A stretch of DNA of 64,000 bases from a bacterium (GTDB taxonomy: Bacteria > UBA8248), in the NCBI GenBank assembly GCA_022828125.1, contig JAJEJD010000020.1, positions 124,001 through 188,000 on the forward strand, given 5' to 3'. Shown piece after piece: positions 1 through 64,000 of the stretch; within the stretch, counting starts at the first letter, position 1, and each line of letters opens with the position of its first letter. A program made the translations under genes and the position numbers. A model generated the notes under the pieces. The model was given only the letters and a program-made list of their open reading frames with translations, was not told the DNA's origin and made no database searches.

Positions 1-175
1 ATTGCGCATTCTGCGGCGCGCCTTCCAGACGCTCGAGAGCCGAGAACACCCCACCCAGCTTCGCCGCCGTCGCGATATCTATCTGCTCCGCCAGATAGAC
101 GCGCTCCTCGGGCAAATCGACCATCCAGCGCAGGTCGGTGTGAAAATCCCAAACGTCCTTGAACTCTATCGGCAT
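1..175 (-). CDS. Hypothetical protein, N-terminal fragment cut by the window edge
   Basis: A minus-strand frame opens with ATG at 175-173 and stays open to base 1, giving about 58 residues that begin MPIEFKDVWDFHTDL. A GGAG ribosome-binding site lies about 9 bases upstream, which supports a real start. I do not recognise the family. The visible part is soluble, with no signal peptide or membrane segment. It is divergent from the enoyl-CoA hydratase gene, with about 140 bases between the two starts that presumably hold both promoters. The plus-strand frame over the same bases has no ribosome-binding site and looks like a shadow. Confidence 0.6.
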   Translation of the reverse strand, partial: MPIEFKDVWDFHTDLRWMVDLPEERVYLAEQIDIATAAKLGGVFSALERLEGAPQNAQ

Positions 176-314
176 CCGAGTTTTCTCCAGGTATCAGCGT
201 CAGATAATTCTCTCGACGAAAGCGCCATCATAACACGCGGCAACAGGGGTTCGCCTTTGCGCTCCACCGCAAGCTCGCTTAGGCTGTCGGCTCTGTTTTC
301 AAGGAGGACGTTCC

Positions 315-1100
315 ATGCCGATGAAACCGCTTATTCTCGTCGAGCGCGACGGCCCGCTCGCCACGCTCACGCTCAACCGCCCCGAGAAGCGAAACGCCAT
401 GAACACGGGGATGACCCGCGAGGCGAAATCGGCGATTGCCGATCTTGCAGGGGCGGATGATTTGCGCGTCCTCATCATCGAGGGCGCAGGCAGCGTCTTC
501 TCCGCCGGGGCCGACGTGGTCGAGATGGGTGCGCTCACCGAAGACAACGCGCGCGACTTCATCTCGAATCTCCACTCCCTCATCCGCAGCGTTCGTGAAT
601 TCCCGCATCCCGTGGTCTGCAAGTGCCGGGGCTACGTTCTAGGCGGCGCTCTGGAATTGATGCTCGGCTGTGACCTCCGGGTCGCGGCGGAAGATACGAA
701 GTTCGGCATGCCCGAGGTGCGGGTCGGGGTGCCATCCGTCATCGAGGCGGCGCTGTTCGCGCCATTCTGCGGCCTGGGCGCAGCGCAGGACCTTCTGCTC
801 ACGGGCCGGACGTTCGACGCGCATGAGGCGCATCGACTGGGGATCGTCCAGCGGATATGCCCGCCGGCTGATTTGGACGAAACGACGCACGAAACCGTCA
901 TGGCTCTTTTTGAGGCCGCCCCCGGCGCGCTCAGCGCCCAAAAGGCGCTCCTGAGACGGTGGATAAAGGCCTATCTCGATGCCGCGGTTCCTCCTTCCAT
1001 CGACGCTTTCGAGGCTTCCTTTCGAACCGGCGAACCCCAGGAAGGCATGACCGCGGCGCACGAGAAGCGGCCCCCCGCCTGGGCGCCCGGAGAGAAATAA
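315..1100 (+). CDS. Enoyl-CoA hydratase/isomerase family protein
   Basis: This 261-residue protein matches the crotonase superfamily, whose members bind acyl-CoA thioesters and stabilise an enolate in an oxyanion hole. The family signature is clear: FSAGADVVEMG near residues 62-72 forms the first oxyanion-hole segment, and GYVLGGALELMLGCDL near 106-121 the second. Both acidic residues used by true hydratases appear present, at about E114 and E134 (FGMPEV), so hydratase activity is plausible. The length is typical. AAGGAGG lies 8 bases before the ATG. The substrate cannot be read from sequence, and isomerase or other crotonase activity remains possible. No other fatty-acid oxidation gene is adjacent. 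Confidence 0.9.
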   Translation: MPMKPLILVERDGPLATLTLNRPEKRNAMNTGMTREAKSAIADLAGADDLRVLIIEGAGSVFSAGADVVEMGALTEDNARDFISNLHSLIRSVREFPHPVVCKCRGYVLGGALELMLGCDLRVAAEDTKFGMPEVRVGVPSVIEAALFAPFCGLGAAQDLLLTGRTFDAHEAHRLGIVQRICPPADLDETTHETVMALFEAAPGALSAQKALLRRWIKAYLDAAVPPSIDAFEASFRTGEPQEGMTAAHEKRPPAWAPGEK

Positions 1101-1189
1101 TAAAAGCGCATCTCTCCATTTCCGGTGGCGTTCGCCGATTCGGTGTGGCATCTTCACTCATCCCGCCGGAATGAGACAGGAGAGCACCG

Positions 1190-1519
1190 ATGACGGAAGA
1201 TGAAATTTTAATCGAACGCATCCGACCGATTCTCAGGCGTCGTAAGGGGTTTTCCGAAAAGCGCATGTTCGGCGGCGTGTGCTTCATGATCAACGGCAAC
1301 ATGTGCGCCGGAACGTGGAAGGGTTCGCTCATCGTTCGGCTCGCCAGAGAGAACCACGAGGCGACGCTCAAAGAACCCCACACGAAACCCGCCGACATGG
1401 CGGGCCGGGTGATGAAGGGCTGGGCGCTGGTCGAACCGGCGGGGATTTCAACCGAAGACGATTTGAAAGCCTGGGTGCGCCGGGCGGCGAAGTTCGCAGC
1501 TTCGCTTCCGCCCAAGTGA
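1190..1519 (+). CDS. TfoX N-terminal domain protein
   Basis: The 109-residue protein consists of a single TfoX N-terminal-like domain. It has the characteristic RRRKGFSEKRMFGGVCFMI region near residues 17-35 and a C-terminal ALVEPAGISTEDDLKAWV stretch. TfoX/Sxy is a competence regulator in gammaproteobacteria, but stand-alone N-terminal-domain proteins like this are widespread and mostly uncharacterised. A competence role should therefore not be assumed, although dprA is present elsewhere in the window. The start has AGGAG about 9 bases upstream. It sits 90 bases after the hydratase gene on the same strand. Confidence 0.85.
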   Translation: MTEDEILIERIRPILRRRKGFSEKRMFGGVCFMINGNMCAGTWKGSLIVRLARENHEATLKEPHTKPADMAGRVMKGWALVEPAGISTEDDLKAWVRRAAKFAASLPPK

Positions 1520-1566
1520 GCACCCGCTTCTGATATTACCTGGATACACTCTTATAAGGGATGAGA

Positions 1567-2562
1567 ATGAAAGCGATAACCGTTCAGGGAGACGCCGGAA
1601 TCGAAGGACTGGTCTACGGCGAGGTTCCCACGCCCGAGCCGGGAGAGGGCGAAGTGCGGGTGAAACTCCTGGCCTCAGGGATCAACCACATCGATGTCTA
1701 CCAGTGCACACCCGCCATGGTACGGCATGAAAAGCCCCACACCATGGGCGCGGACGGCGCGGGCGTTGTCGACAAGACGGGGCCGGGCGCGGGCTTGAAG
1801 CCGGGTGCTGAGGTGGTCGTAGACCCCAACCTGGGCGACCCCACCCAGCCCGGCTACGGCCTGGTGGGCGCGCAAAGTGCGGGCACGCACGCGGAATTCA
1901 TCGTCCTGCCGGAGAAGAATTTCTTTCCCAAGCCCGAGAACTTGACGTTCGAAGAGGCGGCGGCGCTTCCCCTGGCTCTCACCACAGCCTACCGACAGCT
2001 CATCAGCCGCGCACGACTAACAGCGGGCGAGAGCGTCCTCATCCACGGTGTGGGCGGGGGTGTCATGCTTTATTGCCTGCAACTTGCGGCACAGGCGGGG
2101 GCTTTCACCATCGTCACCTCATCGAGCGAGGAAAAACTCAAAACCGCCGAATCCTTTGGCGCTGACGTCTGCATCAACTACAAGACACAGGAAGTCGCCC
2201 AAGCCGTGATGGACGCCACTGATGGCCGGGGGGCCGACGTGGTGGTCGACAACGTGGGCGCACCCACCTTCGCGCTGAGCGCCAAGTGCGTTGCGCTGAA
2301 CGGACGCATCACCATCGTCGGCGGAGCCGCGCACCACGTGATCCCCGAGGTGAACCTGCGCGACTTGTATTTCAAGCAGGTCGACATCCATACCTCCACC
2401 ATGGCGACGCCGGAGGAATTCAAGGAGGCCATGACCCTCGCCGCCGAGGGCAAGGTGAAGGCCTACATCGATTCCACCTATCCCCTCTCGCGCTTCCGCG
2501 AGGCCATCGAGCGCGTGGCGGAAGGGCGTCAATTCGGAAAAGTGGTGATAACGAGAGACTAG
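1567..2562 (+). CDS. Zinc-free MDR-family NAD(P)H oxidoreductase (quinone reductase-like)
   Basis: A medium-chain dehydrogenase/reductase of about 331 residues. The N-terminal GroES-like domain is followed by a Rossmann domain with the nucleotide loop HGVGGGVMLY near residue 160. The structural-zinc cysteine cluster of alcohol dehydrogenases is absent, which points to the quinone oxidoreductase/enoyl reductase branch that reduces activated C=C or quinone substrates with NADPH. I prefer the ATG at 1567 (MKAITVQGD) over the in-frame ATG at 1561, because the AAGGG site ends directly at 1560 and is properly spaced only from 1567. The substrate is unknown. Confidence 0.85.
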   Translation: MKAITVQGDAGIEGLVYGEVPTPEPGEGEVRVKLLASGINHIDVYQCTPAMVRHEKPHTMGADGAGVVDKTGPGAGLKPGAEVVVDPNLGDPTQPGYGLVGAQSAGTHAEFIVLPEKNFFPKPENLTFEEAAALPLALTTAYRQLISRARLTAGESVLIHGVGGGVMLYCLQLAAQAGAFTIVTSSSEEKLKTAESFGADVCINYKTQEVAQAVMDATDGRGADVVVDNVGAPTFALSAKCVALNGRITIVGGAAHHVIPEVNLRDLYFKQVDIHTSTMATPEEFKEAMTLAAEGKVKAYIDSTYPLSRFREAIERVAEGRQFGKVVITRD

Positions 2563-2630
2563 ACACGAGGCGCTTGCGCCGCATGCTGCCTGTTCGCGCA
2601 AAACCCTCACATTTGGAGAGTCCATAGAGC

Positions 2631-3779
2631 ATGAACAGACGCCTCGCAAAAACCGTTGCCGCGACCGCAGGCGGAGAACGCGCCAACCACATGACGGCCA
2701 AAAAACCGCCGGGACTGGTGCCGCTCGATTCAGGAACGCCCAACTTCCCCACGCCCGAGCACATCACGAACGCCGCCAAAGAAGCGCTTAACCAAGGCTT
2801 GACCGGCTACGCCCCCGGACAGGGGGATCCGGAATTCCTCGAAGCCGTGTGCGAGCACGTCGAGCGCGAAGCGGGCGCGAACTACACACCGGGTTCCATC
2901 ATCGCCACGAACGGGGCGAGTTCCGGCATCTACACCGTCATGACGACGTTCCTGGACCCGGGAGATGAGGCCATCCTCATGGACCCCACGTTTTCGCTTT
3001 ACGCCCACGTCGCGCTGCAACTGGGAGCCGTCCCCGTCCAGGTGCCGCACGACGCGGATTATCAAATCGACGTAGAGGCCGTGAAACACGCTATCACCCC
3101 GCGCACGCGCCTCATTCTCGTCAACAACCCGAACAACCCCACGGGCGTGGTCTACCGCCGTGAGGACCTGGCGGCTCTCGCCGCACTCGCAACGGAACAC
3201 GACCTCATGCTCGTATCGGACGAGGCCTATGCGAAAATCCTGCAACCAGGCTTCGAGCACGTCCCCCTGCTCTCGTTCACCGAGCACCGCGACCACCTCA
3301 TTCTGCTCGACACTTTCTCCAAGACCTATTCGATGACCGGCTGGCGACTGGGCTTCATGGTCGTGCCCGAGGATCTGCCCCAGCCCATGTTCAGCGTGCA
3401 CCGCTCCATCAACGGGCCGATCAACACCTTCGTCCAGCGCGCGGGCGCGGCGGCGCTCAGGAGTTCCCAGGAGTGCGTGGCGGAGTTCAGGCGCGAATAC
3501 CACAAGCGGGGACGCCTCATGAACGAGATGACGCAGGTCATCCCCGGCCTGATTCCCATCGAGCCACAGGGCGGCTTCTATCAATACTGCCGGTACGAGT
3601 ACCCCATTCCTTCGAGCGAGGTGCGAAAGCGCGTCTGGGAGGCCGGGGCGGCGATTCGCAGCGGGTCGGAATTCGGCGCTTCGGGCGAGTACCACCTGCG
3701 CTTCACCTATTCGGTGAATGAGGAAGTCATCGAAAAGGGCATGAAGATCGTGGGCGAAGTATTCCGCCACCTGGGTTGA
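2631..3779 (+). CDS. Class I/II pyridoxal-phosphate aminotransferase
   Basis: A fold-type I aminotransferase of 382 residues. The PLP site is recognisable: NNPNNPTG (about 165-172), SDEAY (196-200) carrying the cofactor-ring aspartate, and the Schiff-base lysine in TFSKTYSMTGWRLG at about K231. It belongs to the AspC/aromatic aminotransferase-like class, and the amino-acid substrate is not predictable. GGAGAG lies about 10 bases before the ATG at 2631. An internal ATG at 2691 would remove a 20-residue N-terminal extension that is unusual for the family, so the true start could be either. The gene is followed by a repeat-rich intergenic region. Confidence 0.9.
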   Translation: MNRRLAKTVAATAGGERANHMTAKKPPGLVPLDSGTPNFPTPEHITNAAKEALNQGLTGYAPGQGDPEFLEAVCEHVEREAGANYTPGSIIATNGASSGIYTVMTTFLDPGDEAILMDPTFSLYAHVALQLGAVPVQVPHDADYQIDVEAVKHAITPRTRLILVNNPNNPTGVVYRREDLAALAALATEHDLMLVSDEAYAKILQPGFEHVPLLSFTEHRDHLILLDTFSKTYSMTGWRLGFMVVPEDLPQPMFSVHRSINGPINTFVQRAGAAALRSSQECVAEFRREYHKRGRLMNEMTQVIPGLIPIEPQGGFYQYCRYEYPIPSSEVRKRVWEAGAAIRSGSEFGASGEYHLRFTYSVNEEVIEKGMKIVGEVFRHLG

Positions 3780-3825
3780 GACTTGTCCGTTCCGCGCCTG
3801 AAAGCCGTCCTTTTGAGGGATTGTT

Positions 3826-4206
3826 GAAAAACCGCCCTGCGCAACGCGCCGGTCCGCCTCACCCTGAGTAGCGGCGAAGCCGCATATCGAAGGGCGAAGT
3901 CCGCCCCCGCCGGAGAGATACTACCCCCATCCTTCGATACGGTGCTTGCGCGCCTACTCAGGATGAGGAGGAGGTTTCCCACGGGTCGCCGGTGAACGAA
4001 TCGGCAGTAGGGACAGACTCCCGTGCCTGTCCGAGGTTGTTTACGAGGCGGTTCGGTTTTATTCGTCATTCCGGCGAAAGCCGGAATCCATTTGTTTTGT
4101 CTTTGCTTTTTTCTTTTCTGATCGATTCATGCCAATGACGAGAAGATGAAAAGCCGGCGCATTGTCATTCTGCTTTAGAATGGATTCCGGCTTTCGCCGG
4201 AATGAC
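3826..4206. repeat. Intergenic nested inverted repeats between two aminotransferase genes
   Basis: The 500-base gap 3780-4278 has no supportable gene and is built from repeats. A TTGTTGAAAAA motif near 3828 recurs at about 17671 and 21208. A GAGTAGCGG segment near 3862-3900 is imperfectly inverted at 3930-3970. A perfect 28-bp inverted repeat has arms at 4065-4092 and 4179-4206, and each arm is itself a palindrome containing TTCCGGCGAAAGCCGGAA. The same arm with one changed base occurs at 17826 and 17938. The arrangement resembles REP/MITE-like intergenic elements. No transposase is linked. Confidence 0.75.
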
Positions 4207-4278
4207 GGCGGTGGTCAATTCCGAGCGAGGAGGGAATTTACAACAGCCCTTTTGCCCCGGCGGCTCCTCACAGCCTCA

Positions 4279-5217
4279 TCAATAGACGGGCATTATGTCC
4301 TTCTCGTAGGTTTCGTCCACGCCGCGGGCGGCGGCGTAGAATATCTCCTGCAGCCTGCGCGTGATTTCGCCCGGCTTCCCGTCTCCCACCTCGATGCGAT
4401 CCAGAGAAAGCACGGGTGCGACCTCGGCGGCGGAGCCGCATATCATCGCCTCGTCGGCCACGTAGATCTCCGTGCGGTCCATCGGACGCTCCACGGGTTC
4501 GGGGCCGATGTGCCTGCCGAACATCTCGAGTACGCTGTCGCGCGTGATGCTCTCGAGAATCGAGGCCGTCACCGGCGGCGTGATGAGCTTGCCCTCGCGG
4601 ACGATCATGATGCACGTGCCCGTGCCCTCGGCCACCGTGCCGTTCCGGTTCAAGAAAATGGCGTCGTCGTACCCGTTGATCCGCGCCTCGACGCCTGCGA
4701 TCCTGCTGTTCTGGTAGTTCGCCGATGCCTTGACGCGCGGCGGCACGGAATCGTCCGAGATGCGCCGCCAACTGCTCACGCACAGGTTCACGCCCTGCTC
4801 CTGTCGTTTGCGGTTGCTGTTCGGCCCCCCGCTGATGAAAACGCAGGTGTCCACCTCGTCCGCCGCGTAGCCCTTCATGTCCAAAGGGCCCGAATCGTCG
4901 AAATACACGTTGAGGCGGAAGTGGAGGTCTTCCTTGAACTCGTTCGCCCGTATCCACTCGACCACGGCGTCCTTGAATTCTTCCGCCGTATAGGGCGGCG
5001 TCATCCGCATCACGCGCATGGAATCGAACAGCCGCCGGATGTGCGGGTCCATCTTCCAGAGAAAGAGATTGTTTCTCTCCTCGCTCCAGTAGGCGCGAAT
5101 CCCCTCGTAGACGCTCGAACCCCTGAGGACCGCCTGGCTGAAAACGCTTATCTTGGCTTCCTCGGGCGGAACCACCTCACCGTTGAGCCATACCTTGGCA
5201 TGATCGTAGCTGGGCAC
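4279..5217 (-). CDS. ilvE: Branched-chain amino-acid aminotransferase family protein
   Basis: A fold-type IV PLP enzyme of 312 residues. Hallmarks are the N-terminal VWLNGEVVPPEEAKISVF, the RGSSVYEGIRAY segment (about 32-43), the catalytic lysine in RVKASANYQNS at about K163, and the TEIYVADEAMICGSAAEV region near 250-268. It would transfer amino groups between 2-oxoglutarate and the branched-chain keto acids in the last step of valine, leucine and isoleucine synthesis. D-amino-acid transaminase and aminodeoxychorismate lyase share the fold, but length and motifs fit IlvE better. It is divergent from the class III aminotransferase at 5388, with 170 bases between starts. Confidence 0.88.
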   Translation of the reverse strand: MPSYDHAKVWLNGEVVPPEEAKISVFSQAVLRGSSVYEGIRAYWSEERNNLFLWKMDPHIRRLFDSMRVMRMTPPYTAEEFKDAVVEWIRANEFKEDLHFRLNVYFDDSGPLDMKGYAADEVDTCVFISGGPNSNRKRQEQGVNLCVSSWRRISDDSVPPRVKASANYQNSRIAGVEARINGYDDAIFLNRNGTVAEGTGTCIMIVREGKLITPPVTASILESITRDSVLEMFGRHIGPEPVERPMDRTEIYVADEAMICGSAAEVAPVLSLDRIEVGDGKPGEITRRLQEIFYAAARGVDETYEKDIMPVY

Positions 5218-5387
5218 GTGAACCTCCCATGTGGAAGTAGAATTGAGCCGTCAACACCGGAAACACGGCATCATGGACAATTTGATGGGGAGTTGACAAG
5301 GGGGGTTCCCGCCTTGACGCTCGGGCGCGCTTGGGCGTAGCGTTGTGCCGGACAAATTCCAAACTTAACTCTTCCCTGGAGATTTAG

Positions 5388-6758
5388 ATGCAGCAACCCA
5401 CGGACACTCCCAAACTCGCGGACGCCTACGCCGAATCCCTGCCCGCTTCGCGCGCGCTATACGATCGGGCGCAAGAGGTTTTCCCCGACGGAGTAACGCA
5501 CGACAACCGCAGGATGCAGCCGTTTCCCATCTACGTGGAACGCGCCGAGGGCGCCTACAAGTGGGACGTGGACGGCAACCGCTACATCGACTACTGGATG
5601 GGCCACGGCGCGCTCCTGTTCGGGCACAACCCGCCCCACATCCGGGACGCCGTGAGCGAGGCCGTGATGAAGGGCTCACACTACGGGGCGAGCCACGGGC
5701 CGGAGGTGGAATGGGGTGAATGGGTGCAGCGACTCGTGCCGTGCGCCGAGCGGGTGCGATTCACGGCTTCGGGCACCGAGGCCACGCACATGGCGCTGAG
5801 GCTCGCGCGCGCCTTTACGAAAAGAAAGCGCGTGGTCAAGTTCGCGGGCCATTTCCACGGCTGGCACGAGGGACTCGAAATCGGCGTGCGCGCCCCCTAT
5901 ACGAACGAGCCCGAAGCGGGCCAACTGGAAGTCGTGACCGACCTCGTCACCGTGTGTCCACCGGATGATCTGCAAGCCGTCCGGGAGGCGCTCTCGCCAG
6001 GCGATGTCGCGGCGCTCATTCTGGAGCCGACGGGCGGACACTTCGGCACCATTCCGATGAATAAGGATTTCGTGGCCGCGCTCAGGGAGGAAACGCAAAA
6101 AGCGGGGACCCTGCTCGTTTTCGATGAGGTGGTGACCGGCTTTCGCGTATCGCCCGGCGGCGCACAGGCGCACTTTGGCGTAACGCCCGACCTGACGAGC
6201 CTCGCCAAGATACTCGCAGGCGGCCTGCCGGGCGGTGCCGTCGTCGGCCGGGCGGACGTACTGGAATACCTCGCCACCAAGCCGGACCCGGAAGCGAACA
6301 GGCACACGAAAATCGCCCACCACGGCACCTTCAACGCGAACCCCATCTCCGCCGCCGCGGGCGTCGCCATGCTGTCTTCATTGGCCGATGGCCGAGCGAC
6401 CGAGCAGGTGAACGCGCAGGCACAAAAGCTCAGATACGGGATGAACGAGATACTCGCGCAGGAGGCGGTGGCCTGGCGGGTGTACGGCGACTACAGCGAC
6501 TGGAAAATTCTCTTCGACGCCGACGCCCCGCCGCGAGACGGGGAGGATCAGGACGTGAGCGGAATCGACTGGCGGCGTCTCGATTCCAAGAACGCGCAGA
6601 AAAGCCGCGCATTGAGGCAGGCCTTGATCCTGCACGGCGTGGATTTCAACGGCGCACGCGCGCTGGTGGGAACCTGCCATACGGACGACGTGATCGAGGA
6701 AACCCTCGCCGCCTTCCGTGCCGGCGTACAGACCATGAAGGAAGAAAGGGTCGCCTAG
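5388..6758 (+). CDS. Class III aminotransferase, glutamate-1-semialdehyde aminomutase-like
   Basis: A 456-residue class III PLP enzyme. Recognisable parts are the N-terminal PDGVTHDNRRMQPFPIYV, the cofactor phosphate loop TASGTEATHMALRLAR (about 126-141), the DEVVTGFR aspartate motif (246-253) and the lysine in LTSLAKILAGGLPGG at about K274. The overall pattern resembles HemL, but several HemL-like paralogues act in secondary metabolism. With no other tetrapyrrole gene nearby I leave the substrate open. CTGGAG precedes the ATG by about 9 bases. The next gene, also a PLP enzyme, follows after 44 bases, so the two are probably co-transcribed. Confidence 0.88.
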   Translation: MQQPTDTPKLADAYAESLPASRALYDRAQEVFPDGVTHDNRRMQPFPIYVERAEGAYKWDVDGNRYIDYWMGHGALLFGHNPPHIRDAVSEAVMKGSHYGASHGPEVEWGEWVQRLVPCAERVRFTASGTEATHMALRLARAFTKRKRVVKFAGHFHGWHEGLEIGVRAPYTNEPEAGQLEVVTDLVTVCPPDDLQAVREALSPGDVAALILEPTGGHFGTIPMNKDFVAALREETQKAGTLLVFDEVVTGFRVSPGGAQAHFGVTPDLTSLAKILAGGLPGGAVVGRADVLEYLATKPDPEANRHTKIAHHGTFNANPISAAAGVAMLSSLADGRATEQVNAQAQKLRYGMNEILAQEAVAWRVYGDYSDWKILFDADAPPRDGEDQDVSGIDWRRLDSKNAQKSRALRQALILHGVDFNGARALVGTCHTDDVIEETLAAFRAGVQTMKEERVA

Positions 6759-6802
6759 CGTTTTCCAAGAAACCCCTCAGATACCATGAAGGAGAGCCGC
6801 AC

Positions 6803-8053
6803 TTGCACAGCGCGCTGAAAGGCCTCTTGAGCCTGGAATCCGGCAACATCGTGGACGACATGGAACACCCCTTCACCTGCCCCGACACGGGCGGGAACCT
6901 GCAGGGCAGCTACGACCTCGAATGGATTAAGGCGAACGTAGACAGGGACGAGATCGCCCGCAGACCGCGGGGAATCTGGCGCTGGCGCGAACTTCTGCCC
7001 GTGCGGGACGAGAAGAACGTGGTCTCGCTCGTGGAAGGCGACACCCCCCTCATCCACGCGGAGAGACTCGGTGAATCGCTCGGGTACGGAAACCTCTACA
7101 TCCTGGATGAATCCAGAAACCCCACCGGCTCGTTCAAGGACCGGGGCGGTTCGGTCACCATCAGCAAGTGCAGGGAAGTCGGAGTGGACCGCATCGTGCT
7201 GCCATCTTCGGGCAACGCGGCGGCCTGTTTCAGCGCCTACTGCGCGCGGGGCGGAATCGAGTTCATCGGCTTTGTGCGCGACGACAGCTCCGCTGTCCAT
7301 TGCCTCCAGGTCGGCGCTTATGGAGCCTTTACGCTCATCATCGAAGGCGATCAGGGCACGGGCGGGCGCTTCGCCGAAGAGGTGTCGAAAGAACTCGGCT
7401 GCCTGCACGCCACCCTGCCCCGGAATCTATACAGAATCGAGGGGAAAAAGACCGCCGCCTTCGAAATTGCCGAAAAACTCGGCTGGCGCGCGCCCGACCG
7501 CGTCGTCTGCCCCACGGCGGGCGGTACGATGGCGCTCGCGATGGACCAGGGCTTCCGCGAACTCCTGGCTCTCGGCTGGATTGAGAAGATGCCTGCGATC
7601 GACGTCGTGCAGGTAGACGGCTGCGCGCCCATCGTCAAAGCCCTTCACTCAGGCGGAAAAGTCGAACCCTGGGGCGAGGTGCGCACGAAATCCGCCGGCC
7701 TCACGAGTCCCTCTCCCGGTGCGGGCGAGCGCGTGGCCGAGGTCGTGCGGAGATCGGAGGGCCACGGCGTGCTTGTGAGCGACGCGATGAACCTGGAAGC
7801 GGAGTTTCTGATCGCCGGACGCGAGGGGCTTTTCCTGCAACCAGCTTCCGCGGCGTCCGTAGCGAGCCTGATGGAGGGCGCCGAGCGGCCCGGAAAACCG
7901 GAAGCCGATGAGGTAATCGTCTGCATCGGTACGGGCACGGGCAAGAACGCGGCGGAAGTGGCGGGCGAGGCGCTCGGCAAACCAGGGCGCATTCCGCCGG
8001 ACATCGACGCTTTCAAGCGAGCACGCGCTTCCTGGCGGGGGAACGGCGTCTGA
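6803..8053 (+). CDS. Threonine synthase-like PLP lyase
   Basis: A fold-type II PLP enzyme of 416 residues. An N-terminal CPDTGGNL segment resembles the half zinc ribbon of threonine synthases. The cofactor lysine lies in NPTGSFKDRGG at about K112, followed by the SSGNAAACFSAY phosphate-binding region and a C-terminal VCIGTGTGKN. Threonine synthase (O-phosphohomoserine to threonine) is the best match. A TTG at 6803 is the likely start because AAGGAG lies 8 bases before it, and the nearby ATG at 6786 is out of frame. Diaminopropionate- or cysteate-type paralogues cannot be excluded. Confidence 0.8.
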   Translation: MHSALKGLLSLESGNIVDDMEHPFTCPDTGGNLQGSYDLEWIKANVDRDEIARRPRGIWRWRELLPVRDEKNVVSLVEGDTPLIHAERLGESLGYGNLYILDESRNPTGSFKDRGGSVTISKCREVGVDRIVLPSSGNAAACFSAYCARGGIEFIGFVRDDSSAVHCLQVGAYGAFTLIIEGDQGTGGRFAEEVSKELGCLHATLPRNLYRIEGKKTAAFEIAEKLGWRAPDRVVCPTAGGTMALAMDQGFRELLALGWIEKMPAIDVVQVDGCAPIVKALHSGGKVEPWGEVRTKSAGLTSPSPGAGERVAEVVRRSEGHGVLVSDAMNLEAEFLIAGREGLFLQPASAASVASLMEGAERPGKPEADEVIVCIGTGTGKNAAEVAGEALGKPGRIPPDIDAFKRARASWRGNGV

Positions 8054-8319
8054 AGTATCTAAAGATACTCACGTAAATCCCGGGAACCCAGCACACCACC
8101 CTCTGGCGCGCTTTCATCTCACAACAGCATTCTTTACACAGATATAAAACGAAAAAAATACTCTTTTTTTCGCTTCTTCCATCATCTACTACTTCAGATT
8201 AATCCATGTAAATAATTATAAGTAAACCTATTACAAGTTTATCTAAAAAACATATTGATTTTCGTATTATTTTCGTATACATTTTCTCCCTCACGCCAAT
8301 TCATACAGGGAGAACGACC
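8054..8319. other. AT-rich intergenic segment with a promoter for the radical SAM gene
   Basis: These 266 bases contain no supportable gene. They are strikingly AT-rich (8130-8290) against a GC-rich background. A short perfect hairpin GTATCTAAAGATAC lies at 8056-8069 just after the preceding stop. Homopolymer A and T runs follow. The rest is read as the upstream regulatory region of the gene at 8320. Confidence 0.5.
8253..8281 (+). promoter_or_regulatory. Putative sigma-70-type promoter upstream of the radical SAM gene
   Basis: TATTGA (8253-8258), 17 bases, then TATACA (8276-8281), with a start expected about 30 bases before the ATG at 8320. TTGATT with a 15-base spacer is an alternative -35. 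The surrounding AT-richness raises the chance of a coincidental match. Confidence 0.4.
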
Positions 8320-9564
8320 ATGGTGACGGAAAAAACCCTCCACAAGCTGGCCATCCTCGGCGGACAATCCTTTGACGACAGGGAGGGCCCGCCCGGCATG
8401 AGGAAGAAACCCAAATACCGCCGCAAGTTCCTGGCCTCGGACACGCCGGCGATATTTCCCGTCCCCTTCAAGGGCGGACGCATCATGCCGCTTCTCTCCA
8501 CCATGATGACCAACGCCTGCAGCTACGACTGCCACTACTGCCCCATGCGCTCCTCGCGGGACATGCCGCGCTACGCCTTCAACCCGGATGAGCTGGCCGA
8601 CACCTTTATGGCGTTAAAGAAAAGAAACCGCGCCGAGGGGCTTTTCCTCACCAGCGGCGTTCCGGGCAGCGGCGTCACAGGCGTGGACAGGATGATCTCC
8701 ACGGCGGAAATCCTGCGCTTCAAGTATCATTTCGGCGGCTATATTCACCTCAAAATGCTGCCGGGGGTGGAGGACTCCCAGCTAAGCCGCGCCGCCCAGA
8801 TAGCCACGAGGCTCTCCGTGAACCTGGAAGCCGCCACCCAGCGGGGCCTTCACGCCATGGCGCCCGAGAAAAGCCTCGAAACCGACCTGAAACCCGCCCT
8901 CGAATACGCGGGGGAGATGGCGCGCGAGTCTTTTTTCGAGAGAACGGGCCTTATCGCCGACGGCGTGACGACCCAGTTCATCGTCGGCGCCAGCGGAGAG
9001 AGCGATATGGAAGTCCTCGCAGCTTCCCACGCGCTCCAGAAGAAGGGCCTCCTGCGCCACACCCATTTCAGCGCCTTCAAGCCCGTGGAGGACACACCGA
9101 TGGACGGGGTGCCCTCTGTCTCCAAGACGCGCGAGCACAGGCTCTACCAGGCGGAACACCTCCTGCGCGAATATGAGTTCGGGCTGGACGAGATTCCCGC
9201 CTCAGACGGCAACCTGGCGCTCGATGAGGACCCCAAAACAACGTGGGCCAGGCAGAACCTCTCGCAGTTCCCAGTGGAGATCATGACCGCCGACCCCCGG
9301 ACGCTGATGCGCGTGCCGGGCATCGGCCCCACCTGGGCGAAACGCCTGGTCGAAGTGCGCAGAAAGGCGCACATCCGGGACTTCAGGGATTTGACGCGCC
9401 TGGGCCGCATCCGCAAATCGGCGGCGGGCTGGCTCGCGCTGCGCGGAAAACGCCTGGGGCCCGAACCGGTGCTCGCCACACAGATGAGCCTCGACCTCCG
9501 GCACAGGGGCAAAAGGCGCGTCCACCCCTCGATGAGCAACTTGCCGCCGTGTTCATTCCGTTGA
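8320..9564 (+). CDS. Putative DNA modification/repair radical SAM protein
   Basis: A 414-residue radical SAM enzyme with the 4Fe-4S cluster motif CSYDCHYC (C67, C71, C74). It ends in a helix-hairpin-helix DNA-binding segment, RVPGIGPTWAKRLVEVRR, at about 328-345. This architecture matches the family annotated as putative DNA modification/repair radical SAM protein, which is usually encoded beside an atypical uracil-DNA-glycosylase-domain protein. No such partner lies on either side here: upstream is a threonine synthase-like gene and downstream tRNA-Glu. GGGAG lies about 8 bases before the ATG. The family's reaction is, to my knowledge, not established. Confidence 0.88.
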   Translation: MVTEKTLHKLAILGGQSFDDREGPPGMRKKPKYRRKFLASDTPAIFPVPFKGGRIMPLLSTMMTNACSYDCHYCPMRSSRDMPRYAFNPDELADTFMALKKRNRAEGLFLTSGVPGSGVTGVDRMISTAEILRFKYHFGGYIHLKMLPGVEDSQLSRAAQIATRLSVNLEAATQRGLHAMAPEKSLETDLKPALEYAGEMARESFFERTGLIADGVTTQFIVGASGESDMEVLAASHALQKKGLLRHTHFSAFKPVEDTPMDGVPSVSKTREHRLYQAEHLLREYEFGLDEIPASDGNLALDEDPKTTWARQNLSQFPVEIMTADPRTLMRVPGIGPTWAKRLVEVRRKAHIRDFRDLTRLGRIRKSAAGWLALRGKRLGPEPVLATQMSLDLRHRGKRRVHPSMSNLPPCSFR

Positions 9565-9604
9565 TATTGCGGCCAAAATGCGTGGTTGAATTGCGCCCGC
9601 CCGC

Positions 9605-9633
9605 TTGACTCGAAAAAACGATGGGACTACCCT
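9605..9633 (+). promoter_or_regulatory. Putative promoter of the tRNA-Glu gene
   Basis: TTGACT (9605-9610), a 17-base spacer and TACCCT (9628-9633) lie about 50 bases before the tRNA. The -35 is close to consensus and the -10 is poor, so this is tentative. Confidence 0.45.
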
Positions 9634-9686
9634 TCCCGTCTCTCGCCATCGCACCTGTTGGCGCGATACGAGCGACGCCGCTTCAT

Positions 9687-9761
9687 GGCCCCTTCGTCTA
9701 GCGGTCAGGACACCGGCCTCTCACGCCGGTAACAGGGGTTCGAGTCCCCTAGGGGTCACCA
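9687..9761 (+). tRNA. tRNA-Glu (anticodon CTC)
   Basis: A 75-base cloverleaf. The acceptor arm GGCCCCT pairs with AGGGGTC (one G-U). The anticodon stem CCGGC/GCCGG encloses the loop CTCTCAC, giving anticodon CTC, which reads GAG. The T arm is AGGGG-TTCGAGT-CCCCT. The CCA end is encoded at 9759-9761. The D-arm region TCGTCTAGCGGTCAGGAC is typical of bacterial tRNA-Glu. It is a single gene with no rRNA beside it, lying between convergent protein genes. Confidence 0.97.
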
Positions 9762-9799
9762 GTCATACGAAACCCGCTAGAATGCAGGTCAACTGTAGC

Positions 9800-10444
9800 T
9801 CAACCCCACGTGTTCACGTGCACGATTTCATCGAGCGGGCGCCGCCGGGCGGGCTTGAAGTTCGTCCCCAGCGTCCAGGCCACCGGGATGAGCGCCGCCT
9901 GCATGAAATCATCCGGCACGCCGAGCAACTCCGCCGCCTCCATCTCGCAGCGCAGGTGCAAGGTGGTGAACACCGAACCCAGGCCCCTCGATCGCAGCGC
10001 CAGCTGAAAACTCCACACCGCCGGTATGACGGAACCCATGAGGCCCGCCCACATGAACCGCGGCGGGTTTTCGGGCAGGAAATTCTGGATGCAGGGAATC
10101 ACGTGCACGGGCGCGCGCTCGATGTTTTCCGCCAGATAGAGGGCGGAATCGAACACCCGCTCGTCCTGCGCGGCGCCGCTCTCGCGCGCCTGGGCCAGAC
10201 CCTGTGCGAGATATTCATCCCCTCCCTTGCGGTAGAGCCTCCCGAGCTCTTTGCGCAGACCCTCATCCGTCACCACGAGCCAGCGCCAGCCCTGGCGGTT
10301 CGAGCCCGTGGGCGCCTGAAGGCCGAGTTCTAAGCAATCCATCACGACCTCCGTCGGCACTTCACGATCGAAATCGAGTCGTTTGCGCACCGAGCGCGTC
10401 GTCGAGAGGAGTTTGTCGGTCATTTCCAGGTCAAAATCGGCCAT
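9800..10444 (-). CDS. Nitroreductase family FMN-dependent oxidoreductase
   Basis: A 214-residue nitroreductase-fold protein. The N-terminal TTRSVRKRLDF carries the conserved arginine pair that binds the FMN phosphate, and APTGSNRQGWRWLVVTDE (about 44-61) is the second flavin-binding strand. PAVWSFQLALRSRGLGSVFT near 128-147 is the third conserved block. Members reduce nitro compounds, quinones or iodotyrosine-like substrates with NAD(P)H, and specificity is not readable. An AGGAGGG site precedes the ATG on the minus strand. It is divergent from the AhpD-like selenoprotein gene, sharing a 160-base intergenic region, so a common redox context is possible. Confidence 0.88.
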   Translation of the reverse strand: MADFDLEMTDKLLSTTRSVRKRLDFDREVPTEVVMDCLELGLQAPTGSNRQGWRWLVVTDEGLRKELGRLYRKGGDEYLAQGLAQARESGAAQDERVFDSALYLAENIERAPVHVIPCIQNFLPENPPRFMWAGLMGSVIPAVWSFQLALRSRGLGSVFTTLHLRCEMEAAELLGVPDDFMQAALIPVAWTLGTNFKPARRRPLDEIVHVNTWG

Positions 10445-10543
10445 ACGGCCCTCCTTTCAGTTTCGTATGCAAGTACATCTCACGCGATATGTGCGCCATG
10501 TTATCAGAACAGCTTCCCGCTCGTAACGCGTCGTGCTCTCAGG

Positions 10544-10572
10544 TTCCCAACCGGGGAGGGTTCTTCTATAAT
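10544..10572 (+). promoter_or_regulatory. Promoter of the AhpD-like selenoprotein gene
   Basis: TTCCCA (10544-10549), 17 bases, and a perfect TATAAT (10567-10572), placing transcription start about 30 bases before the ATG at 10608. Confidence 0.55.
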
Positions 10573-10607
10573 CCCCCGAAATCCTGAACCCCATGAAGAG
10601 GAAAACC

Positions 10608-11291
10608 ATGACGAACCAGGCAAGCGAGACGAGCAAAATCCGGCTGCTGAACCCAGACGAGGCGGCGGGCGATACGGCGCGCTTTTTCGAGGCGACGCGC
10701 GAGTTTCTGGGCCGCATCCCCAATTCCGCGCTCGCGCTGGCGAAAACGCCCTACATCGCGCGCTTCTACCTCCCCTTCAACGCCACGCTCCAGCGCGAGG
10801 GCATGGGCGGGCTTTTGACGTGCAAGATCAAGGAGATCGTGGTCTTGAAGACGAGCTTCGTCAACGCCTGCGCCTACTGAATCGCGCACAACACGGCGCT
10901 TGGTCAAGCGACGGGAATCACAGATGAGCAGATCGAGGCCATCGCCTCGGACGACTACATGACATCCCCGGCGTTGAGTCCCCGCGAGCGCGCCGCCTGC
11001 CTGTGGGCGGAGCATTTCACCCGAAACACCGCGCGCGAGGACCCGGGCGTGCTCGAAGAGGTGAAGCGGCACTTCACCGACGGCGAGATCGTCGAGATGT
11101 CCCTCATGAGCGGCAAGCAGGGCATGATGAACCGCTTCATGGACTCGTTCGCCATCCCGATAGAGGATGAGGGCGAGGTGAACAAGATCAGGAAATCCGT
11201 GCGCGGGAATCCCGACAAGATGAAGGCCTATCTCCAGTCGCTCATCGACAACTGGCCCGAGGAGTTCCCCGAACCCAACCCGGATGACTAG
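10608..11291 (+). CDS. AhpD-like carboxymuconolactone decarboxylase family selenoprotein (UGA decoded as Sec)
   Basis: Read through the TGA at 10878-10880, this is a 227-residue AhpD/CMD-fold protein. The family's active-site pattern is intact apart from that codon: E76, then twelve residues on C88-A-Y-U91-I-A-H94. In AhpD-like thiol peroxidases this is E...CxxC..H, so UGA replaces exactly the second redox cysteine. The frame continues without break to TAG at 11289-11291, and the 136 residues after the UGA look like normal coding sequence. CxxU AhpD-like selenoproteins are known in other bacteria. A GGUC-loop hairpin follows the UGA. The ATG at 10608 has GAGGA upstream; an in-frame ATG at 10593 lacks a site. 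A nonsense mutation is the alternative, but the position argues strongly against it. Confidence 0.85.
10894..10913 (+). promoter_or_regulatory. Bacterial SECIS-like hairpin downstream of the Sec UGA
   Basis: CGCTT (10897-10901) pairs with AAGCG (10906-10910) around the loop GGTC (10902-10905), with C-G and G-C pairs below a one-base mismatch. The loop begins 21 bases after the UGA, inside the spacing usual for bacterial SECIS elements, and carries the GGU that SelB recognises in E. coli fdhF. Confidence 0.75.
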
Positions 11292-11692
11292 AGGAGTTCG
11301 ATGCGAGCAAATGCGGGCAAATGCGTGGTCCGGAAAACTTTTTTTAATTCGATAAATTTCCGAAAATTTATAATGTATTACTTTAATATATGTGCGCTAA
11401 TAGATGTTTTTATTTGAATAATCCTGTTAGTTTTCGCCATGAACCTTTTCAGAAATTTATCGATATTTATCGAATTATTCATCAATTCGAATTTCACAGT
11501 TTCCGTTCTGATTCCAGGGAATTTCATCGCTTGAACATCCTCTTCCGTCTCGAACCGGCCGTGAAGGCCTGATGACGCCACCGGGTCTGCCCGCATGAAA
11601 GGGCGGCCGGAGCATAACGCGGGAGTGGCGGGGCGAAGGCCCGGCAAATGCGGGGAAATGCGCGATCAACCCTCCCTGCCCCGTCAGCCCGA
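11292..11692. other. AT-rich intergenic island with inverted repeats
   Basis: No gene is supported in these 400 bases. The segment 11335-11500 is far more AT-rich than its surroundings. AATTCGATAAATTT (11346-11359) is inverted with one mismatch at 11463-11476. Short direct repeats built on AAATGCG bracket the island: two copies near 11308-11322 and two near 11644-11660. A minus-strand frame across 11378-11647 lacks a ribosome-binding site and coding character. Confidence 0.5.
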
Positions 11693-12727
11693 TCACAAAT
11701 AATCCTTAACCTCCAACGTTTTGCCCAGGCGCGAGCTCGCGTCCGCCGCGTAGACGACGGCCAGGTTCTCGTGCGCGACGCGTCCGTCGACCTCGGGCGT
11801 GCGGTCCCCGCGCACGCAGTCGGCGAAATCCTCCAGCGCGTCGCGGAACATGTCGCCCTCGGGCATGTCGTAGACTGAATCCTCGCCCAACGGGTCGCGG
11901 TCGACGCGCAGGCGGATGGGTTCGGGCGCCTTCGAGGGGTCGCGCCACTGCTGGCCGGTGATGCGGAAATGCGCGACGCCTTTCGTGCCGTGCACGTTCA
12001 TGTGAAACGCCCAGGGGCACGCCCAGCCGCCGCCCACGTAGGAGAGCGCCCCGCTTTCGTGCTCCAGGATCATCATCGAGGTGTCGTCCACGTCCTCGGT
12101 CGCGTAGGCGCGCTTTAACTTCGCGGTGACGCTCCTGATCGGCCCGTGCAGGTAGCGGAACGTGTCGATGTGGTGGATGGACAGCTGGATGACGACGCCG
12201 GTGGGGTTGAGTTCGCGGCTCGAGCGCCATCTGTCGGGTGTGAGTTCCAGCCCGCGCTCGGTGCAGAAATTGCTCTCGCTCATCGAGATTTTTCCGATCT
12301 CGCCCGCGTCTATCAGTTCCTTCATACGGCGCGACACCGCCAGGCGGCGCGCGCTGTGGCCCACCGCCAGCTTGACGCCCGCACCCTCGACCGCGTCCAC
12401 GATGGCCCGCGAGTGCTCCAAACTGTGCGCAATGGGCTTTTCGCAATAGACGTGCTTGCCCGCCGCGGCCAGCGCCTCGATGTGTTCCTTGTGGTTGTGG
12501 TTGGGCGTCGTGAGGATGACGGCCTCAACCTCATCGTCGCTCAAAAGCGCGTCTAAGCTCTCCGCCTCGCGCGCGCCGTAGCGCTCCATGAAATCGCGGC
12601 GTTTTTCCGCCGTGCGGCTGAAACACGAAACGAGTCTGATTTTACCGCCGCGAAGTGCTGCGTCGGCGAGCACGTTGGCCCAGCGGCCCAGCCCCATCGA
12701 GGCGACGCGCACGGGTTCGAACGACAT
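11693..12727 (-). CDS. Gfo/Idh/MocA family NAD(P)-dependent oxidoreductase
   Basis: A 344-residue protein with an N-terminal Rossmann fold (VASMGLGRWANVLADAAL near residues 8-25) and the family-defining EKP motif in VYCEKPIAHS at about 93-102. The C-terminal half has the family's alpha/beta substrate domain. Such enzymes oxidise or reduce sugars, inositols or related alcohols. The substrate is unknown, and no sugar transporter is adjacent. The ribosome-binding site GGAGGGAGG lies directly before the ATG. The gene's original upstream region was displaced by the IS1595-family element, whose end is only 26 bases before the start codon. Confidence 0.88.
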   Translation of the reverse strand: MSFEPVRVASMGLGRWANVLADAALRGGKIRLVSCFSRTAEKRRDFMERYGAREAESLDALLSDDEVEAVILTTPNHNHKEHIEALAAAGKHVYCEKPIAHSLEHSRAIVDAVEGAGVKLAVGHSARRLAVSRRMKELIDAGEIGKISMSESNFCTERGLELTPDRWRSSRELNPTGVVIQLSIHHIDTFRYLHGPIRSVTAKLKRAYATEDVDDTSMMILEHESGALSYVGGGWACPWAFHMNVHGTKGVAHFRITGQQWRDPSKAPEPIRLRVDRDPLGEDSVYDMPEGDMFRDALEDFADCVRGDRTPEVDGRVAHENLAVVYAADASSRLGKTLEVKDYL

Positions 12728-12745
12728 GTCCTCCCTCCCCTGGTG

Positions 12746-12753
12746 AATAAAAA
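12746..12753. repeat. Left target-site duplication of the IS1595-family element
   Basis: AATAAAAA, identical to 15790-15797 on the far side of the element. Eight-base AT-rich duplications are usual for this IS family. Confidence 0.9.
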
Positions 12754-12777
12754 GGGAATTATATACCTAAGTAACAT
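12754..12777 (+). repeat. Left terminal inverted repeat
   Basis: The outer end begins GGGAATTATATACCTAAG. Read outward toward the Gfo/Idh/MocA gene it contains TATAAT (12758-12763), a possible outward -10 element. Confidence 0.9.
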
Positions 12778-12782
12778 CCGCC

Positions 12783-12941
12783 CTACTTGGGCGGTTCCTG
12801 TAGGGTCTCGATTTTCATATTCTGGAGGATGGTTTTGGCGAGATCTTCCGGCGTCGTCGGGATATGGATTTCCTCTTCGAGTTCGGCCTTGCTCGGCTGG
12901 TAGTCGGTGGATTTTATCTTGAGGATTTTACGCTTTTTCAT
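12783..12941 (-). CDS. 52-residue unknown passenger protein of the IS1595-family element
   Basis: A short frame from ATG at 12941-12939 to TAG at 12783. It is preceded by AAGGAG six bases upstream, one of the best ribosome-binding sites in the region. The protein begins MKKRKILKIKSTDYQPSKAE, with a basic N-terminus followed by an acidic LEEEIHIP and a helical C-terminal half. I do not recognise a function. It is the last gene in the cargo series and lies next to the left end of the element. A CCGCCC-TACTT-GGGCGG hairpin (12778-12794) overlaps its stop codon. Confidence 0.7.
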   Translation of the reverse strand: MKKRKILKIKSTDYQPSKAELEEEIHIPTTPEDLAKTILQNMKIETLQEPPK

Positions 12942-13013
12942 GGCCGCTCCTTTCGCGCTACTCTACTACATCCTAGGGCGAGGTAATGAAAATGTAAAGG
13001 GAAATCCGTTCCG

Positions 13014-13532
13014 TTACTTAAACGGGTTTCGCCCCTTGGCGAAAATGCCGATCTCGCATTTGTTTTTCTCGAACTCGGTTTCTGCCGAGTAGTAACCCTT
13101 GGCGGCATCGGCGAGATTCAGGTTTTCTTTCTGGGTTCTGGCGGCGATCTTCTTGTACCGCCTCCACGCCCCCCGGACGTTTCTTTCCCATGCCTCCTTG
13201 CCGCCGACATGATGTGGCTTCGCTCTCATCATCCGTTCGACCATTCGAGGGACTCCGTCCTTCGTCATCCTCATTGCCCTCTGCCGCCTTATATCCTTCA
13301 GGTAACTATTCGCCCAACCCCAGCGGCAATAGTAGTATCTCATGTCGTATCTGATTTTCTCGCATATCTCGCTATCGTAAGGGCGGGGGAGTATCCCGCT
13401 ACCCTCGACGTACGATTTCCCGTACTGCTGAATCTGGTATGCCTTTAGGGTCGGCTGGAGTTTCTTCGGGCATGCCCAAGCGATACTCACGCTGGCGAAA
13501 AACAGCAATGAAACGGCTATCAAGGTTCTCAT
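13014..13532 (-). CDS. Exported hypothetical passenger protein, 172 residues
   Basis: The N-terminus MRTLIAVSLLFFASVSIAWA is a typical Sec signal peptide, with likely cleavage before the first mature cysteine (ACPKK). The mature part is rich in basic and aromatic residues, including DMRYYYCRWGWANSYLKD near residues 63-80, and has about four cysteines that could form disulfides. I do not recognise a family. GGGGAGGGG lies about 7 bases before the ATG. It follows the 110-residue exported gene by 15 bases, so the two are probably one transcript within the mobile element. Confidence 0.75.
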   Translation of the reverse strand: MRTLIAVSLLFFASVSIAWACPKKLQPTLKAYQIQQYGKSYVEGSGILPRPYDSEICEKIRYDMRYYYCRWGWANSYLKDIRRQRAMRMTKDGVPRMVERMMRAKPHHVGGKEAWERNVRGAWRRYKKIAARTQKENLNLADAAKGYYSAETEFEKNKCEIGIFAKGRNPFK

Positions 13533-13547
13533 TATCTGCCCCTCCCC

Positions 13548-13880
13548 TTATCTCTTGGGGGCCGCTTTATCGGACGCTCCGATACAGATGGCCGCAGAGA
13601 ATTTATAGATGGTCATGCGATCCCCGTAGCTTTTGCCCATGACCATAGGAAGGGCGGCCTTTACGGATTTCTCGACCATGTCTGGAGTCATGATCTTCAT
13701 CAGGGCCAGGGTTTGCTCCCTGCCCAGCTTTTCGACCAAGCCGCTTCTGTTCGCCGAATGCAGGAGGCATGGGTCGACGATGTGCTGGATTATCTCCGCT
13801 CGGTAATCCTGAGCGTAGGCCGGGGATGAGATAAGGGATGCCAGGACGACGACGGTTACCGCATAGATGGTTTTGCGCAT
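13548..13880 (-). CDS. Exported hypothetical passenger protein, 110 residues
   Basis: I choose the ATG at 13880 because GGAGGT lies 6 bases upstream and the product then begins with a clear signal peptide, MRKTIYAVTVVVLASLISSP, with predicted cleavage at AYA-QDY. A longer frame from 13958 would put 26 unrelated residues before it. The mature protein is about 87 residues with two cysteines (near DPCLLH and AAICIG) and a helical pattern. The family is not recognised. Its ribosome-binding site sits inside a hairpin of an unusual leader, so translation may be controlled. Confidence 0.72.
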   Translation of the reverse strand: MRKTIYAVTVVVLASLISSPAYAQDYRAEIIQHIVDPCLLHSANRSGLVEKLGREQTLALMKIMTPDMVEKSVKAALPMVMGKSYGDRMTIYKFSAAICIGASDKAAPKR

Positions 13881-13966
13881 TACATACACCTCCGAAAATT
13901 GAAAACGGAGGTGGGGTATGCTACCTAGAACGATGCAGCTCTGGCTGTATGGTGGCATACCCCACC
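13881..13966 (-). promoter_or_regulatory. Leader with mutually exclusive hairpins that can mask a ribosome-binding site
   Basis: On the minus strand the 110-residue gene is preceded by a 16-pair stem: 13951-13966 with 13910-13925, the outer 12 pairs perfect, with a small CAGC/GCTG hairpin inside. A second perfect 8-pair stem, 13906-13913 with 13887-13894, contains the GGAGGTG Shine-Dalgarno. The two stems share bases 13910-13913 and so compete. This resembles an anti-terminator or riboswitch-like on/off leader. The ligand or trigger is unknown. Confidence 0.5.
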
Positions 13967-14051
13967 ATAGCGGGGGTCGCTGGTGGCAGCCGGCGGCCCT
14001 CGCCCTTTCTTCGATCTATTTTCTTGGGATATGAGGAGTGCCCCGGTCTAC

Positions 14052-14357
14052 CCAAAGAGGCCGGGCCTTGTCGTTACCGCACAGAGAATGTGGGAACCCC
14101 GCTTATTCGCCTTTCGCTCAGGGAGCGACCCCAAGCCCGGAACAAGGCTTTTGTATTCAGCGAGAGACCCGACGACATCATCGGGTTCTCTAAGCGGTAA
14201 CGACATCGGAAATTGTAATGGAAATGCGTCAGAAAATACAACCACCCAAATCCAAGGGCGCGATTGACATCATCTCCCCGGTCTGGAATTATGAGAGCGA
14301 ACATTTCAAGCGGCCATCAGGACGCCAAAAGGCCGGGCCCACAGCCCGACCTCTTGG
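14052..14357. ncRNA. Candidate structured RNA inside the IS1595-family element
   Basis: Complementary segments suggest a multi-helix fold. A perfect 12-pair closing stem joins 14069-14080 with 14194-14205. Inside it are hairpins 14115-14119/14123-14127, 14133-14137/14146-14150 and a 10-pair stem with one bulge, 14163-14172/14181-14191. A longer-range pairing joins 14052-14066 with 14344-14357 imperfectly. No convincing frame crosses it. The fold is nearly symmetric, so the strand is undetermined. I see no match to RNase P, tmRNA, 6S or group II domain V signatures. Confidence 0.4.
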
Positions 14358-14369
14358 TAAAACGGTGGC

Positions 14370-14500
14370 CCCGTAGCCAACCGTGGAGGGACGCTACGGG
14401 AGCAGCGAAAAACAAAAGTGCTCTAAAGATACGCTGCTCCCCGGCATTATGCAAGCGTCCCGCCCTTTTACCCGCGAAAGGGGTAGCAAATGACGCTTGC
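14370..14500. repeat. Further stacked inverted repeats in the element's noncoding region
   Basis: CCCGTAGC/GCTACGGG (14370-14377/14393-14400), GGGAGCAGCG/CGCTGCTCCC (14398-14407/14432-14441) and GCAAGCGTC/GACGCTTGC (14451-14459/14492-14500) follow one another. The last encloses CCCTTT/AAAGGG. The first two share three bases and cannot form fully together. The third ends at the start codon of the small frame at 14490. Confidence 0.6.
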
Positions 14501-14723
14501 CCTAGAAGAGCTTCTCTGCCATCTACCAGAACGAGATCGGAAAAATTTTACCAACCTACCAGAATCGAACCGCAACGAACTGCGTGCCTACATCATGGCA
14601 TCCGAACGCTTGCCGAGGTCAGCCTCCGATCTCGAATTAGCTCCGGGAACGGTATCTGGCCCAGCCATAGGGCGAACTAGAGAAGTAGTGCGAGGAAGGG
14701 TAGAAGCGATTCCGATATCTTAA
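14490..14723 (+). CDS. Possible small protein, 77 residues, opposite to the transposase
   Basis: The frame begins MTLALEELLCHLPERDRKNF and has a fair AAAGGGG site 8 bases upstream. It ends 11 bases before the transposase stop, with the two genes converging. The ATG lies at the edge of a hairpin that could hide it. No family is recognised, and the second half looks low in coding character, so this may be chance. It would be the only plus-strand gene in the element. Confidence 0.35.
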   Translation: MTLALEELLCHLPERDRKNFTNLPESNRNELRAYIMASERLPRSASDLELAPGTVSGPAIGRTREVVRGRVEAIPIS

Positions 14724-14734
14724 AAGCGAAAGAG

Positions 14735-15673
14735 TTACGCTACGAGGTCTTTGTAGCGGAGCCGCTTGCCGTCCATGTCGCTGGCGATCTGTCGCATCTG
14801 ATCCTTGGTGTCTAGAGGCCGCAGGTTATGACGGCCTGCGAACTCGTTTACATACCGCCCCAGATGCTTACGGCTCATCTTATGATAAGTGCCATGATAC
14901 CCGCGCTTTAACATCGCCCAGAAACTCTCGATGCCGTTCGTGTGCGCCATGCCCCGGACGTATTCGCCGACGCTATGCTTCACGGCCTCGTGCTCGAACG
15001 GAAGGCCCTGGTAGCTTCCATGGTCGTCCGTGTAGACGACCGCATCCTTGGCCGCTACGTTTTCGATGAATCCACGAAGCGTCGCCGCCTTGGTATCGGG
15101 AATAACTTCGGCCTTCACCTTGTTCGTCGCCCTATCCTTGGCGCCGATAACCGCTACCTTGCCTACAGGGCCGCGCCCAGCCTTTAGCTTTTTCGAGTTT
15201 TTCTTGTTCCTTTCCCGACCGCCCAAAAATGACTCATCCGCTTCGATGGGGCCGTCGAACAATGTCTTTCCGCTCTCCCATCCTTTGCGGAGCCGATGCG
15301 CCAAATGCCACGCGCTTTTTTGCGTGATGTTCAGATCGCGGTGTAGCTTCATGCTCGACACGCCCTTAAGGTTCGTCGTTAGCAGGTAGATGGCGATAGC
15401 CCATACCCGATAACCGAGCTTCGAGCCGTGCATGGCCGTGCCCGACTTAACCGAGAAGAACTTCTTGCAGTCCCGGCACCTATGCGTCATGGTCGGGTGC
15501 TTCGCGCCAGCCTGTATGTTAAGCGATCCGCATTCGTAGCAGGCGACCATCCCGTCGGGCCAGCGGCATTCCTCGAACCATGCCCGCGCCGTCTCATCAT
15601 CGGGGAACATGTCCATGATCTCTATCAGGGAAATGCCTTCTCGGTAAGCCTTGCCCGGTGCCTTCTGCGCCAT
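14735..15673 (-). CDS. IS1595-family (ISXO2-like) transposase
   Basis: A 312-residue DDE-type transposase. The N-terminal zinc ribbon has CYECGS (about 45-50) and CRDCKK (70-75). The catalytic core shows the first Asp in IEADESFLGG, the second in VYTDDHGSYQGL, and the family's Asn and following E and K in HTNGIESFWAMLKRGYHG. That DDNK pattern is diagnostic of IS1595. The protein is full length with no frameshift. It binds the 24-bp ends and produces 8-bp duplications, in agreement with the flanks seen here. AGAGGATAGGG precedes its ATG. Confidence 0.96.
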   Translation of the reverse strand: MAQKAPGKAYREGISLIEIMDMFPDDETARAWFEECRWPDGMVACYECGSLNIQAGAKHPTMTHRCRDCKKFFSVKSGTAMHGSKLGYRVWAIAIYLLTTNLKGVSSMKLHRDLNITQKSAWHLAHRLRKGWESGKTLFDGPIEADESFLGGRERNKKNSKKLKAGRGPVGKVAVIGAKDRATNKVKAEVIPDTKAATLRGFIENVAAKDAVVYTDDHGSYQGLPFEHEAVKHSVGEYVRGMAHTNGIESFWAMLKRGYHGTYHKMSRKHLGRYVNEFAGRHNLRPLDTKDQMRQIASDMDGKRLRYKDLVA

Positions 15674-15765
15674 CCGCCCTATCCTCTACGTGGTTGAAAA
15701 TGTTACTCTCCTGTAATGAAATATAGGGCCTTCGGCGGGATTTGTAAAGGGGATGAGGCGAGAAA

Positions 15766-15789
15766 ATGTTACTTTGGTATATAATTCCC
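15766..15789 (-). repeat. Right terminal inverted repeat
   Basis: The reverse complement matches 12754-12777 at 23 of 24 positions. A partial copy of its inner part, GAAAATGTTACT, recurs at about 15698-15709 inside the element and may be a second transposase-binding site. Confidence 0.9.
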
Positions 15790-15797
15790 AATAAAAA
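15790..15797. repeat. Right target-site duplication
   Basis: AATAAAAA, identical to 12746-12753. Before insertion the sequence would have read GGTGAATAAAAATGCGC. Confidence 0.9.
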
Positions 15798-15925
15798 TGC
15801 GCTTTTCTGGTGAAATATCTTTTCTATTGCCGCCTGAAATTCGTGCGCCGTTCGTATCAAGGCCGGCTTGCGTCCGCCGAGCTACTGAAATACCCGACAG
15901 AGGAATTTCGCCGTCACGGTTCGCG

Positions 15926-16336
15926 TCAGACGTGCAGTACGACGAGGTCGTCCTCCACCGTTACCCGGAAGGTTTCCACGGAAGGGTCCTCTTCCACGTC
16001 CTCGGGCCGCTCGACCGTCACCTTGTACGCCCTTACGCGGGTGCGGTGGGGGTTGAAGACGGAGCGCCCCGTGAGGATGTCGAACTCCCAGCAATGCCAG
16101 GGACAGACGATGATCTCGCCGTCTTTCACGTATTGGATTTGATGGGGTGCGCTCGCGTCCATTGTCCCGCGCACGGGCCCGATGCAGAGCGGGGCTCCCT
16201 GGTGGGGGCATACGTTCCTCAGGGCGAAATACTCCCCCTTGACGTTGAATACCCCGATGGAGCGATTTTCGAATTCGACGATTTTCCTTTCGCCGGGCGG
16301 CAAGTCAGCCACCTTGCATACGATATGTCTTCCCAT
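15926..16336 (-). CDS. Rieske-type [2Fe-2S] ferredoxin
   Basis: A 136-residue single-domain Rieske protein. Both cluster-binding boxes are present, CPHQGAPLC with C43 and H45 and CPWHCWEF with C78 and H81, giving the two-Cys two-His ligation. There is no signal peptide or membrane anchor, so it is a soluble electron carrier or the ferredoxin component of an oxygenase system. No oxygenase large subunit is in the window. The ATG overlaps the amidohydrolase stop (TGATG), so the two genes are translationally coupled and probably act together, but the reaction is unknown. Confidence 0.9.
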   Translation of the reverse strand: MGRHIVCKVADLPPGERKIVEFENRSIGVFNVKGEYFALRNVCPHQGAPLCIGPVRGTMDASAPHQIQYVKDGEIIVCPWHCWEFDILTGRSVFNPHRTRVRAYKVTVERPEDVEEDPSVETFRVTVEDDLVVLHV

Positions 16337-17526
16337 CAGACCGTTCCGTTTTCTCCCGCCACGAGTTTCGCGATCTTCGGGTACGTGCCGAGCGCATTTC
16401 CATAAAAGATGCTCTTGCGCAGTTCCGGGTCGACGTTGGGGAAAACATACCGCGGGTCGTCGAAGTCCCAATGCGGGTAGTCGGACGAGAACTGGAGCGT
16501 GTCTTCCGCATAAATCATTTTCAGCATCTGCTCGTTGAATTCGGGCCTGGGCGGCTCTTCGACGGGCTGGCTCGTAAACCGCACGTGCTTCCGAATGACT
16601 TCGCTGGGCGGCTCCTTGACCCAGGGAACTTCCAGCCGCAGGGATCTCCACTCCTTGTCCAAGCGCCACATGAGGCCCGCAACCCATGCGTAACCCATTT
16701 CCTGGACGATGAATTTCAGGTTCGGGAAGCGCTCGAACACCCCCTCGCATACCATGCTCGTCACGTGCATCCACCCCACCTGGGGCAAACCGCTGTGCAA
16801 TTCGATGAAATAAGAGGGCATCCCCACGGCCAGCATCGGCGGATTGACGCCGGCGGTTTCAGAGCCGCCGTGAATCGCGACGGGCAGGTTGTGACGGGAG
16901 GCCGCTTCGTATATCGGCCACATGTACCGCTGGCCCAGGGGGATATCCATCGGGCAAACCTGGACCGAGACGATATCGGGATGGTCGGCCAGTCGATCGA
17001 TTTCCTCTGCCGCGAGATTCGGATCGCGCGGGCTCACCCAGATGCACGCCTTGAAGCGGTGATCGGTGGAAGCCCACTCGGCGAGAACGAAATCGTTGTA
17101 GGCGGAGGCGTAGGCGGCGCTCAGGTCCGCATCCGGGATTCCCGAGACGCCCGTGGCGTCCTGCCCGACGATGATGGCGTAGTTGATGTCGTGCTCGTCG
17201 AGCAGCTGTTTCGCCAGGAAGCCGATGTCAGAGCCGATGGGTCCGCCTTCGGGCGGCCGGGCGTCCACTCGCCCGGATCCCCCTGGATGAGGGTGGAAGA
17301 AAGCGCGCCTGGGAACGGCGAACGTATTCCGGGGATTTGCTTCGTCTTTCACCAGGGCGCCCTTCATCCCGATCCGCGCCTGCCACTTCTCGGGGAGATA
17401 GGGCACCAGAGATTGAACCCCTTTCGGCATTCGGGGATGAATATCGCAATCGATGATGTTCATCTTTTTGCCGGTTGAGGCGTCAATGATGTCTGTCGTG
17501 GTTTCCGCTTGATCGACTGGATTCAC
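16336..17526 (-). CDS. Amidohydrolase family 2 (ACMSD-like) protein
   Basis: A protein of about 396 residues in the metal-dependent TIM-barrel amidohydrolase family. The N-terminal metal motif is DCDIHPRM. Later features are the ELHSGLPQVGWMHV region and SSDYPHWDFDDPR near the C-terminus with the final aspartate. Relatives hydrolyse or decarboxylate aromatic acids. I prefer the GTG at 17526 because GGGAGG lies 6 bases before it; the frame extends to another GTG at 17541 without a site. It is first in a two-gene unit with the Rieske ferredoxin, which suggests breakdown of an aromatic or cyclic compound. Confidence 0.85.
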   Translation of the reverse strand: MNPVDQAETTTDIIDASTGKKMNIIDCDIHPRMPKGVQSLVPYLPEKWQARIGMKGALVKDEANPRNTFAVPRRAFFHPHPGGSGRVDARPPEGGPIGSDIGFLAKQLLDEHDINYAIIVGQDATGVSGIPDADLSAAYASAYNDFVLAEWASTDHRFKACIWVSPRDPNLAAEEIDRLADHPDIVSVQVCPMDIPLGQRYMWPIYEAASRHNLPVAIHGGSETAGVNPPMLAVGMPSYFIELHSGLPQVGWMHVTSMVCEGVFERFPNLKFIVQEMGYAWVAGLMWRLDKEWRSLRLEVPWVKEPPSEVIRKHVRFTSQPVEEPPRPEFNEQMLKMIYAEDTLQFSSDYPHWDFDDPRYVFPNVDPELRKSIFYGNALGTYPKIAKLVAGENGTV

Positions 17527-17660
17527 GGGTAGGCCTCCCACTCACATGTGAGATTGTCGTTTCACGAAGTGCTCATAATATGGTGTCTCACGGGAAGCGA
17601 AGTCAAACAACAGGCTGTGAAGGCACTTTTGCAAAGAGATATGGAGCCATGACAGCCAGT

Positions 17661-18026
17661 TGACGGGGGGTTGTTGAAAAAACCCTTCCCAGGCAAGTTC
17701 GACTGCCGGAACAATGGAGCAATGTCTCGTTCCCCGTAGGGGCCGTTCGCGAACGGCCCCCTGGAGAAACGGGCGCTTCACGAAGCGCCCCTACGGGAAC
17801 GTCCCTTTGAGAGCTCACAATGCCCGTCATTCCGGCGAATGCCGGAATCCAGAACCGATGAGAGAACCCGGGGTTCAGGGAATCCCGCCGCCCATATCGC
17901 ATCGCCGAATGATGGATTTTCTTCCATTCATGTCCGCCTGGATTCCGGCATTCGCCGGAATGACGAACACAATCCCCTCCCCATTCGAAATGCGGGCCAA
18001 ATGTATGGGGGCTTTTTCAACCGCCC
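17661..18026. repeat. Nested palindromic repeat block between amidohydrolase and paralogue genes
   Basis: The 17527-18235 gap holds mostly repeats. An outer pair, GGGGGGTTGTTGAAAAAACC near 17665-17684 and its imperfect inverse near 18007-18026, encloses a GGGGCCGTTCGCGAACGGCCCC palindrome region (17738-17762). It also encloses a perfect 27-bp inverted repeat at 17826-17852 and 17938-17964 of the TTCCGGCGAATGCCGGAA type. The layout parallels the blocks at 3.8 and 21.2 kb. A weak minus-strand frame at 18010-18149 may be a gene remnant ending in the repeat. Confidence 0.7.
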
Positions 18027-18235
18027 CTTGCGGTCGAATTCGCCGAACGCGTATTTCCTTATGAAATCTCCCGGCACGGTTTTCTGATTCAACGTGGCCC
18101 AGAGAATGAATTCCGAATAGTTGACATACGCCTCATGTGCAAGCGACACTTTGCGTCAACATTTCCCGTCTTGTTTTGATTCATGGATTGATGGCCTCGT
18201 TTTCAATGCCCACGGGAAAGCGGAGGAGTTCAGGA

Positions 18236-18643
18236 ATGGAACCCCGTGACCACGTCGCAAAGGCGCAAAGAATCGAAGCCTCCCTTCGAAAACTGGACCC
18301 CGACGACGACCCCGAGATGATCATCGAGACGTGCATGCTCGCCGCCACGCACTATTTCAACGCGGCGCTCCACGCGGAGGGGATCACGAACCAGTTGATG
18401 GATCACGCCCACACCTTCCGCCCCACTCTGGATGGATACGTCAAGAAGCCCGGCGCGGCGCTTCAGGCCGCGATGAAACCCCTGAAATTCATCGAGCAGC
18501 TTCGCCCCGGGCATTGCCGGGGCACGGAACCGCTCAGCCGGGCGATCATGGATAAATGCCTTCAAAGCCTGGAGGAGGCGAAAATCGGTTTTCTGGCAAT
18601 CGTCGGAGGCGCGGCCCGGTCTGCAGTGTGGAGAGTGGTATGA
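18236..18643 (+). CDS. Unknown helical protein A (tandem paralogue of the next gene)
   Basis: A 135-residue protein with no signal peptide or membrane segment and a predominantly helical, charged sequence. Shared with its neighbour are an N-terminal AKAQR...LDP segment and NAALHAEGI in the middle, with an AHT motif after it (AHTFRP here). The ATG at 18236 has GGAGGAG 7 bases upstream; the frame extends upstream to 18137 without support. The helical content and position in tandem are reminiscent of HEPN-like proteins, but the RxxxxH signature is not seen, so I assign no function. Confidence 0.7.
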   Translation: MEPRDHVAKAQRIEASLRKLDPDDDPEMIIETCMLAATHYFNAALHAEGITNQLMDHAHTFRPTLDGYVKKPGAALQAAMKPLKFIEQLRPGHCRGTEPLSRAIMDKCLQSLEEAKIGFLAIVGGAARSAVWRVV

Positions 18644-18665
18644 CCGGAAATTCTGGAGGTGCGCC

Positions 18666-19070
18666 GTGAAAATCGAAGAGCACATGGCCAAGGCCGAGCG
18701 GTTTGCGCGATCGGTGGAAAAACTCGACCCCGCAGAAGATTTCGAGGCGGTGATGTGGGGCCGCATGCACATCTGCTCGAACTGGATCAATGCCGCGCTC
18801 CATGCAAAAGGGGTCATCCCCGAGAACAACGACGTCGCCCATACCTGGTATCTCTTCGATTACGGGGACCATGATTTCCTGGAGGCCCATATAGACGAGG
18901 AGACCCGGCGCGCCCTGACCGAATTGGCCGTATTCGAGAGCCTCAGAACGACGCACGTGCGGGGACCCGGCACCTACGGCTCCGAGGTGTGCCAACTTTC
19001 CGAGAGAGCCTACAACCACATCAAGGAATATACGGAGAAAGCGATTGCCGCAATAAGTCCGAGCGCTTAG
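18666..19070 (+). CDS. Unknown helical protein B (tandem paralogue of the previous gene)
   Basis: This 134-residue protein starts with GTG at 18666, preceded by GGAGGTG. It shares AKAER...LDP, NAALHAKGV and AHTWYL with the upstream gene at matching positions, so the pair arose by duplication followed by strong divergence. The C-terminal half has a helix-rich segment around SEVCQLSERAYNHIKEYTEK. It lies 22 bases after protein A, almost certainly in the same transcript, and the two may form a heteromer. The family is not recognised. Confidence 0.72.
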   Translation: MKIEEHMAKAERFARSVEKLDPAEDFEAVMWGRMHICSNWINAALHAKGVIPENNDVAHTWYLFDYGDHDFLEAHIDEETRRALTELAVFESLRTTHVRGPGTYGSEVCQLSERAYNHIKEYTEKAIAAISPSA

Positions 19071-19392
19071 ATAGTCGAGGCGTTGGTTAAATCATCCCGT
19101 TCAAGGATGCAAATCGTCCTGCTCTGATGAGGGAGGGTAAATTGATGCTCAAAAAGACTTGTCGCCAGCACTCAGCACTGTTTGCAGCCAGCGTTGCCCT
19201 GCCCCCGGGCCCGTCCTGACGAAGAACAACCATGGAGGGCTGGACAGGCACGGAGGCCTGTCCCTACGGGGCGGCGCCTCTTCGGTCGGTTTGATTGCCC
19301 TCTCACCTACATGACCCCCGCCAAGAGGTTTTTTCCAACAATCCCCTATGAGGGGAATGAAACCCTGCAAACGCGCCTAATCTCCGCGGCCG
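19071..19392. other. Intergenic region with repeat sequence and no full gene
   Basis: This stretch contains a GGACAGGCACGGAGGCCTGTCC palindrome-like repeat (about 19234-19256). It also holds an inverted copy of the TTGTTGAAAAA-type motif (GGTTTTTTCCAACAATCCCC near 19327-19346). Nothing else is identified apart from the short remnant listed separately. Confidence 0.5.
19145..19219 (+). pseudogene. Possible 5' remnant of an exported-protein gene
   Basis: A 24-residue frame, MLKKTCRQHSALFAASVALP and four more residues, resembles the start of a signal peptide. It has GGAGG about 9 bases upstream. It runs into repeat sequence and stops at once, as if a gene had been truncated by the repeat. It could equally be chance. 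Confidence 0.25.
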
Positions 19393-19851
19393 CTAAATGC
19401 TCACCTGGAAATTGGGCAGGCGCACGCCCCCTCCCGCATCCGCCGGGGCCGCGCTCAACTCCTCCAGCGTGGTCTCGCGCAGCGTCTTGTCGATGGCGTC
19501 TTCGAGTTTTTTCCAAAGCGCGCGGCTCCCGCATACCGGGATGTTCGGGCACGGCGCCGAGGGAGGCGCATCGCCGCAATCGACGGGCTGAATCGTCTCG
19601 CCCACCGCGGAGAGAACGTCGCGCATATTGATCTCGGAAGGCGGCAGCGCGAGGATGTAGCCGCCTCCCGGCCCCCGCGTGCTGCTCACCAGGGAAGCCC
19701 TGCGCATCTTCACGAACAATTGTTCGAGATAATGCTGGCTGATGCCGAGCTTGCCGGCAATCTGCGGCAGGGGCACGGGATGCGTCTGCGAATGCCTCGC
19801 CAGCTCAATCATGGCGAGCACGGCGTATCGCCCCTTGGTCGATATCTTCAT
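19393..19851 (-). CDS. Rrf2-family transcriptional regulator
   Basis: A 152-residue regulator with the Rrf2 winged-helix start MKISTKGRYAVLAMIELA and the recognition region GISQHYLEQLFVKMRRA (about 36-52). Three cysteines at C92, C101 and C107 are placed like the [2Fe-2S] ligands of IscR (C92, C98, C104), with slightly different spacing, so an iron-sulfur or thiol sensor is likely. CymR, the cysteine regulator of Gram-positives, belongs to the same family. I choose the ATG at 19851, with GAGAGG 9 bases upstream; a second ATG at 19860 is close behind. It is last in the cysteine cluster and probably controls it. Confidence 0.88.
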   Translation of the reverse strand: MKISTKGRYAVLAMIELARHSQTHPVPLPQIAGKLGISQHYLEQLFVKMRRASLVSSTRGPGGGYILALPPSEINMRDVLSAVGETIQPVDCGDAPPSAPCPNIPVCGSRALWKKLEDAIDKTLRETTLEELSAAPADAGGGVRLPNFQVSI

Positions 19852-19889
19852 CGGCGGCATCCTCTCATCGTCTCTCCCTGTCCCGAACG

Positions 19890-20699
19890 CTAAACGAGCG
19901 CTCCCCGCCTCACGGGGATTTTCGTTTGCCTGCGATCGACGAGCGCGCAGACAGGACAATCCGGGTCCTGCGCCACGCGCACGCTCCCGGCGGCGTTTGC
20001 CCGAAAATCGGCCGTCATCAGCCTGTTCGACCAGACGGGTTCAAGCCCCCCGAGAACCCGCAGCGCGTCCGCGGCCTGCGCCATGCCCACGAAACCGGCC
20101 ACCGCGCCGAAAACGCCCGCATCCCCGCAGTCGAGGCCGCGCGCATTTGCGCCCTCCTCTCCCACCAGGCAACGCAGACACGCGCTCCGGCCCGGCAGAA
20201 TCGTCATCACCTGGCCGAAAAATCGCAAAACGCCGCCCATCACCCACGGCTTGCCCGCTGCGGCGCAGGCGTCGTTCAGCGCGAGTTTGGCGGCCAGGTT
20301 GTCGCTTCCATCGACGATGACGTCATAGGGCGCGACGATTCGAGCGGCGTTCTCACGCGTGAGCCTTTGGGGAATCTTGTCCACCCCTACCTCGGCGGAG
20401 AGCCTGAATATGGAATCGGCGCCCGAGTCCACCTTCAGGCGGCCGATGTCCTCGGTGCGGTGAAGAATCTGGCGCGCGAGGTTGTCGAGCGTCACCGTGT
20501 CGTGATCCGCAACCCCGATTCGCGCAACGCCCGCCGCCGCCAGGGCGAGCGCGGCGGGACAGCCCAGGCCGCCGACCCCCACGATGAGTGCGGACGAGTC
20601 CGCCAATGCGCTTTTTTCGCTCATGCGTGCCGTGGATGCGCTCACGGACGCTGACGGCGCTTCATCGGTCAACCCCGCGCGAGGATTATGAAGGCTCAC
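19890..20699 (-). CDS. ThiF/MoeB-type E1-like adenylyltransferase, catalytic but lacking the N-terminal arginine-finger segment
   Basis: This 269-residue protein has the nucleotide loop VGVGGLGCPAAL (about 41-52), then DNLARQILH, the GRLKVD lysine and DGSDN, all required for ATP-driven adenylation in MoeB. Two CxxC zinc pairs, CLRC and CPVC, are also present. The usual RYxRH segment before the loop is missing. In MoeB an arginine from that segment reaches into the partner's active site. In its place is a Ser/Ala-rich N-terminus. The start is GTG at 20699, overlapping the JAMM stop (GTGA) and preceded by GAGGAG. It would adenylate the CysO-like carrier's C-terminus before sulfur transfer. Confidence 0.88.
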   Translation of the reverse strand: MSLHNPRAGLTDEAPSASVSASTARMSEKSALADSSALIVGVGGLGCPAALALAAAGVARIGVADHDTVTLDNLARQILHRTEDIGRLKVDSGADSIFRLSAEVGVDKIPQRLTRENAARIVAPYDVIVDGSDNLAAKLALNDACAAAGKPWVMGGVLRFFGQVMTILPGRSACLRCLVGEEGANARGLDCGDAGVFGAVAGFVGMAQAADALRVLGGLEPVWSNRLMTADFRANAAGSVRVAQDPDCPVCALVDRRQTKIPVRRGALV

Positions 20700-21190
20700 G
20701 CGCTTGTCTCCTCGAGAATTTCCAAATCACTCTCGATAAAGGTCTTTTGCTCCGCATCCCAGGAATACACCTTCTGCCCGAGTACGGCGCCCTCGCGCAC
20801 GCTCATGACGACGTGCTCGGCATCCGGAAACGCCGGAATATCCCCGAAAGGAACCGCCGCATTCACGTCTTCCTGCGAGAAATAGGCGTCCTCGTCCGGG
20901 TGGCTGTGAAATATGCCGCGGACCACCTCGCCCGCCTTCTCCGCTTCTCTCACGATGCGCTCGAACTCGAAGGGGTCGATCAGGAATGCGCGCCGCGCCG
21001 TCCGGGGATAAATCTCCGGGTCCTTCGCGTGCATCTCGTTCTGCACGTTCTTGCAAGGCAGGAGGGCGAGCGTTTCTTCCGCACCACCCCTCCCGCGCGG
21101 AGGCCCGATTATCAGCCCGCAACACTCATCGGGGTACGCCTCGCGCGCGTGGCGGTGCATCGCCTCCACCTGTTCACGATTCAGACGCAA
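20696..21190 (-). CDS. JAMM/MPN-domain metallopeptidase (Mec+-like)
   Basis: A 164-residue JAB1/MPN protein with a complete JAMM zinc site: E22 in PDECCG, then HSHPDEDAYFSQED giving H95, H97, S105 and D108. In mycobacteria the related Mec+ cleaves cysteine from the CysO-cysteine adduct, and in Wolinella a JAMM protein trims the carrier's tail. Either role fits here, because the carrier encoded in this cluster ends GGL. The start is TTG at 21190 with AAGGAGG 7 bases upstream. The repeat block at 21204 lies immediately beyond this site and separates the gene from the upstream cysteine synthase. Confidence 0.9.
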   Translation of the reverse strand: MRLNREQVEAMHRHAREAYPDECCGLIIGPPRGRGGAEETLALLPCKNVQNEMHAKDPEIYPRTARRAFLIDPFEFERIVREAEKAGEVVRGIFHSHPDEDAYFSQEDVNAAVPFGDIPAFPDAEHVVMSVREGAVLGQKVYSWDAEQKTFIESDLEILEETSA

Positions 21191-21203
21191 TGCAAGCCTC
21201 CTT

Positions 21204-21490
21204 GGGGTTGTTGAAAAAGTCCTGGAACTCTGGATTTGTCGTATGTAACCGACCGACGAGAGAGAAAAATCACTCCCCCCTTGAGGGGGAGTCGAAGAAC
21301 TGAGGGCGTAAGCCCGAAAGCGATTCGGTGGGGGGTATAAATCGGACTGGCGATAAAACGCATTTTACCCCCCACCGCATCAGCCTTCGCACAAAGCGCT
21401 CGGCTTCCTCGACTCCCCCTCAAGGGGGGAGTGAACTTCAAGAGCGGGCGCTCAACCAAAATCGCTCCACGGGACTTTTTCAACACCCCC
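21204..21490. repeat. 287-bp MITE-like element of nested inverted repeats inside the cysteine cluster
   Basis: Outer arms at 21204-21222 and 21472-21490 match in inverted orientation at 18 of 19 bases (GGGGTTGTTGAAAAAGTCC type). A perfect 25-bp inverted repeat follows inside (21271-21295 and 21409-21433), each arm itself palindromic. An inner GGTGGGGGGTA/TACCCCCCACC pair lies near 21329-21376. There is no frame and no clear target duplication. It fills the gap between two genes of one presumed operon. Confidence 0.8.
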
Positions 21491-21493
21491 TCC

Positions 21494-22432
21494 TCAGCGC
21501 GCTTCGCTCAGGTACCTGTCCCCTCCGTCGGGAAACAGGGTGACGACCACGCCCTTGCCTATCTGCTTCGCCACCTCGCGCACGCCCACGAGCGCGGCGC
21601 CCGCCGAGTGGCCGATGAACAGGCCCTCTTCCTTGGCGATGCGCTCGGCGAGATCGTAGCTTTCCTCGGTGCTCGCCAGAATCAGATTGTCGTGCACGCC
21701 CTCATCGTAAATCCCCGGGCGAATGGCCGTGGGGATGTGCTTCATGCCCTCGAGGCCGTGAAACGATTCCGAGGGCATGACCGCATGCACCACGACGTCC
21801 TGTTTTCTCGCTTTCAGGCCGCGTCCCGTGCCCACCAGGGTGCCCGTGGTGCCGAGACCCGCGATGAAATGCTCCACGCGCCCGCCCGTCTGCTCCAGAA
21901 TCTCGGACGCCGTGGTCTCGACGTGGGCGAGCGGGTTGGCCGGGTTGTCGTATTGGCAGGGCAGGAAATACTTCTCCGGCTCGTCCTGATTCATCTTCGC
22001 CGCGAGGCGCTGCGCGCCGTCCGAGCCCTCCAGGGGATCCGAGAGAACGATATCCGCCCCGTAGCCCTTCAAGGTCGCCTTGCGCTCGTCGCTCGCGTTC
22101 GCAGGCAGGACGAGTCGGACGGGAATCCCGAGTGCCGCACCTATCATGGCGTAGGCGATGCCGGTGTTTCCGCTCGTGGAATCGAGCAGAATCTTGCCGG
22201 GGCGCAACGCTCCCGTTTCCAAGCCGTCTTTCACCATGAAGAGCGCCGGCCTGTCCTTCACCGAGCCGCCCGGGTTGAACCACTCCGCCTTGGCGTAGAC
22301 CTCCACGTCCGGGAATTCGCTCTTGAACAACTTGATTTCGAGCAATGGGGTGTTGCCGATACACTTGATGATTGGGGAATCCTCTAAATTTCTGAACGCG
22401 CTCGCGGGATTCGCCACCGTCGATTCGACCAT
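21494..22432 (-). CDS. Cysteine synthase family PLP enzyme (second copy in the cluster)
   Basis: A 312-residue fold-type II PLP enzyme. The cofactor lysine is in NPGGSVKDRP at about K59, the substrate-carboxylate loop is TSGNTGIAYA, and the phosphate loop is GLGTTGTLVGTGRG. In this family O-acetylserine or O-phosphoserine is condensed with a sulfur donor. In CysM of Mycobacterium the donor is the CysO thiocarboxylate. The insert NQDEPEKYFLPCQYDNPANP is shared with thiocarboxylate-type and cystathionine-type members. It differs clearly from the first synthase (23483-24442), so each may prefer a different substrate or donor. Confidence 0.88.
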   Translation of the reverse strand: MVESTVANPASAFRNLEDSPIIKCIGNTPLLEIKLFKSEFPDVEVYAKAEWFNPGGSVKDRPALFMVKDGLETGALRPGKILLDSTSGNTGIAYAMIGAALGIPVRLVLPANASDERKATLKGYGADIVLSDPLEGSDGAQRLAAKMNQDEPEKYFLPCQYDNPANPLAHVETTASEILEQTGGRVEHFIAGLGTTGTLVGTGRGLKARKQDVVVHAVMPSESFHGLEGMKHIPTAIRPGIYDEGVHDNLILASTEESYDLAERIAKEEGLFIGHSAGAALVGVREVAKQIGKGVVVTLFPDGGDRYLSEAR

Positions 22433-22465
22433 TGATATGGCCCTCGCACTTTGCTCCTGAAAATC

Positions 22466-23116
22466 TCAGGAAAGGTTCGCACGCGCCTCCATCAGGCCAT
22501 GCGAAAAATCGAATCGGGCCTGCGCAGTCGACCCCACTGTATCCATTTCATCCACCAGATGCCGCAAGGCTCTCGCGGCCAGCCATGCGCCCAAGGCGCC
22601 CTGGGACGCCGCCGTCGATGCGCCCCCTGGAGATGGCGTCACGTCCGGCTTCCCGAAAACGCCGGGGCCCTCGTGAATCTCTCCCGCCTCGCCACGGGAG
22701 ACGCCTCGGAGCGCGATTTTCGCCGAAGCCTCGAATCTCCCGTCAACCGGGGCTCCTTCATCGCCCAGCCGGATGAGAGCGTCGAATACCTCTCCCGCCC
22801 CCCCGTCCGGGTGAACGGGAACCAGCCTCGAATCGGGATTGAGCCTCTTGAGGCCACCTCCCAGGCTGCCGCCGAAGAAAGCGGAGAGCGGCGATTTCGG
22901 CTTAAGCCCATCGCTCTCATCGAGCGGACACCAGCCGATACGTCCCACGCCCGCCGCCGCCAGATAGACCAGGGCGGTGAGCGCCGCGCTCTCCTCATCC
23001 GCCGAATATGCGATGAGGACGGAAGAGGCAAGCAAGCGCTCCTGGCCGACTCCTCCCACTTCGGGGAGAAGAATGTGGCGGCTGTAGCGCTGAATCTGCT
23101 CTTCACTCAAGCCCAA
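22466..23116 (-). CDS. Degenerate ThiF/MoeB-like E1 homologue with lost ATP site
   Basis: About 216 residues. The N-terminus LSEEQIQRYSRHILLPEVGG is the canonical E1 opening with both arginines. At the place of the GxGGLG nucleotide loop the sequence is IAYSADEESA, and the later NLxRQ, lysine and DxxDN motifs and the zinc CxxC pairs are missing. It is therefore an inactive homologue, the mirror image of the catalytic protein at 19890-20699. The TTG at 23116 is chosen as start, with AGGAGAG about 8 bases upstream; this places it 34 bases after the carrier gene. A partner or scaffold role in a heterodimer is inferred. Decay toward a pseudogene is the alternative, but the frame is intact. Confidence 0.78.
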   Translation of the reverse strand: MGLSEEQIQRYSRHILLPEVGGVGQERLLASSVLIAYSADEESAALTALVYLAAAGVGRIGWCPLDESDGLKPKSPLSAFFGGSLGGGLKRLNPDSRLVPVHPDGGAGEVFDALIRLGDEGAPVDGRFEASAKIALRGVSRGEAGEIHEGPGVFGKPDVTPSPGGASTAASQGALGAWLAARALRHLVDEMDTVGSTAQARFDFSHGLMEARANLS

Positions 23117-23150
23117 GGAGCGACTCTCCTCTCGGGTGTGCTGCGGACGA

Positions 23151-23429
23151 TTACAGGCCGCCCGCGATGGCCGGCACGATGGAGACCTCATCCCCGTCGC
23201 TCACCGTCGTTCCCTCTCCCTGCAGAAAGCGGATGTCCTCCTGGTTCACATAAATGTTCACGAAACGCCGCAGCTTGCCCTCCTCGTCATAGAGGCGCTG
23301 GCCGATGCCCGCAAACTGGCCATCGAGGTTCGCGAGCACTTCCTTCACGTCCGCGCCCGCGATCTCCACGGCGTCCTGCTGCTGGGTGAACTCCTGTAAA
23401 GGTGTCGGAATACGAACCGTTACCGCCAT
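23151..23429 (-). CDS. CysO-like ubiquitin-fold sulfur carrier protein (ThiS/MoaD family)
   Basis: A 92-residue beta-grasp protein closely resembling mycobacterial CysO, notably at FVNIYVNQEDIRFL (about 56-69) and the C-terminal VSIVPAIAGG. Such carriers are adenylated at the terminal glycine by an E1-like enzyme, converted to a thiocarboxylate, and donate sulfur to cysteine synthase. Here one leucine follows the diglycine (GGL, then TAA), so activation should need removal of that residue, presumably by the JAMM peptidase. It sits between the first cysteine synthase and the degenerate E1 gene. Confidence 0.92.
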   Translation of the reverse strand: MAVTVRIPTPLQEFTQQQDAVEIAGADVKEVLANLDGQFAGIGQRLYDEEGKLRRFVNIYVNQEDIRFLQGEGTTVSDGDEVSIVPAIAGGL

Positions 23430-23482
23430 TTCTCTCTCCTGATCTGAAAACCCCGCTATCCGGGGATGCCGAATAAAGATTC

Positions 23483-24442
<960 letters not shown>

Positions 24443-24489
24443 GAGAGTGCCCTTTCAAATCCTTTCAGGTGGAACCAGCCGAGCGTGAG

Positions 24490-24516
24490 ACTATAATTCC
24501 CAAACAAATTTGTCAA
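24490..24516 (-). promoter_or_regulatory. Promoter of the cysteine cluster
   Basis: On the minus strand a perfect TTGACA (24516-24511) is followed after 15 bases by TATAGT (24495-24490). The spacer is AT-rich with partial symmetry (AAATTTGTTTGGGAATT) and is a candidate Rrf2 operator. Confidence 0.55.
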
Positions 24517-24647
24517 GAATTCCCCATTAAAGCGATTCTCCATTTTTTCTTCCCTTCGTCATCTTCCCGGCATACTCCCAATATGTTCCCGGTGTGCTAC
24601 ATTTTCATGTCGCATCGCCTTATGATGTGAAGTGAAAGGAGAAAGAC

Positions 24648-25469
24648 ATGGCGAAACCCGGGAGCCCTCCCCCCATCGCCCTGACGATAGCGGGTTCGGA
24701 CTCGGGCGGCGGAGCCGGGATTCAGGCCGACCTCAAGACTTTCAGCGCTTTCGGCGTATACGGCGCCTCTGTCATCACCGCGCTGACGGCGCAGAACACC
24801 GTGGGCGTGCAGGGGGTGCACGGCGCGCCGCCCGATTTCATCGCGGCGCAATTCGACTCGGTGTGCACGGACCTGGACGTGGCGAGCGCGAAAATCGGAA
24901 TGCTCGCCACGGTCGACGTCATCGAGGTCGTGGCTGCGAAGCTCAAAGAGCACGCGCTCGGGCGCGTCGTGCTCGACCCGGTGATGGTCGCCAAAAGCGG
25001 CGACCGCCTCCTCGCGCCCGACGCGAGAGACGCGCTCGTCGAAAAACTTTTCCCGCTGGCCGAGGTCGTTACCCCCAATACGGAGGAGGCGTGCGATATT
25101 CTCGAAACCGGAGAAATCGAAAACCTGGCACAGATGAGAGACGCCGCCCGGGCGCTTCATGAGCGCGGGGCGAAATGCGTTTTGCTCAAAGGAGGCCACA
25201 TCACCGATGGCGCCGTCGACATTTTTTTCGACGGCGAAAACGAGGTCGCGCTCGAGGGCAGGCGCATCGACACCCCCCATACCCACGGCACAGGATGCAC
25301 GCTCTCTTCCGCCATCGCGGCGGGGCTTGCGCTGGGGGAGTCCACCGAATCGGCGGTGAGGCGGGCGAAAGATTTCATCCAGGGCGCCATCGAGAACGCG
25401 CTCGCCATCGGAAACGGCAGAGGCCCGCTCAACCACATGTACCGCCAATTCGAGAAAAAATCGCCATGA
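24648..25469 (+). CDS. thiD: Hydroxymethylpyrimidine/phosphomethylpyrimidine kinase
   Basis: A 273-residue ribokinase-fold enzyme phosphorylating HMP and HMP-P in thiamine synthesis. It opens with IAGSDSGGGAGIQADLKTF, the ThiD hallmark, and continues with GVQGVHGAPPDFIAAQFDSV. The C-terminal anion-hole motif HGTGCTLSSAIAAGLALG (about 211-228) carries the catalytic aspartate-equivalent region. The length is typical for the single-domain form, with no fused ThiE. AAGGAG precedes the ATG. It is divergent from the cysteine cluster, whose carrier belongs to the ThiS/MoaD fold, but no other thi gene or TPP riboswitch is seen. Confidence 0.95.
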   Translation: MAKPGSPPPIALTIAGSDSGGGAGIQADLKTFSAFGVYGASVITALTAQNTVGVQGVHGAPPDFIAAQFDSVCTDLDVASAKIGMLATVDVIEVVAAKLKEHALGRVVLDPVMVAKSGDRLLAPDARDALVEKLFPLAEVVTPNTEEACDILETGEIENLAQMRDAARALHERGAKCVLLKGGHITDGAVDIFFDGENEVALEGRRIDTPHTHGTGCTLSSAIAAGLALGESTESAVRRAKDFIQGAIENALAIGNGRGPLNHMYRQFEKKSP

Positions 25470-25538
25470 GCCGCGCATTCTCACACAAACGGATTTTTCA
25501 TATGACAGACCACGATTCTACAAACCGAAGGAGCCGTT

Positions 25539-25943
25539 ATGAGCGATAGCAAACCATTGCGCGTGCGGGAGAGCGAAGCCCTGAGCGGGGAGTTGCCCGT
25601 GCCCGGAGGCAGGAGCATGTTCCGCATTCTGCTGGATGAGGAGACCGTGGGCGCCAGGCAGTTCGCCCTGCTCATCAACGAGTTCGACCCGGGTCTCACC
25701 TCCACCGCCCACAAGCACGACACCGAGGAACACGCCTTCTACATCATCAGCGGAACGGGGGTGATCGACATCGAGGGGGAGAAGATTTCGGTCGAGGCGG
25801 GCGACGCGGTTTTCGTGCCTCCCGGCAAGATGCACCAAATCACGAGCACGGGTGACGCGCTGTTCAAATATATGGTTTTATATTCGCCTCCGGGCCCAAA
25901 CGTGGCGCTCAGGGAAAAAGGCGGCTATGGACTTGCTGAATGA
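25539..25943 (+). CDS. Cupin-domain protein
   Basis: A 134-residue single cupin. Motif 1 is HKHDTEEHAFYIISGTG (about 68-84) with two histidines and a glutamate as metal ligands, and motif 2 is VPPGKMHQITSTG (about 101-113) with the third histidine. Such proteins range from sugar isomerases to dioxygenases and storage-like proteins, so no reaction can be assigned. AAGGAG lies about 7 bases before the ATG. It lies 70 bases after thiD and 79 before the glucan phosphorylase gene on the same strand. Confidence 0.85.
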   Translation: MSDSKPLRVRESEALSGELPVPGGRSMFRILLDEETVGARQFALLINEFDPGLTSTAHKHDTEEHAFYIISGTGVIDIEGEKISVEAGDAVFVPPGKMHQITSTGDALFKYMVLYSPPGPNVALREKGGYGLAE

Positions 25944-26021
25944 CAGGAGTCTGACGTACCAAGCCGTCATCAGAAAATCGGTATAATGGGGATGATTCAA
26001 ACTCCTTATCGGGAATAAAAA

Positions 26022-28571
26022 ATGACGACCGTGCTTTCGTTTCAGGTAGTGCCCAGCATTCCTCCGGAATTGAAAGGGCTCGAGGAAATCGCAGACAACA
26101 TCGCCTTCGACTGGAACCATCGCGCTCGCGCGCTTTTCAGCAGGCTGGACGATGCCCTGTGGCAGGATTGCCACTACAATCCCGCGCAGATGCTGCGCTC
26201 CGTCCCTCAGGAGCGGCTCGACGCGGCGGCGCGCGATGCGCATTTTCTCCGCGACATGGAGAACGTGCTCAAGGAACTTCATGCATACATCCACAAGCCG
26301 TCCTGGTACCAGAACCTGCCCGAGAGCGAAAAGAACGAGAACCAGCGCATCGCTTATTTCAGCATGGAGTTCGGGCTGACGGAATCCGTGCCCAACTACT
26401 CGGGCGGCCTGGGCGTCCTGGCGGGCGATCACATGAAATCCGCGAGCGACTTAGGGTTGCCCCTCATCGGCATCGGCCTCGCCTACGGCCAGGGATATTT
26501 TCGCCAGCATCTGGGACCCGACGGATGGCAGCAGGAACGCTATCCGGACAACGATTTTCATCACACCCCCTTCCATCTCGAACTCGATGAGAACGGAGAA
26601 CCCATCACGGTGGAAGTCGATTACCCGGACGGCCTCCTCACCGCGCAGGTCTGGCACGTGCAGGTGGGCCGCAACCCCATCTACCTCATGGACGCCAACG
26701 TGCCCGGAAACGCGCCTTCGCTGCGCGAAATCACGCTGGCCCTCTACGGCGGAGACATGGAGACGCGGATCCGCCAGGAGATACTGCTCGGCATCGGCGG
26801 CGTGAGACTGCTCCACAAGCTCAACCTTCCGCCTGTCGTCTGCCACATGAACGAGGGGCATTCCGCCTTCCTGGCGCTCGAGCGAATCCGTTATTCGATG
26901 GGGAAATTCGGCATCGACGCCGGCGCCGCCCGGGAGTTGACCTCGGCGGGAAACATTTTCACGACGCACACGCCCGTCCCGGCGGGCATCGACATCTTTC
27001 CGCCCGACATGATGGAAAAATACTTTCGCGATTATGCGGAATCCCTATCCATGGAATGGGACGACTTTCTGGGCCTTGGCCGGGTGAACCCCGAGCAGGG
27101 AGACGAGCCTTTCAACATGGCCGTCCTCGCGCTGCGCCTCTCCTCTGCGGCAAACGGCGTGAGCAAGCTGCACGGCGAGGTTTCGCGAAAGATGTGGCAA
27201 TCCATGTGGCCGGAAGTCCCCGAGCAGGACATTCCCATCGACTCCATCACGAACGGCGTCCACTTCCCCACCTGGGTATCGCCCGGGATGAAGGAATTGT
27301 TCGACAGGCACCTGGGCGGCGCATGGGTGGACGAGACGGACAAACCCGATATCTGGGAGAGAGTCGCCTCCATCCCGGAGAGTGAACTCTGGGGCGTCCG
27401 GGAGAAAAACCGCGAGCGGCTCATCGAATTCTGCCGCGCGCACGCCCTCAAGCGGCCAATGGGAAGCGTCACGCGCCCCAACGTCACCATCCTCCCCGAC
27501 CCCAGGGCGCTTACGATCGGCTTTGCGAGACGCTTCGCCACCTACAAGCGCGCCACTCTTTTACTCAAGAGGCCCGAGCGCCTGGTCTCGCTCCTCACGA
27601 ACGAGCAAAACCCCGTTCAAATCATATTCTCCGGCAAAGCCCACCCGAGGGACATGGAAGGCAAGAGTTTCATTCGCGAACTCCTCCATTTCGCCCGAAG
27701 GGAGAACGTGCGCGACAAGCTCGTATTCGTGGAGGATTACGACATCCACGTCGGGCGGCAACTCGTGCAGGGGGTGGATTTGTGGCTCAACAACCCCCGC
27801 CGCCCGCAGGAAGCGAGCGGCACCAGCGGCATGAAGGCGGCCGCCAACGGCGCCTTGAACCTGAGCATCATGGACGGCTGGTGGGCGGAGGGGTATGCGA
27901 GTCATTTGGGGTGGGCCATCGGCGGCCTCGAGAACTACAACGACCCGGGCTACCAGGACGAGATGGAGTGCGAGAGCCTGTTCAACACCCTGGAGCAGGT
28001 CGTGGTTCCCCTCTTCTATGAACGGGGTGATGGGGGCATTCCATACGGTTGGGTGGAGATGATCAGGAATTCGCTTCAATCCCTCTGCCCCTACTTCAAC
28101 ACGACTCGAATGGTTCGCGAATACGCCGAAAAATTCTACCTGCCCCTGGGAGCGCACCATGCGCGCCTCATGGCGGAAGAGAGGGCGCCCGCAAAGTCGC
28201 TCTCCGAGTGGAAAGAGCGCGTGCGCCGCGCCTGGCCCGCGGTGGAGATCACCCGGATATCGATGGCGCAAAACGGCGTCGTTCCGCTCGGCGCGAAAAT
28301 GAAGGTCGAGGCGGAGGTGGCGCTCGGAAACCTCTCCCCCGAAGAAGTCCGTCTCGAGATTTATGAAGGCCCCCTGAAAGAGGAAAGCCTGCTGGCCGGC
28401 GAGATCGTTTCTCCCATGCGCTACTCGGAAGACCTCGGCGGCGGCGCTTACCGTTTTCACGGCGAGATAGAATGCCGCAAACCGGGCATGCACGGCGTGT
28501 CGGTGCGCGCGTTGCCCCACCACCGTCACCTCATTCATCCGCTCAGCCTGCACCTTTTGACCTGGGGCTAG
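26022..28571 (+). CDS. glgP: Alpha-glucan phosphorylase
   Basis: An 849-residue GT35 phosphorylase releasing glucose-1-phosphate from glycogen or maltodextrin. The N-terminal part has the DUF3417-type domain of the shorter bacterial subfamily, then YFSMEFGLTESVPNYSGGLG (about 110-129). The PLP-binding region is EASGTSGMKAAANGALNLS near residues 597-615, with the lysine in SGMKAA. The C-terminal 120 residues form a beta-rich tail that this subfamily also carries. No glgA, glgB or glgC is in the window, so it appears as a single gene. Confidence 0.95.
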   Translation: MTTVLSFQVVPSIPPELKGLEEIADNIAFDWNHRARALFSRLDDALWQDCHYNPAQMLRSVPQERLDAAARDAHFLRDMENVLKELHAYIHKPSWYQNLPESEKNENQRIAYFSMEFGLTESVPNYSGGLGVLAGDHMKSASDLGLPLIGIGLAYGQGYFRQHLGPDGWQQERYPDNDFHHTPFHLELDENGEPITVEVDYPDGLLTAQVWHVQVGRNPIYLMDANVPGNAPSLREITLALYGGDMETRIRQEILLGIGGVRLLHKLNLPPVVCHMNEGHSAFLALERIRYSMGKFGIDAGAARELTSAGNIFTTHTPVPAGIDIFPPDMMEKYFRDYAESLSMEWDDFLGLGRVNPEQGDEPFNMAVLALRLSSAANGVSKLHGEVSRKMWQSMWPEVPEQDIPIDSITNGVHFPTWVSPGMKELFDRHLGGAWVDETDKPDIWERVASIPESELWGVREKNRERLIEFCRAHALKRPMGSVTRPNVTILPDPRALTIGFARRFATYKRATLLLKRPERLVSLLTNEQNPVQIIFSGKAHPRDMEGKSFIRELLHFARRENVRDKLVFVEDYDIHVGRQLVQGVDLWLNNPRRPQEASGTSGMKAAANGALNLSIMDGWWAEGYASHLGWAIGGLENYNDPGYQDEMECESLFNTLEQVVVPLFYERGDGGIPYGWVEMIRNSLQSLCPYFNTTRMVREYAEKFYLPLGAHHARLMAEERAPAKSLSEWKERVRRAWPAVEITRISMAQNGVVPLGAKMKVEAEVALGNLSPEEVRLEIYEGPLKEESLLAGEIVSPMRYSEDLGGGAYRFHGEIECRKPGMHGVSVRALPHHRHLIHPLSLHLLTWG

Positions 28572-28668
28572 CCCCGGCGCGCCCAAAGGCGTATTTCAAG
28601 TTTCTCCCCGCTCCTGTTAAGCTAATCGAAACGAGGTGCTGGACAGTAGGTTCGGAGGAGAACTATTC

Positions 28669-28983
28669 ATGAACGAAAAAAAACCATACATCGTCGAAAT
28701 CGGTCAGGGGGGAAGAATCCGCCTCCCCAAGGACGTCATGAAATCCCTGGGCGCCGGGCCCGGAAATCAAATCCGCTTCGAGATCGGGGATGATGCCGTT
28801 CAGATTCTGCGGCACCAGATAAAAGACCCGTTCGCCGAAGCGGCCAAAAAGAAGACGCCCGACATCCAGGATTTGATGAGCCAACAAGCGGCCAGAAGAA
28901 AAGAGGCGGCCGACCTGTTCGACAAAGGAATGCAGGAAAAACACGAAATCAGGCCAGAGGACCGGGAGGATTTCTGGCGATAA
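28669..28983 (+). CDS. AbrB/MazE-like DNA-binding protein
   Basis: A 104-residue protein whose first 50 residues form a swapped-hairpin AbrB domain (VEIGQGGRIRLPKDVMKSLG, then GNQIRFEI). A charged helical tail follows (about 60-104). The ATG at 28669 has GGAGGAG 9 bases upstream. An upstream in-frame ATG at 28636 lacks one. AbrB domains occur in transcription factors and antitoxins. No toxin-like gene follows on this strand, so a stand-alone regulator seems more likely than an antitoxin. Confidence 0.8.
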   Translation: MNEKKPYIVEIGQGGRIRLPKDVMKSLGAGPGNQIRFEIGDDAVQILRHQIKDPFAEAAKKKTPDIQDLMSQQAARRKEAADLFDKGMQEKHEIRPEDREDFWR

Positions 28984-29022
28984 CGAGAACCGCGAAAGAG
29001 AAACCGCTGCGAAATATACCAA

Positions 29023-30921
29023 CTAGAGGTTGAACCCCTCCTCGAAGCGGATGTCGGCCGCTTGCCTGAGTTTTTCCAGATACTGATTGAAGACCATCGC
29101 CCTCTTCAGGCGAAGCAGGCCCTGGCGGAACTCGGCTCTTTCGGACTCGAACTTCTTCATGTCGGTCTGCGGCTTTTCCAATACCTCGAACAAAACCACG
29201 CCGCTCCCGGCCTGGGCCATTCCGAACTCGCCCTGATCGAGGTGAAACGCGAGGTCCGACAACTCCGGTGAGGAGCCGATCTCGGCGGGAACGTCCGCCC
29301 GCTTGAAAGCTTCGGGCCTGAGGACTTTGAGCCCGAGTTCCCCGGCGACCGAGGAAAGGTCGCGTTTTTTATCCTTGAGCTCCTGAAGCCAGAGCGCCGC
29401 TTTTCGCTTCGCAATCTCCGCACCCTTCAAGCGCAGGTATGAAGCCTCCACCTGTTTGCGCACGGCCGGGAATTCCGGAACGAAAGGCTCCCTATTCGCC
29501 TCGAGGCGGACGAAGCTGACGCCCTCAGCCCCTTCCCGTTCCCTGGATATCTTCTCCTCGCCGCTCAGGCCGAAGGCAAGCTCGCTCACCACGCCGGACG
29601 CAGGAACCGTTTGCGGGAGACGGCCTCTCTCAAAGAACCCGGTTTTCCCCTTTTGCAGTCCGTCAAGCGCAGGCTCCGCCTTCTTGTCCTCCACCGCGTA
29701 GCGGATTTTTCTCAACTCACTCTTCGCCCGCTCTCTGGCGCGCAAGGCCCGCAAATCCGTTTCCACTTCTTTCCTGACTTCTTCGAACGGCTTCGCGCCG
29801 GGCAAAACCTTGTCCCGCACCCATAGCAGGTGCATCCCGAAAGATGTCTTCACCGGCTTGCTCACCTCGCCTTTCTTCAGGCGATACGCCACCTGCTCCA
29901 GCTCGGGCAGCATCTGGCCTCTGCCGAAAACGCCGAGGTCGCCCCCTTTCTTCGCCCCCGGGCCTTCCGAGTGCGCCTTGGCCAGTTCGGTGAATTGCTC
30001 GCCATTCAAGACGCGCTCGCGCAGCGCGTCGAGACGCCTGCGGGCCGCATCCACCTGCTCTTTTTCTGCGTTGGGAGAGAGCTTCAACAGAATCTGATTC
30101 ACCGACACGCTCTCCTTGCGATCATATTTTGCGCGGGTTCGCGTGTAGTGCGACCTCAAGTCCGCATCGCTGAGTTCGACCTCTTTCGCCACGGCGGAAA
30201 ACGGGAGATGCCACCAGGATACCTGCCGCTGGGGACCGGTCTTGAATTGCTCCTTGTCCTTATCGTAATGGGCCTTCAGATCGGCTTCGAGCTTCAGCAC
30301 ATCCGCGGAGAAGGCCTCCGGCTTCAGGTGAACGGCGGCCAGTTTGATTTCATCGTTTCTCCACGCATAGGCGCCCCGCGCTTCCTGCTCGCTCACCAGC
30401 ACGCCCAGGCCCACGTAGTCACGAAGCTGGCCGAGCAATACAACCCGCCTTTGGTCCTCTTCGAACTGGCGAGGGGTGATGCCGTTCGACTCCAGGATGC
30501 TGCGATACCGCCCGGCGTCGAATCGCCCGTCTCTCTGAAACGGCGCGAGCGTCTGTATCTGGAGGGCGACCTGCGCGTCGGTGACCAGGATTCCGAGCCG
30601 CCGGGCTTCGCGCAGTTGCAGTTTCTCCAGGATGAGCGAATCGAGCGTCTGGCGCCTCAGCCCGAGCTGGCGCGCGAGTTCTTCGTTATACGCGGCGCCC
30701 AGTTGCCGCCTGAGCGTTTCCGCCTGCTGATAATAGCGTTGCTCGAACTCATGAATCGAGATGGGCGTATCGCCCACCCAGGCCGCAATGCGGCCGCCTC
30801 CGGTATCGGCCGGCCTGTCCGTGAGCGCAAATCCGCCGAAAGAGACGAACGTGAGCGCTACGAACCCGAGCAGCGCCTTGAGGACCCAGCTTTTCCCCTT
30901 TTCCCTCAAAAACCGAAGCAT
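29023..30921 (-). CDS. PpiD-like membrane-anchored peptidyl-prolyl isomerase/chaperone
   Basis: A 632-residue protein with one N-terminal membrane segment (about 12-34, VLKALLGFVALTFVSFGGFA). A SurA_N-like chaperone region follows, and then a parvulin rotamase domain at about 265-360 with ESVSVNQILLKL, GGDLGVFGRGQMLPELE and SFGMHLLWV. A second helical region ends the protein. It would help fold outer-membrane or exported proteins at the periplasmic face. I choose the ATG at 30921, with AAGGAGAG upstream; the frame extends a further 84 implausible residues. It is divergent from mreB. Confidence 0.88.
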   Translation of the reverse strand: MLRFLREKGKSWVLKALLGFVALTFVSFGGFALTDRPADTGGGRIAAWVGDTPISIHEFEQRYYQQAETLRRQLGAAYNEELARQLGLRRQTLDSLILEKLQLREARRLGILVTDAQVALQIQTLAPFQRDGRFDAGRYRSILESNGITPRQFEEDQRRVVLLGQLRDYVGLGVLVSEQEARGAYAWRNDEIKLAAVHLKPEAFSADVLKLEADLKAHYDKDKEQFKTGPQRQVSWWHLPFSAVAKEVELSDADLRSHYTRTRAKYDRKESVSVNQILLKLSPNAEKEQVDAARRRLDALRERVLNGEQFTELAKAHSEGPGAKKGGDLGVFGRGQMLPELEQVAYRLKKGEVSKPVKTSFGMHLLWVRDKVLPGAKPFEEVRKEVETDLRALRARERAKSELRKIRYAVEDKKAEPALDGLQKGKTGFFERGRLPQTVPASGVVSELAFGLSGEEKISREREGAEGVSFVRLEANREPFVPEFPAVRKQVEASYLRLKGAEIAKRKAALWLQELKDKKRDLSSVAGELGLKVLRPEAFKRADVPAEIGSSPELSDLAFHLDQGEFGMAQAGSGVVLFEVLEKPQTDMKKFESERAEFRQGLLRLKRAMVFNQYLEKLRQAADIRFEEGFNL

Positions 30922-31110
30922 CAATGTTGCTCTCCTTCCAAATCGACCGCCCATGCGATCGTGCGCGATTGCAGCGGCAAACAAATGAGAAAATAGCCCA
31001 CCTCTCGTGTCATCGCAAACCGGATGAGGCGATTTTTGCGGCCCCTGCCCGCAACCCGGCGGAATTTTTCTCGAACAGGGGCGCCTCCATCCTTGAAACC
31101 GGTGTTTTCC

Positions 31111-31138
31111 TTGATTTTTCTCACCCGGAGTGTAATCA
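31111..31138 (+). promoter_or_regulatory. Putative promoter of the mre operon
   Basis: TTGATT (31111-31116), a 16-base spacer and TAATCA (31133-31138), about 60 bases before the mreB start. The fit is moderate. Confidence 0.4.
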
Positions 31139-31164
31139 TAGGCGGGATACCGCCCATGGTATGA

Positions 31165-32223
<1,059 letters not shown>

Positions 32224-32311
32224 CCGATATACTTCACCACTGTTGCGAACACTGCCCACAATAGCGCTTATCGCTATCGCGCGCATTTCTGGAAGCAAAC
32301 CCTAGAATACT

Positions 32312-33145
32312 ATGTTTCAGTTTCTGGTCGAACGCAGAAGTTTAGCCCTCCTCATCGGGTTGTTTGTCGTCTGCTTCTCGCTTATGACGCTGAGCGTGCG
32401 CTTTCGGGGGCAATCCACCTTGATGGAGAGAGCGCTTCTCTCTCTTGTCGGTTCGGCCGTCCGGGTCGCCGACATACCCAGAAAATGGTCGACCGATCTC
32501 TGGAAACAATACCAACTCCTCAGGGATGCACACGAAGAAAACATCGCGTTGAAGCAAAAACTGCAAACGCTCACCGCGAATCATGCGCAGATGCAGGAAT
32601 TGAAACTGGAAATCGCGCGCCTCGAGAAACTACTCGGTGCATCACAGAATCTGGAGGCGTCCGTTCGCCTCGCCCGGATTGTGGCTCGCAACAAGAGCAT
32701 TTACGGGGAATCCTTCCTGCTGGACCTCGGGTCACGAGACGGCGTGCACAAGAACATGCCCGTCATGCATCAGGCGGGACTCGTGGGAAGAATTTCCCGC
32801 GTGGGGAACAACGTGAGCCAGGTTCTGGCCCTGCTCGATTCGAGAAGCGCCGTCAACGTCATCGCCCAGCGCGCGCGCGCGCAAGGGGTCTTCGCCATTT
32901 CCTCGGAAGGAGAAAGCGAAGTGCGCTATATGCCGCTTCACGAGGAAATGAAGCCTGGAGATCTCCTCATTTCCTCCGGGTTGGGGGGAATCTTTCCAAA
33001 AGGACTCCCCGTCGCCCATATAACCGAAATCACAGACGTCAGAGGATTGTTCCCGAAAATAAAGGCCAAAGCGATCGTGGATTTTTCAAATTTGGAAGAG
33101 GTTATGATCGTGATGACCAAGCCCAAGGGAAATCCCTGGAAATGA
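32312..33145 (+). CDS. mreC: Rod-shape-determining protein MreC
   Basis: A 277-residue protein with a cytoplasmic stub, one membrane segment (about 13-31) and a coiled-coil (about 70-105, EENIALKQKLQTL). The periplasmic beta-domain contains SFLLDLGSRDGVHKNMPVM, GLVGRISRVG and GDLLISSGLGGIFPKGLPV, all typical of MreC. It links the MreB filament to PBP2 and RodA outside the membrane. Its stop overlaps the mreD start by four bases (ATGA). Confidence 0.96.
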   Translation: MFQFLVERRSLALLIGLFVVCFSLMTLSVRFRGQSTLMERALLSLVGSAVRVADIPRKWSTDLWKQYQLLRDAHEENIALKQKLQTLTANHAQMQELKLEIARLEKLLGASQNLEASVRLARIVARNKSIYGESFLLDLGSRDGVHKNMPVMHQAGLVGRISRVGNNVSQVLALLDSRSAVNVIAQRARAQGVFAISSEGESEVRYMPLHEEMKPGDLLISSGLGGIFPKGLPVAHITEITDVRGLFPKIKAKAIVDFSNLEEVMIVMTKPKGNPWK

Positions 33146-33663
33146 TTGTTTTATTTTATATTATTCTCATTGTTCTGACCATCGTCCTGCATACGTCGGT
33201 GGCGGATTATTTCTCAATCTGGCTTGGCGCCAGACCAGACGCTATTCTCCTTACGACCGTTTTCCTGGGTCTGCATCGTGACAGGGAGACGGGACTCATC
33301 GGAGGATTCAGCCTTGGAATTGTTGAAGACGTCCTCTCCGGGGGCTTGCTGGGTTTCAACGCGCTCCTCAAAGGGCTGATTGGTCATTATACCGGCGGCC
33401 TGAAACCCAGCATGACGTCGCGCTTCATCGCCTTTCTCTGCACGGTTGTGTTTTTCGCTTCGATATTCAACATTCTGTTCTCTTTTCTTCTCGTAAAAAT
33501 TTTTCTGCCCTCTCAATTTTTGTCAGTCAGTTATTGGATAGACACCATCAAGACGGCAGGCCTTAACGTCGCTTTGGCGCCGTTCGTCATCAGCCTTCTG
33601 GGAAAGATAGAGGAAAAGGTGCTACCATCCGAAGCGGACACGCCATACCCGGAGCGACCCTGA
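33142..33663 (+). CDS. mreD: Rod-shape-determining protein MreD
   Basis: A 173-residue integral membrane protein with about five hydrophobic segments. They include IVLFYIILIVLTIVLHTSV at the N-terminus, then LGLHRDRETGLIGGFSLGIV with the family's conserved glycines, and FLCTVVFFASIFNILFSFLL. It starts at the ATG at 33142 overlapping the mreC stop. A longer frame in the same register, starting at 32485 inside mreC, is an artefact. Position between mreC and mrdA confirms the call. Confidence 0.94.
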   Translation: MIVLFYIILIVLTIVLHTSVADYFSIWLGARPDAILLTTVFLGLHRDRETGLIGGFSLGIVEDVLSGGLLGFNALLKGLIGHYTGGLKPSMTSRFIAFLCTVVFFASIFNILFSFLLVKIFLPSQFLSVSYWIDTIKTAGLNVALAPFVISLLGKIEEKVLPSEADTPYPERP

Positions 33664-33664
33664 G

Positions 33665-35566
33665 ATGAAAGATTTGCAACTCAATTCCAACCGCGCGACG
33701 AGCGATGCGTTCAAGCGCCGTGTCGTCATTCTCGGTATCTTTTTCGGCCTCATTCTTCTCGGCCTGTTCATCAGACTCTGGAACCTTCAGGTGATCCAGG
33801 GCGAAAAATTTCGAACCCTCTCAGAAGACAACCGGATCGCCTACCGACTCGTGCAAAGCCCGAGAGGCATGGTGTTCGACTCGAAAGGAGAACTGCTTGC
33901 GGACAACCGCGCCTCGTTCAACATTTATCTGATCCGGGAAGATGTGAAAGAATTGCAAGAGACCATTCGGCTGTTGGCTGAAATCACCGAACAACCTTTT
34001 GAGGAACTCTACAAAAGAACACGGGGTGCGAATCCCTTCCGGCCGTTTCTGATCAAAGCGGACATCAGCCGTAAAACCATGGCCTTTCTCGAAGAGCACA
34101 AGCCCGATTATCCGGGCGTATTCGTTCAGGTGACGCCCCTCAGGCAATACCCCTCAAGGCAGGAGGCAAGCCACCTTCTGGGGTATATGGGAGAGATCAG
34201 TAACCGTCAGTTGCAACGGCTGAAGAAACGAAACTATCGGCAGGGGGACATGCTCGGTCAATACGGCGTAGAGAGAACCCAGGAAAAATTTCTGCGTGGG
34301 CAAAGCGGCTTCAAGCAAGTGGAGGTAGACGCCTACGGAAGAGAACTGCGCGTCGTCCGCCCGTTCGTGGAAAAACCCGGGAACAACGTCTATCTGACGA
34401 TTGATATGGAGCTTCAGAAAAAAGCGGAGGAGTTGTTCGAAGCGCATGAGGGCAGCATCGTCATTCTCGACCCCTCGGACGGTGCGATTCTGGCCATGGT
34501 GAGCAAGCCGTCTTTCAATCCGAACATCTTCGCCAGCGGCATCGACGCCAAAAGCTGGAAAGGCCTCATGAAAGACCCGTTGAAACCACTCGAGAACCGG
34601 GCGATTCGAGGGCAATACCCCCCCGGTTCGATTTTCAAAATCGTAATGGGCTTTGCCGTTCTGAACGAGAAAATCGCGCGTTCGAATGAAAAAATCCATT
34701 GTCACGGCTCATTTCCATTCGGAAAAAGGATATTTCAAGACTGGAAGAAGGGGGGGCACGGACCCATCGACTTCATCCAATCCATAGCCCAAAGTTGCGA
34801 CGTCTACTACTACACGAACGGCCACAAGCTGGGCATCAAGAGAATCGCGCATTACTCGCGCATGTTCGGCCTGGGTTCACCCACCGGGTTCGGAGCCGCA
34901 GAAAAAGGGGGAGTCGTGCCGTCGGATGCCTGGAAGCGCCGTAGATTCAAGGAAAGATGGTATGAAGGTGAGACGATCAGCGTATCCATCGGCCAGGGCT
35001 TTAATCTCATCACTCCCATGCAGGCCGCCAACCTCATCGCCACCGTGGCGAACGGCGGACATCTGTGGAAACCCTACGCCGTGAAAAAAGTGCTGAGTCC
35101 CCGCGGAAAGACACTCTTCGAGTCCAGACCCCGACTCATTCGCAAAATTCCCATATCCCAAAAAATTTTCCGGAAAGTTCGAGAAGCGCTCAAAGAAGTC
35201 GTTCATGGCGAAAAGGGCACTGCGAAAAAAGCCCGGATGCCGGATATCCTTGTGGCGGGAAAGACGGGCACCGCCCAGACAGTCGACCTGAAATATACGG
35301 GCCGCAAGAAAAAACCCGAAGATTTGCCTCGAAAATTCAGGGACCATAGCTGGTTCGTCGCATTCGCCCCCTACGAAAATCCAACTATCGCTATCGCCAT
35401 TCTGGGAGAAAATGCCGGCAGGCCGGGGTCTTTCTTCGCCCCATACGCAAGAGAGTTGATTTCATTTTATCTCAAGAAAAACGAGCAGCGCATTCTGGCT
35501 TCGAACGAAACCCCTGAAGATAAACGGCTCTCCGCGAACAGCCGGGCTCCGGGAAATCGCAGATGA
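33665..35566 (+). CDS. mrdA: Penicillin-binding protein 2 (class B transpeptidase)
   Basis: A 633-residue class B PBP that cross-links peptidoglycan during elongation. It has an N-terminal anchor (about 20-40, ILGIFFGLILLGLFIRLW) and a dimerisation/pedestal domain starting at RIAYRLVQSPRGMVFD. The transpeptidase domain has the active site YPPGSIFKIVMG (S322, K325), SQ(S)C-type SIAQSCD and the KTG triad in VAGKTGTAQT. It follows mreD by a single base and overlaps rodA by four. Confidence 0.97.
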   Translation: MKDLQLNSNRATSDAFKRRVVILGIFFGLILLGLFIRLWNLQVIQGEKFRTLSEDNRIAYRLVQSPRGMVFDSKGELLADNRASFNIYLIREDVKELQETIRLLAEITEQPFEELYKRTRGANPFRPFLIKADISRKTMAFLEEHKPDYPGVFVQVTPLRQYPSRQEASHLLGYMGEISNRQLQRLKKRNYRQGDMLGQYGVERTQEKFLRGQSGFKQVEVDAYGRELRVVRPFVEKPGNNVYLTIDMELQKKAEELFEAHEGSIVILDPSDGAILAMVSKPSFNPNIFASGIDAKSWKGLMKDPLKPLENRAIRGQYPPGSIFKIVMGFAVLNEKIARSNEKIHCHGSFPFGKRIFQDWKKGGHGPIDFIQSIAQSCDVYYYTNGHKLGIKRIAHYSRMFGLGSPTGFGAAEKGGVVPSDAWKRRRFKERWYEGETISVSIGQGFNLITPMQAANLIATVANGGHLWKPYAVKKVLSPRGKTLFESRPRLIRKIPISQKIFRKVREALKEVVHGEKGTAKKARMPDILVAGKTGTAQTVDLKYTGRKKKPEDLPRKFRDHSWFVAFAPYENPTIAIAILGENAGRPGSFFAPYARELISFYLKKNEQRILASNETPEDKRLSANSRAPGNRR

Positions 35567-36705
35567 CGGGCATCGCTACTTCTCGATCTTCCCCGTTTCG
35601 GCGAGCCGTCTCGCAGATGGACTGGCTGCTCGTTCTGGCCACGATATTGCTTAGCTTGACGGGCATCTACATGATCTACAGCGCCATCCATTCCAACCCC
35701 GTTTTCCTGAAAAACTCCCTGCACCTCAGACAAGCGCTGTGGTCATCCATTGGATTATGCGTGCTGCTCTCCATCCTATTTTTCGATTACCACTTCTTTA
35801 CGCGATGGGCCTATTTCTTTTACGCCCTCGTCATCGTTCTACTCATCGCCGTCCTCTTCTCAGGACAAGTGGTCGGCGGCTCGAAACGCTGGCTCGTTTT
35901 CGGCCCCTTGCGACTGCAACCCTCCGAGCTTGCGCGTCTGGCGGTCATCCTCGTACTGGCCAGATATTTCGGCTCCCGCGTAGAAGAAGAGCCTATGGGC
36001 TTCAAGGAACTCATTCCGGCGCTTTTAATGGCGCTCGCGCCCGTGCTGCTGATTATCCGACAACCCGATTTGGGCACCGGCCTCACGGTTTTCCTGATAG
36101 CGGGAGTAATGGCTCTCGCCGTTGGCATCAAGAAAAGAGTCATCATCACCATCGGAACCGCAGCGGTCGCGTGCGCACCTCTGGGCTGGTTGTTTCTCAA
36201 GGAATATCAACGCCGCCGGATTTTGACGCTTTTCAACCCCGACGCCGACCCCCTCGGCGCCGGGTACCAAAGCATGCAAAGCATCATCGCCGTCGGCAGC
36301 GGGGAAATATGGGGCAAAGGACTTCTCCAGGGAACCCAGAGCAGGCTCCATTTCCTGCCGGAGAAACATACCGATTTCATTTTCTCCGTCCTGAGTGAAG
36401 AACTGGGTTTTATCGGCAGCATCACGGTGTTGGCGTTGTTCTTCATTTTCATTCTGCGGTGTCTGATCACAGCGCTGAACGCCGCCGACAAGGAAGGCGC
36501 CCTGCTCGCCATAGGCGTCACCACGGCGTTTTTCCTCTACGTCATCTTCAACATCGGGATGACGCTCGGTTTGATGCCCATCGTCGGAATCCCGCTTCCA
36601 CTGGTCAGCTACGGAGGGAGCGCCTCTATTTCCTCTTTCATCGCCATAGGCCTGGTCTTGAACGTCGGCGTGAGGAGGAGAAGCCTCTCTTCCATGTTCA
36701 GCTAA
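35563..36705 (+). CDS. rodA: Peptidoglycan glycosyltransferase RodA (SEDS family)
   Basis: A 380-residue SEDS membrane protein with about ten hydrophobic segments. Family signatures are GSKRWLVFGPLRLQPSELAR (about 107-126), the conserved aspartate loop PDADPLGAGYQSMQSIIAVG (226-245), and the C-terminal GIPLPLVSYGGSASISSFIA. It polymerises lipid II with PBP2 in the elongasome. Its start overlaps the mrdA stop (ATGA). This is the last gene of the shape operon; the next gene is convergent with only 6 bases between. Confidence 0.97.
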   Translation: MTGIATSRSSPFRRAVSQMDWLLVLATILLSLTGIYMIYSAIHSNPVFLKNSLHLRQALWSSIGLCVLLSILFFDYHFFTRWAYFFYALVIVLLIAVLFSGQVVGGSKRWLVFGPLRLQPSELARLAVILVLARYFGSRVEEEPMGFKELIPALLMALAPVLLIIRQPDLGTGLTVFLIAGVMALAVGIKKRVIITIGTAAVACAPLGWLFLKEYQRRRILTLFNPDADPLGAGYQSMQSIIAVGSGEIWGKGLLQGTQSRLHFLPEKHTDFIFSVLSEELGFIGSITVLALFFIFILRCLITALNAADKEGALLAIGVTTAFFLYVIFNIGMTLGLMPIVGIPLPLVSYGGSASISSFIAIGLVLNVGVRRRSLSSMFS

Positions 36706-36711
36706 CCTCCC

Positions 36712-38175
36712 CTATTCCCCGTACTCATTCTCTCCCGGGGGCGGAGACGCGAAACTGTTCCCGATGGCGATCACGGCGTCGCGACCGCCGTGCTGCTCGA
36801 CCAGCGCCGCCTGCTCCGTTTTTGCGCGCCTGTCCACCTCATCGGGGTCGAGGATGTCGAAAAGCCGCGCTTTCAGATCTGTGAGAACAGCCTGATGGGC
36901 AGAGCTTCGGGAGAGGTCGCGGCGTTCTTCGGGGTCGTTCTCCAGATCGAAGAGTTCGGGTTCGTGTCCCACGTAGTGGATATACTTGTAGCGTCCGCGG
37001 CGAATCATGAACAATCCCGTCTTGGCGCCGAGCGCGTGGAATTCACTGAAAACCTCGCGCTCGGGCTGGTCGGGTTCGTTCGCGATGCGGAACAGGGAGT
37101 CACCATGCAACGGCATTTCGTCATGGCCCTCGAGCAATCCAGCGCAATCGAGCGCCGTGGGATACAGATCGATGAGCGAGACCGGCGTCCGCGATACCTT
37201 GCCTCCCGAAACGTCCGGGCCCGAGACGATAAGAGGCACGGCAACGGACTCCTCATACATCGTGGATTTCCCCCAAAGGCCGCGCTCGCCCAGGTTGTCT
37301 CCATGATCACTGGCGAAGAGCACCCTCGTATTGTCCCTGAAACCCGATTCTTCCAGGGTTTTCAGGATTTTTCCGACGTTCGAATCCACAAAGCTGACCA
37401 TGGCGAAATATGACGCGAGAGCGACCCGCCGCTTGTGGTCGTCAAAATAATCGTCGTACGGAGCACATTCGTGAAGCGCCGCAATCCAGGGATGCCAGTC
37501 GTAACCACCCGAGGGGTGCGGCCTGGGCAGCGGGATGTCTTCGAGCGGGTAAAGATCGTAAAACTCGGGCGGCCCAATGAAGGGAAAATGCGGACACGTG
37601 AGGGAGACGAACAACGCCCATGGCCGCCCACCATCTTCAGCCGCTTGCCCGGCTATCCACTCACAGGCCAAATCGGTGACTTGACCGTCATAGGCGATAT
37701 ACTTGGAGTCTCCCGGCCCGATGCGCTCGGCCATCCACTCCGGGTGATTCCTGGGCGGCAGGCCCTTCTCGTCGCGAACCGCGCTGTGGATATCACCTAT
37801 TCCACCTTTTGGCAGATGCAGTGGGATAATCTGCTCGTCGAAGCCGACGGGAACCTCGGCGTTTCGGTAATGGAGCTTGCCGACAGAGGTGGTTCTCACC
37901 CCGGCTTCCTGAAGCCGGTGGCCCCAACTCGGGGGCTCTCCCTCGTAGGGGTGGGCATTGTCCCAGGCGCTGATTTCATGCACGTACTTCCCCGTGGCGA
38001 AACTCGCACGAGCCGGCACGCAGATGGGGCAGTTCGTATAGGCGCTCTCGAAGCGCGTGCCCGAAGCAGCGAGCGCATCGATGTTCGGCGTTTTGACGAT
38101 TGGATGCCCATAGCAACCCATGATCTTTTGGGTGTGCTCATCGTCCATCAAGAGCAAGAAATTCATCGGTTCCAT
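36712..38175 (-). CDS. Sulfatase of the alkaline-phosphatase superfamily
   Basis: A 487-residue type I sulfatase. The formylglycine signature CVPARASFATG places the modified cysteine at about C52, and metal ligands appear in LLLMDDEHTQ at the N-terminus and FASDHGDNLGE in the middle. There is no signal peptide, so it is probably cytoplasmic. The Cys-type signature requires a formylglycine-generating enzyme or an anaerobic sulfatase-maturing radical SAM enzyme. Neither is next to it. The substrate could be a sulfated sugar, a choline ester or a phosphonate-like compound. Its stop is 7 bases from rodA's, on the opposite strand. Confidence 0.92.
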   Translation of the reverse strand: MEPMNFLLLMDDEHTQKIMGCYGHPIVKTPNIDALAASGTRFESAYTNCPICVPARASFATGKYVHEISAWDNAHPYEGEPPSWGHRLQEAGVRTTSVGKLHYRNAEVPVGFDEQIIPLHLPKGGIGDIHSAVRDEKGLPPRNHPEWMAERIGPGDSKYIAYDGQVTDLACEWIAGQAAEDGGRPWALFVSLTCPHFPFIGPPEFYDLYPLEDIPLPRPHPSGGYDWHPWIAALHECAPYDDYFDDHKRRVALASYFAMVSFVDSNVGKILKTLEESGFRDNTRVLFASDHGDNLGERGLWGKSTMYEESVAVPLIVSGPDVSGGKVSRTPVSLIDLYPTALDCAGLLEGHDEMPLHGDSLFRIANEPDQPEREVFSEFHALGAKTGLFMIRRGRYKYIHYVGHEPELFDLENDPEERRDLSRSSAHQAVLTDLKARLFDILDPDEVDRRAKTEQAALVEQHGGRDAVIAIGNSFASPPPGENEYGE

Positions 38176-38494
38176 CTATGAGACTCCCTGAATTGATTAG
38201 AAATGATCAAGAATTCGCAAAATCATATCCCCAAATACACCGAATTGGGAAATACCCTCCCCTCCCAAATTACGGCGAAACTCTCTCACTCATTTTGGCT
38301 ATCAACACGCGTGCCCATGCGTATTCAAACGAGACGGCTCGGGTATACGGATTTGTCCCGGTTGCCAATTCCTTCGGTTTCCGTCATTATAAGAGATTGG
38401 TTCGCCCAGACCCCCAATAGGCGCAGGTCGGGGACCCTAAAAATGAATATATGCCTCACCGCATATGGCGAGAGGCTTTAACAGGTTGATTACA
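38176..38494. other. Intergenic region upstream of the radical SAM/DUF2344 gene
   Basis: About 320 bases between divergent starts. I see no supportable gene: an 80-residue plus-strand frame lacks a ribosome-binding site. Near the end an imperfect hairpin (GCCTC...GAGGC, about 38453-38476) lies just before the ribosome-binding site of the next gene. TTATAA near 38389 could be a -10, but the -35 spacing is poor. Confidence 0.45.
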
Positions 38495-41317
38495 ATGAAT
38501 TTAGACTACGCACGGGACGTATTCCCATTCGTCCAGAAACCTTCGCGTTATCTGGGGAACGAGGTCAATTCCATCCATAAAGACCTCACCGGGGTGAAGA
38601 ACCGCGTCGCCCTCGCATTCCCGGATACCTATGAAGTCGGCATGTCGCATAACGGCATCCGCATAATCTATCACCTCCTGAACGAGTTTGAAGACGTAGC
38701 CGCCGAGCGGGTTTTTCTCCCCTGGGATGATTTTGAAACCATCCTGAGGAGCAAGAACGCGCTTCTGGCCACGCTGGAGAGCAGAACGCCCGTCCGGGAA
38801 TTCCATATTCTGGGAATATCGCTCCTCTATGAGCTTGCCGCCAGCAACATCGTCTTGCTGCTCGATCTGGCCGGCATCCCCAGACGAGCCGGCCAAAGGC
38901 GGAGAGAAGACCCGCTCGTCATCGCGGGCGGCCCCGTAACGTTCAACGTAGAGCCGATGGCGCCTTTCTTCGACGCCGTCGCCCTCGGAGACGGAGAAGA
39001 GCTTTTCCCCGAAGTCATCAAGGTCCACGAAAGGTGGCGTGAGACGAACGCTCCGAGAGAAGCGCTTCTGGAGATGCTCGAAGAGATTGACGGGATTTAC
39101 GTTCCGGGTCGATACGTTGTCGAACACGAGCCCGACGGCGAGGTGAAGAGCTTCCATCACGTCAGCGGGCATCAGGAGCCCGTATTGGCGCGCGTATTGG
39201 AGGATTTGAACGATTCGCCCCACCCCACGCAGCCGGTCATCCCCTACACCCAGGTGGTGCACGACCGGGTGACGCTCGAGGTGCAGCGTGGGTGCACGAG
39301 GGGATGCCGCTTTTGTCACGCGGGCATGGTCTACCGCCCCGTTCGGGACCGAGAGCCGCACAAGGTCCTCCAACTCGCCGAGGAATCCCTCCAGAACACA
39401 GGCTATGAGGAAATCAGCCTCTCATCGCTTTGCATCGCCGACTATCAGCCCTTAAAGGGCCTTGTACCCCGCATGATGGAGCGCCTCGCTCCCATGCAGA
39501 CCTCCATCTCCCTGCCGTCGCTTCGCGTCGGAGCCATGAGTCCGGGTCTCCTGGCCCAGATTGCGCGGGTGCGCCGCACGGGCTTCACCCTCGTGCCGGA
39601 GGCGGGCAGTGAGCGTCTGCGCAACGTCATCAACAAGGTACTGACCGAGGCGGACCTCAAGCGGAACCTTCAGGACATCCTCGATACCGGCTGGCCGGGC
39701 GTAAAATTCTACTTCATGCTCGGACTTCCCACCGAAAATTTCGAAGATTTGCAGGAAATGGCGGACATGCTCTCCTCCTGCATGAAAATGCGTTCGAGAA
39801 AAACGGGCGAGCCGTTCCGCTTCATCAACGTCAGCCTTTCCACTTTCGTGCCGAAACCCCATACGCCCTTCCAGTGGTTCCCCCAGAACACCAAAGAGGA
39901 AATCAAGGCGAAACTCGATTTCATCAAGCGCGCCGTGCCCGATCGGCGGATCAAGCTGCACTGGTCGAACCCCGAGCACAGTTTTCTGGAAGCGGTCATA
40001 TCGAAAGGCGACCGCCGCCAGGCGGACGTCATCGAGACGGCGGTCGACATGGGATGCAAATTCGACGGCTGGATGGAGTTTTTCGATTACGAGAAGTGGA
40101 TGGCCGCCTTTGAAACCCATGACCTCGACCCGGAATGGTACGCTTACCGCGATATACCCGAAGATGCGTCGCTGCCCTGGGATCACCTCGACTGCGGGGT
40201 CACCAAGGAGTACCAGCTCGCCGACTGGAAGCGCTCCCTGCGCGAGGTCACCATCGGCGATTGCCGCTATGAGGCGTGCGGCCAATGCGGCATTCTGGAT
40301 AAATACAAGGGCATCAAATACCACTACGAAAAACCCATGCCCGAGATGAACTCCCCTCTCCCGGTCATCAACGCGCCCTCACAAGCGGGCAAGATGATTC
40401 AAGCGGCGGATTTGCCGCCAGGGAAAGACGTAGCCCCTGCCGAGCCGGTGGAACTCGCTATCGCCAAGGCCCGGCCTGAGGCGCAGCGCCCCAGGCAGAG
40501 GAGGCGCAAGAGCGCCGCCCGGGAGTCCGGTCCCGTGCCGGTGGGTTTCGAGGACGCACACGACGACAATCCCGGCCTCGCCGAAGAACAACCCGACGCG
40601 CCCGTACGCAAGTTCAGGTTTATCTACGAAAAATCCGGAGACCTGCGCTTTTTGAGCCACCTGGAGATTCTGAGAACCTTTATCCGCGCCATCCAGCGCG
40701 CGGGCTATCGCCTGGAACATTCCAGAGGCTTCAATCCGCACCCGAAGATCGTCTTCTCCCATGCGCTTCCCGTAGGCGTGGAAAGCCGCGCGGAAGTGGT
40801 GGATTTCTCGCTTTTGGAGGGCAACGGAAAAATCCGGTTGCGCGATTTATTCAAAAACCTCAAACGAGAACTCCCGCGAGGCCTAAGGCCCCGCTCGGGA
40901 TGGCGCATCGAGGGGAAAGTGCCCTCATCCGCCAATGCGCTCAGCGCCGCAACTTATGAAATATCCTTGTTCCGAAAAGATCTGGACTCGCCCGAGACGC
41001 CGGATTCACAGGTCAGAACCATCATCGAAGCGTTCATGGATGAGAAAAGCATTGAAATTACGCGCGAGCACAAGGGAAAGATAAAACATTTCGACGCACG
41101 GCCGTCCATCATGCGATTTTCGCTCGAATCATCGGCGGACGCCGTCATACGCCTGCACCTCACAGTGCGCTATGGAGACGGCGTGAAACCGAAGGTAACG
41201 GAAATTCTGGCCAGATGTTTCGGGTTGTCTCCCGAGGCGTGCCTGAGAGCCCGGATTCAGAAAATTTCCGTCCAATGGAGAGCGGGAGCTTCCCGCGCGA
41301 CAGAATATGCCGTCTGA
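38495..41317 (+). CDS. B12-binding-type radical SAM protein fused to a DUF2344 domain
   Basis: A 940-residue protein. The N-terminal third resembles a B12-binding-like domain (ALAFPDTYEVGMSHNGIRII). The radical SAM core has GCTRGCRFCHAGMVYRPVR near residues 265-283 with CxxxCxxC. The C-terminal 220 residues (from KFRFIYEKSGDLRFLSHLE) are the DUF2344 domain, a separate gene in some bacteria. The last bases overlap the RNase G gene by 11. The pairing with rng is common, so a role in rRNA or tRNA maturation has been suspected, but the reaction is unproven. I choose the ATG at 38495, with AGG 9 bases upstream, over the ATG at 38465. Confidence 0.93.
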   Translation: MNLDYARDVFPFVQKPSRYLGNEVNSIHKDLTGVKNRVALAFPDTYEVGMSHNGIRIIYHLLNEFEDVAAERVFLPWDDFETILRSKNALLATLESRTPVREFHILGISLLYELAASNIVLLLDLAGIPRRAGQRRREDPLVIAGGPVTFNVEPMAPFFDAVALGDGEELFPEVIKVHERWRETNAPREALLEMLEEIDGIYVPGRYVVEHEPDGEVKSFHHVSGHQEPVLARVLEDLNDSPHPTQPVIPYTQVVHDRVTLEVQRGCTRGCRFCHAGMVYRPVRDREPHKVLQLAEESLQNTGYEEISLSSLCIADYQPLKGLVPRMMERLAPMQTSISLPSLRVGAMSPGLLAQIARVRRTGFTLVPEAGSERLRNVINKVLTEADLKRNLQDILDTGWPGVKFYFMLGLPTENFEDLQEMADMLSSCMKMRSRKTGEPFRFINVSLSTFVPKPHTPFQWFPQNTKEEIKAKLDFIKRAVPDRRIKLHWSNPEHSFLEAVISKGDRRQADVIETAVDMGCKFDGWMEFFDYEKWMAAFETHDLDPEWYAYRDIPEDASLPWDHLDCGVTKEYQLADWKRSLREVTIGDCRYEACGQCGILDKYKGIKYHYEKPMPEMNSPLPVINAPSQAGKMIQAADLPPGKDVAPAEPVELAIAKARPEAQRPRQRRRKSAARESGPVPVGFEDAHDDNPGLAEEQPDAPVRKFRFIYEKSGDLRFLSHLEILRTFIRAIQRAGYRLEHSRGFNPHPKIVFSHALPVGVESRAEVVDFSLLEGNGKIRLRDLFKNLKRELPRGLRPRSGWRIEGKVPSSANALSAATYEISLFRKDLDSPETPDSQVRTIIEAFMDEKSIEITREHKGKIKHFDARPSIMRFSLESSADAVIRLHLTVRYGDGVKPKVTEILARCFGLSPEACLRARIQKISVQWRAGASRATEYAV

Positions 41318-42914
41318 AATCGTCGTAAACGCCGAGCCATTCGAGACGCGCGTTGCCCTGCTCGAAAACGGGGTGGCGGCCGAGCTCTATATCGAGCGTG
41401 AAAGCGGAAAAAGCATCGTCGGCAATATCTATAAGGGGAAAGTGACCAAAGTGCTGCCGGGAATGCAGGCGGCCTTCGTGGACATCGGGCTGGAAAAGGC
41501 GGGCTTTCTCTACGTGAGCGACGTCGACACCATCGAGTCCATCGAGAACTACAGGAAACTGGCGGCCGAACAATCAGAAGACGACGATGACCTCGATTTT
41601 GAAAGCAACGATTTCAGCAACGGGGACGCTCACGAAGGCGACAAGGACGAGCAGCAAAACGGCTCGCACCGAAACCTCATCGGGAGACGCCCGCGCCGGT
41701 GGGAGGAAGAACGCCACATCGAGGACCTGCTCAAAGACGGGCAGGACGTCATCGTCCAGGTCAGCAAGGAGCCCCTGGGCACCAAAGGCTCCCGACTGAC
41801 GAGCTACATCACCCTGCCCGGCCGGTACGTGGTCTATATGCCCACGATCAAGCAAATCGGCATCAGCAGGCGAATCGAGAACGAAGATGAGCGAAAAAGG
41901 CTCAAGAAACTGGTGCGCAAAAACCGCCAGCCCGGAGCCGGATATATCGTCCGCACGGCGAGCGAAACCATGCCGGCCCAGGATATCGAAGCCAACGTGA
42001 ATTTTCTCCACGCGCTCTGGGAAGATATTCTTTTCAAAAACGAATCGGCTCCCGCGCCGTCCCGGATTCATTCGAACCTGAACATCATAGAGCGGACCGT
42101 AAGGGATTTGTTCAATTCCTCCGTCGACAGGATGATCATCGACGACAAGGAACAATACCTGAAAACCAGGGAGTTTATACAAAGCTATTACCCGCATCTG
42201 GTTCCCAAGCTCCAGCACTATGACGGCGATGAACCGATATTCGATTATTTCGGCGTGGAACTCGAACTCGAACGCGCGCTCGGGCAGCGCGTGTGGCTGC
42301 GCAACGGCGGCTACATCGTGATCGATCAAACCGAGGCGCTTACGACGATCGACGTCAACACCGGACGATACGTGGGCAAGAAGAGCCCGGAGGAGACGAT
42401 CCTCGAAACGAACCTGGAAGCGGTGCGGGAAATCGTATCCCAGTTGCGCCTGCGGAACCTGGGCGGAATCATCATCGTCGATTTCATCGACATGGAAAAA
42501 GAAGAGAACAAGGAAAAGGTATTCAACACCTTCAAGGAGGAGCTCAGAAAAGACCGCTCGCGCACAAACATCTTGAAGATAAGCGAGCTGGGGCTCGTCG
42601 AGATGACCCGAAAGCGCGTCCGGGACAGCATCCAGAGAACACTCTGCACTGCATGCCCCTATTGCGAAGGGCGCGGACAGGTGAAATCCGCGATCTCGGT
42701 GAGCTATGAAGCCATGCGGGAAGTGCGCAGAATGAGAAGAGCACACAAGGACGCCGCAAAATTCCTCATCAACGTCCACCCCGTGGTCGTGGATATCCTC
42801 CTCGATGAAGAAAGAAGGCACGTGGAAGAACTCGAAAATCTGCTCAACATACAACTCGTCATCAAAGGCGATGCCGAACTGCATCGCGAAGGCTTCGAGG
42901 TCGTTCGGCTGTAA
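41307..42914 (+). CDS. rng: Ribonuclease G/E family endoribonuclease
   Basis: A 535-residue RNase E/G catalytic module without the long RNase E scaffold, so closer to RNase G. The S1 RNA-binding domain (about 35-140) is interrupted by a very acidic insertion of roughly 30 residues (SEDDDDLDFESND and following, about 90-125). The catalytic aspartates are in TTIDVNTGRYVGKK and IIVDFIDMEKEENK, and the zinc-link CPYCEGRG lies near 450. It processes the 5' end of 16S rRNA and degrades mRNA. It overlaps the preceding radical SAM gene by 11 bases. Confidence 0.95.
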   Translation: MPSEIVVNAEPFETRVALLENGVAAELYIERESGKSIVGNIYKGKVTKVLPGMQAAFVDIGLEKAGFLYVSDVDTIESIENYRKLAAEQSEDDDDLDFESNDFSNGDAHEGDKDEQQNGSHRNLIGRRPRRWEEERHIEDLLKDGQDVIVQVSKEPLGTKGSRLTSYITLPGRYVVYMPTIKQIGISRRIENEDERKRLKKLVRKNRQPGAGYIVRTASETMPAQDIEANVNFLHALWEDILFKNESAPAPSRIHSNLNIIERTVRDLFNSSVDRMIIDDKEQYLKTREFIQSYYPHLVPKLQHYDGDEPIFDYFGVELELERALGQRVWLRNGGYIVIDQTEALTTIDVNTGRYVGKKSPEETILETNLEAVREIVSQLRLRNLGGIIIVDFIDMEKEENKEKVFNTFKEELRKDRSRTNILKISELGLVEMTRKRVRDSIQRTLCTACPYCEGRGQVKSAISVSYEAMREVRRMRRAHKDAAKFLINVHPVVVDILLDEERRHVEELENLLNIQLVIKGDAELHREGFEVVRL

Positions 42915-42964
42915 GGAGGCGCACCGCTTTTTTCTGTGATTTTGCCGCCCTGAGGACAGAAGAT

Positions 42965-43756
42965 ATGCGGCGGAGTGTATACGCGTTGGCATTCACTGTG
43001 TTCCTTGCAGGGTGCGCCAATTTGCCCCTGTTCAACCCGGAACCCCCTCCCCCGGATACGTCCCGGAGCGCTTCCGGCGCCGCTTCTCCCCAAAAAGAAT
43101 CATCCTCCGCCAAGGAGCGGAACTCGCGCCTTGAGGCCCGATTGGCCGAGTCCACCAGAAAAATCGAGGCGCTTACCAGGGAAATTCGCGACCTGGAAAA
43201 GAAAAACAACACGCTCGAAGCCACCGTGGAAAGGCTGAGGCGGGAGAACATCATCGCCAGGAGTTTCCCGGCTCCCCCACCCGCGCGAAAAGGGATGAAA
43301 ACACCAAAATCCTCTCCCGGAATGCGAGACGCAGCGCCGAAAAAGCCCGGACGAGTGTCCATCACCCCCCAAGCGCTCTACAACAAAGCCTATCGCGCGG
43401 TCCGGGACGGAAAAAACGAGGCGGCCATTCGCGGATTCCGACGTTTCTTGCGCCTTTTTCCCAAAAACCAGTTAGCGCCCCATTCCCAGTTTTGGCTCGG
43501 AGAGGCCTACTACGCGCTCAGGCAATACCCCGAGGCGCTGGATGAATTTCTCAATCTCATCACTAGATACCCCAAAAGCCGCAAGGTTCCGGATGCCTAT
43601 TACAAACGGGGACTCGCCTATCTTCGTCGGAACTTCCCCCTCAACGCCACGCTCGAATTCGAAAAACTGGTGGAAAGTTTTCCCTCGCACCCGATATCGA
43701 AAAAAGCGAGGGTCCAACTCCAAAATCTCAGGCACTACACCCCCCGTAAGCCTTGA
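42965..43756 (+). CDS. YbgF/CpoB-like lipoprotein with coiled coil and TPR repeats
   Basis: A 263-residue protein with a lipoprotein signal, AFTVFLAGC, placing the lipidated cysteine at C17. A proline-rich linker follows, then a coiled coil (about 55-100, LEARLAESTRKIEALTREI) and a C-terminal TPR region (about 138-260) with YNKAYRAVRDGKNEAAIRGF, FWLGEAYYALRQYPEALDEF and KRGLAYLRRNFPLNA. The order matches CpoB/YbgF of the Tol-Pal system, which couples outer-membrane constriction to septal wall synthesis. No tol or pal genes are in the window, so a BamD-like or general scaffold function is the alternative. Confidence 0.82.
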   Translation: MRRSVYALAFTVFLAGCANLPLFNPEPPPPDTSRSASGAASPQKESSSAKERNSRLEARLAESTRKIEALTREIRDLEKKNNTLEATVERLRRENIIARSFPAPPPARKGMKTPKSSPGMRDAAPKKPGRVSITPQALYNKAYRAVRDGKNEAAIRGFRRFLRLFPKNQLAPHSQFWLGEAYYALRQYPEALDEFLNLITRYPKSRKVPDAYYKRGLAYLRRNFPLNATLEFEKLVESFPSHPISKKARVQLQNLRHYTPRKP

Positions 43757-43866
43757 TAGAAATAAATGAGCCACTCTCTCCTCGCCTCTGAACATTTTCC
43801 ATCTCTTGACACGAGATACGGACTCCGTGTTATGGGTTCAGGTATGATGAACGCCGGAGATCGTGA

Positions 43867-45051
43867 ATGAGAACCTCAAACCTCATGGCGCGCTTCGAGA
43901 ATCACGACTCATTGAGCGAAGCCGACGCCTGGCTCGTCTTGCAAACCCTCCCGGGAATGACGCCCGAGCGCCTGAGCCGATTGACCGAAGCGTTTGAGCG
44001 CCCTGCGGAGGCTTTCGAGGCGCCCCCCGACGTGTTCGCGCGCCTTTGCGGCCGGAAAGCGCGTGAAGTTCTCGAAAAGGATTCACCAGTCGATTTGGCC
44101 GCCAAAATCCGTCAGGAAGCCTCGAAAACAGGCGCAGGGATTATCACGCGCGATTCCGCCCGGTATCCTGAACACTTGCGCGAGATTTACGCCCCTCCGG
44201 GCGCGTTCTTTACCGAGGGCGAAATCCTCGCCACGGATCGCCTCGCCGTCGCCATCGTCGGCATGCGGCGCCCGACGGACTACGGGAGGCGGGTGGCGAG
44301 GGAACTTGCGGCCGAACTCGCCGGAAAGGGAATTACCATCGTAAGCGGGCTGGCCTACGGAATCGATGCGGAAGCGCACAAGGCCACGCTCGATGCGGGA
44401 GGCAGAACCATCGCCGTCCTCGGGTGCGGCCTGACCCGGAACTACCCCGCCGAGCACAAGGAACTCAGACAAGAGATCGCCGCCCACGGCGCCGTGGTTT
44501 CGGAATTTCACCTCCGCGCCCACCCCAGGAAAGAGAACTTTCCCCGGAGAAACCGCCTCATCAGCGGCTTGTCCCTCGCGACGGTCGTCGTCGAGGCCGC
44601 GCAGCGGAGCGGCGCGCTCCTGACCGCCCGGCTCGCGCTCGAACAGGGACGCGAGGTGATGGCCGTGCCCGGGCCCGTCCATACCCGGAAGAGCACCGGC
44701 TGCCACCGTCTGCTCAAGGAGGGAGCGCACCTGGTGGAAAATGCGGAAGACATCATCAACGCGCTTCCAGAGTACGCCCGAAATATGCTAGATAGTCCAG
44801 CGCAGATTCGAGTCAAGGGAATGGGACCTGAAGAACCCGGAGTCCGGGAGGTTCCGAAGGCCACGCCGCACCCGAATCTCACGGATGATGAAAATGCGCT
44901 TTTGCGCTTGCTGGAGAATGGAGACAGCACCATAGAGGGCCTGACCCGGAAGCGGGGCCTGCCGGCGCAGGAAGTTTCATCCGCCCTGTTGCGCCTGGAG
45001 CTCGAAGGCCTCGTGAGACAAACGGCCTCGGGACTATACGAACGGGTCTGA
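43867..45051 (+). CDS. dprA: DNA-processing protein DprA (Smf)
   Basis: A 394-residue protein with an N-terminal helical region (LPGMTPERLSRLTEAF). The central Rossmann-like domain shows AIVGMRRPTDYGRRVARELA, IVSGLAYGIDAEAHKATLDA, AVLGCGLTRNYP and RNRLISGLS. A C-terminal winged helix lies at about 333-392. DprA loads RecA on incoming single-stranded DNA in transformation and is retained in many non-competent species. The ATG at 43867 has GGAG 8 bases upstream. The classical dprA-topA order is kept. Confidence 0.96.
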   Translation: MRTSNLMARFENHDSLSEADAWLVLQTLPGMTPERLSRLTEAFERPAEAFEAPPDVFARLCGRKAREVLEKDSPVDLAAKIRQEASKTGAGIITRDSARYPEHLREIYAPPGAFFTEGEILATDRLAVAIVGMRRPTDYGRRVARELAAELAGKGITIVSGLAYGIDAEAHKATLDAGGRTIAVLGCGLTRNYPAEHKELRQEIAAHGAVVSEFHLRAHPRKENFPRRNRLISGLSLATVVVEAAQRSGALLTARLALEQGREVMAVPGPVHTRKSTGCHRLLKEGAHLVENAEDIINALPEYARNMLDSPAQIRVKGMGPEEPGVREVPKATPHPNLTDDENALLRLLENGDSTIEGLTRKRGLPAQEVSSALLRLELEGLVRQTASGLYERV

Positions 45052-45203
45052 TGAACAAGCGGTCGACTCGCCCGTCGACAGGAAATTTCAGATTTGACGA
45101 ATTGGCCCGCGAAGCGCAAGCGCTCGCAATTCGAGGAACAATTGCCGCCCATCAGGTTGTTTCATCCGCAGACGGCGCCCCGAACGACAACCCGTGGGCA
45201 TGA
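45051..45203 (+). CDS. Possible 50-residue protein between dprA and topA
   Basis: The frame starts at ATG 45051, overlapping the dprA stop by one base (TGATG), and ends 7 bases before topA. The sequence starts MNKRSTRPSTGNFRFDELAR and looks like ordinary coding sequence with a helical middle (EAQALAIRGTIAAHQ). No ribosome-binding site other than a weak GGG is seen, so it would depend on coupling. No family is recognised. Confidence 0.4.
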   Translation: MNKRSTRPSTGNFRFDELAREAQALAIRGTIAAHQVVSSADGAPNDNPWA

Positions 45204-45210
45204 GAAATAA

Positions 45211-47742
45211 ATGACCGACAAAAAACCCCCGAGAAAAGCGGCCTCGAAACGCTCTTCATCCAGGAGCAATTCCCGAAAAACCGCGTCCAAGCTCCTGATC
45301 GTGGAATCGCCGACGAAAGTGCGCACCATCCAGAAGTTCCTGGGCGGGGATTTCGACATCCTCGCATCGCGGGGCCACGTGCGGGATTTGATGAAAACCG
45401 GCGAGCGCAAAATGGGAATAGACGTTCAAAACGATTTCAAGGCCGATTACGGCGTCATTCAGGGAAAAGCAAAGACCATCGACCAGTTGCGCAGGGCGGC
45501 TACGGCGGCGAAGGAGATTTATCTGGCCCCCGACCCGGACCGCGAGGGTGAGGCGATTGCCTGGCACATCCAGGAACTCCTCGGGGCTTCCGGGGCCGAG
45601 AGCGAATTTTACCGAGTGACGTTCAACGAGATCACGAAACGGGCGGTGCAGGAGGCGCTCGAGAAACCCGGTCGAATCGATCAGAAAAAAGTGGACGCGC
45701 AGGAGACCCGCAGAAAGCTGGACAGAATCGTAGGCTTCAAGCTCTCCGGTGAAATACTCTGGAACAAGGTCGCTTTCGGCCTCAGCGCGGGCCGGGTGCA
45801 GTCGGTCGCGCTGAAACTGATATGCGAACGCGAAGACGCCATCGAGGCCTTCGAGCCGAAAGAATACTGGAGCATCACGGCGCATCTGGAAAAAGCGGGC
45901 ACTGACCCCCCCTTTGAAGCCAAGCTGCACCGAATCGACGGGAAAGAGGCGGAAATTCCGAACGAAGCCAGGGCGATGGAACTGTCGGAAAAGATTGCCG
46001 CCGGCGCTTTGCGGGTCTCCAAGGTGGAGAAAAAAGAGCGCCGGCGCAGACCGCCCGCTCCTTTTATCACCAGCACGCTTCAGCAGGAAAGTTCCAGCAA
46101 ACTGCGCTACGGCGCAAAAAAGACCATGAGCATCGCGCAGTCATTGTATGAAGGGGTGAATTTAGGGCGCGAAGCGGGCAACGTCGGCCTCATCACCTAC
46201 ATGAGGACGGACTCCGTGCGCCTGGCGCCCGAGTCCATAGCCGCCGCCCGCGCTTATATCGAGACGAAATACGGGAAAGACCACCTTCCCCAAAAACCCA
46301 ACGTCTTCAAGACGAGGGAGACGGCCCAGGACGCGCACGAGGCGATTCGGCCCACCGACGTCGGGCTCACGCCCGATAAGGTGCGGGCTTTCCTGAAACC
46401 CGAACAATTCTCCCTCTACAGCCTCATCTGGAGGCGCTTCCTCGCAAGCCAGATGGCGCCTGCCGTCTACGACCAGACCAGTGTGGATATCACCCAGGAC
46501 CGCCAAGCAGCGGGTGTCGTGAACGAAGAAGAACTTCTCCTGCGGGCAAGCGGTTCCGTATTGAAATTCAATGGTTTCCTGAGGGTATATCAAACCAGTT
46601 TCGAGCCCGGAAACAACGAGGATATCCCGAAAGCCAAGCCGGCCAACTCCGAGCAGGACAGGCTCTTGCCTCCTATCGAGAACGGTGACCCGCTATCGCT
46701 CGTGAAATCCGAATCCGCTCCCACGGGCGTCAAGCCGGAGCAGCACTTCACCCAGCCTCCGCCACGCTATACGGAGGCCTCTTTGGTGAAGGAGCTTGAG
46801 GAAGACGGCGTGGGCCGGCCGAGCACCTACGCGAGCATCCTGGACACGCTGGAGAAGCGCAAATACGTCACCATCGAAAGAAGGCGCAGGCAGTTCACGC
46901 CCTCCTCCCTTGGCCGGGAGGTGAACCGTCTCCTCATCCAGGGCTTTCCCGACCAGATTGACGTGGGCTTCACGGCGAAGATGGAAAAATACCTCGATGA
47001 CATCGAGAACGGGACGACGCCGTGGCTGCCCGTGATGAGAGATTTTTATGACAATTTCGACAGGAAAATCCAGATAGCCAAAAAAGAGTTGCCGAACCTC
47101 AAGACCAAAGGAGAGCCCATCGGCAGGAATTGCCCGGAGTGCGAGCGTGAGCTGGTGAAGAAATTCAGCAAAAACGGCTGGTTCATCTCGTGTTCGGGAT
47201 ACCCGGGCTGTCGTTATTCGGAGGACATCCCCACCGAGAACGAGACCGAGCCGGAAGCGGCGGAAGAGATGGCCCGCATCGAGGAAACCGCCCCGCCCTG
47301 CGAGGAGTGCGGCGCGCCCATGCAGGCGAAACGAGGGCCTTACGGGATATATCTTTCGTGCACCGCATTCCCGGATACCCATAAGAAAAGAAAGGCGCTC
47401 GGCAATGGGCAGACCGCCGCTGCGCCCAAGTCGACCGGTGTGTCCTGTCCCCGTGAGGGTTGCAGCGGTGAGCTGGTGGAGCGGCGTTCGCGCCGCACCG
47501 GGAAGCCATTTTACGGGTGTAATCGCTTCCCGGCGTGCAAGACGGTCGCGTGGGATTGGCCCGTAGCGCAGCAATGTCCCGATTGCGGGAATCCCATCCT
47601 CACCATCAAAACCACCAAGAAAAACGGGAATCAGCTCGTTTGCCCCCAAAAAGAGTGCGGATATGCGGTAGAATGTCCTCCGGAACTCGTCGAGCGGATG
47701 GAAGCCTCGAAAAACGCTACCGCCCAGGAGGCCTCGGCTTGA
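45211..47742 (+). CDS. topA: DNA topoisomerase I (type IA)
   Basis: An 843-residue relaxing topoisomerase. The TOPRIM domain begins KLLIVESPTKVRTIQKFL (about 29-46) with the metal-binding DPDREGEAIAWH. The active-site tyrosine is in LITYMRTDSVRLAP at about Y330. The C-terminus carries four zinc-ribbon-like Cys4 units, starting CPECERELVKKF, CEECGAPMQ, CPREGCSGEL and CPDCGNPI. The N-terminal 28 residues are a basic Lys/Arg/Ser-rich extension. It overlaps trmFO by four bases. Confidence 0.97.
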   Translation: MTDKKPPRKAASKRSSSRSNSRKTASKLLIVESPTKVRTIQKFLGGDFDILASRGHVRDLMKTGERKMGIDVQNDFKADYGVIQGKAKTIDQLRRAATAAKEIYLAPDPDREGEAIAWHIQELLGASGAESEFYRVTFNEITKRAVQEALEKPGRIDQKKVDAQETRRKLDRIVGFKLSGEILWNKVAFGLSAGRVQSVALKLICEREDAIEAFEPKEYWSITAHLEKAGTDPPFEAKLHRIDGKEAEIPNEARAMELSEKIAAGALRVSKVEKKERRRRPPAPFITSTLQQESSSKLRYGAKKTMSIAQSLYEGVNLGREAGNVGLITYMRTDSVRLAPESIAAARAYIETKYGKDHLPQKPNVFKTRETAQDAHEAIRPTDVGLTPDKVRAFLKPEQFSLYSLIWRRFLASQMAPAVYDQTSVDITQDRQAAGVVNEEELLLRASGSVLKFNGFLRVYQTSFEPGNNEDIPKAKPANSEQDRLLPPIENGDPLSLVKSESAPTGVKPEQHFTQPPPRYTEASLVKELEEDGVGRPSTYASILDTLEKRKYVTIERRRRQFTPSSLGREVNRLLIQGFPDQIDVGFTAKMEKYLDDIENGTTPWLPVMRDFYDNFDRKIQIAKKELPNLKTKGEPIGRNCPECERELVKKFSKNGWFISCSGYPGCRYSEDIPTENETEPEAAEEMARIEETAPPCEECGAPMQAKRGPYGIYLSCTAFPDTHKKRKALGNGQTAAAPKSTGVSCPREGCSGELVERRSRRTGKPFYGCNRFPACKTVAWDWPVAQQCPDCGNPILTIKTTKKNGNQLVCPQKECGYAVECPPELVERMEASKNATAQEASA

Positions 47743-49073
47743 GCGAGAGACTGCGTATCATCGGCGGCGGCCTGGCGGGTTGTGAAGCCGCCTGGCAGGC
47801 GGCCAGGCGGGGCGTCGAGGTCGACCTCTACGAGATGCGCCCCCACAAGAAAACCCCTGCCCATGAAACCAGCGGGCTGGCCGAACTCGTCTGCTCGAAC
47901 TCTTTCCGCTCGAATTCCACCGAAAACGCCTCCGGCCTGCTGAAGGAAGAGATGCGAAAACTCGATTCGCTCATCCTGCGGGGCGCGGATTCCTGCCGGG
48001 TTCCCGCAGGCCTGGCGCTGGCCGTCGACCGGGCGTCTTTCAGCAAGGCGATTACCGAAGCAATCGAAAACGACCCGCATATCACCGTCCACAGAGAAGA
48101 AATCCGGGATCTGGAGGATAAAACCCTCACCATCGTCGCCACCGGTCCGCTCACGAGCGATTCCCTCTCCGCGGAAATCGCCCGCCTGACGCAAGGCAAA
48201 TACCTGTATTTCTATGACGCCATCTCGCCCATCCTCTACGCGGACAGCATCGACATGTCGACGGCGTTCATGGGTTCGCGCTACGGAAAGGGCAACGAAG
48301 AAGGCGGCGAGGGCGACTACCTCAACCTGGGGCTCAACGAAACGCAGTATTACCAATTCGTCGAGGATCTGCTCGACGGCGAGAAAATCCCTCTCAGGGA
48401 ATTCGAGCGCGCCATCTATTTCGAGGGCTGCCTGCCCCTCGAAGAAATGGCCGCCCGCGGAAAAGACACCCTGGCGTTCGGGCCGATGAAGCCCGTGGGT
48501 CTGGAGCATCCCGAAACGGGGGAGACCTACTGCGCGGTCGCGCAACTCAGACGCGAGGATTTGACGGGAGATTACTTCTCCATGGTGGGCTTTCAGACCA
48601 GACTGCGCTATCCGGAGCAAAAGCGCATCTTCTCGACGCTCCCTGCTCTCGGGAATGCGCGCTTTTTGCGCTACGGAAGCCTCCACAGGAACACCTACAT
48701 CAATGCGCCGCGCCTGATGCGGATAACCCTGCAACTCAAGCGTCACCCCCATATTTTCATGGCGGGCCAGCTCACCGGCGTCGAGGGATACCTCGAATCG
48801 GCGGCCATGGGCCTGATCGCGGGGATCAACGCGGCCGCTCTCATCCATGGAGAACCCGTTGTTCCTCCGCCCGCAACGACTGCGCTCGGCGCCTTGAACC
48901 GCTACATCATCGAGGCGAATCCGAGGAATTTCCAGCCCATGAACATCAACTACGGCCTCTTCCCGCCCCTGGAAAAGCGCGTTCCAAAAAAAATCAGGAA
49001 AAAGCACGTCACGAATCGCGCCATCGAGGATCTGGAGCAATGGCGGAGCAAACTCGCCTCACAAACAGTCTGA
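47739..49073 (+). CDS. trmFO: Folate-dependent tRNA (uracil-54-C5) methyltransferase TrmFO
   Basis: A 444-residue flavoprotein that makes ribothymidine at tRNA position 54 using methylene-tetrahydrofolate. The N-terminal FAD loop is RIIGGGLAGCEAAWQAARRG. Further family motifs are HETSGLAELVCSNSFRSNS (about 46-64) and AGQLTGVEGYLESAAMGLIA (about 344-363). The start is the TTG at 47739, with AGGAGG 7 bases upstream, inside the topA stop region. TrmFO is typical of Gram-positives, deltaproteobacteria and several other phyla, where it replaces SAM-dependent TrmA, which helps exclude a gammaproteobacterium. Confidence 0.96.
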   Translation: MSERLRIIGGGLAGCEAAWQAARRGVEVDLYEMRPHKKTPAHETSGLAELVCSNSFRSNSTENASGLLKEEMRKLDSLILRGADSCRVPAGLALAVDRASFSKAITEAIENDPHITVHREEIRDLEDKTLTIVATGPLTSDSLSAEIARLTQGKYLYFYDAISPILYADSIDMSTAFMGSRYGKGNEEGGEGDYLNLGLNETQYYQFVEDLLDGEKIPLREFERAIYFEGCLPLEEMAARGKDTLAFGPMKPVGLEHPETGETYCAVAQLRREDLTGDYFSMVGFQTRLRYPEQKRIFSTLPALGNARFLRYGSLHRNTYINAPRLMRITLQLKRHPHIFMAGQLTGVEGYLESAAMGLIAGINAAALIHGEPVVPPPATTALGALNRYIIEANPRNFQPMNINYGLFPPLEKRVPKKIRKKHVTNRAIEDLEQWRSKLASQTV

Positions 49074-49981
49074 GCGAAGCCCGGGGGTTGTTCGAAGCAC
49101 ATCTGCGCGATGAGCGCGACAGTTCGGAGCACACGGTTCGCGCATACGCGGCGGACTTGAAAGACTTCGATGAGTTCCTCACCGATTGGGCGCAAAAACC
49201 GGTTCCGCTCGATGAGATCGACTCTCTTGCCGTTCGCGGCTATCTCGGATTTTTGTATCGCAAGGGCGTCTCTCCGACGACGGTGAACCGGCATTTGTCG
49301 AGCATTCGCAGCCTGTTTCGCTTTTTGAGGCGAGAGGGATACCCCTTGACCGACCCGGCGGGAGAAGTCCCCTCGCCTAAAGAAAACAGGCCCTTGCCGA
49401 CGTTCCTGCCCGTGGATGACGCCGTTCGCCTCATGGAGATGCCCGACACGTCGACCCCCGAAGGCGTCCGGGACAAGGCGATTTTCGAGTTGCTCTACGG
49501 GTCGGGTCTGCGGGTGAGCGAATTGACGGGGCTCAACCACTCGGACTTGAACATGGCGGAAAGACTCATCCGCGTGCGCGGAAAAGGACGAAAAGAGAGA
49601 ATCGTGCCCATCACCAAGGAGGCGGCCAAAGCCGTCACCGGTCATATCGCCCGGAAAGAAACAGACGCACTCGAGGATTCACCCCTTTTCATCAACAAGC
49701 GAAACAAACGGATTTCTCCGGCCTTCGTTCGTTCCATCTTCCGCACGTATGAAAAAAAAGGCGGTTTCAGCTATCATTTCACCCCTCATGCCCTGCGCCA
49801 TACGGCGGCGACGCATTTGCTGGAAAGCCAGGAGGCCGACCTGAGATCGATTCAGGAACTGTTGGGGCACGCGAGCCTCTCCACGACGCAACGATACACG
49901 CAGGTGGATTTCTCGCATTTGCGCGCCGTATACGACGACGCGCACCCCAGGGCGAAGACGCAACAAGAACGAGGACGATAG
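49040..49981 (+). CDS. xerC: Tyrosine recombinase XerC
   Basis: A 313-residue tyrosine recombinase with an N-terminal SAM-like core-binding domain (about 12-97). The catalytic set is complete: R158 (GSGLRVSELTGL), K183, H250 and R253 (HALRHTAATHLL), H277 (LGHASLSTTQRY) and the nucleophile Y286. Its place after trmFO and before hslVU, a conserved core arrangement, favours the chromosome-dimer resolvase XerC rather than a phage integrase. It overlaps trmFO by 34 bases. Confidence 0.93.
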   Translation: MAEQTRLTNSLSEARGLFEAHLRDERDSSEHTVRAYAADLKDFDEFLTDWAQKPVPLDEIDSLAVRGYLGFLYRKGVSPTTVNRHLSSIRSLFRFLRREGYPLTDPAGEVPSPKENRPLPTFLPVDDAVRLMEMPDTSTPEGVRDKAIFELLYGSGLRVSELTGLNHSDLNMAERLIRVRGKGRKERIVPITKEAAKAVTGHIARKETDALEDSPLFINKRNKRISPAFVRSIFRTYEKKGGFSYHFTPHALRHTAATHLLESQEADLRSIQELLGHASLSTTQRYTQVDFSHLRAVYDDAHPRAKTQQERGR

Positions 49982-50530
49982 ATGACGAAACCGGGTGAAA
50001 CCATTCGCTCCACCACCATCCTCGCGCTGCGTTACAAGGGACAAACGGCCCTGGGCGGGGACGGGCAGGTCACCATGGGAAACGCGGCGGTGAAGCACGG
50101 CGCCGTGAAAATCCGGAGGCTTGGCGACGGGAAAGTGCTCGCCGGTTTTGCGGGTTCTGCTTCCGACGCCATCGCCCTGTTCGAGCGATTCGAAGGAAAA
50201 CTCGAAGAATACCGGGGGAACCTCTCCCGCGCCGCCGTGGAGATGGGCAAGGACTGGAGAACGGACAGGGTCTTGCGCCGTCTCGAAGCCCTTCTGGCGG
50301 TGGCGGATGAGGAAACCTCGCTCATCCTCTCGGGTACGGGCGACATCATCGAGCCCGATGACGGCGTTCTCGGAATCGGCAGCGGCGGCCCCATGGCCAT
50401 CGCCGCCGCGCGCGGAATCCTGAGTCTGGAGCCCGACCTCGGCGCAGATGAAATCGTAAAAAAATCTCTGGAAATCGCAGCGGAAATCTGCATCTACACC
50501 AACAGCAACATTACAGTGGAAACCCTTTGA
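49982..50530 (+). CDS. hslV: ATP-dependent protease proteolytic subunit HslV
   Basis: A 182-residue proteasome-like threonine protease. A short propeptide of about 10 residues precedes the processing site [11 protein letters not shown], which exposes the catalytic threonine. [20 protein letters not shown] and the central [20 protein letters not shown] are diagnostic. It forms dodecameric rings capped by HslU. The gene begins directly after the xerC stop and its own stop overlaps the hslU start (TGATG). Confidence 0.97.
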
Positions 50531-51888
50531 TGGAAAATCTCACGCCCACACGAATCGTCGAGGAACTCGACCGCTACGTCATCGGCCAGAAAGACGCCAA
50601 ACGGGCGGTGGCGGTTGCGCTCAGAAACCGCTGGCGCAGACAGCAACTCCCGCCTGAGATGGCGGAGGACGTAGCGCCCAAGAACATCATCATGATAGGC
50701 CCCACCGGCGTCGGCAAAACCGAGATCGCCAGACGCCTGGCCAAGCTCGCGAAAAGTCCGTTCATCAAGGTCGAAGCCAGCAAATTCACCGAGGTGGGCT
50801 ACGTAGGCCGCGACGTGGAGAGCATGATTCGCGACCTCGTCGAACTGGCGCGAAACATCGTTCAGGATGAGCAGCGCGAAATCAACAAAGCCAAAGCCCA
50901 GGAACTGGCCGAAGATCGCCTGCTGGACCTTCTTCTGCCGCATCCTCCCGGCTTCGGCGCGATGGATGAGCGCGGCCAATCCCAGGACCCGCTCGGAGAG
51001 GAGAGCTACCAGCGTACGCGGGAGAAGTTTCGCGCCCTGTTGCTCGAGGGAAAGCTCGACGATCGGGAAGTGGAGATAGAAGTGGCGGACAGAGGCCCCG
51101 AAATCCATTTCATGGGCGGAAGCGATCTGGAGCAGATCGGCATCAACATGAAGGAAATCATGGGGAATTTCATGCCCCAGGCCCCGAAGAGCAGGCGCAT
51201 GAAGGTGCCGGAGGCTTTCGAATACCTCGCCCAGGAAGAAGCGGACAAGCTCATCGACTCGGACAGCCTGAACGCCGAGGCCATCGAGCGCACCGAGCAG
51301 TCCGGCATCGTGTTCCTCGATGAGGTCGACAAGGTCGCTGCCCAGAACAACGGCAGAGGAGGCCCCGACGTCTCGCGCGAGGGCGTGCAAAGAGACCTGC
51401 TTCCCATCGTGGAAGGCTCCACCGTACAGACAAAGTACGGCCCGGTGAAGACGGACCACATCCTCTTCATCGCGGCCGGCGCGTTCCACATGGCCAAACC
51501 CTCGGACCTCCTTCCCGAGCTTCAGGGCCGCTTTCCCATTCGCGTGGAACTCGATTCGCTGGACCGCGACGATTTCATACGCATACTCCAGGAACCGGAA
51601 AACGCGCTGGTGCGCCAATACCCCGCCCTTCTGGCGACCGAGGGCGTCAACATCGCGTTCGGGGAAGACGCCGTGAAGGAAGTGGCCGACTTCGCCTTCC
51701 GCATCAACGAGCAGACCGAGAACATCGGCGCCAGAAGACTCCACACCATCATGGAGCGGCTTCTCGAGGAAATTTCCTTCCGGGCGCCCGAGATGTCCGG
51801 CGAAAACGTGGAGATAGACGCCGCCTACGTTCGCGAGCGCCTCACCGACATCGTCGAAGACCTTGACTTGAGCCGTTATATTCTCTAA
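50530..51888 (+). CDS. hslU: HslU ATPase subunit of the HslUV protease
   Basis: A 452-residue AAA+ unfoldase. Walker A is [18 protein letters not shown] (about 56-73), Walker B with its neighbourhood is [14 protein letters not shown] (about 257-270), and the I domain lies between, rich in charged residues. The C-terminal tail ends [11 protein letters not shown], which resembles the conserved HslU tail that inserts into HslV. The ATG at 50530 overlaps the hslV stop by one base; a TTG just before it is in the same frame. Confidence 0.97.
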
Positions 51889-51991
51889 ACCTTCTGCCCC
51901 TCCCCCTTGGCCTTGCGCATCGGGGAAGTGTATATTTCTCGGCTTATGACGAGAGAGCCGTAGCTCATCGTTTCTTTTTGAAGGTTCAGAT

Positions 51992-52867
51992 ATGGAACCA
52001 AGAGACAGGGCGGCGACGCTGATTGAAGCGCTGCCCTACATCCAACAGTTCGCGGGCAAGACCATCGTCGTCAAATACGGCGGCGCGGCCCAGGTGCAGC
52101 CGGAGCTCCACGCCCCCTTCGCCCAGGACATCGTGCTCTTGAAGTATGTGGGGATCAACGTGGTCGTCGTCCACGGCGGCGGCCCTCAAATCGGCGAAAC
52201 CCTCAAGAAAATCGGCAAGACCAGCGAGTTCATCGAAGGCCTCCGGGTGACGGACGAGGAAACGGTCGGCGTGGTGGAGATGGTGCTTTCCGGAGCGACG
52301 AACAAGAGCATCGTGAGGCTCATCAACCGGCACGGAGGGAACGCCGTGGGCCTTTCCGGCTCGGACGCCGGCCTCACGACGGCGAAGAAATTGATCATGA
52401 GCAGAAAAGGACCAGGTGGTGAGGACGTGGAATATGACCTGGGGCGCGTCGGCGAGGTACTGACCATCAAACCCGACATTATTCACCATCTCACGGACGG
52501 CGGTTTCATCCCCGTCATCGCGCCCCTCGGCGTGGGGAAGGACGGCAACGTCTACAACATCAACGCCGATTCGGCGGCGGGCGCAATCGCCGGGGCGCTT
52601 CACGCGGAAAAATTCATCCTCCTGACGGACGTTCCCGGCATTCTTGACGAGGACGATAACCTCATCAGCACCATCAGGCGCGATGACGTCAAAAGGTTCA
52701 AAGAGGAGAACATCATCACCGGCGGGATGATCCCGAAAGTCGACGCATGCCTGGACGCGCTCTCATCGAACGTCACGAAAACCCACATCGTCGACGGCAG
52801 GGTTCCGCACGCGGTTTTGCTCGAAGTGTTCACGGATGAAGGTGTGGGCACGCAAATTGTCAGATAG
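51992..52867 (+). CDS. argB: Acetylglutamate kinase
   Basis: A 291-residue amino-acid kinase catalysing the second step of arginine synthesis. Motifs are the N-terminal TIVVKYGGAAQVQPEL (about 25-40), VVVHGGGPQIGETLKKIG (about 61-78) and the C-terminal ITGGMIPKVDACLDAL. The N-terminal helix preceding the first strand is of the type found in arginine-sensitive, hexameric enzymes, so feedback inhibition is possible but not proven. It heads argB-argD-argF-argG. Confidence 0.97.
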   Translation: MEPRDRAATLIEALPYIQQFAGKTIVVKYGGAAQVQPELHAPFAQDIVLLKYVGINVVVVHGGGPQIGETLKKIGKTSEFIEGLRVTDEETVGVVEMVLSGATNKSIVRLINRHGGNAVGLSGSDAGLTTAKKLIMSRKGPGGEDVEYDLGRVGEVLTIKPDIIHHLTDGGFIPVIAPLGVGKDGNVYNINADSAAGAIAGALHAEKFILLTDVPGILDEDDNLISTIRRDDVKRFKEENIITGGMIPKVDACLDALSSNVTKTHIVDGRVPHAVLLEVFTDEGVGTQIVR

Positions 52868-52887
52868 CTTCTTTTTTGGGGAAAAGC

Positions 52888-54081
52888 ATGGACAACGCCA
52901 CACTGATCACAGACGCCGAACTCAACGTCGCTCCCACCTACGGGCGCTACCCCATCGCGCTGGTTCGCGGCGAGGGCTGCCGCGTCTGGGATGCGGACGG
53001 AAAAGAATATCTGGATTTCGTGTCCGGTCTGGCGGTGTGCAATCTCGGGCATTGCCACCCCGAGGTCGTGGCCGCTATCCGGGAACAGGCCGGAAAGCTG
53101 ATCCACGTCTCGAACCTCTACCATATCGAGCCCCAGATCGAGTTGGCGAAAAGGCTCAACCGGCTCTCTTTCGGGAATAAAGCGTTTTTCTGCAACAGCG
53201 GCACCGAAGCCGTGGAGGCGGCGCTCAAGCTCGCCAGAAAGTATTCGTTCCAAAAATACGGGGAAGGCCGCCACGAGATACTGAGCTTCGACATGAGCTT
53301 TCACGGGCGCACCATGGCGTCGCTCACCGCCACGGGCCAAGCGAAATTCCACGGGGCGTTCAAGCCCCTGCTGCCCGGGTTCCGCTACGTGCCATTCGGC
53401 GATTTGGAATCGGTGGCCGCCTCGGTCTCGGAGCAAACCTGCGCCATCATGGTGGAGCCCATCCAGGGCGAGGGCGGCGTGAATGTGCCGCCCGACGGCT
53501 ATCTCAAGGGCTTGAGGGAGATTTGCGACGCGAACGATTTGTTGCTGTTGTTCGATGAGGTCCAGGTCGGTCTGGGCAGGACGGGAAAACTCTGGGCGTA
53601 CGAGCACGAAGGGGTGGCGCCCGACGCCATGAGCCTGGCGAAAGCCCTGGCGGGCGGAACGGCCATCGGCGCGCTGGTCGCCTCGGACAAGGCCATGGCG
53701 TTCGAGCCCGGCGATCATGCCGCGACGTTCGGGGGCAATCCCCTCGCCACCGCAGCGGGATGCGCCGCGATGGACGCCGTTACCGCGCCCGGATTCCTGG
53801 AGCACGTGCAGGAGATGGGGGCATACGCCACCGCCGGACTCGAGGAACTGGCGACGCGGCACGCCATCATCAAGGAGATCAGGGGCAAGGGGCTGATCAT
53901 CGGCTGCGAGGTGGATGTGGACGCGACTTCCATCGTCACGAAGGGGCTGGAGGCGGGCTTTTTGCTCAACGTGGCCGTCCAGAAGGTCATCCGGCTCATC
54001 CCTCCCCTCGTCGTGGAAAAAGAGATGATCGACAAGCTGATGGATTTCCTCGACGGGGCGCTGGCGGATCTGGCGAAATGA
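52888..54081 (+). CDS. argD: Acetylornithine aminotransferase
   Basis: A class III aminotransferase of about 397 residues. Features are YLDFVSGLAVCNLGHCHPEV, the NSGTEAVEAALKLARKYS phosphate loop, DEVQVGLGRTGKLWAYEHEG and the PLP lysine in MSLAKALAGGTAIGAL at about residue 254. I use the ATG at 52888, which has GGGGAA upstream, rather than the in-frame TTG at 52876. It lies 20 bases after argB and overlaps argF by four bases. N-succinyldiaminopimelate aminotransferase is often the same enzyme. Confidence 0.95.
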   Translation: MDNATLITDAELNVAPTYGRYPIALVRGEGCRVWDADGKEYLDFVSGLAVCNLGHCHPEVVAAIREQAGKLIHVSNLYHIEPQIELAKRLNRLSFGNKAFFCNSGTEAVEAALKLARKYSFQKYGEGRHEILSFDMSFHGRTMASLTATGQAKFHGAFKPLLPGFRYVPFGDLESVAASVSEQTCAIMVEPIQGEGGVNVPPDGYLKGLREICDANDLLLLFDEVQVGLGRTGKLWAYEHEGVAPDAMSLAKALAGGTAIGALVASDKAMAFEPGDHAATFGGNPLATAAGCAAMDAVTAPGFLEHVQEMGAYATAGLEELATRHAIIKEIRGKGLIIGCEVDVDATSIVTKGLEAGFLLNVAVQKVIRLIPPLVVEKEMIDKLMDFLDGALADLAK

Positions 54082-55016
54082 ACAAGCTCGACTACCTCAC
54101 AGGCTTTGAGCTGAGCGCCGCGCAAACGCTCGAACTCATCGAAGAGGCGCTCGTCCAGAAAAAAGAAACGGCGCAAGGGAAACTCCGCCCCGCGCTGGCG
54201 GGAAAGAACTTCGCGCTCATTTTTGAGAAGCACTCCACGAGGACACGGGTTTCCTTCGAGGCGGGCCTCACCCAACTGGGGGCAAGCACCATTTTCCTGG
54301 CGCCGAACGACACGCAGATCGCCCGGGGGGAAACCCCTGCGGACAGCGCCAGGGTATTGAGTGAGTACGTAGACGGCATCGTCGTCAGAACGTATGCGCA
54401 TGCACGCGTAGAGGAAATCGCCGAGAACGCGAGCGTTCCCGTCATCAACGGCCTGACGGACCTGCACCACCCCTGCCAGGCCCTCGCCGATTTCCTCACG
54501 ATGCGGGAACGCTACGGAACGCTCGATGGCCTCAAGCTCGCCTATCTGGGAGACGGAAACAACGTGCTGCACTCGCTGCTCATCGTGGGCGCTCTAATCG
54601 GTGTCGACGTCAGCGCGGCGTGTCCGAAAGAGTTTTGGCCAGACGCCAAAATTCTGGAGCAGGCCCTCCATTCTGCGCAAGAATCGAACGCGCAAATCCA
54701 CATTACCGAAGACGCGGAAGAAGCGTGCGCGGGCGCCCACGCCGTTTATACGGACGTGTGGGCCTCCATGGGGCAGGAGGACGAGAACGAGCGCCGCCAG
54801 AAAGTCCTGGCCCCATACCAGGTGAACGAGGGAGTATTCCGGGGCGCGAACGAGAACGCCGTTTTCATGCACTGCCTTCCCGCGCACAGGGGGGAGGAGG
54901 TGACGGCGGAGGTGATCGACGGCCCCAGGAGCGTCGTTTTCACGCAGGCCGGGAACCGGCTCCACGCACAGAAGATACTCCTTCAAATTCTAGCCGGAGG
55001 AAATGATGGCGCCTAA
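54078..55016 (+). CDS. argF: Ornithine carbamoyltransferase
   Basis: A 312-residue transcarbamoylase. Carbamoyl-phosphate binding is by [19 protein letters not shown] (about 50-68, with the STRT motif) and HPCQALADF (about 136-144). Ornithine binding involves the [13 protein letters not shown] loop (about 272-284) containing the reactive cysteine. The product is citrulline, used by the following argG. The start overlaps the argD stop (ATGA). Confidence 0.96.
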
Positions 55017-56217
55017 GCCGAGCAGGGTCGTCCTCGCCTATTCAGGGGGGCTGGACACCTCCGTCATGCTCAAGTGGATCAAGGAAACATACGACTGCCC
55101 CGTCGTGGCCTTTGCGGCGGATGTCGGCCAGGGCGCGGGCGAACTCGACGGCCTGGAGGAGAAGGCGCTGGCCACGGGTGCGGAGTCCTGCCACATCCTG
55201 GATTTGAGGGAGGAATTCGCGCGCGAGTACATCTTCCCCATGCTGCGCGCGGGCGCCGTCTATGAAGGCTCCTATCTGCTGGGGACTTCCATCGCCAGAC
55301 CCCTCATCGCGAAAGGCCACATGGACGTCCTCAAGAAAACCGGAGGCGACGCCGTCGCGCACGGCGCCACGGGCAAGGGGAACGACCAGGTGCGCTTCGA
55401 GTTGACGTATGCCTCCATCGACCCGGACGTCACCATCATCGCGCCTTGGCGCGACTGGGACTTCGGGGGGCGCTCCCATCTCATCGCCTATGCCGAAAGA
55501 CACGGCATACCGATACCCGTGACGGCCGAAAAACCCTATTCGATGGACAGAAACCTCCTGCACATCAGCTTCGAGGGCGGCGTTCTGGAAGACCCCTGGG
55601 CGGAGCCGCCCGAAGATATGTACGTCCTGAGCGTGTCACCGGAAAAAGCGCCCGACGCGCCCGAATACGTCGAAATCGAGTTCGAGAGAGGCGACCCCGT
55701 GGCCCTGAACGGAGAACCCCTCTCGCCGGTCGCGATGATGGAACAGTTGAACGCCCTGGCGGGCGCGCACGGCGTGGGCCGGGTGGATCTGGTGGAAAAC
55801 CGCTTCGTGGGCATGAAGAGCAGAGGCGTCTACGAGACGCCCGCAGGTACGGTTCTCCATTCGGCGCGCCGGGCCGTGGAGTCCCTCACGATGGACCGGG
55901 AAGTCCTGCAACTGCGTGATTCCCTGATCCCCAAATACGCGCAACTCGTCTACAACGGCTTCTGGTTCGCGCCGGAGCGGGAATTCCTGCAATCCGCCAT
56001 TGACGGCGCGGCGGAATCCGTATGCGGCACGGCCCGTGTGAAACTCTACAAGGGTTCTTGCATCGTCGTGGGCAGAAAAGCGCCCGAGAACCTGACCCTC
56101 TACCGTTCCGACCTCGCCACCTTCGAGGAAGATGCGGTGTATACCCAGAAAGACGCGGAAGGGTTCATTCGCCTGAACGCCCTGCGGCTGCGGGTGCGCG
56201 CACAACGAAATATCTAA
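55006..56217 (+). CDS. argG: Argininosuccinate synthase
   Basis: A 403-residue ATP-pyrophosphatase-fold enzyme joining citrulline and aspartate. The P-loop is [16 protein letters not shown] near residues 9-24. [15 protein letters not shown] and [19 protein letters not shown] complete the active site. GGAGG is spaced better for the ATG at 55006 than for 55003. It overlaps argF by 11 bases. argH, argC and argJ are not in the window, so the pathway is split between loci. Confidence 0.97.
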
Positions 56218-56353
56218 CGTAATCCCTGAGCTACACGCTGTATCTTATTGAATATATTTATTCCTGGATTTCATTCAGAGATGCGGCACAAGCCGATCTT
56301 CATGATCAACAGCCTTCAGGGGCCAAACCACCCTCACCCTGTATTGAGAAATA

Positions 56354-57283
56354 TCAGGCTTTGGCGGCGGAGCTCCTCTTGCCTCGGGAGCCTCGGCGGG
56401 CCGGCTCCGGCCACGCCAGCAGGATGGGACTCGCCACGTATATCGAGGAATACGTACCGGCCACGATGCCCACCGCCAGGGCGAACGCCACGTCGGAGAT
56501 GATGTCGCCGCCCAGGATGAGGAACGCCAGTACGGCGACGAGCGTCGTGCCTGAGGTGAGCAGCGTGCGCGAAAGGGTCTGGTTGATGGATTTGTTGACG
56601 AGTCCCGAGAATTCGGCGCGTCTCGAAGCGCGCGTATTCTCGCGGATGCGGTCGAACACGACGATGGTGTCGTTCAGCGAATAACCGATGATCGTCAAGA
56701 CGGCCGCCACGATGGGGAGTGAGAACTCCTTGCCCGACAGGGAGAAGACGCCGAGCGTGATGATGACGTCGTGCAAAAGCGCCACGACCGAGGCGATGGC
56801 CTGGCGAAACTGGAACCGGAAGCTGATGTAGATGAGGATGCCGATGAGTGCGAAGAGCATGCTGCTCAGCGCCTTCTGGCGCAGATCCGCGCCCACTTTG
56901 GGGCCCACCATTTCGGTTCTGCGCATCTCGAACGCGTCTTTGCCGAACTTCTTGATGAGCGCGGTTTTCACGACGGATTCGACGCCCTTGATGTCGCCCG
57001 AGCTTTTCTCCACGCGAATCAGGAACTCCCTCTCGGAGCCGAAATTCTGGATGACGGTATCGCCCAAAGAGAGCCCCGCGAGGGCGCTTCGCACGTCGCC
57101 AATCGGCTTGGCTTCCTTGAATTGCACCTGCACCAGCGTTCCACCGGTGAAATCGATGCCGTAGTTGATCCCCTTGGTCATCAGCAGGAGAAGGGAAAGC
57201 ACGACGAACACGGTGGAGACGCCGACGAAGAGCTTGATCTTGCCGATGATGTCGTACGATGCGTCTGGCCGGATAATTTCCAT
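56354..57283 (-). CDS. secF: Protein translocase subunit SecF
   Basis: A 309-residue RND-like membrane protein with six predicted helices. The first (about 15-35) is followed by GINYGIDFTGGTLVQVQFKE, the conserved periplasmic start. The C-terminal block has GYSLNDTIVVFDRIRENTR (about 203-221), the family signature. With SecD it uses the proton gradient to complete protein export. Its ATG overlaps the secD stop (TAATG). Confidence 0.97.
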   Translation of the reverse strand: MEIIRPDASYDIIGKIKLFVGVSTVFVVLSLLLLMTKGINYGIDFTGGTLVQVQFKEAKPIGDVRSALAGLSLGDTVIQNFGSEREFLIRVEKSSGDIKGVESVVKTALIKKFGKDAFEMRRTEMVGPKVGADLRQKALSSMLFALIGILIYISFRFQFRQAIASVVALLHDVIITLGVFSLSGKEFSLPIVAAVLTIIGYSLNDTIVVFDRIRENTRASRRAEFSGLVNKSINQTLSRTLLTSGTTLVAVLAFLILGGDIISDVAFALAVGIVAGTYSSIYVASPILLAWPEPARRGSRGKRSSAAKA

Positions 57284-58833
57284 TAGATACTCAAGCTCCT
57301 CACGTCGGTTCGGTGCAAGAAGAAGTCATAGACGAATCGGGTGACGAAGATCGCCGTAAACATGCTCGCCACGATGCCGATGCTCAAGGTGACGGCGAAT
57401 CCCTTGATGGGCCCCGTCCCGAACTGCAGTAGCACCAGTGCTGCGATAAGCGTCGTTACGTTCGCGTCCAGAATGGTGAGAAATGCCTTGCCGTAACCCG
57501 AATCGATGGCGGAGCGGATGGTTTTCCCCAGGCGCAACTCTTCCCTGACGCGCTCGAAAATCAGGACGTTGGCGTCGACCGCCATACCGACCGTGAGCAC
57601 GATGCCGGCGATTCCCGGCAGGGTCAGCGTGGCGCCGAAAAACCCGAGCGCTCCCATGAGGATGAGCAGATTGAACAAAAGCGCCATGATCGCCACCGCA
57701 CCGCTCAACTTGTAATAAATGGCCATGAATATCAGAACGAGAGCAAACCCGACGATGATACTGATGAGCCCCTGGCGCACGGAATCGGCCCCCAATGATG
57801 GGCCGACGTTTCTCTCCTCCAGAACCTCCACCGGAGCGGGGAGTGCGCCCGCCCTCAGCGCGATCGCCAAGTCCGTCGCCTCTTCGAGCGTGAAACTCCC
57901 CGTTATCTGCGCCCTGCCCTGGCTGATTCGCTCCTGAATGACGGGCGCGCTGTAGATGACGCCGTCGAGTACGATGGCGAGGCGCCTGCCCACGTTGGCC
58001 GCCGTGAGTCGATCGAAAGCATCCCCTCCCACGGAATCGAACGCGATGGCCACGTAGGACTGGTTGAAGCGATCTCCGATTTCCACGCGCGCATCGGTCA
58101 GGTTGTCCCCGGTCAGGGCGGCTTCTCTTTTCACCAGCAAGGGGGTGCGCTCGATCACCTCGCCCGTCTGCCTGTCTCTCGATACTTCATATAAAAGCTG
58201 CAGACCCTCGGGCGCGCGGCCACGCTCTATAGCGCTTGCGACGTTGGCCTGGCTGTCCACCATCTTGAACTCCAGGAGCGCCGTTTTCCCGATTAGAGAC
58301 TTCGCCCGTGAGGGGTCTTCCACCCCCGGAAGCTGGATGATGATGCGCCGCTCTCCTTGCCGCTGGAGCGTGGGTTCGCGTACGCCGAACTGATCGATGC
58401 GGTTCCGAATCGTCTCGATCGCCTGAATGATGGCCTGCTCTTTCGTGCGCTCCACTTGTTGCGAAGAGAGGAAATAGGCGAACGTCGGCGGCGTGCCCTC
58501 TTCCCGCTCCAGGGTGAGATCCGGGTAATTCTGCATCATCGAGAGGAAACGCCCCCTGTCGCCGGGGCGATGCAGGGTCACGGTCAGCCTCAAGCCGTCG
58601 CGCTTGAAGGTTCGGGTGCGTATGTCGTCTATGGAAAGGCGGTTTCGGAGCTCCGTGAAGTAGCGGCTCATCTTCGATTCCACCGCTTTTTCGGATTGCA
58701 CCTCGAGAACGAGATGAATCCCGCCCTGCAAATCAAGCCCGAGGTTGATGCGCTCGGCCGGAGGAATCAGATAAAACGCGGAGACGACGATAACGATGGC
58801 TATCAGACCCGCCCGCCAGCTTACACCCCTCAT
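57283..58833 (-). CDS. secD: Protein translocase subunit SecD
   Basis: A 516-residue partner of SecF with six membrane helices. The first helix (about 7-23) leads into INLGLDLQGGIHLVLEVQSE. The large periplasmic P1 domain follows, then the transmembrane core with AVDANVLIFERVREELRLGK (about 427-446), the RND motif with its charged residues. Its length is on the short side of the family because P1 is compact. It is the second gene of yajC-secD-secF. Confidence 0.97.
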   Translation of the reverse strand: MRGVSWRAGLIAIVIVVSAFYLIPPAERINLGLDLQGGIHLVLEVQSEKAVESKMSRYFTELRNRLSIDDIRTRTFKRDGLRLTVTLHRPGDRGRFLSMMQNYPDLTLEREEGTPPTFAYFLSSQQVERTKEQAIIQAIETIRNRIDQFGVREPTLQRQGERRIIIQLPGVEDPSRAKSLIGKTALLEFKMVDSQANVASAIERGRAPEGLQLLYEVSRDRQTGEVIERTPLLVKREAALTGDNLTDARVEIGDRFNQSYVAIAFDSVGGDAFDRLTAANVGRRLAIVLDGVIYSAPVIQERISQGRAQITGSFTLEEATDLAIALRAGALPAPVEVLEERNVGPSLGADSVRQGLISIIVGFALVLIFMAIYYKLSGAVAIMALLFNLLILMGALGFFGATLTLPGIAGIVLTVGMAVDANVLIFERVREELRLGKTIRSAIDSGYGKAFLTILDANVTTLIAALVLLQFGTGPIKGFAVTLSIGIVASMFTAIFVTRFVYDFFLHRTDVRSLSI

Positions 58834-58914
58834 GAAACTCTCCTTACGCCGGGCGGCTCCATGCCGCCCGTACCGGAAATCATTTCACCGAGTGAAGGCG
58901 AAACGACTTCATTT

Positions 58915-59304
58915 TTATTTTTCAGGTTTTTCTTTCTGGGGAGCCTTGTTCTGCTCCGCATTCGCGCTCGAACCCGCAGCCGTGACAAAAGACTTTTGCA
59001 CGCGAATACGCACGTTTTCATCCACTTTCAGCGTCACGATTTCGTCTTTGATTCTCGCCACTTCTCCCAGAATTCCACTCGCGACGACCTGATCTCCGGG
59101 CTTGAGAGCCTCCTGCATCCTGCGAATTTCCTGCTGCTTCTTCTGCTGGGGCCTGATCATGATGAAATAGATGATGGCGAAAATCATCAGGAACGGCGCC
59201 AGCTGAATCAGGAAACTGGGCTGTCCGCCGCCCCCGCCGGAAGGAGGAGCCATGGCGTGCGCTACCGAAAAATCAGCCAACCATGCCGCTAAAGAATCCA
59301 ACAT
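58915..59304 (-). CDS. yajC: Preprotein translocase subunit YajC
   Basis: A 129-residue protein with one membrane helix (about 32-51, IQLAPFLMIFAIIYFIMIRP). RPQQKKQQEIRRMQEALKPG and VVASGILGEVARIKDE follow, which are diagnostic. A Gly/Pro-rich periplasmic N-terminus of about 28 residues precedes the helix, and the C-terminal tail is charged. It associates with SecDF. Confidence 0.95.
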   Translation of the reverse strand: MLDSLAAWLADFSVAHAMAPPSGGGGGQPSFLIQLAPFLMIFAIIYFIMIRPQQKKQQEIRRMQEALKPGDQVVASGILGEVARIKDEIVTLKVDENVRIRVQKSFVTAAGSSANAEQNKAPQKEKPEK

Positions 59305-59353
59305 TCCCGAATCTCCATGGAAATAATGCTAAGCTTGTCCTCATAGCCAAGGC

Positions 59354-59382
59354 TTCGTAGCAAAGCCCCCGCTCCTTGTCAA
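59354..59382 (-). promoter_or_regulatory. Promoter of yajC-secD-secF
   Basis: On the minus strand a perfect TTGACA (59382-59377), 17 bases, and TACGAA (59359-59354). Transcription would start about 45 bases before the yajC ATG. This suggests that secretion genes can be expressed separately from tgt. Confidence 0.6.
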
Positions 59383-59405
59383 CAAAGGCATTAAGAATCA
59401 GTCGC

Positions 59406-61360
<1,955 letters not shown>

Positions 61361-61392
61361 GGTCACTCCCGCCCCGGCAGAGCAAAAACTCG

Positions 61393-62568
61393 CTACAACT
61401 TGCGAACATGGGTCACCTTGCCTTCTCGCAAGTATATTCTCGGCACGCGGACGCCCACACCGCACATGATCTCATAGGGTATCGTTTCGGCCCTGTCGGC
61501 CAACTCCTCACAACTGACGGCTCCACCGCCCTCCTCTCCCAGCAGGACGACTTCGTCTCCCGGCGCGATGGTTTCGATATTCGTCACATCGAGCGCCAGC
61601 ATATCCATCGATACGCGCCCCGCCACCGGAACCCGCATGCCGCCCGCCAGCGCATCCGCACGGCTGGAAAGAATGCGCGGATACCCGTCTCCATACCCAG
61701 CCGTCACGATTGCGATTCGTCCGGGAGAGCTTCTCTCGTACGTTCCGCCATAGCCGACCGTCCGGCCCGCTTCGATGTTTTTCACCTGCAACACCTTCGC
61801 CACCCACGTCATGGCGGTTTTGAGAGCGGCGCTCCTTGAAAACTGAGGCGAGGAGCCATACAGCGCGATGCCCAGACGAACCAGATTGCCGGGCGCGTGG
61901 GGATAATTCAGCAAGCCCGCGCTGTTCGCCATGTGGACATGGGGGGGAAGCAGATTCTTTTCCCGAAGCGCATGAATGAGCGCCTCCATCTCGCGAATCT
62001 GCCCGCCTGTCGCGTCCCCTCCATCTTCTTCGTCCGCCCGGGCAAAGTGGCTCATCAGCCCGGCGACCTCGACCCCTTCCTCCCGGGATACCCGCTCGAT
62101 GAAATCGACGGCTTCCTGTGGGCGCAATCCCAGGCGCCCCATCCCCGTATCCACCTTGACGTGGATTCTCGCTTTCTTGCCCGCTCCTCTCGCCGAGCCC
62201 GCCAGGCTCTCCATCTGCTCCACGTGCCAGACGGCGGCGTCACAATCCGCATCGACCAGCCTTATCGCGTTATACGCCAACGTATCGCTCATCACCAATA
62301 TGCGCGCATCGGCGAATCCGTCTCCCGCCCCATCGGCGCGAAGCGATTCCGCCTCCTCCACCGCCGCCACGCCAAACCATCTGGCGCCCGCTTCATATAC
62401 GGCGCGAGCGACCTCTACGCCCCCGTGCCCGTAGCCCTCCGCCTTCACAACGGCGAACGGCTCCTGAGAATCGAGCAGACTCGTCAGATTTTTATAGTTT
62501 TGAACCAGGATGTCCAGATCGATGAACAGGGCGTTGCGAAATCCGGACGGCAGCAAATGTTTGCTCAA
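61393..62568 (-). CDS. alr: Alanine racemase
   Basis: A 391-residue fold-type III PLP racemase supplying D-alanine for peptidoglycan. The lysine is in FAVVKAEGYGHGG at about K42, where most homologues have VKANAYGHG, and the second catalytic residue is Y273 in TVGYGGTYERS. HVKVDTGMGRLGLRP and MANSAGLL are also conserved. It lies just downstream of dnaB, an order seen in many bacteria. There are 32 bases between it and the ABC ATPase start. Confidence 0.96.
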   Translation of the reverse strand: MSKHLLPSGFRNALFIDLDILVQNYKNLTSLLDSQEPFAVVKAEGYGHGGVEVARAVYEAGARWFGVAAVEEAESLRADGAGDGFADARILVMSDTLAYNAIRLVDADCDAAVWHVEQMESLAGSARGAGKKARIHVKVDTGMGRLGLRPQEAVDFIERVSREEGVEVAGLMSHFARADEEDGGDATGGQIREMEALIHALREKNLLPPHVHMANSAGLLNYPHAPGNLVRLGIALYGSSPQFSRSAALKTAMTWVAKVLQVKNIEAGRTVGYGGTYERSSPGRIAIVTAGYGDGYPRILSSRADALAGGMRVPVAGRVSMDMLALDVTNIETIAPGDEVVLLGEEGGGAVSCEELADRAETIPYEIMCGVGVRVPRIYLREGKVTHVRKL

Positions 62569-62610
62569 AAAGAAAGCCCCCTTTGGGGAGACGTCTTCGT
62601 CGCTTCTTTG

Positions 62611-64000
62611 CTAGAACGGCGCATCCGCTTCATCTGGATAGCCCGGCTCTCCATTTTCCGAGCCTACGGCCGTGCTCTCGTGGAACGAATCCAGACTTAC
62701 GAATCGCGCGTAATCGGGGAAAAACTTGAGCTCCAACTCACCGGTCGGCCCGTTGCGCTGCTTGGCGAGAATGACGGTGGCGAGCCCCTTGTTCTCGGGC
62801 TTGGGCTCATAATACTCCTCGCGATACAGCAAGGCCACGACGTCCGCATCCTGCTCGATGGAACCCGACTCGCGCAAATCAGCCAGATTGGGACGCTTGC
62901 CCTCTCTCGATTCCACCGCCCTCGAAAGCTGGCTCAGGGCCACGACGGGCACATCGAGTTCTTTCGCCAGACTCTTGAGCCCCCTGGATATTTCGCTGAT
63001 CTCGCGTTGGCGGTTCTCCATGGAGCGGCCCCTGTGGTGCACAAGCTGGAGATAGTCGACAATCACGAGGTCAAGACCCTGATCCGCCTGGATGCGACGG
63101 CATTTCGCCCGAATGTCGAACACGGACAAATCCGTCGCATCGTCCACGTAGATGTCAGCCTCCGACAGTTCGCCCGCGCTCCGAATCAAATCCGGCCATT
63201 TCTGGGACGGCATGTAGCCGCTTTGAAGCTGTCTCGAATTCACCATGGCGCGCCCGCACATCATGCGTATCGCCAATGCGCGCGCGCTCATCTCGAGGCT
63301 GAAGATCGCCGTGGCGGTTTTCGACGCCAGGGCGGCGTATTCGGCGATGCAAAGCGCGAAAGCCGTCTTCCCCATGCTGGGACGACCGGCGATGATGACC
63401 AATTCCCCGGGCTGCAGACCACTCGTCAGTTTGTCCAGGTCCGTGAATCCCGTGGGCACGCCGGTCACCAGCTCCTTGCGGTCGTAGAGGTCTTCCAAGT
63501 AGGGAAACGTATGTTTGATGATGTCGCGCATTCCCTCTACGCTTTGCTGGTAGCGGCCGGACGAGACCTCCAACATCGCGCGCTCGGCGTCGTCCACGAG
63601 CGTATCGATATCCTCCTCGCCCGTGAAAGCTCTTTGGGCGATGGCGTTCGAGGTGTGTATCAGCTCTCTCAGCAATGCCGTGCTTCTGACGAGTTTCGCG
63701 TAGGTCTCCGCGCGCCTGGCGCTGGAGACATCGTCCGCCAAGCGCGCGATGTATTCGGGCCCGCCCGCGGTGTCGAGCGTTTTCGTCTTTTTCAGGGCAT
63801 CGGCCAAGGTGAGCAGGTCGATGGGTTCGGATTTCTCGAACAGGCCGAGCATGCCCTCGTAAATCACGCGGTGGCTCATGCGGTAGAAATGCTCGGGCCG
63901 CAACACCTCCATCACGGGCGGCACCATCGACCCGTCGAGCAGCAAAGCGCCCAGAACGCGCTGTTCGGCTTCTATGTTCTGTGGGGGAAGGTGGCCCGAC
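62611..64000 (-). CDS. dnaB: Replicative DNA helicase DnaB (5' end outside the window)
   Basis: The frame is open to the window edge. The first visible residues read GHLPPQNIEAEQRVLGALLL, which is the usual DnaB opening, so only a few codons are missing and at least 462 residues are present. The N-terminal domain is followed by the RecA-like helicase core with Walker A AGRPSMGKTAFAL, then LDLVIVDYLQLVHHRGRS and SRAVESREGKRPNLADLRESG. No intein is visible. It unwinds DNA at the replication fork. It is followed by alr. Confidence 0.97.
   Translation of the reverse strand, partial: SGHLPPQNIEAEQRVLGALLLDGSMVPPVMEVLRPEHFYRMSHRVIYEGMLGLFEKSEPIDLLTLADALKKTKTLDTAGGPEYIARLADDVSSARRAETYAKLVRSTALLRELIHTSNAIAQRAFTGEEDIDTLVDDAERAMLEVSSGRYQQSVEGMRDIIKHTFPYLEDLYDRKELVTGVPTGFTDLDKLTSGLQPGELVIIAGRPSMGKTAFALCIAEYAALASKTATAIFSLEMSARALAIRMMCGRAMVNSRQLQSGYMPSQKWPDLIRSAGELSEADIYVDDATDLSVFDIRAKCRRIQADQGLDLVIVDYLQLVHHRGRSMENRQREISEISRGLKSLAKELDVPVVALSQLSRAVESREGKRPNLADLRESGSIEQDADVVALLYREEYYEPKPENKGLATVILAKQRNGPTGELELKFFPDYARFVSLDSFHESTAVGSENGEPGYPDEADAPF

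Follow-up and report, generated by a model that had tools for sequence, protein, structure and literature searches.

Two E1-like proteins encoded in a single gene cluster of a Nitrospinota-like bacterium are quite likely to form an obligate heterodimeric E1, in which an active and an inactive subunit associate 1:1, share a single ATP site and activate a CysO-like carrier. This reading draws on direct observation of the sequences, the cluster, the co-occurrence and joint loss of the two genes, the selection acting on them and the fold class of their products. The active/inactive split across two genes, already suggested by an initial annotation of this DNA, was borne out by the motifs, by profile comparison and by the folds obtained with AF2 and Foldseek.

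The cluster occupies 24442 to 19393 of the window (the whole stretch of 64,000 nucleotides that was analyzed), and its seven genes, all read on the minus strand, run in the order cysK, carrier, pseudo-E1, cysM, JAMM, catalytic E1 and Rrf2. The first of them (23483..24442) encodes a cysK-like cysteine synthase (NCBIfam TIGR01139, 398.6 bits, above the cut-off), and its position is unchanged in the relatives. It is followed by a ubiquitin-like, ThiS/MoaD/CysO-like carrier (23151..23429; Pfam ThiS, 63.4 bits) that ends in AGG plus a capping residue, by the inactive half or pseudo-E1 (22466..23116) and by a cysM-like cysteine synthase (21494..22432), whose best model, NCBIfam TIGR01138, scores 339 bits, below its cut-off. 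The Mec-like JAMM/JAB peptidase (20696..21190; Pfam Prok-JAB, 72.2 bits) carries the HSHPDEDAYFSQED motif, as read in the sequence. The gene for the catalytic half (19890..20699) starts with a GTG that overlaps the stop of the JAMM gene (GTGA), and the final gene (19393..19851) encodes an Rrf2-family regulator (IscR/CymR-like; Pfam Rrf2, 124.7 bits) that is retained in the relatives. A MITE-like palindromic element at 21204-21490 separates cysM from the JAMM gene; its ends, GGGGTTGTTGAAAAAGTCC, are 95% complementary, a 30-nt inverted repeat lies inside it, and about 40 or more related places exist elsewhere in the genome. A similar gap at the same cysM/JAMM site is found in G007 and in none of the other relatives. 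A phosphomethylpyrimidine kinase (thiD-like) gene at 24648-25469 is divergent from the cluster, and similar thiD-like genes border it in G001, G002 and G012 as well.

The catalytic half bears the signature of the MoeB/ThiF E1-like enzymes, that is, the nucleotide loop, NLxRQ, the lysine, DGxDN and the zinc CxxC pairs. Across the 14 relatives GVGGLG, NLARQ, K89, DGSDN, CxxC and C191, the equivalent of ThiF Cys184, are invariant or nearly so. The protein, about 245-270 aa long, is an adenylation domain and nothing more, with neither a catalytic-cysteine domain nor a ubiquitin-fold domain, and AF2 and Foldseek assign it a whole E1 fold with ThiF/MoeB as the nearest structures. Its match to Pfam ThiF (207.9 bits) starts only at profile position 13, and at position 13 or later in all 14 relatives, and structures of ThiF and MoeB show no alignment to it before their own residues 23-26. 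Therefore, the N-terminal RYxR helix is missing from this protein, and in the alignment of relatives RYxR was found ahead of the nucleotide loop in none of the 14 catalytic halves, so that the profile match and the alignment together confirm the original reading of 19890-20699 as a protein with the catalytic motifs and no RYxR segment. A missed upstream start supplying RYxR was ruled out, as the upstream open frames do not contain it. An anti-phage E1/E2 system was also rejected, given that the PADLOC matches of the catalytic half are to generic E1 domains only (best 55.9 bits); PADLOC gave no match for pseudo-E1 or for the carrier.

Pseudo-E1, whose start is a TTG a short way past GAGAGGAGAG, consists of the RYSRHILLPEVGG segment, a degenerate Rossmann part and a retained C-terminal helix. 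At the sequence level, E1 models match only about residues 24-94 of its longer ORF, but a profile of the 14 relatives gives a global alignment with full-length E1s that spans 209 columns (probability 99.9). The AF2 model is moderate (pLDDT 69.6, pTM 0.74), and its best Foldseek matches are ThiF, Uba4 and MoeB; among heterodimeric E1s, chains of the SUMO E1 match it, with labels that point to the inactive SAE1. Judged by profile and predicted structure, pseudo-E1 is a whole degenerate E1 fold rather than a fragment. The nucleotide loop, NLxRQ, the lysine, DGxDN and the zinc cysteines are all absent from it in the alignment of relatives. The initial annotation had described 22466-23116 as keeping RYSRH after the loss of all catalytic motifs, and this was correct as to the motifs but too narrow as to what is kept, because the C-terminal helix region, which pairs in E1 dimers, has been retained as well. 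RYSRH is conserved in 12 of the 14 relatives, while in two sister species a single CGT-to-CAT change has turned it into RYSHH; the N-terminal arginine segment is present in 14/14, with histidine at its second arginine position in two. In the tree the catalytic halves form one clade and pseudo-E1 sits on a long branch.

Both genes occur together in 14 of 18 genomes analyzed from the phylum, spread over four genera, and none of the 18 has only one of them, which answers positively the earlier suggestion to survey their co-occurrence, all of these relatives being metagenome assemblies from one lineage. In the 14 genomes the two halves occupy the same two non-adjacent places of the cluster, and the gene order is the same as far as the contigs extend. 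The genomes G001 and G012 have cysK, the carrier, cysM, the JAMM gene and Rrf2, and lack both E1 halves. G001 is, according to the tree, a close relative of G003, which carries both halves, and it retains a remnant of the catalytic gene, consisting of the start and the C-terminal tail around a deletion of about 550 bases with a small frameshift, whereas pseudo-E1 is gone. It follows that the two non-adjacent halves were lost jointly in G001, and this is the single clear loss event of the pair, as their absence in G012 may be ancestral. Relatives that keep the cluster without the degenerate gene had been proposed as evidence against the pair; G001 and G012 are formally such genomes, but the catalytic gene is missing there too, and hence the absence of pseudo-E1 favors pairing. 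In the two remaining genomes, the G002 contig ends about 35 bases past the carrier stop with final bases that resemble the start of pseudo-E1, and neither the carrier nor the E1 pair was seen in G011. The Rrf2 gene in the cluster of G001 that lost both halves (L128:8593-8998) is broken by a frameshift and a small deletion, possibly an assembly error.

Among members of the genus, dN/dS has a median of 0.05 for the carrier, 0.06 for cysK, 0.08 for cysM and 0.10 for both the JAMM and the Rrf2 genes, and it reaches 0.21 in the catalytic half and 0.32 in pseudo-E1, the weakest constraint among the seven genes. Constraint is unevenly distributed along pseudo-E1: residues 1-31, which comprise the RYSRH helix and linker (23024..23116, minus strand), are the most constrained stretch (0.03), followed by values of 0.25 for residues 32-64, 0.58 for 65-165 and 0.17 for 166-216. 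The dead middle part is therefore nearly relaxed, and the C-terminal dimer region is clearly constrained, a pattern that fits a protein presenting its N-terminal segment and a dimer face. In a second genus residues 1-31 were again the most constrained (0.13), and the C-terminal part was less so (0.43). The conservation of both genes in 14 genomes, together with purifying selection on pseudo-E1, indicates that the latter is not a chance ORF.

The proposed model is that two E1 copies decayed in a complementary manner, one losing its N-terminal RYxR helix and the other its chemistry, and that the chemically dead copy would have retained the RYxR helix and the dimer face. This subunit would stabilize the catalytic one and lay its N-terminal segment over the ATP site of the partner. 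The segment missing from the catalytic half is exactly the one retained by pseudo-E1 in 14/14 genomes. The arginine itself is probably not the essential part of pseudo-E1. According to work on yeast Tcd1-Tcd2 published in 2026, the arginine fingers ThiF Arg11 and MoeB Arg14 are non-essential and Tcd1 Arg59 has little effect, although the inactive Tcd1 is nonetheless required for Tcd2 (PMC13139853). These reports, together with the histidine in the two sister species, suggest that the arginine is helpful but dispensable, and the requirement for Tcd1 places the weight on pseudo-E1 as a structural partner. The earlier idea, which centered on this arginine completing the ATP site, is weakened for the residue; the segment, found in all 14 pseudo-E1s, may still be what the inactive subunit supplies.

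Of the CysO-CysM-Mec features, a Gly-Gly carrier with a cysteine synthase and a JAMM peptidase alongside is present, and with its cysK, cysM, ThiS-like carrier and JAMM genes the cluster agrees with the cysteine-synthesis, sulfur-carrier setting attributed to it at the outset. The combination of carrier, cysteine synthase, JAMM and E1 is a known operon type (class 4c; Iyer et al. 2006, PMC1779556), and in M. tuberculosis these components function jointly, CysO being sulfurated by MoeZR (PMC3227635). In the alignment the carrier ends in an invariant AGG plus one extra residue in 14/14 genomes, which is L here and L or R in the relatives. As capped carriers typically need a protease that exposes Gly-Gly, as QbsD does (PMC6006322), the JAMM enzyme may, by analogy, both trim the carrier and free the cysteine. 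For the pathway we infer that trimming of the final carrier residue by the JAMM peptidase would expose Gly-Gly, the E1 dimer would adenylate the trimmed carrier, a sulfur donor would convert it to the thiocarboxylate, CysM (perhaps CysK) would build carrier-Cys from it with either O-acetyl- or O-phosphoserine as its substrate, and the JAMM enzyme would finally free cysteine as the output. Where present, an N-terminal rhodanese-E1 encoded elsewhere could supply the sulfur.

Outside the source lineage's family, no full-length match to the pseudo-E1 profile was found in 386 genomes spread over bacteria, and a scan of genome contigs returned 11 loci, all belonging to MAGs of the source lineage. 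Sixty carrier neighborhoods of other families yielded 32 full-length E1s, all with an RYxR-type start, counting one RYGC and one RFSR; the RYGC protein (L164:8617-9420) is cluster-linked, and its cluster also contains rhodanese-like genes. Two full-length E1s lie in or near the carrier/cysM/JAMM cluster in G304, G188, G326 and G041, and clusters of this kind are seen at L205:1194-5253 and also at L169, L209 and L188. These are possible paralog pairs, from which complementary loss could plausibly have set out; in a quick tree the catalytic halves branch from an open fork that they share with the second of the two E1s in G304. At L195:5074-6671 an E1 frame with an N-terminal rhodanese is interrupted after 306 aa and continues as an 80-aa piece holding the missing C-terminus. 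A whole-genome search reports one in-frame TGA at this place, the same in G115. Several further E1s among the matches listed also contain a single in-frame TGA, which could reflect selenocysteine or an artifact of sequencing.

It could be argued that the catalytic half forms an active homodimer by itself and dispenses with the N-terminal arginine, as TcdA manages with no finger, and that pseudo-E1 plays a different role in the pathway, for example as a holder of the carrier or CysM or as a regulator of flux. Such a homodimer is conceivable because MoeB/ThiF-type enzymes can function fingerless, and the weak constraint on pseudo-E1, the lowest in the cluster, and the missing arginine in two species would agree with it. 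This explanation is nevertheless unlikely, as it does not account for the N-terminal loss in every catalytic half that is accompanied by pseudo-E1, for the N-terminal segment in all 32 full-length E1s of other families, or for selection on the very pseudo-E1 segment that the partner lacks.

Pairing of pseudo-E1 with the housekeeping rhodanese-E1, which it would modulate in place of the catalytic half of the cluster, is very improbable. That enzyme is encoded in most genomes with the pair, and the E1 dimer fold is common to both proteins; yet no other ThiF-family protein was found in G003 (96% complete) or G010 (91% complete), where the pair must be the sole E1 unless one was missed, and full-length E1s occur in G001 and G012, where pseudo-E1 is absent. 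Pseudo-E1 therefore tracks the catalytic half and not the housekeeping E1. Least probable of all is that pseudo-E1 is a decaying E1 relic with no function today. Its dN/dS of about 0.3 and its nearly relaxed middle would suit a relic, but 14 genomes from four genera have an open frame, residues 1-31 are under the strongest constraint, and the gene is always present or absent together with the catalytic half; on the grounds of open frames and purifying selection a pseudogene was rejected.

The heterodimer thus remains the preferred explanation, and it is fairly likely that bacteria evolved here, by complementary loss in two E1 copies and independently of eukaryotes, an obligate heterodimeric E1 with one ATP site per dimer that acts on a capped carrier in cysteine synthesis. 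In reviews MoeB and ThiF appear as homodimers, and the only heterodimeric E1s named are eukaryotic (PMC12355090, PMC11354881); no active/inactive E1 pair of bacteria was found in the literature searched, which covered few subscription papers and leaves standing the annotators' statement that no described bacterial example was known in cysteine synthesis. The E1 fold and the pathway are already known; the split into two chains is not known from these papers. Eukaryotes build their canonical E1s as asymmetric pairs of an active and an inactive subunit, and the bacterial MoeB/ThiF enzymes described so far are homodimeric; if the model is correct, the bacterial pair would be an independent run of the transition between these states, small enough for reconstitution, in which it could be tested whether asymmetry brings single-site control or carrier choice as opposed to neutral complementary decay.

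SAE1-SAE2 (AOS1-UBA2) and NAE1-UBA3 likewise combine an inactive E1-fold subunit with an active one, each with its own gene, and it is the inactive subunit that holds the N-terminal arginine segment, as in pseudo-E1. In contrast to them, the pair described here lacks the catalytic-cysteine and ubiquitin-fold domains and belongs to a bacterial sulfur-carrier setting, and because its catalytic half is nearest to ThiF/MoeB it probably arose independently. Yeast Tcd1-Tcd2 also combines an inactive with an active MoeB/ThiF-fold protein, and Tcd1 is indispensable there and presents an arginine finger; however, that system is eukaryotic, acts on tRNA (ct6A) without a ubiquitin-like carrier, and has in Tcd1 a far less degenerate subunit than pseudo-E1 (PMC13139853). 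The E. coli MoeB and ThiF homodimers share their catalytic motifs, zinc cysteines and fold with the catalytic half, but have RYxR and the catalytic motifs in every chain, whereas here they are in separate chains. Finally, CysO-CysM-Mec with MoeZR of M. tuberculosis and the class 4c operons (PMC1779556) group carrier, synthase, JAMM and E1 as this cluster does, but there one polypeptide joins the E1 to a C-terminal rhodanese domain, while here there are two chains without rhodanese, a carrier capped by one residue, and an added second cysteine synthase and Rrf2 regulator.
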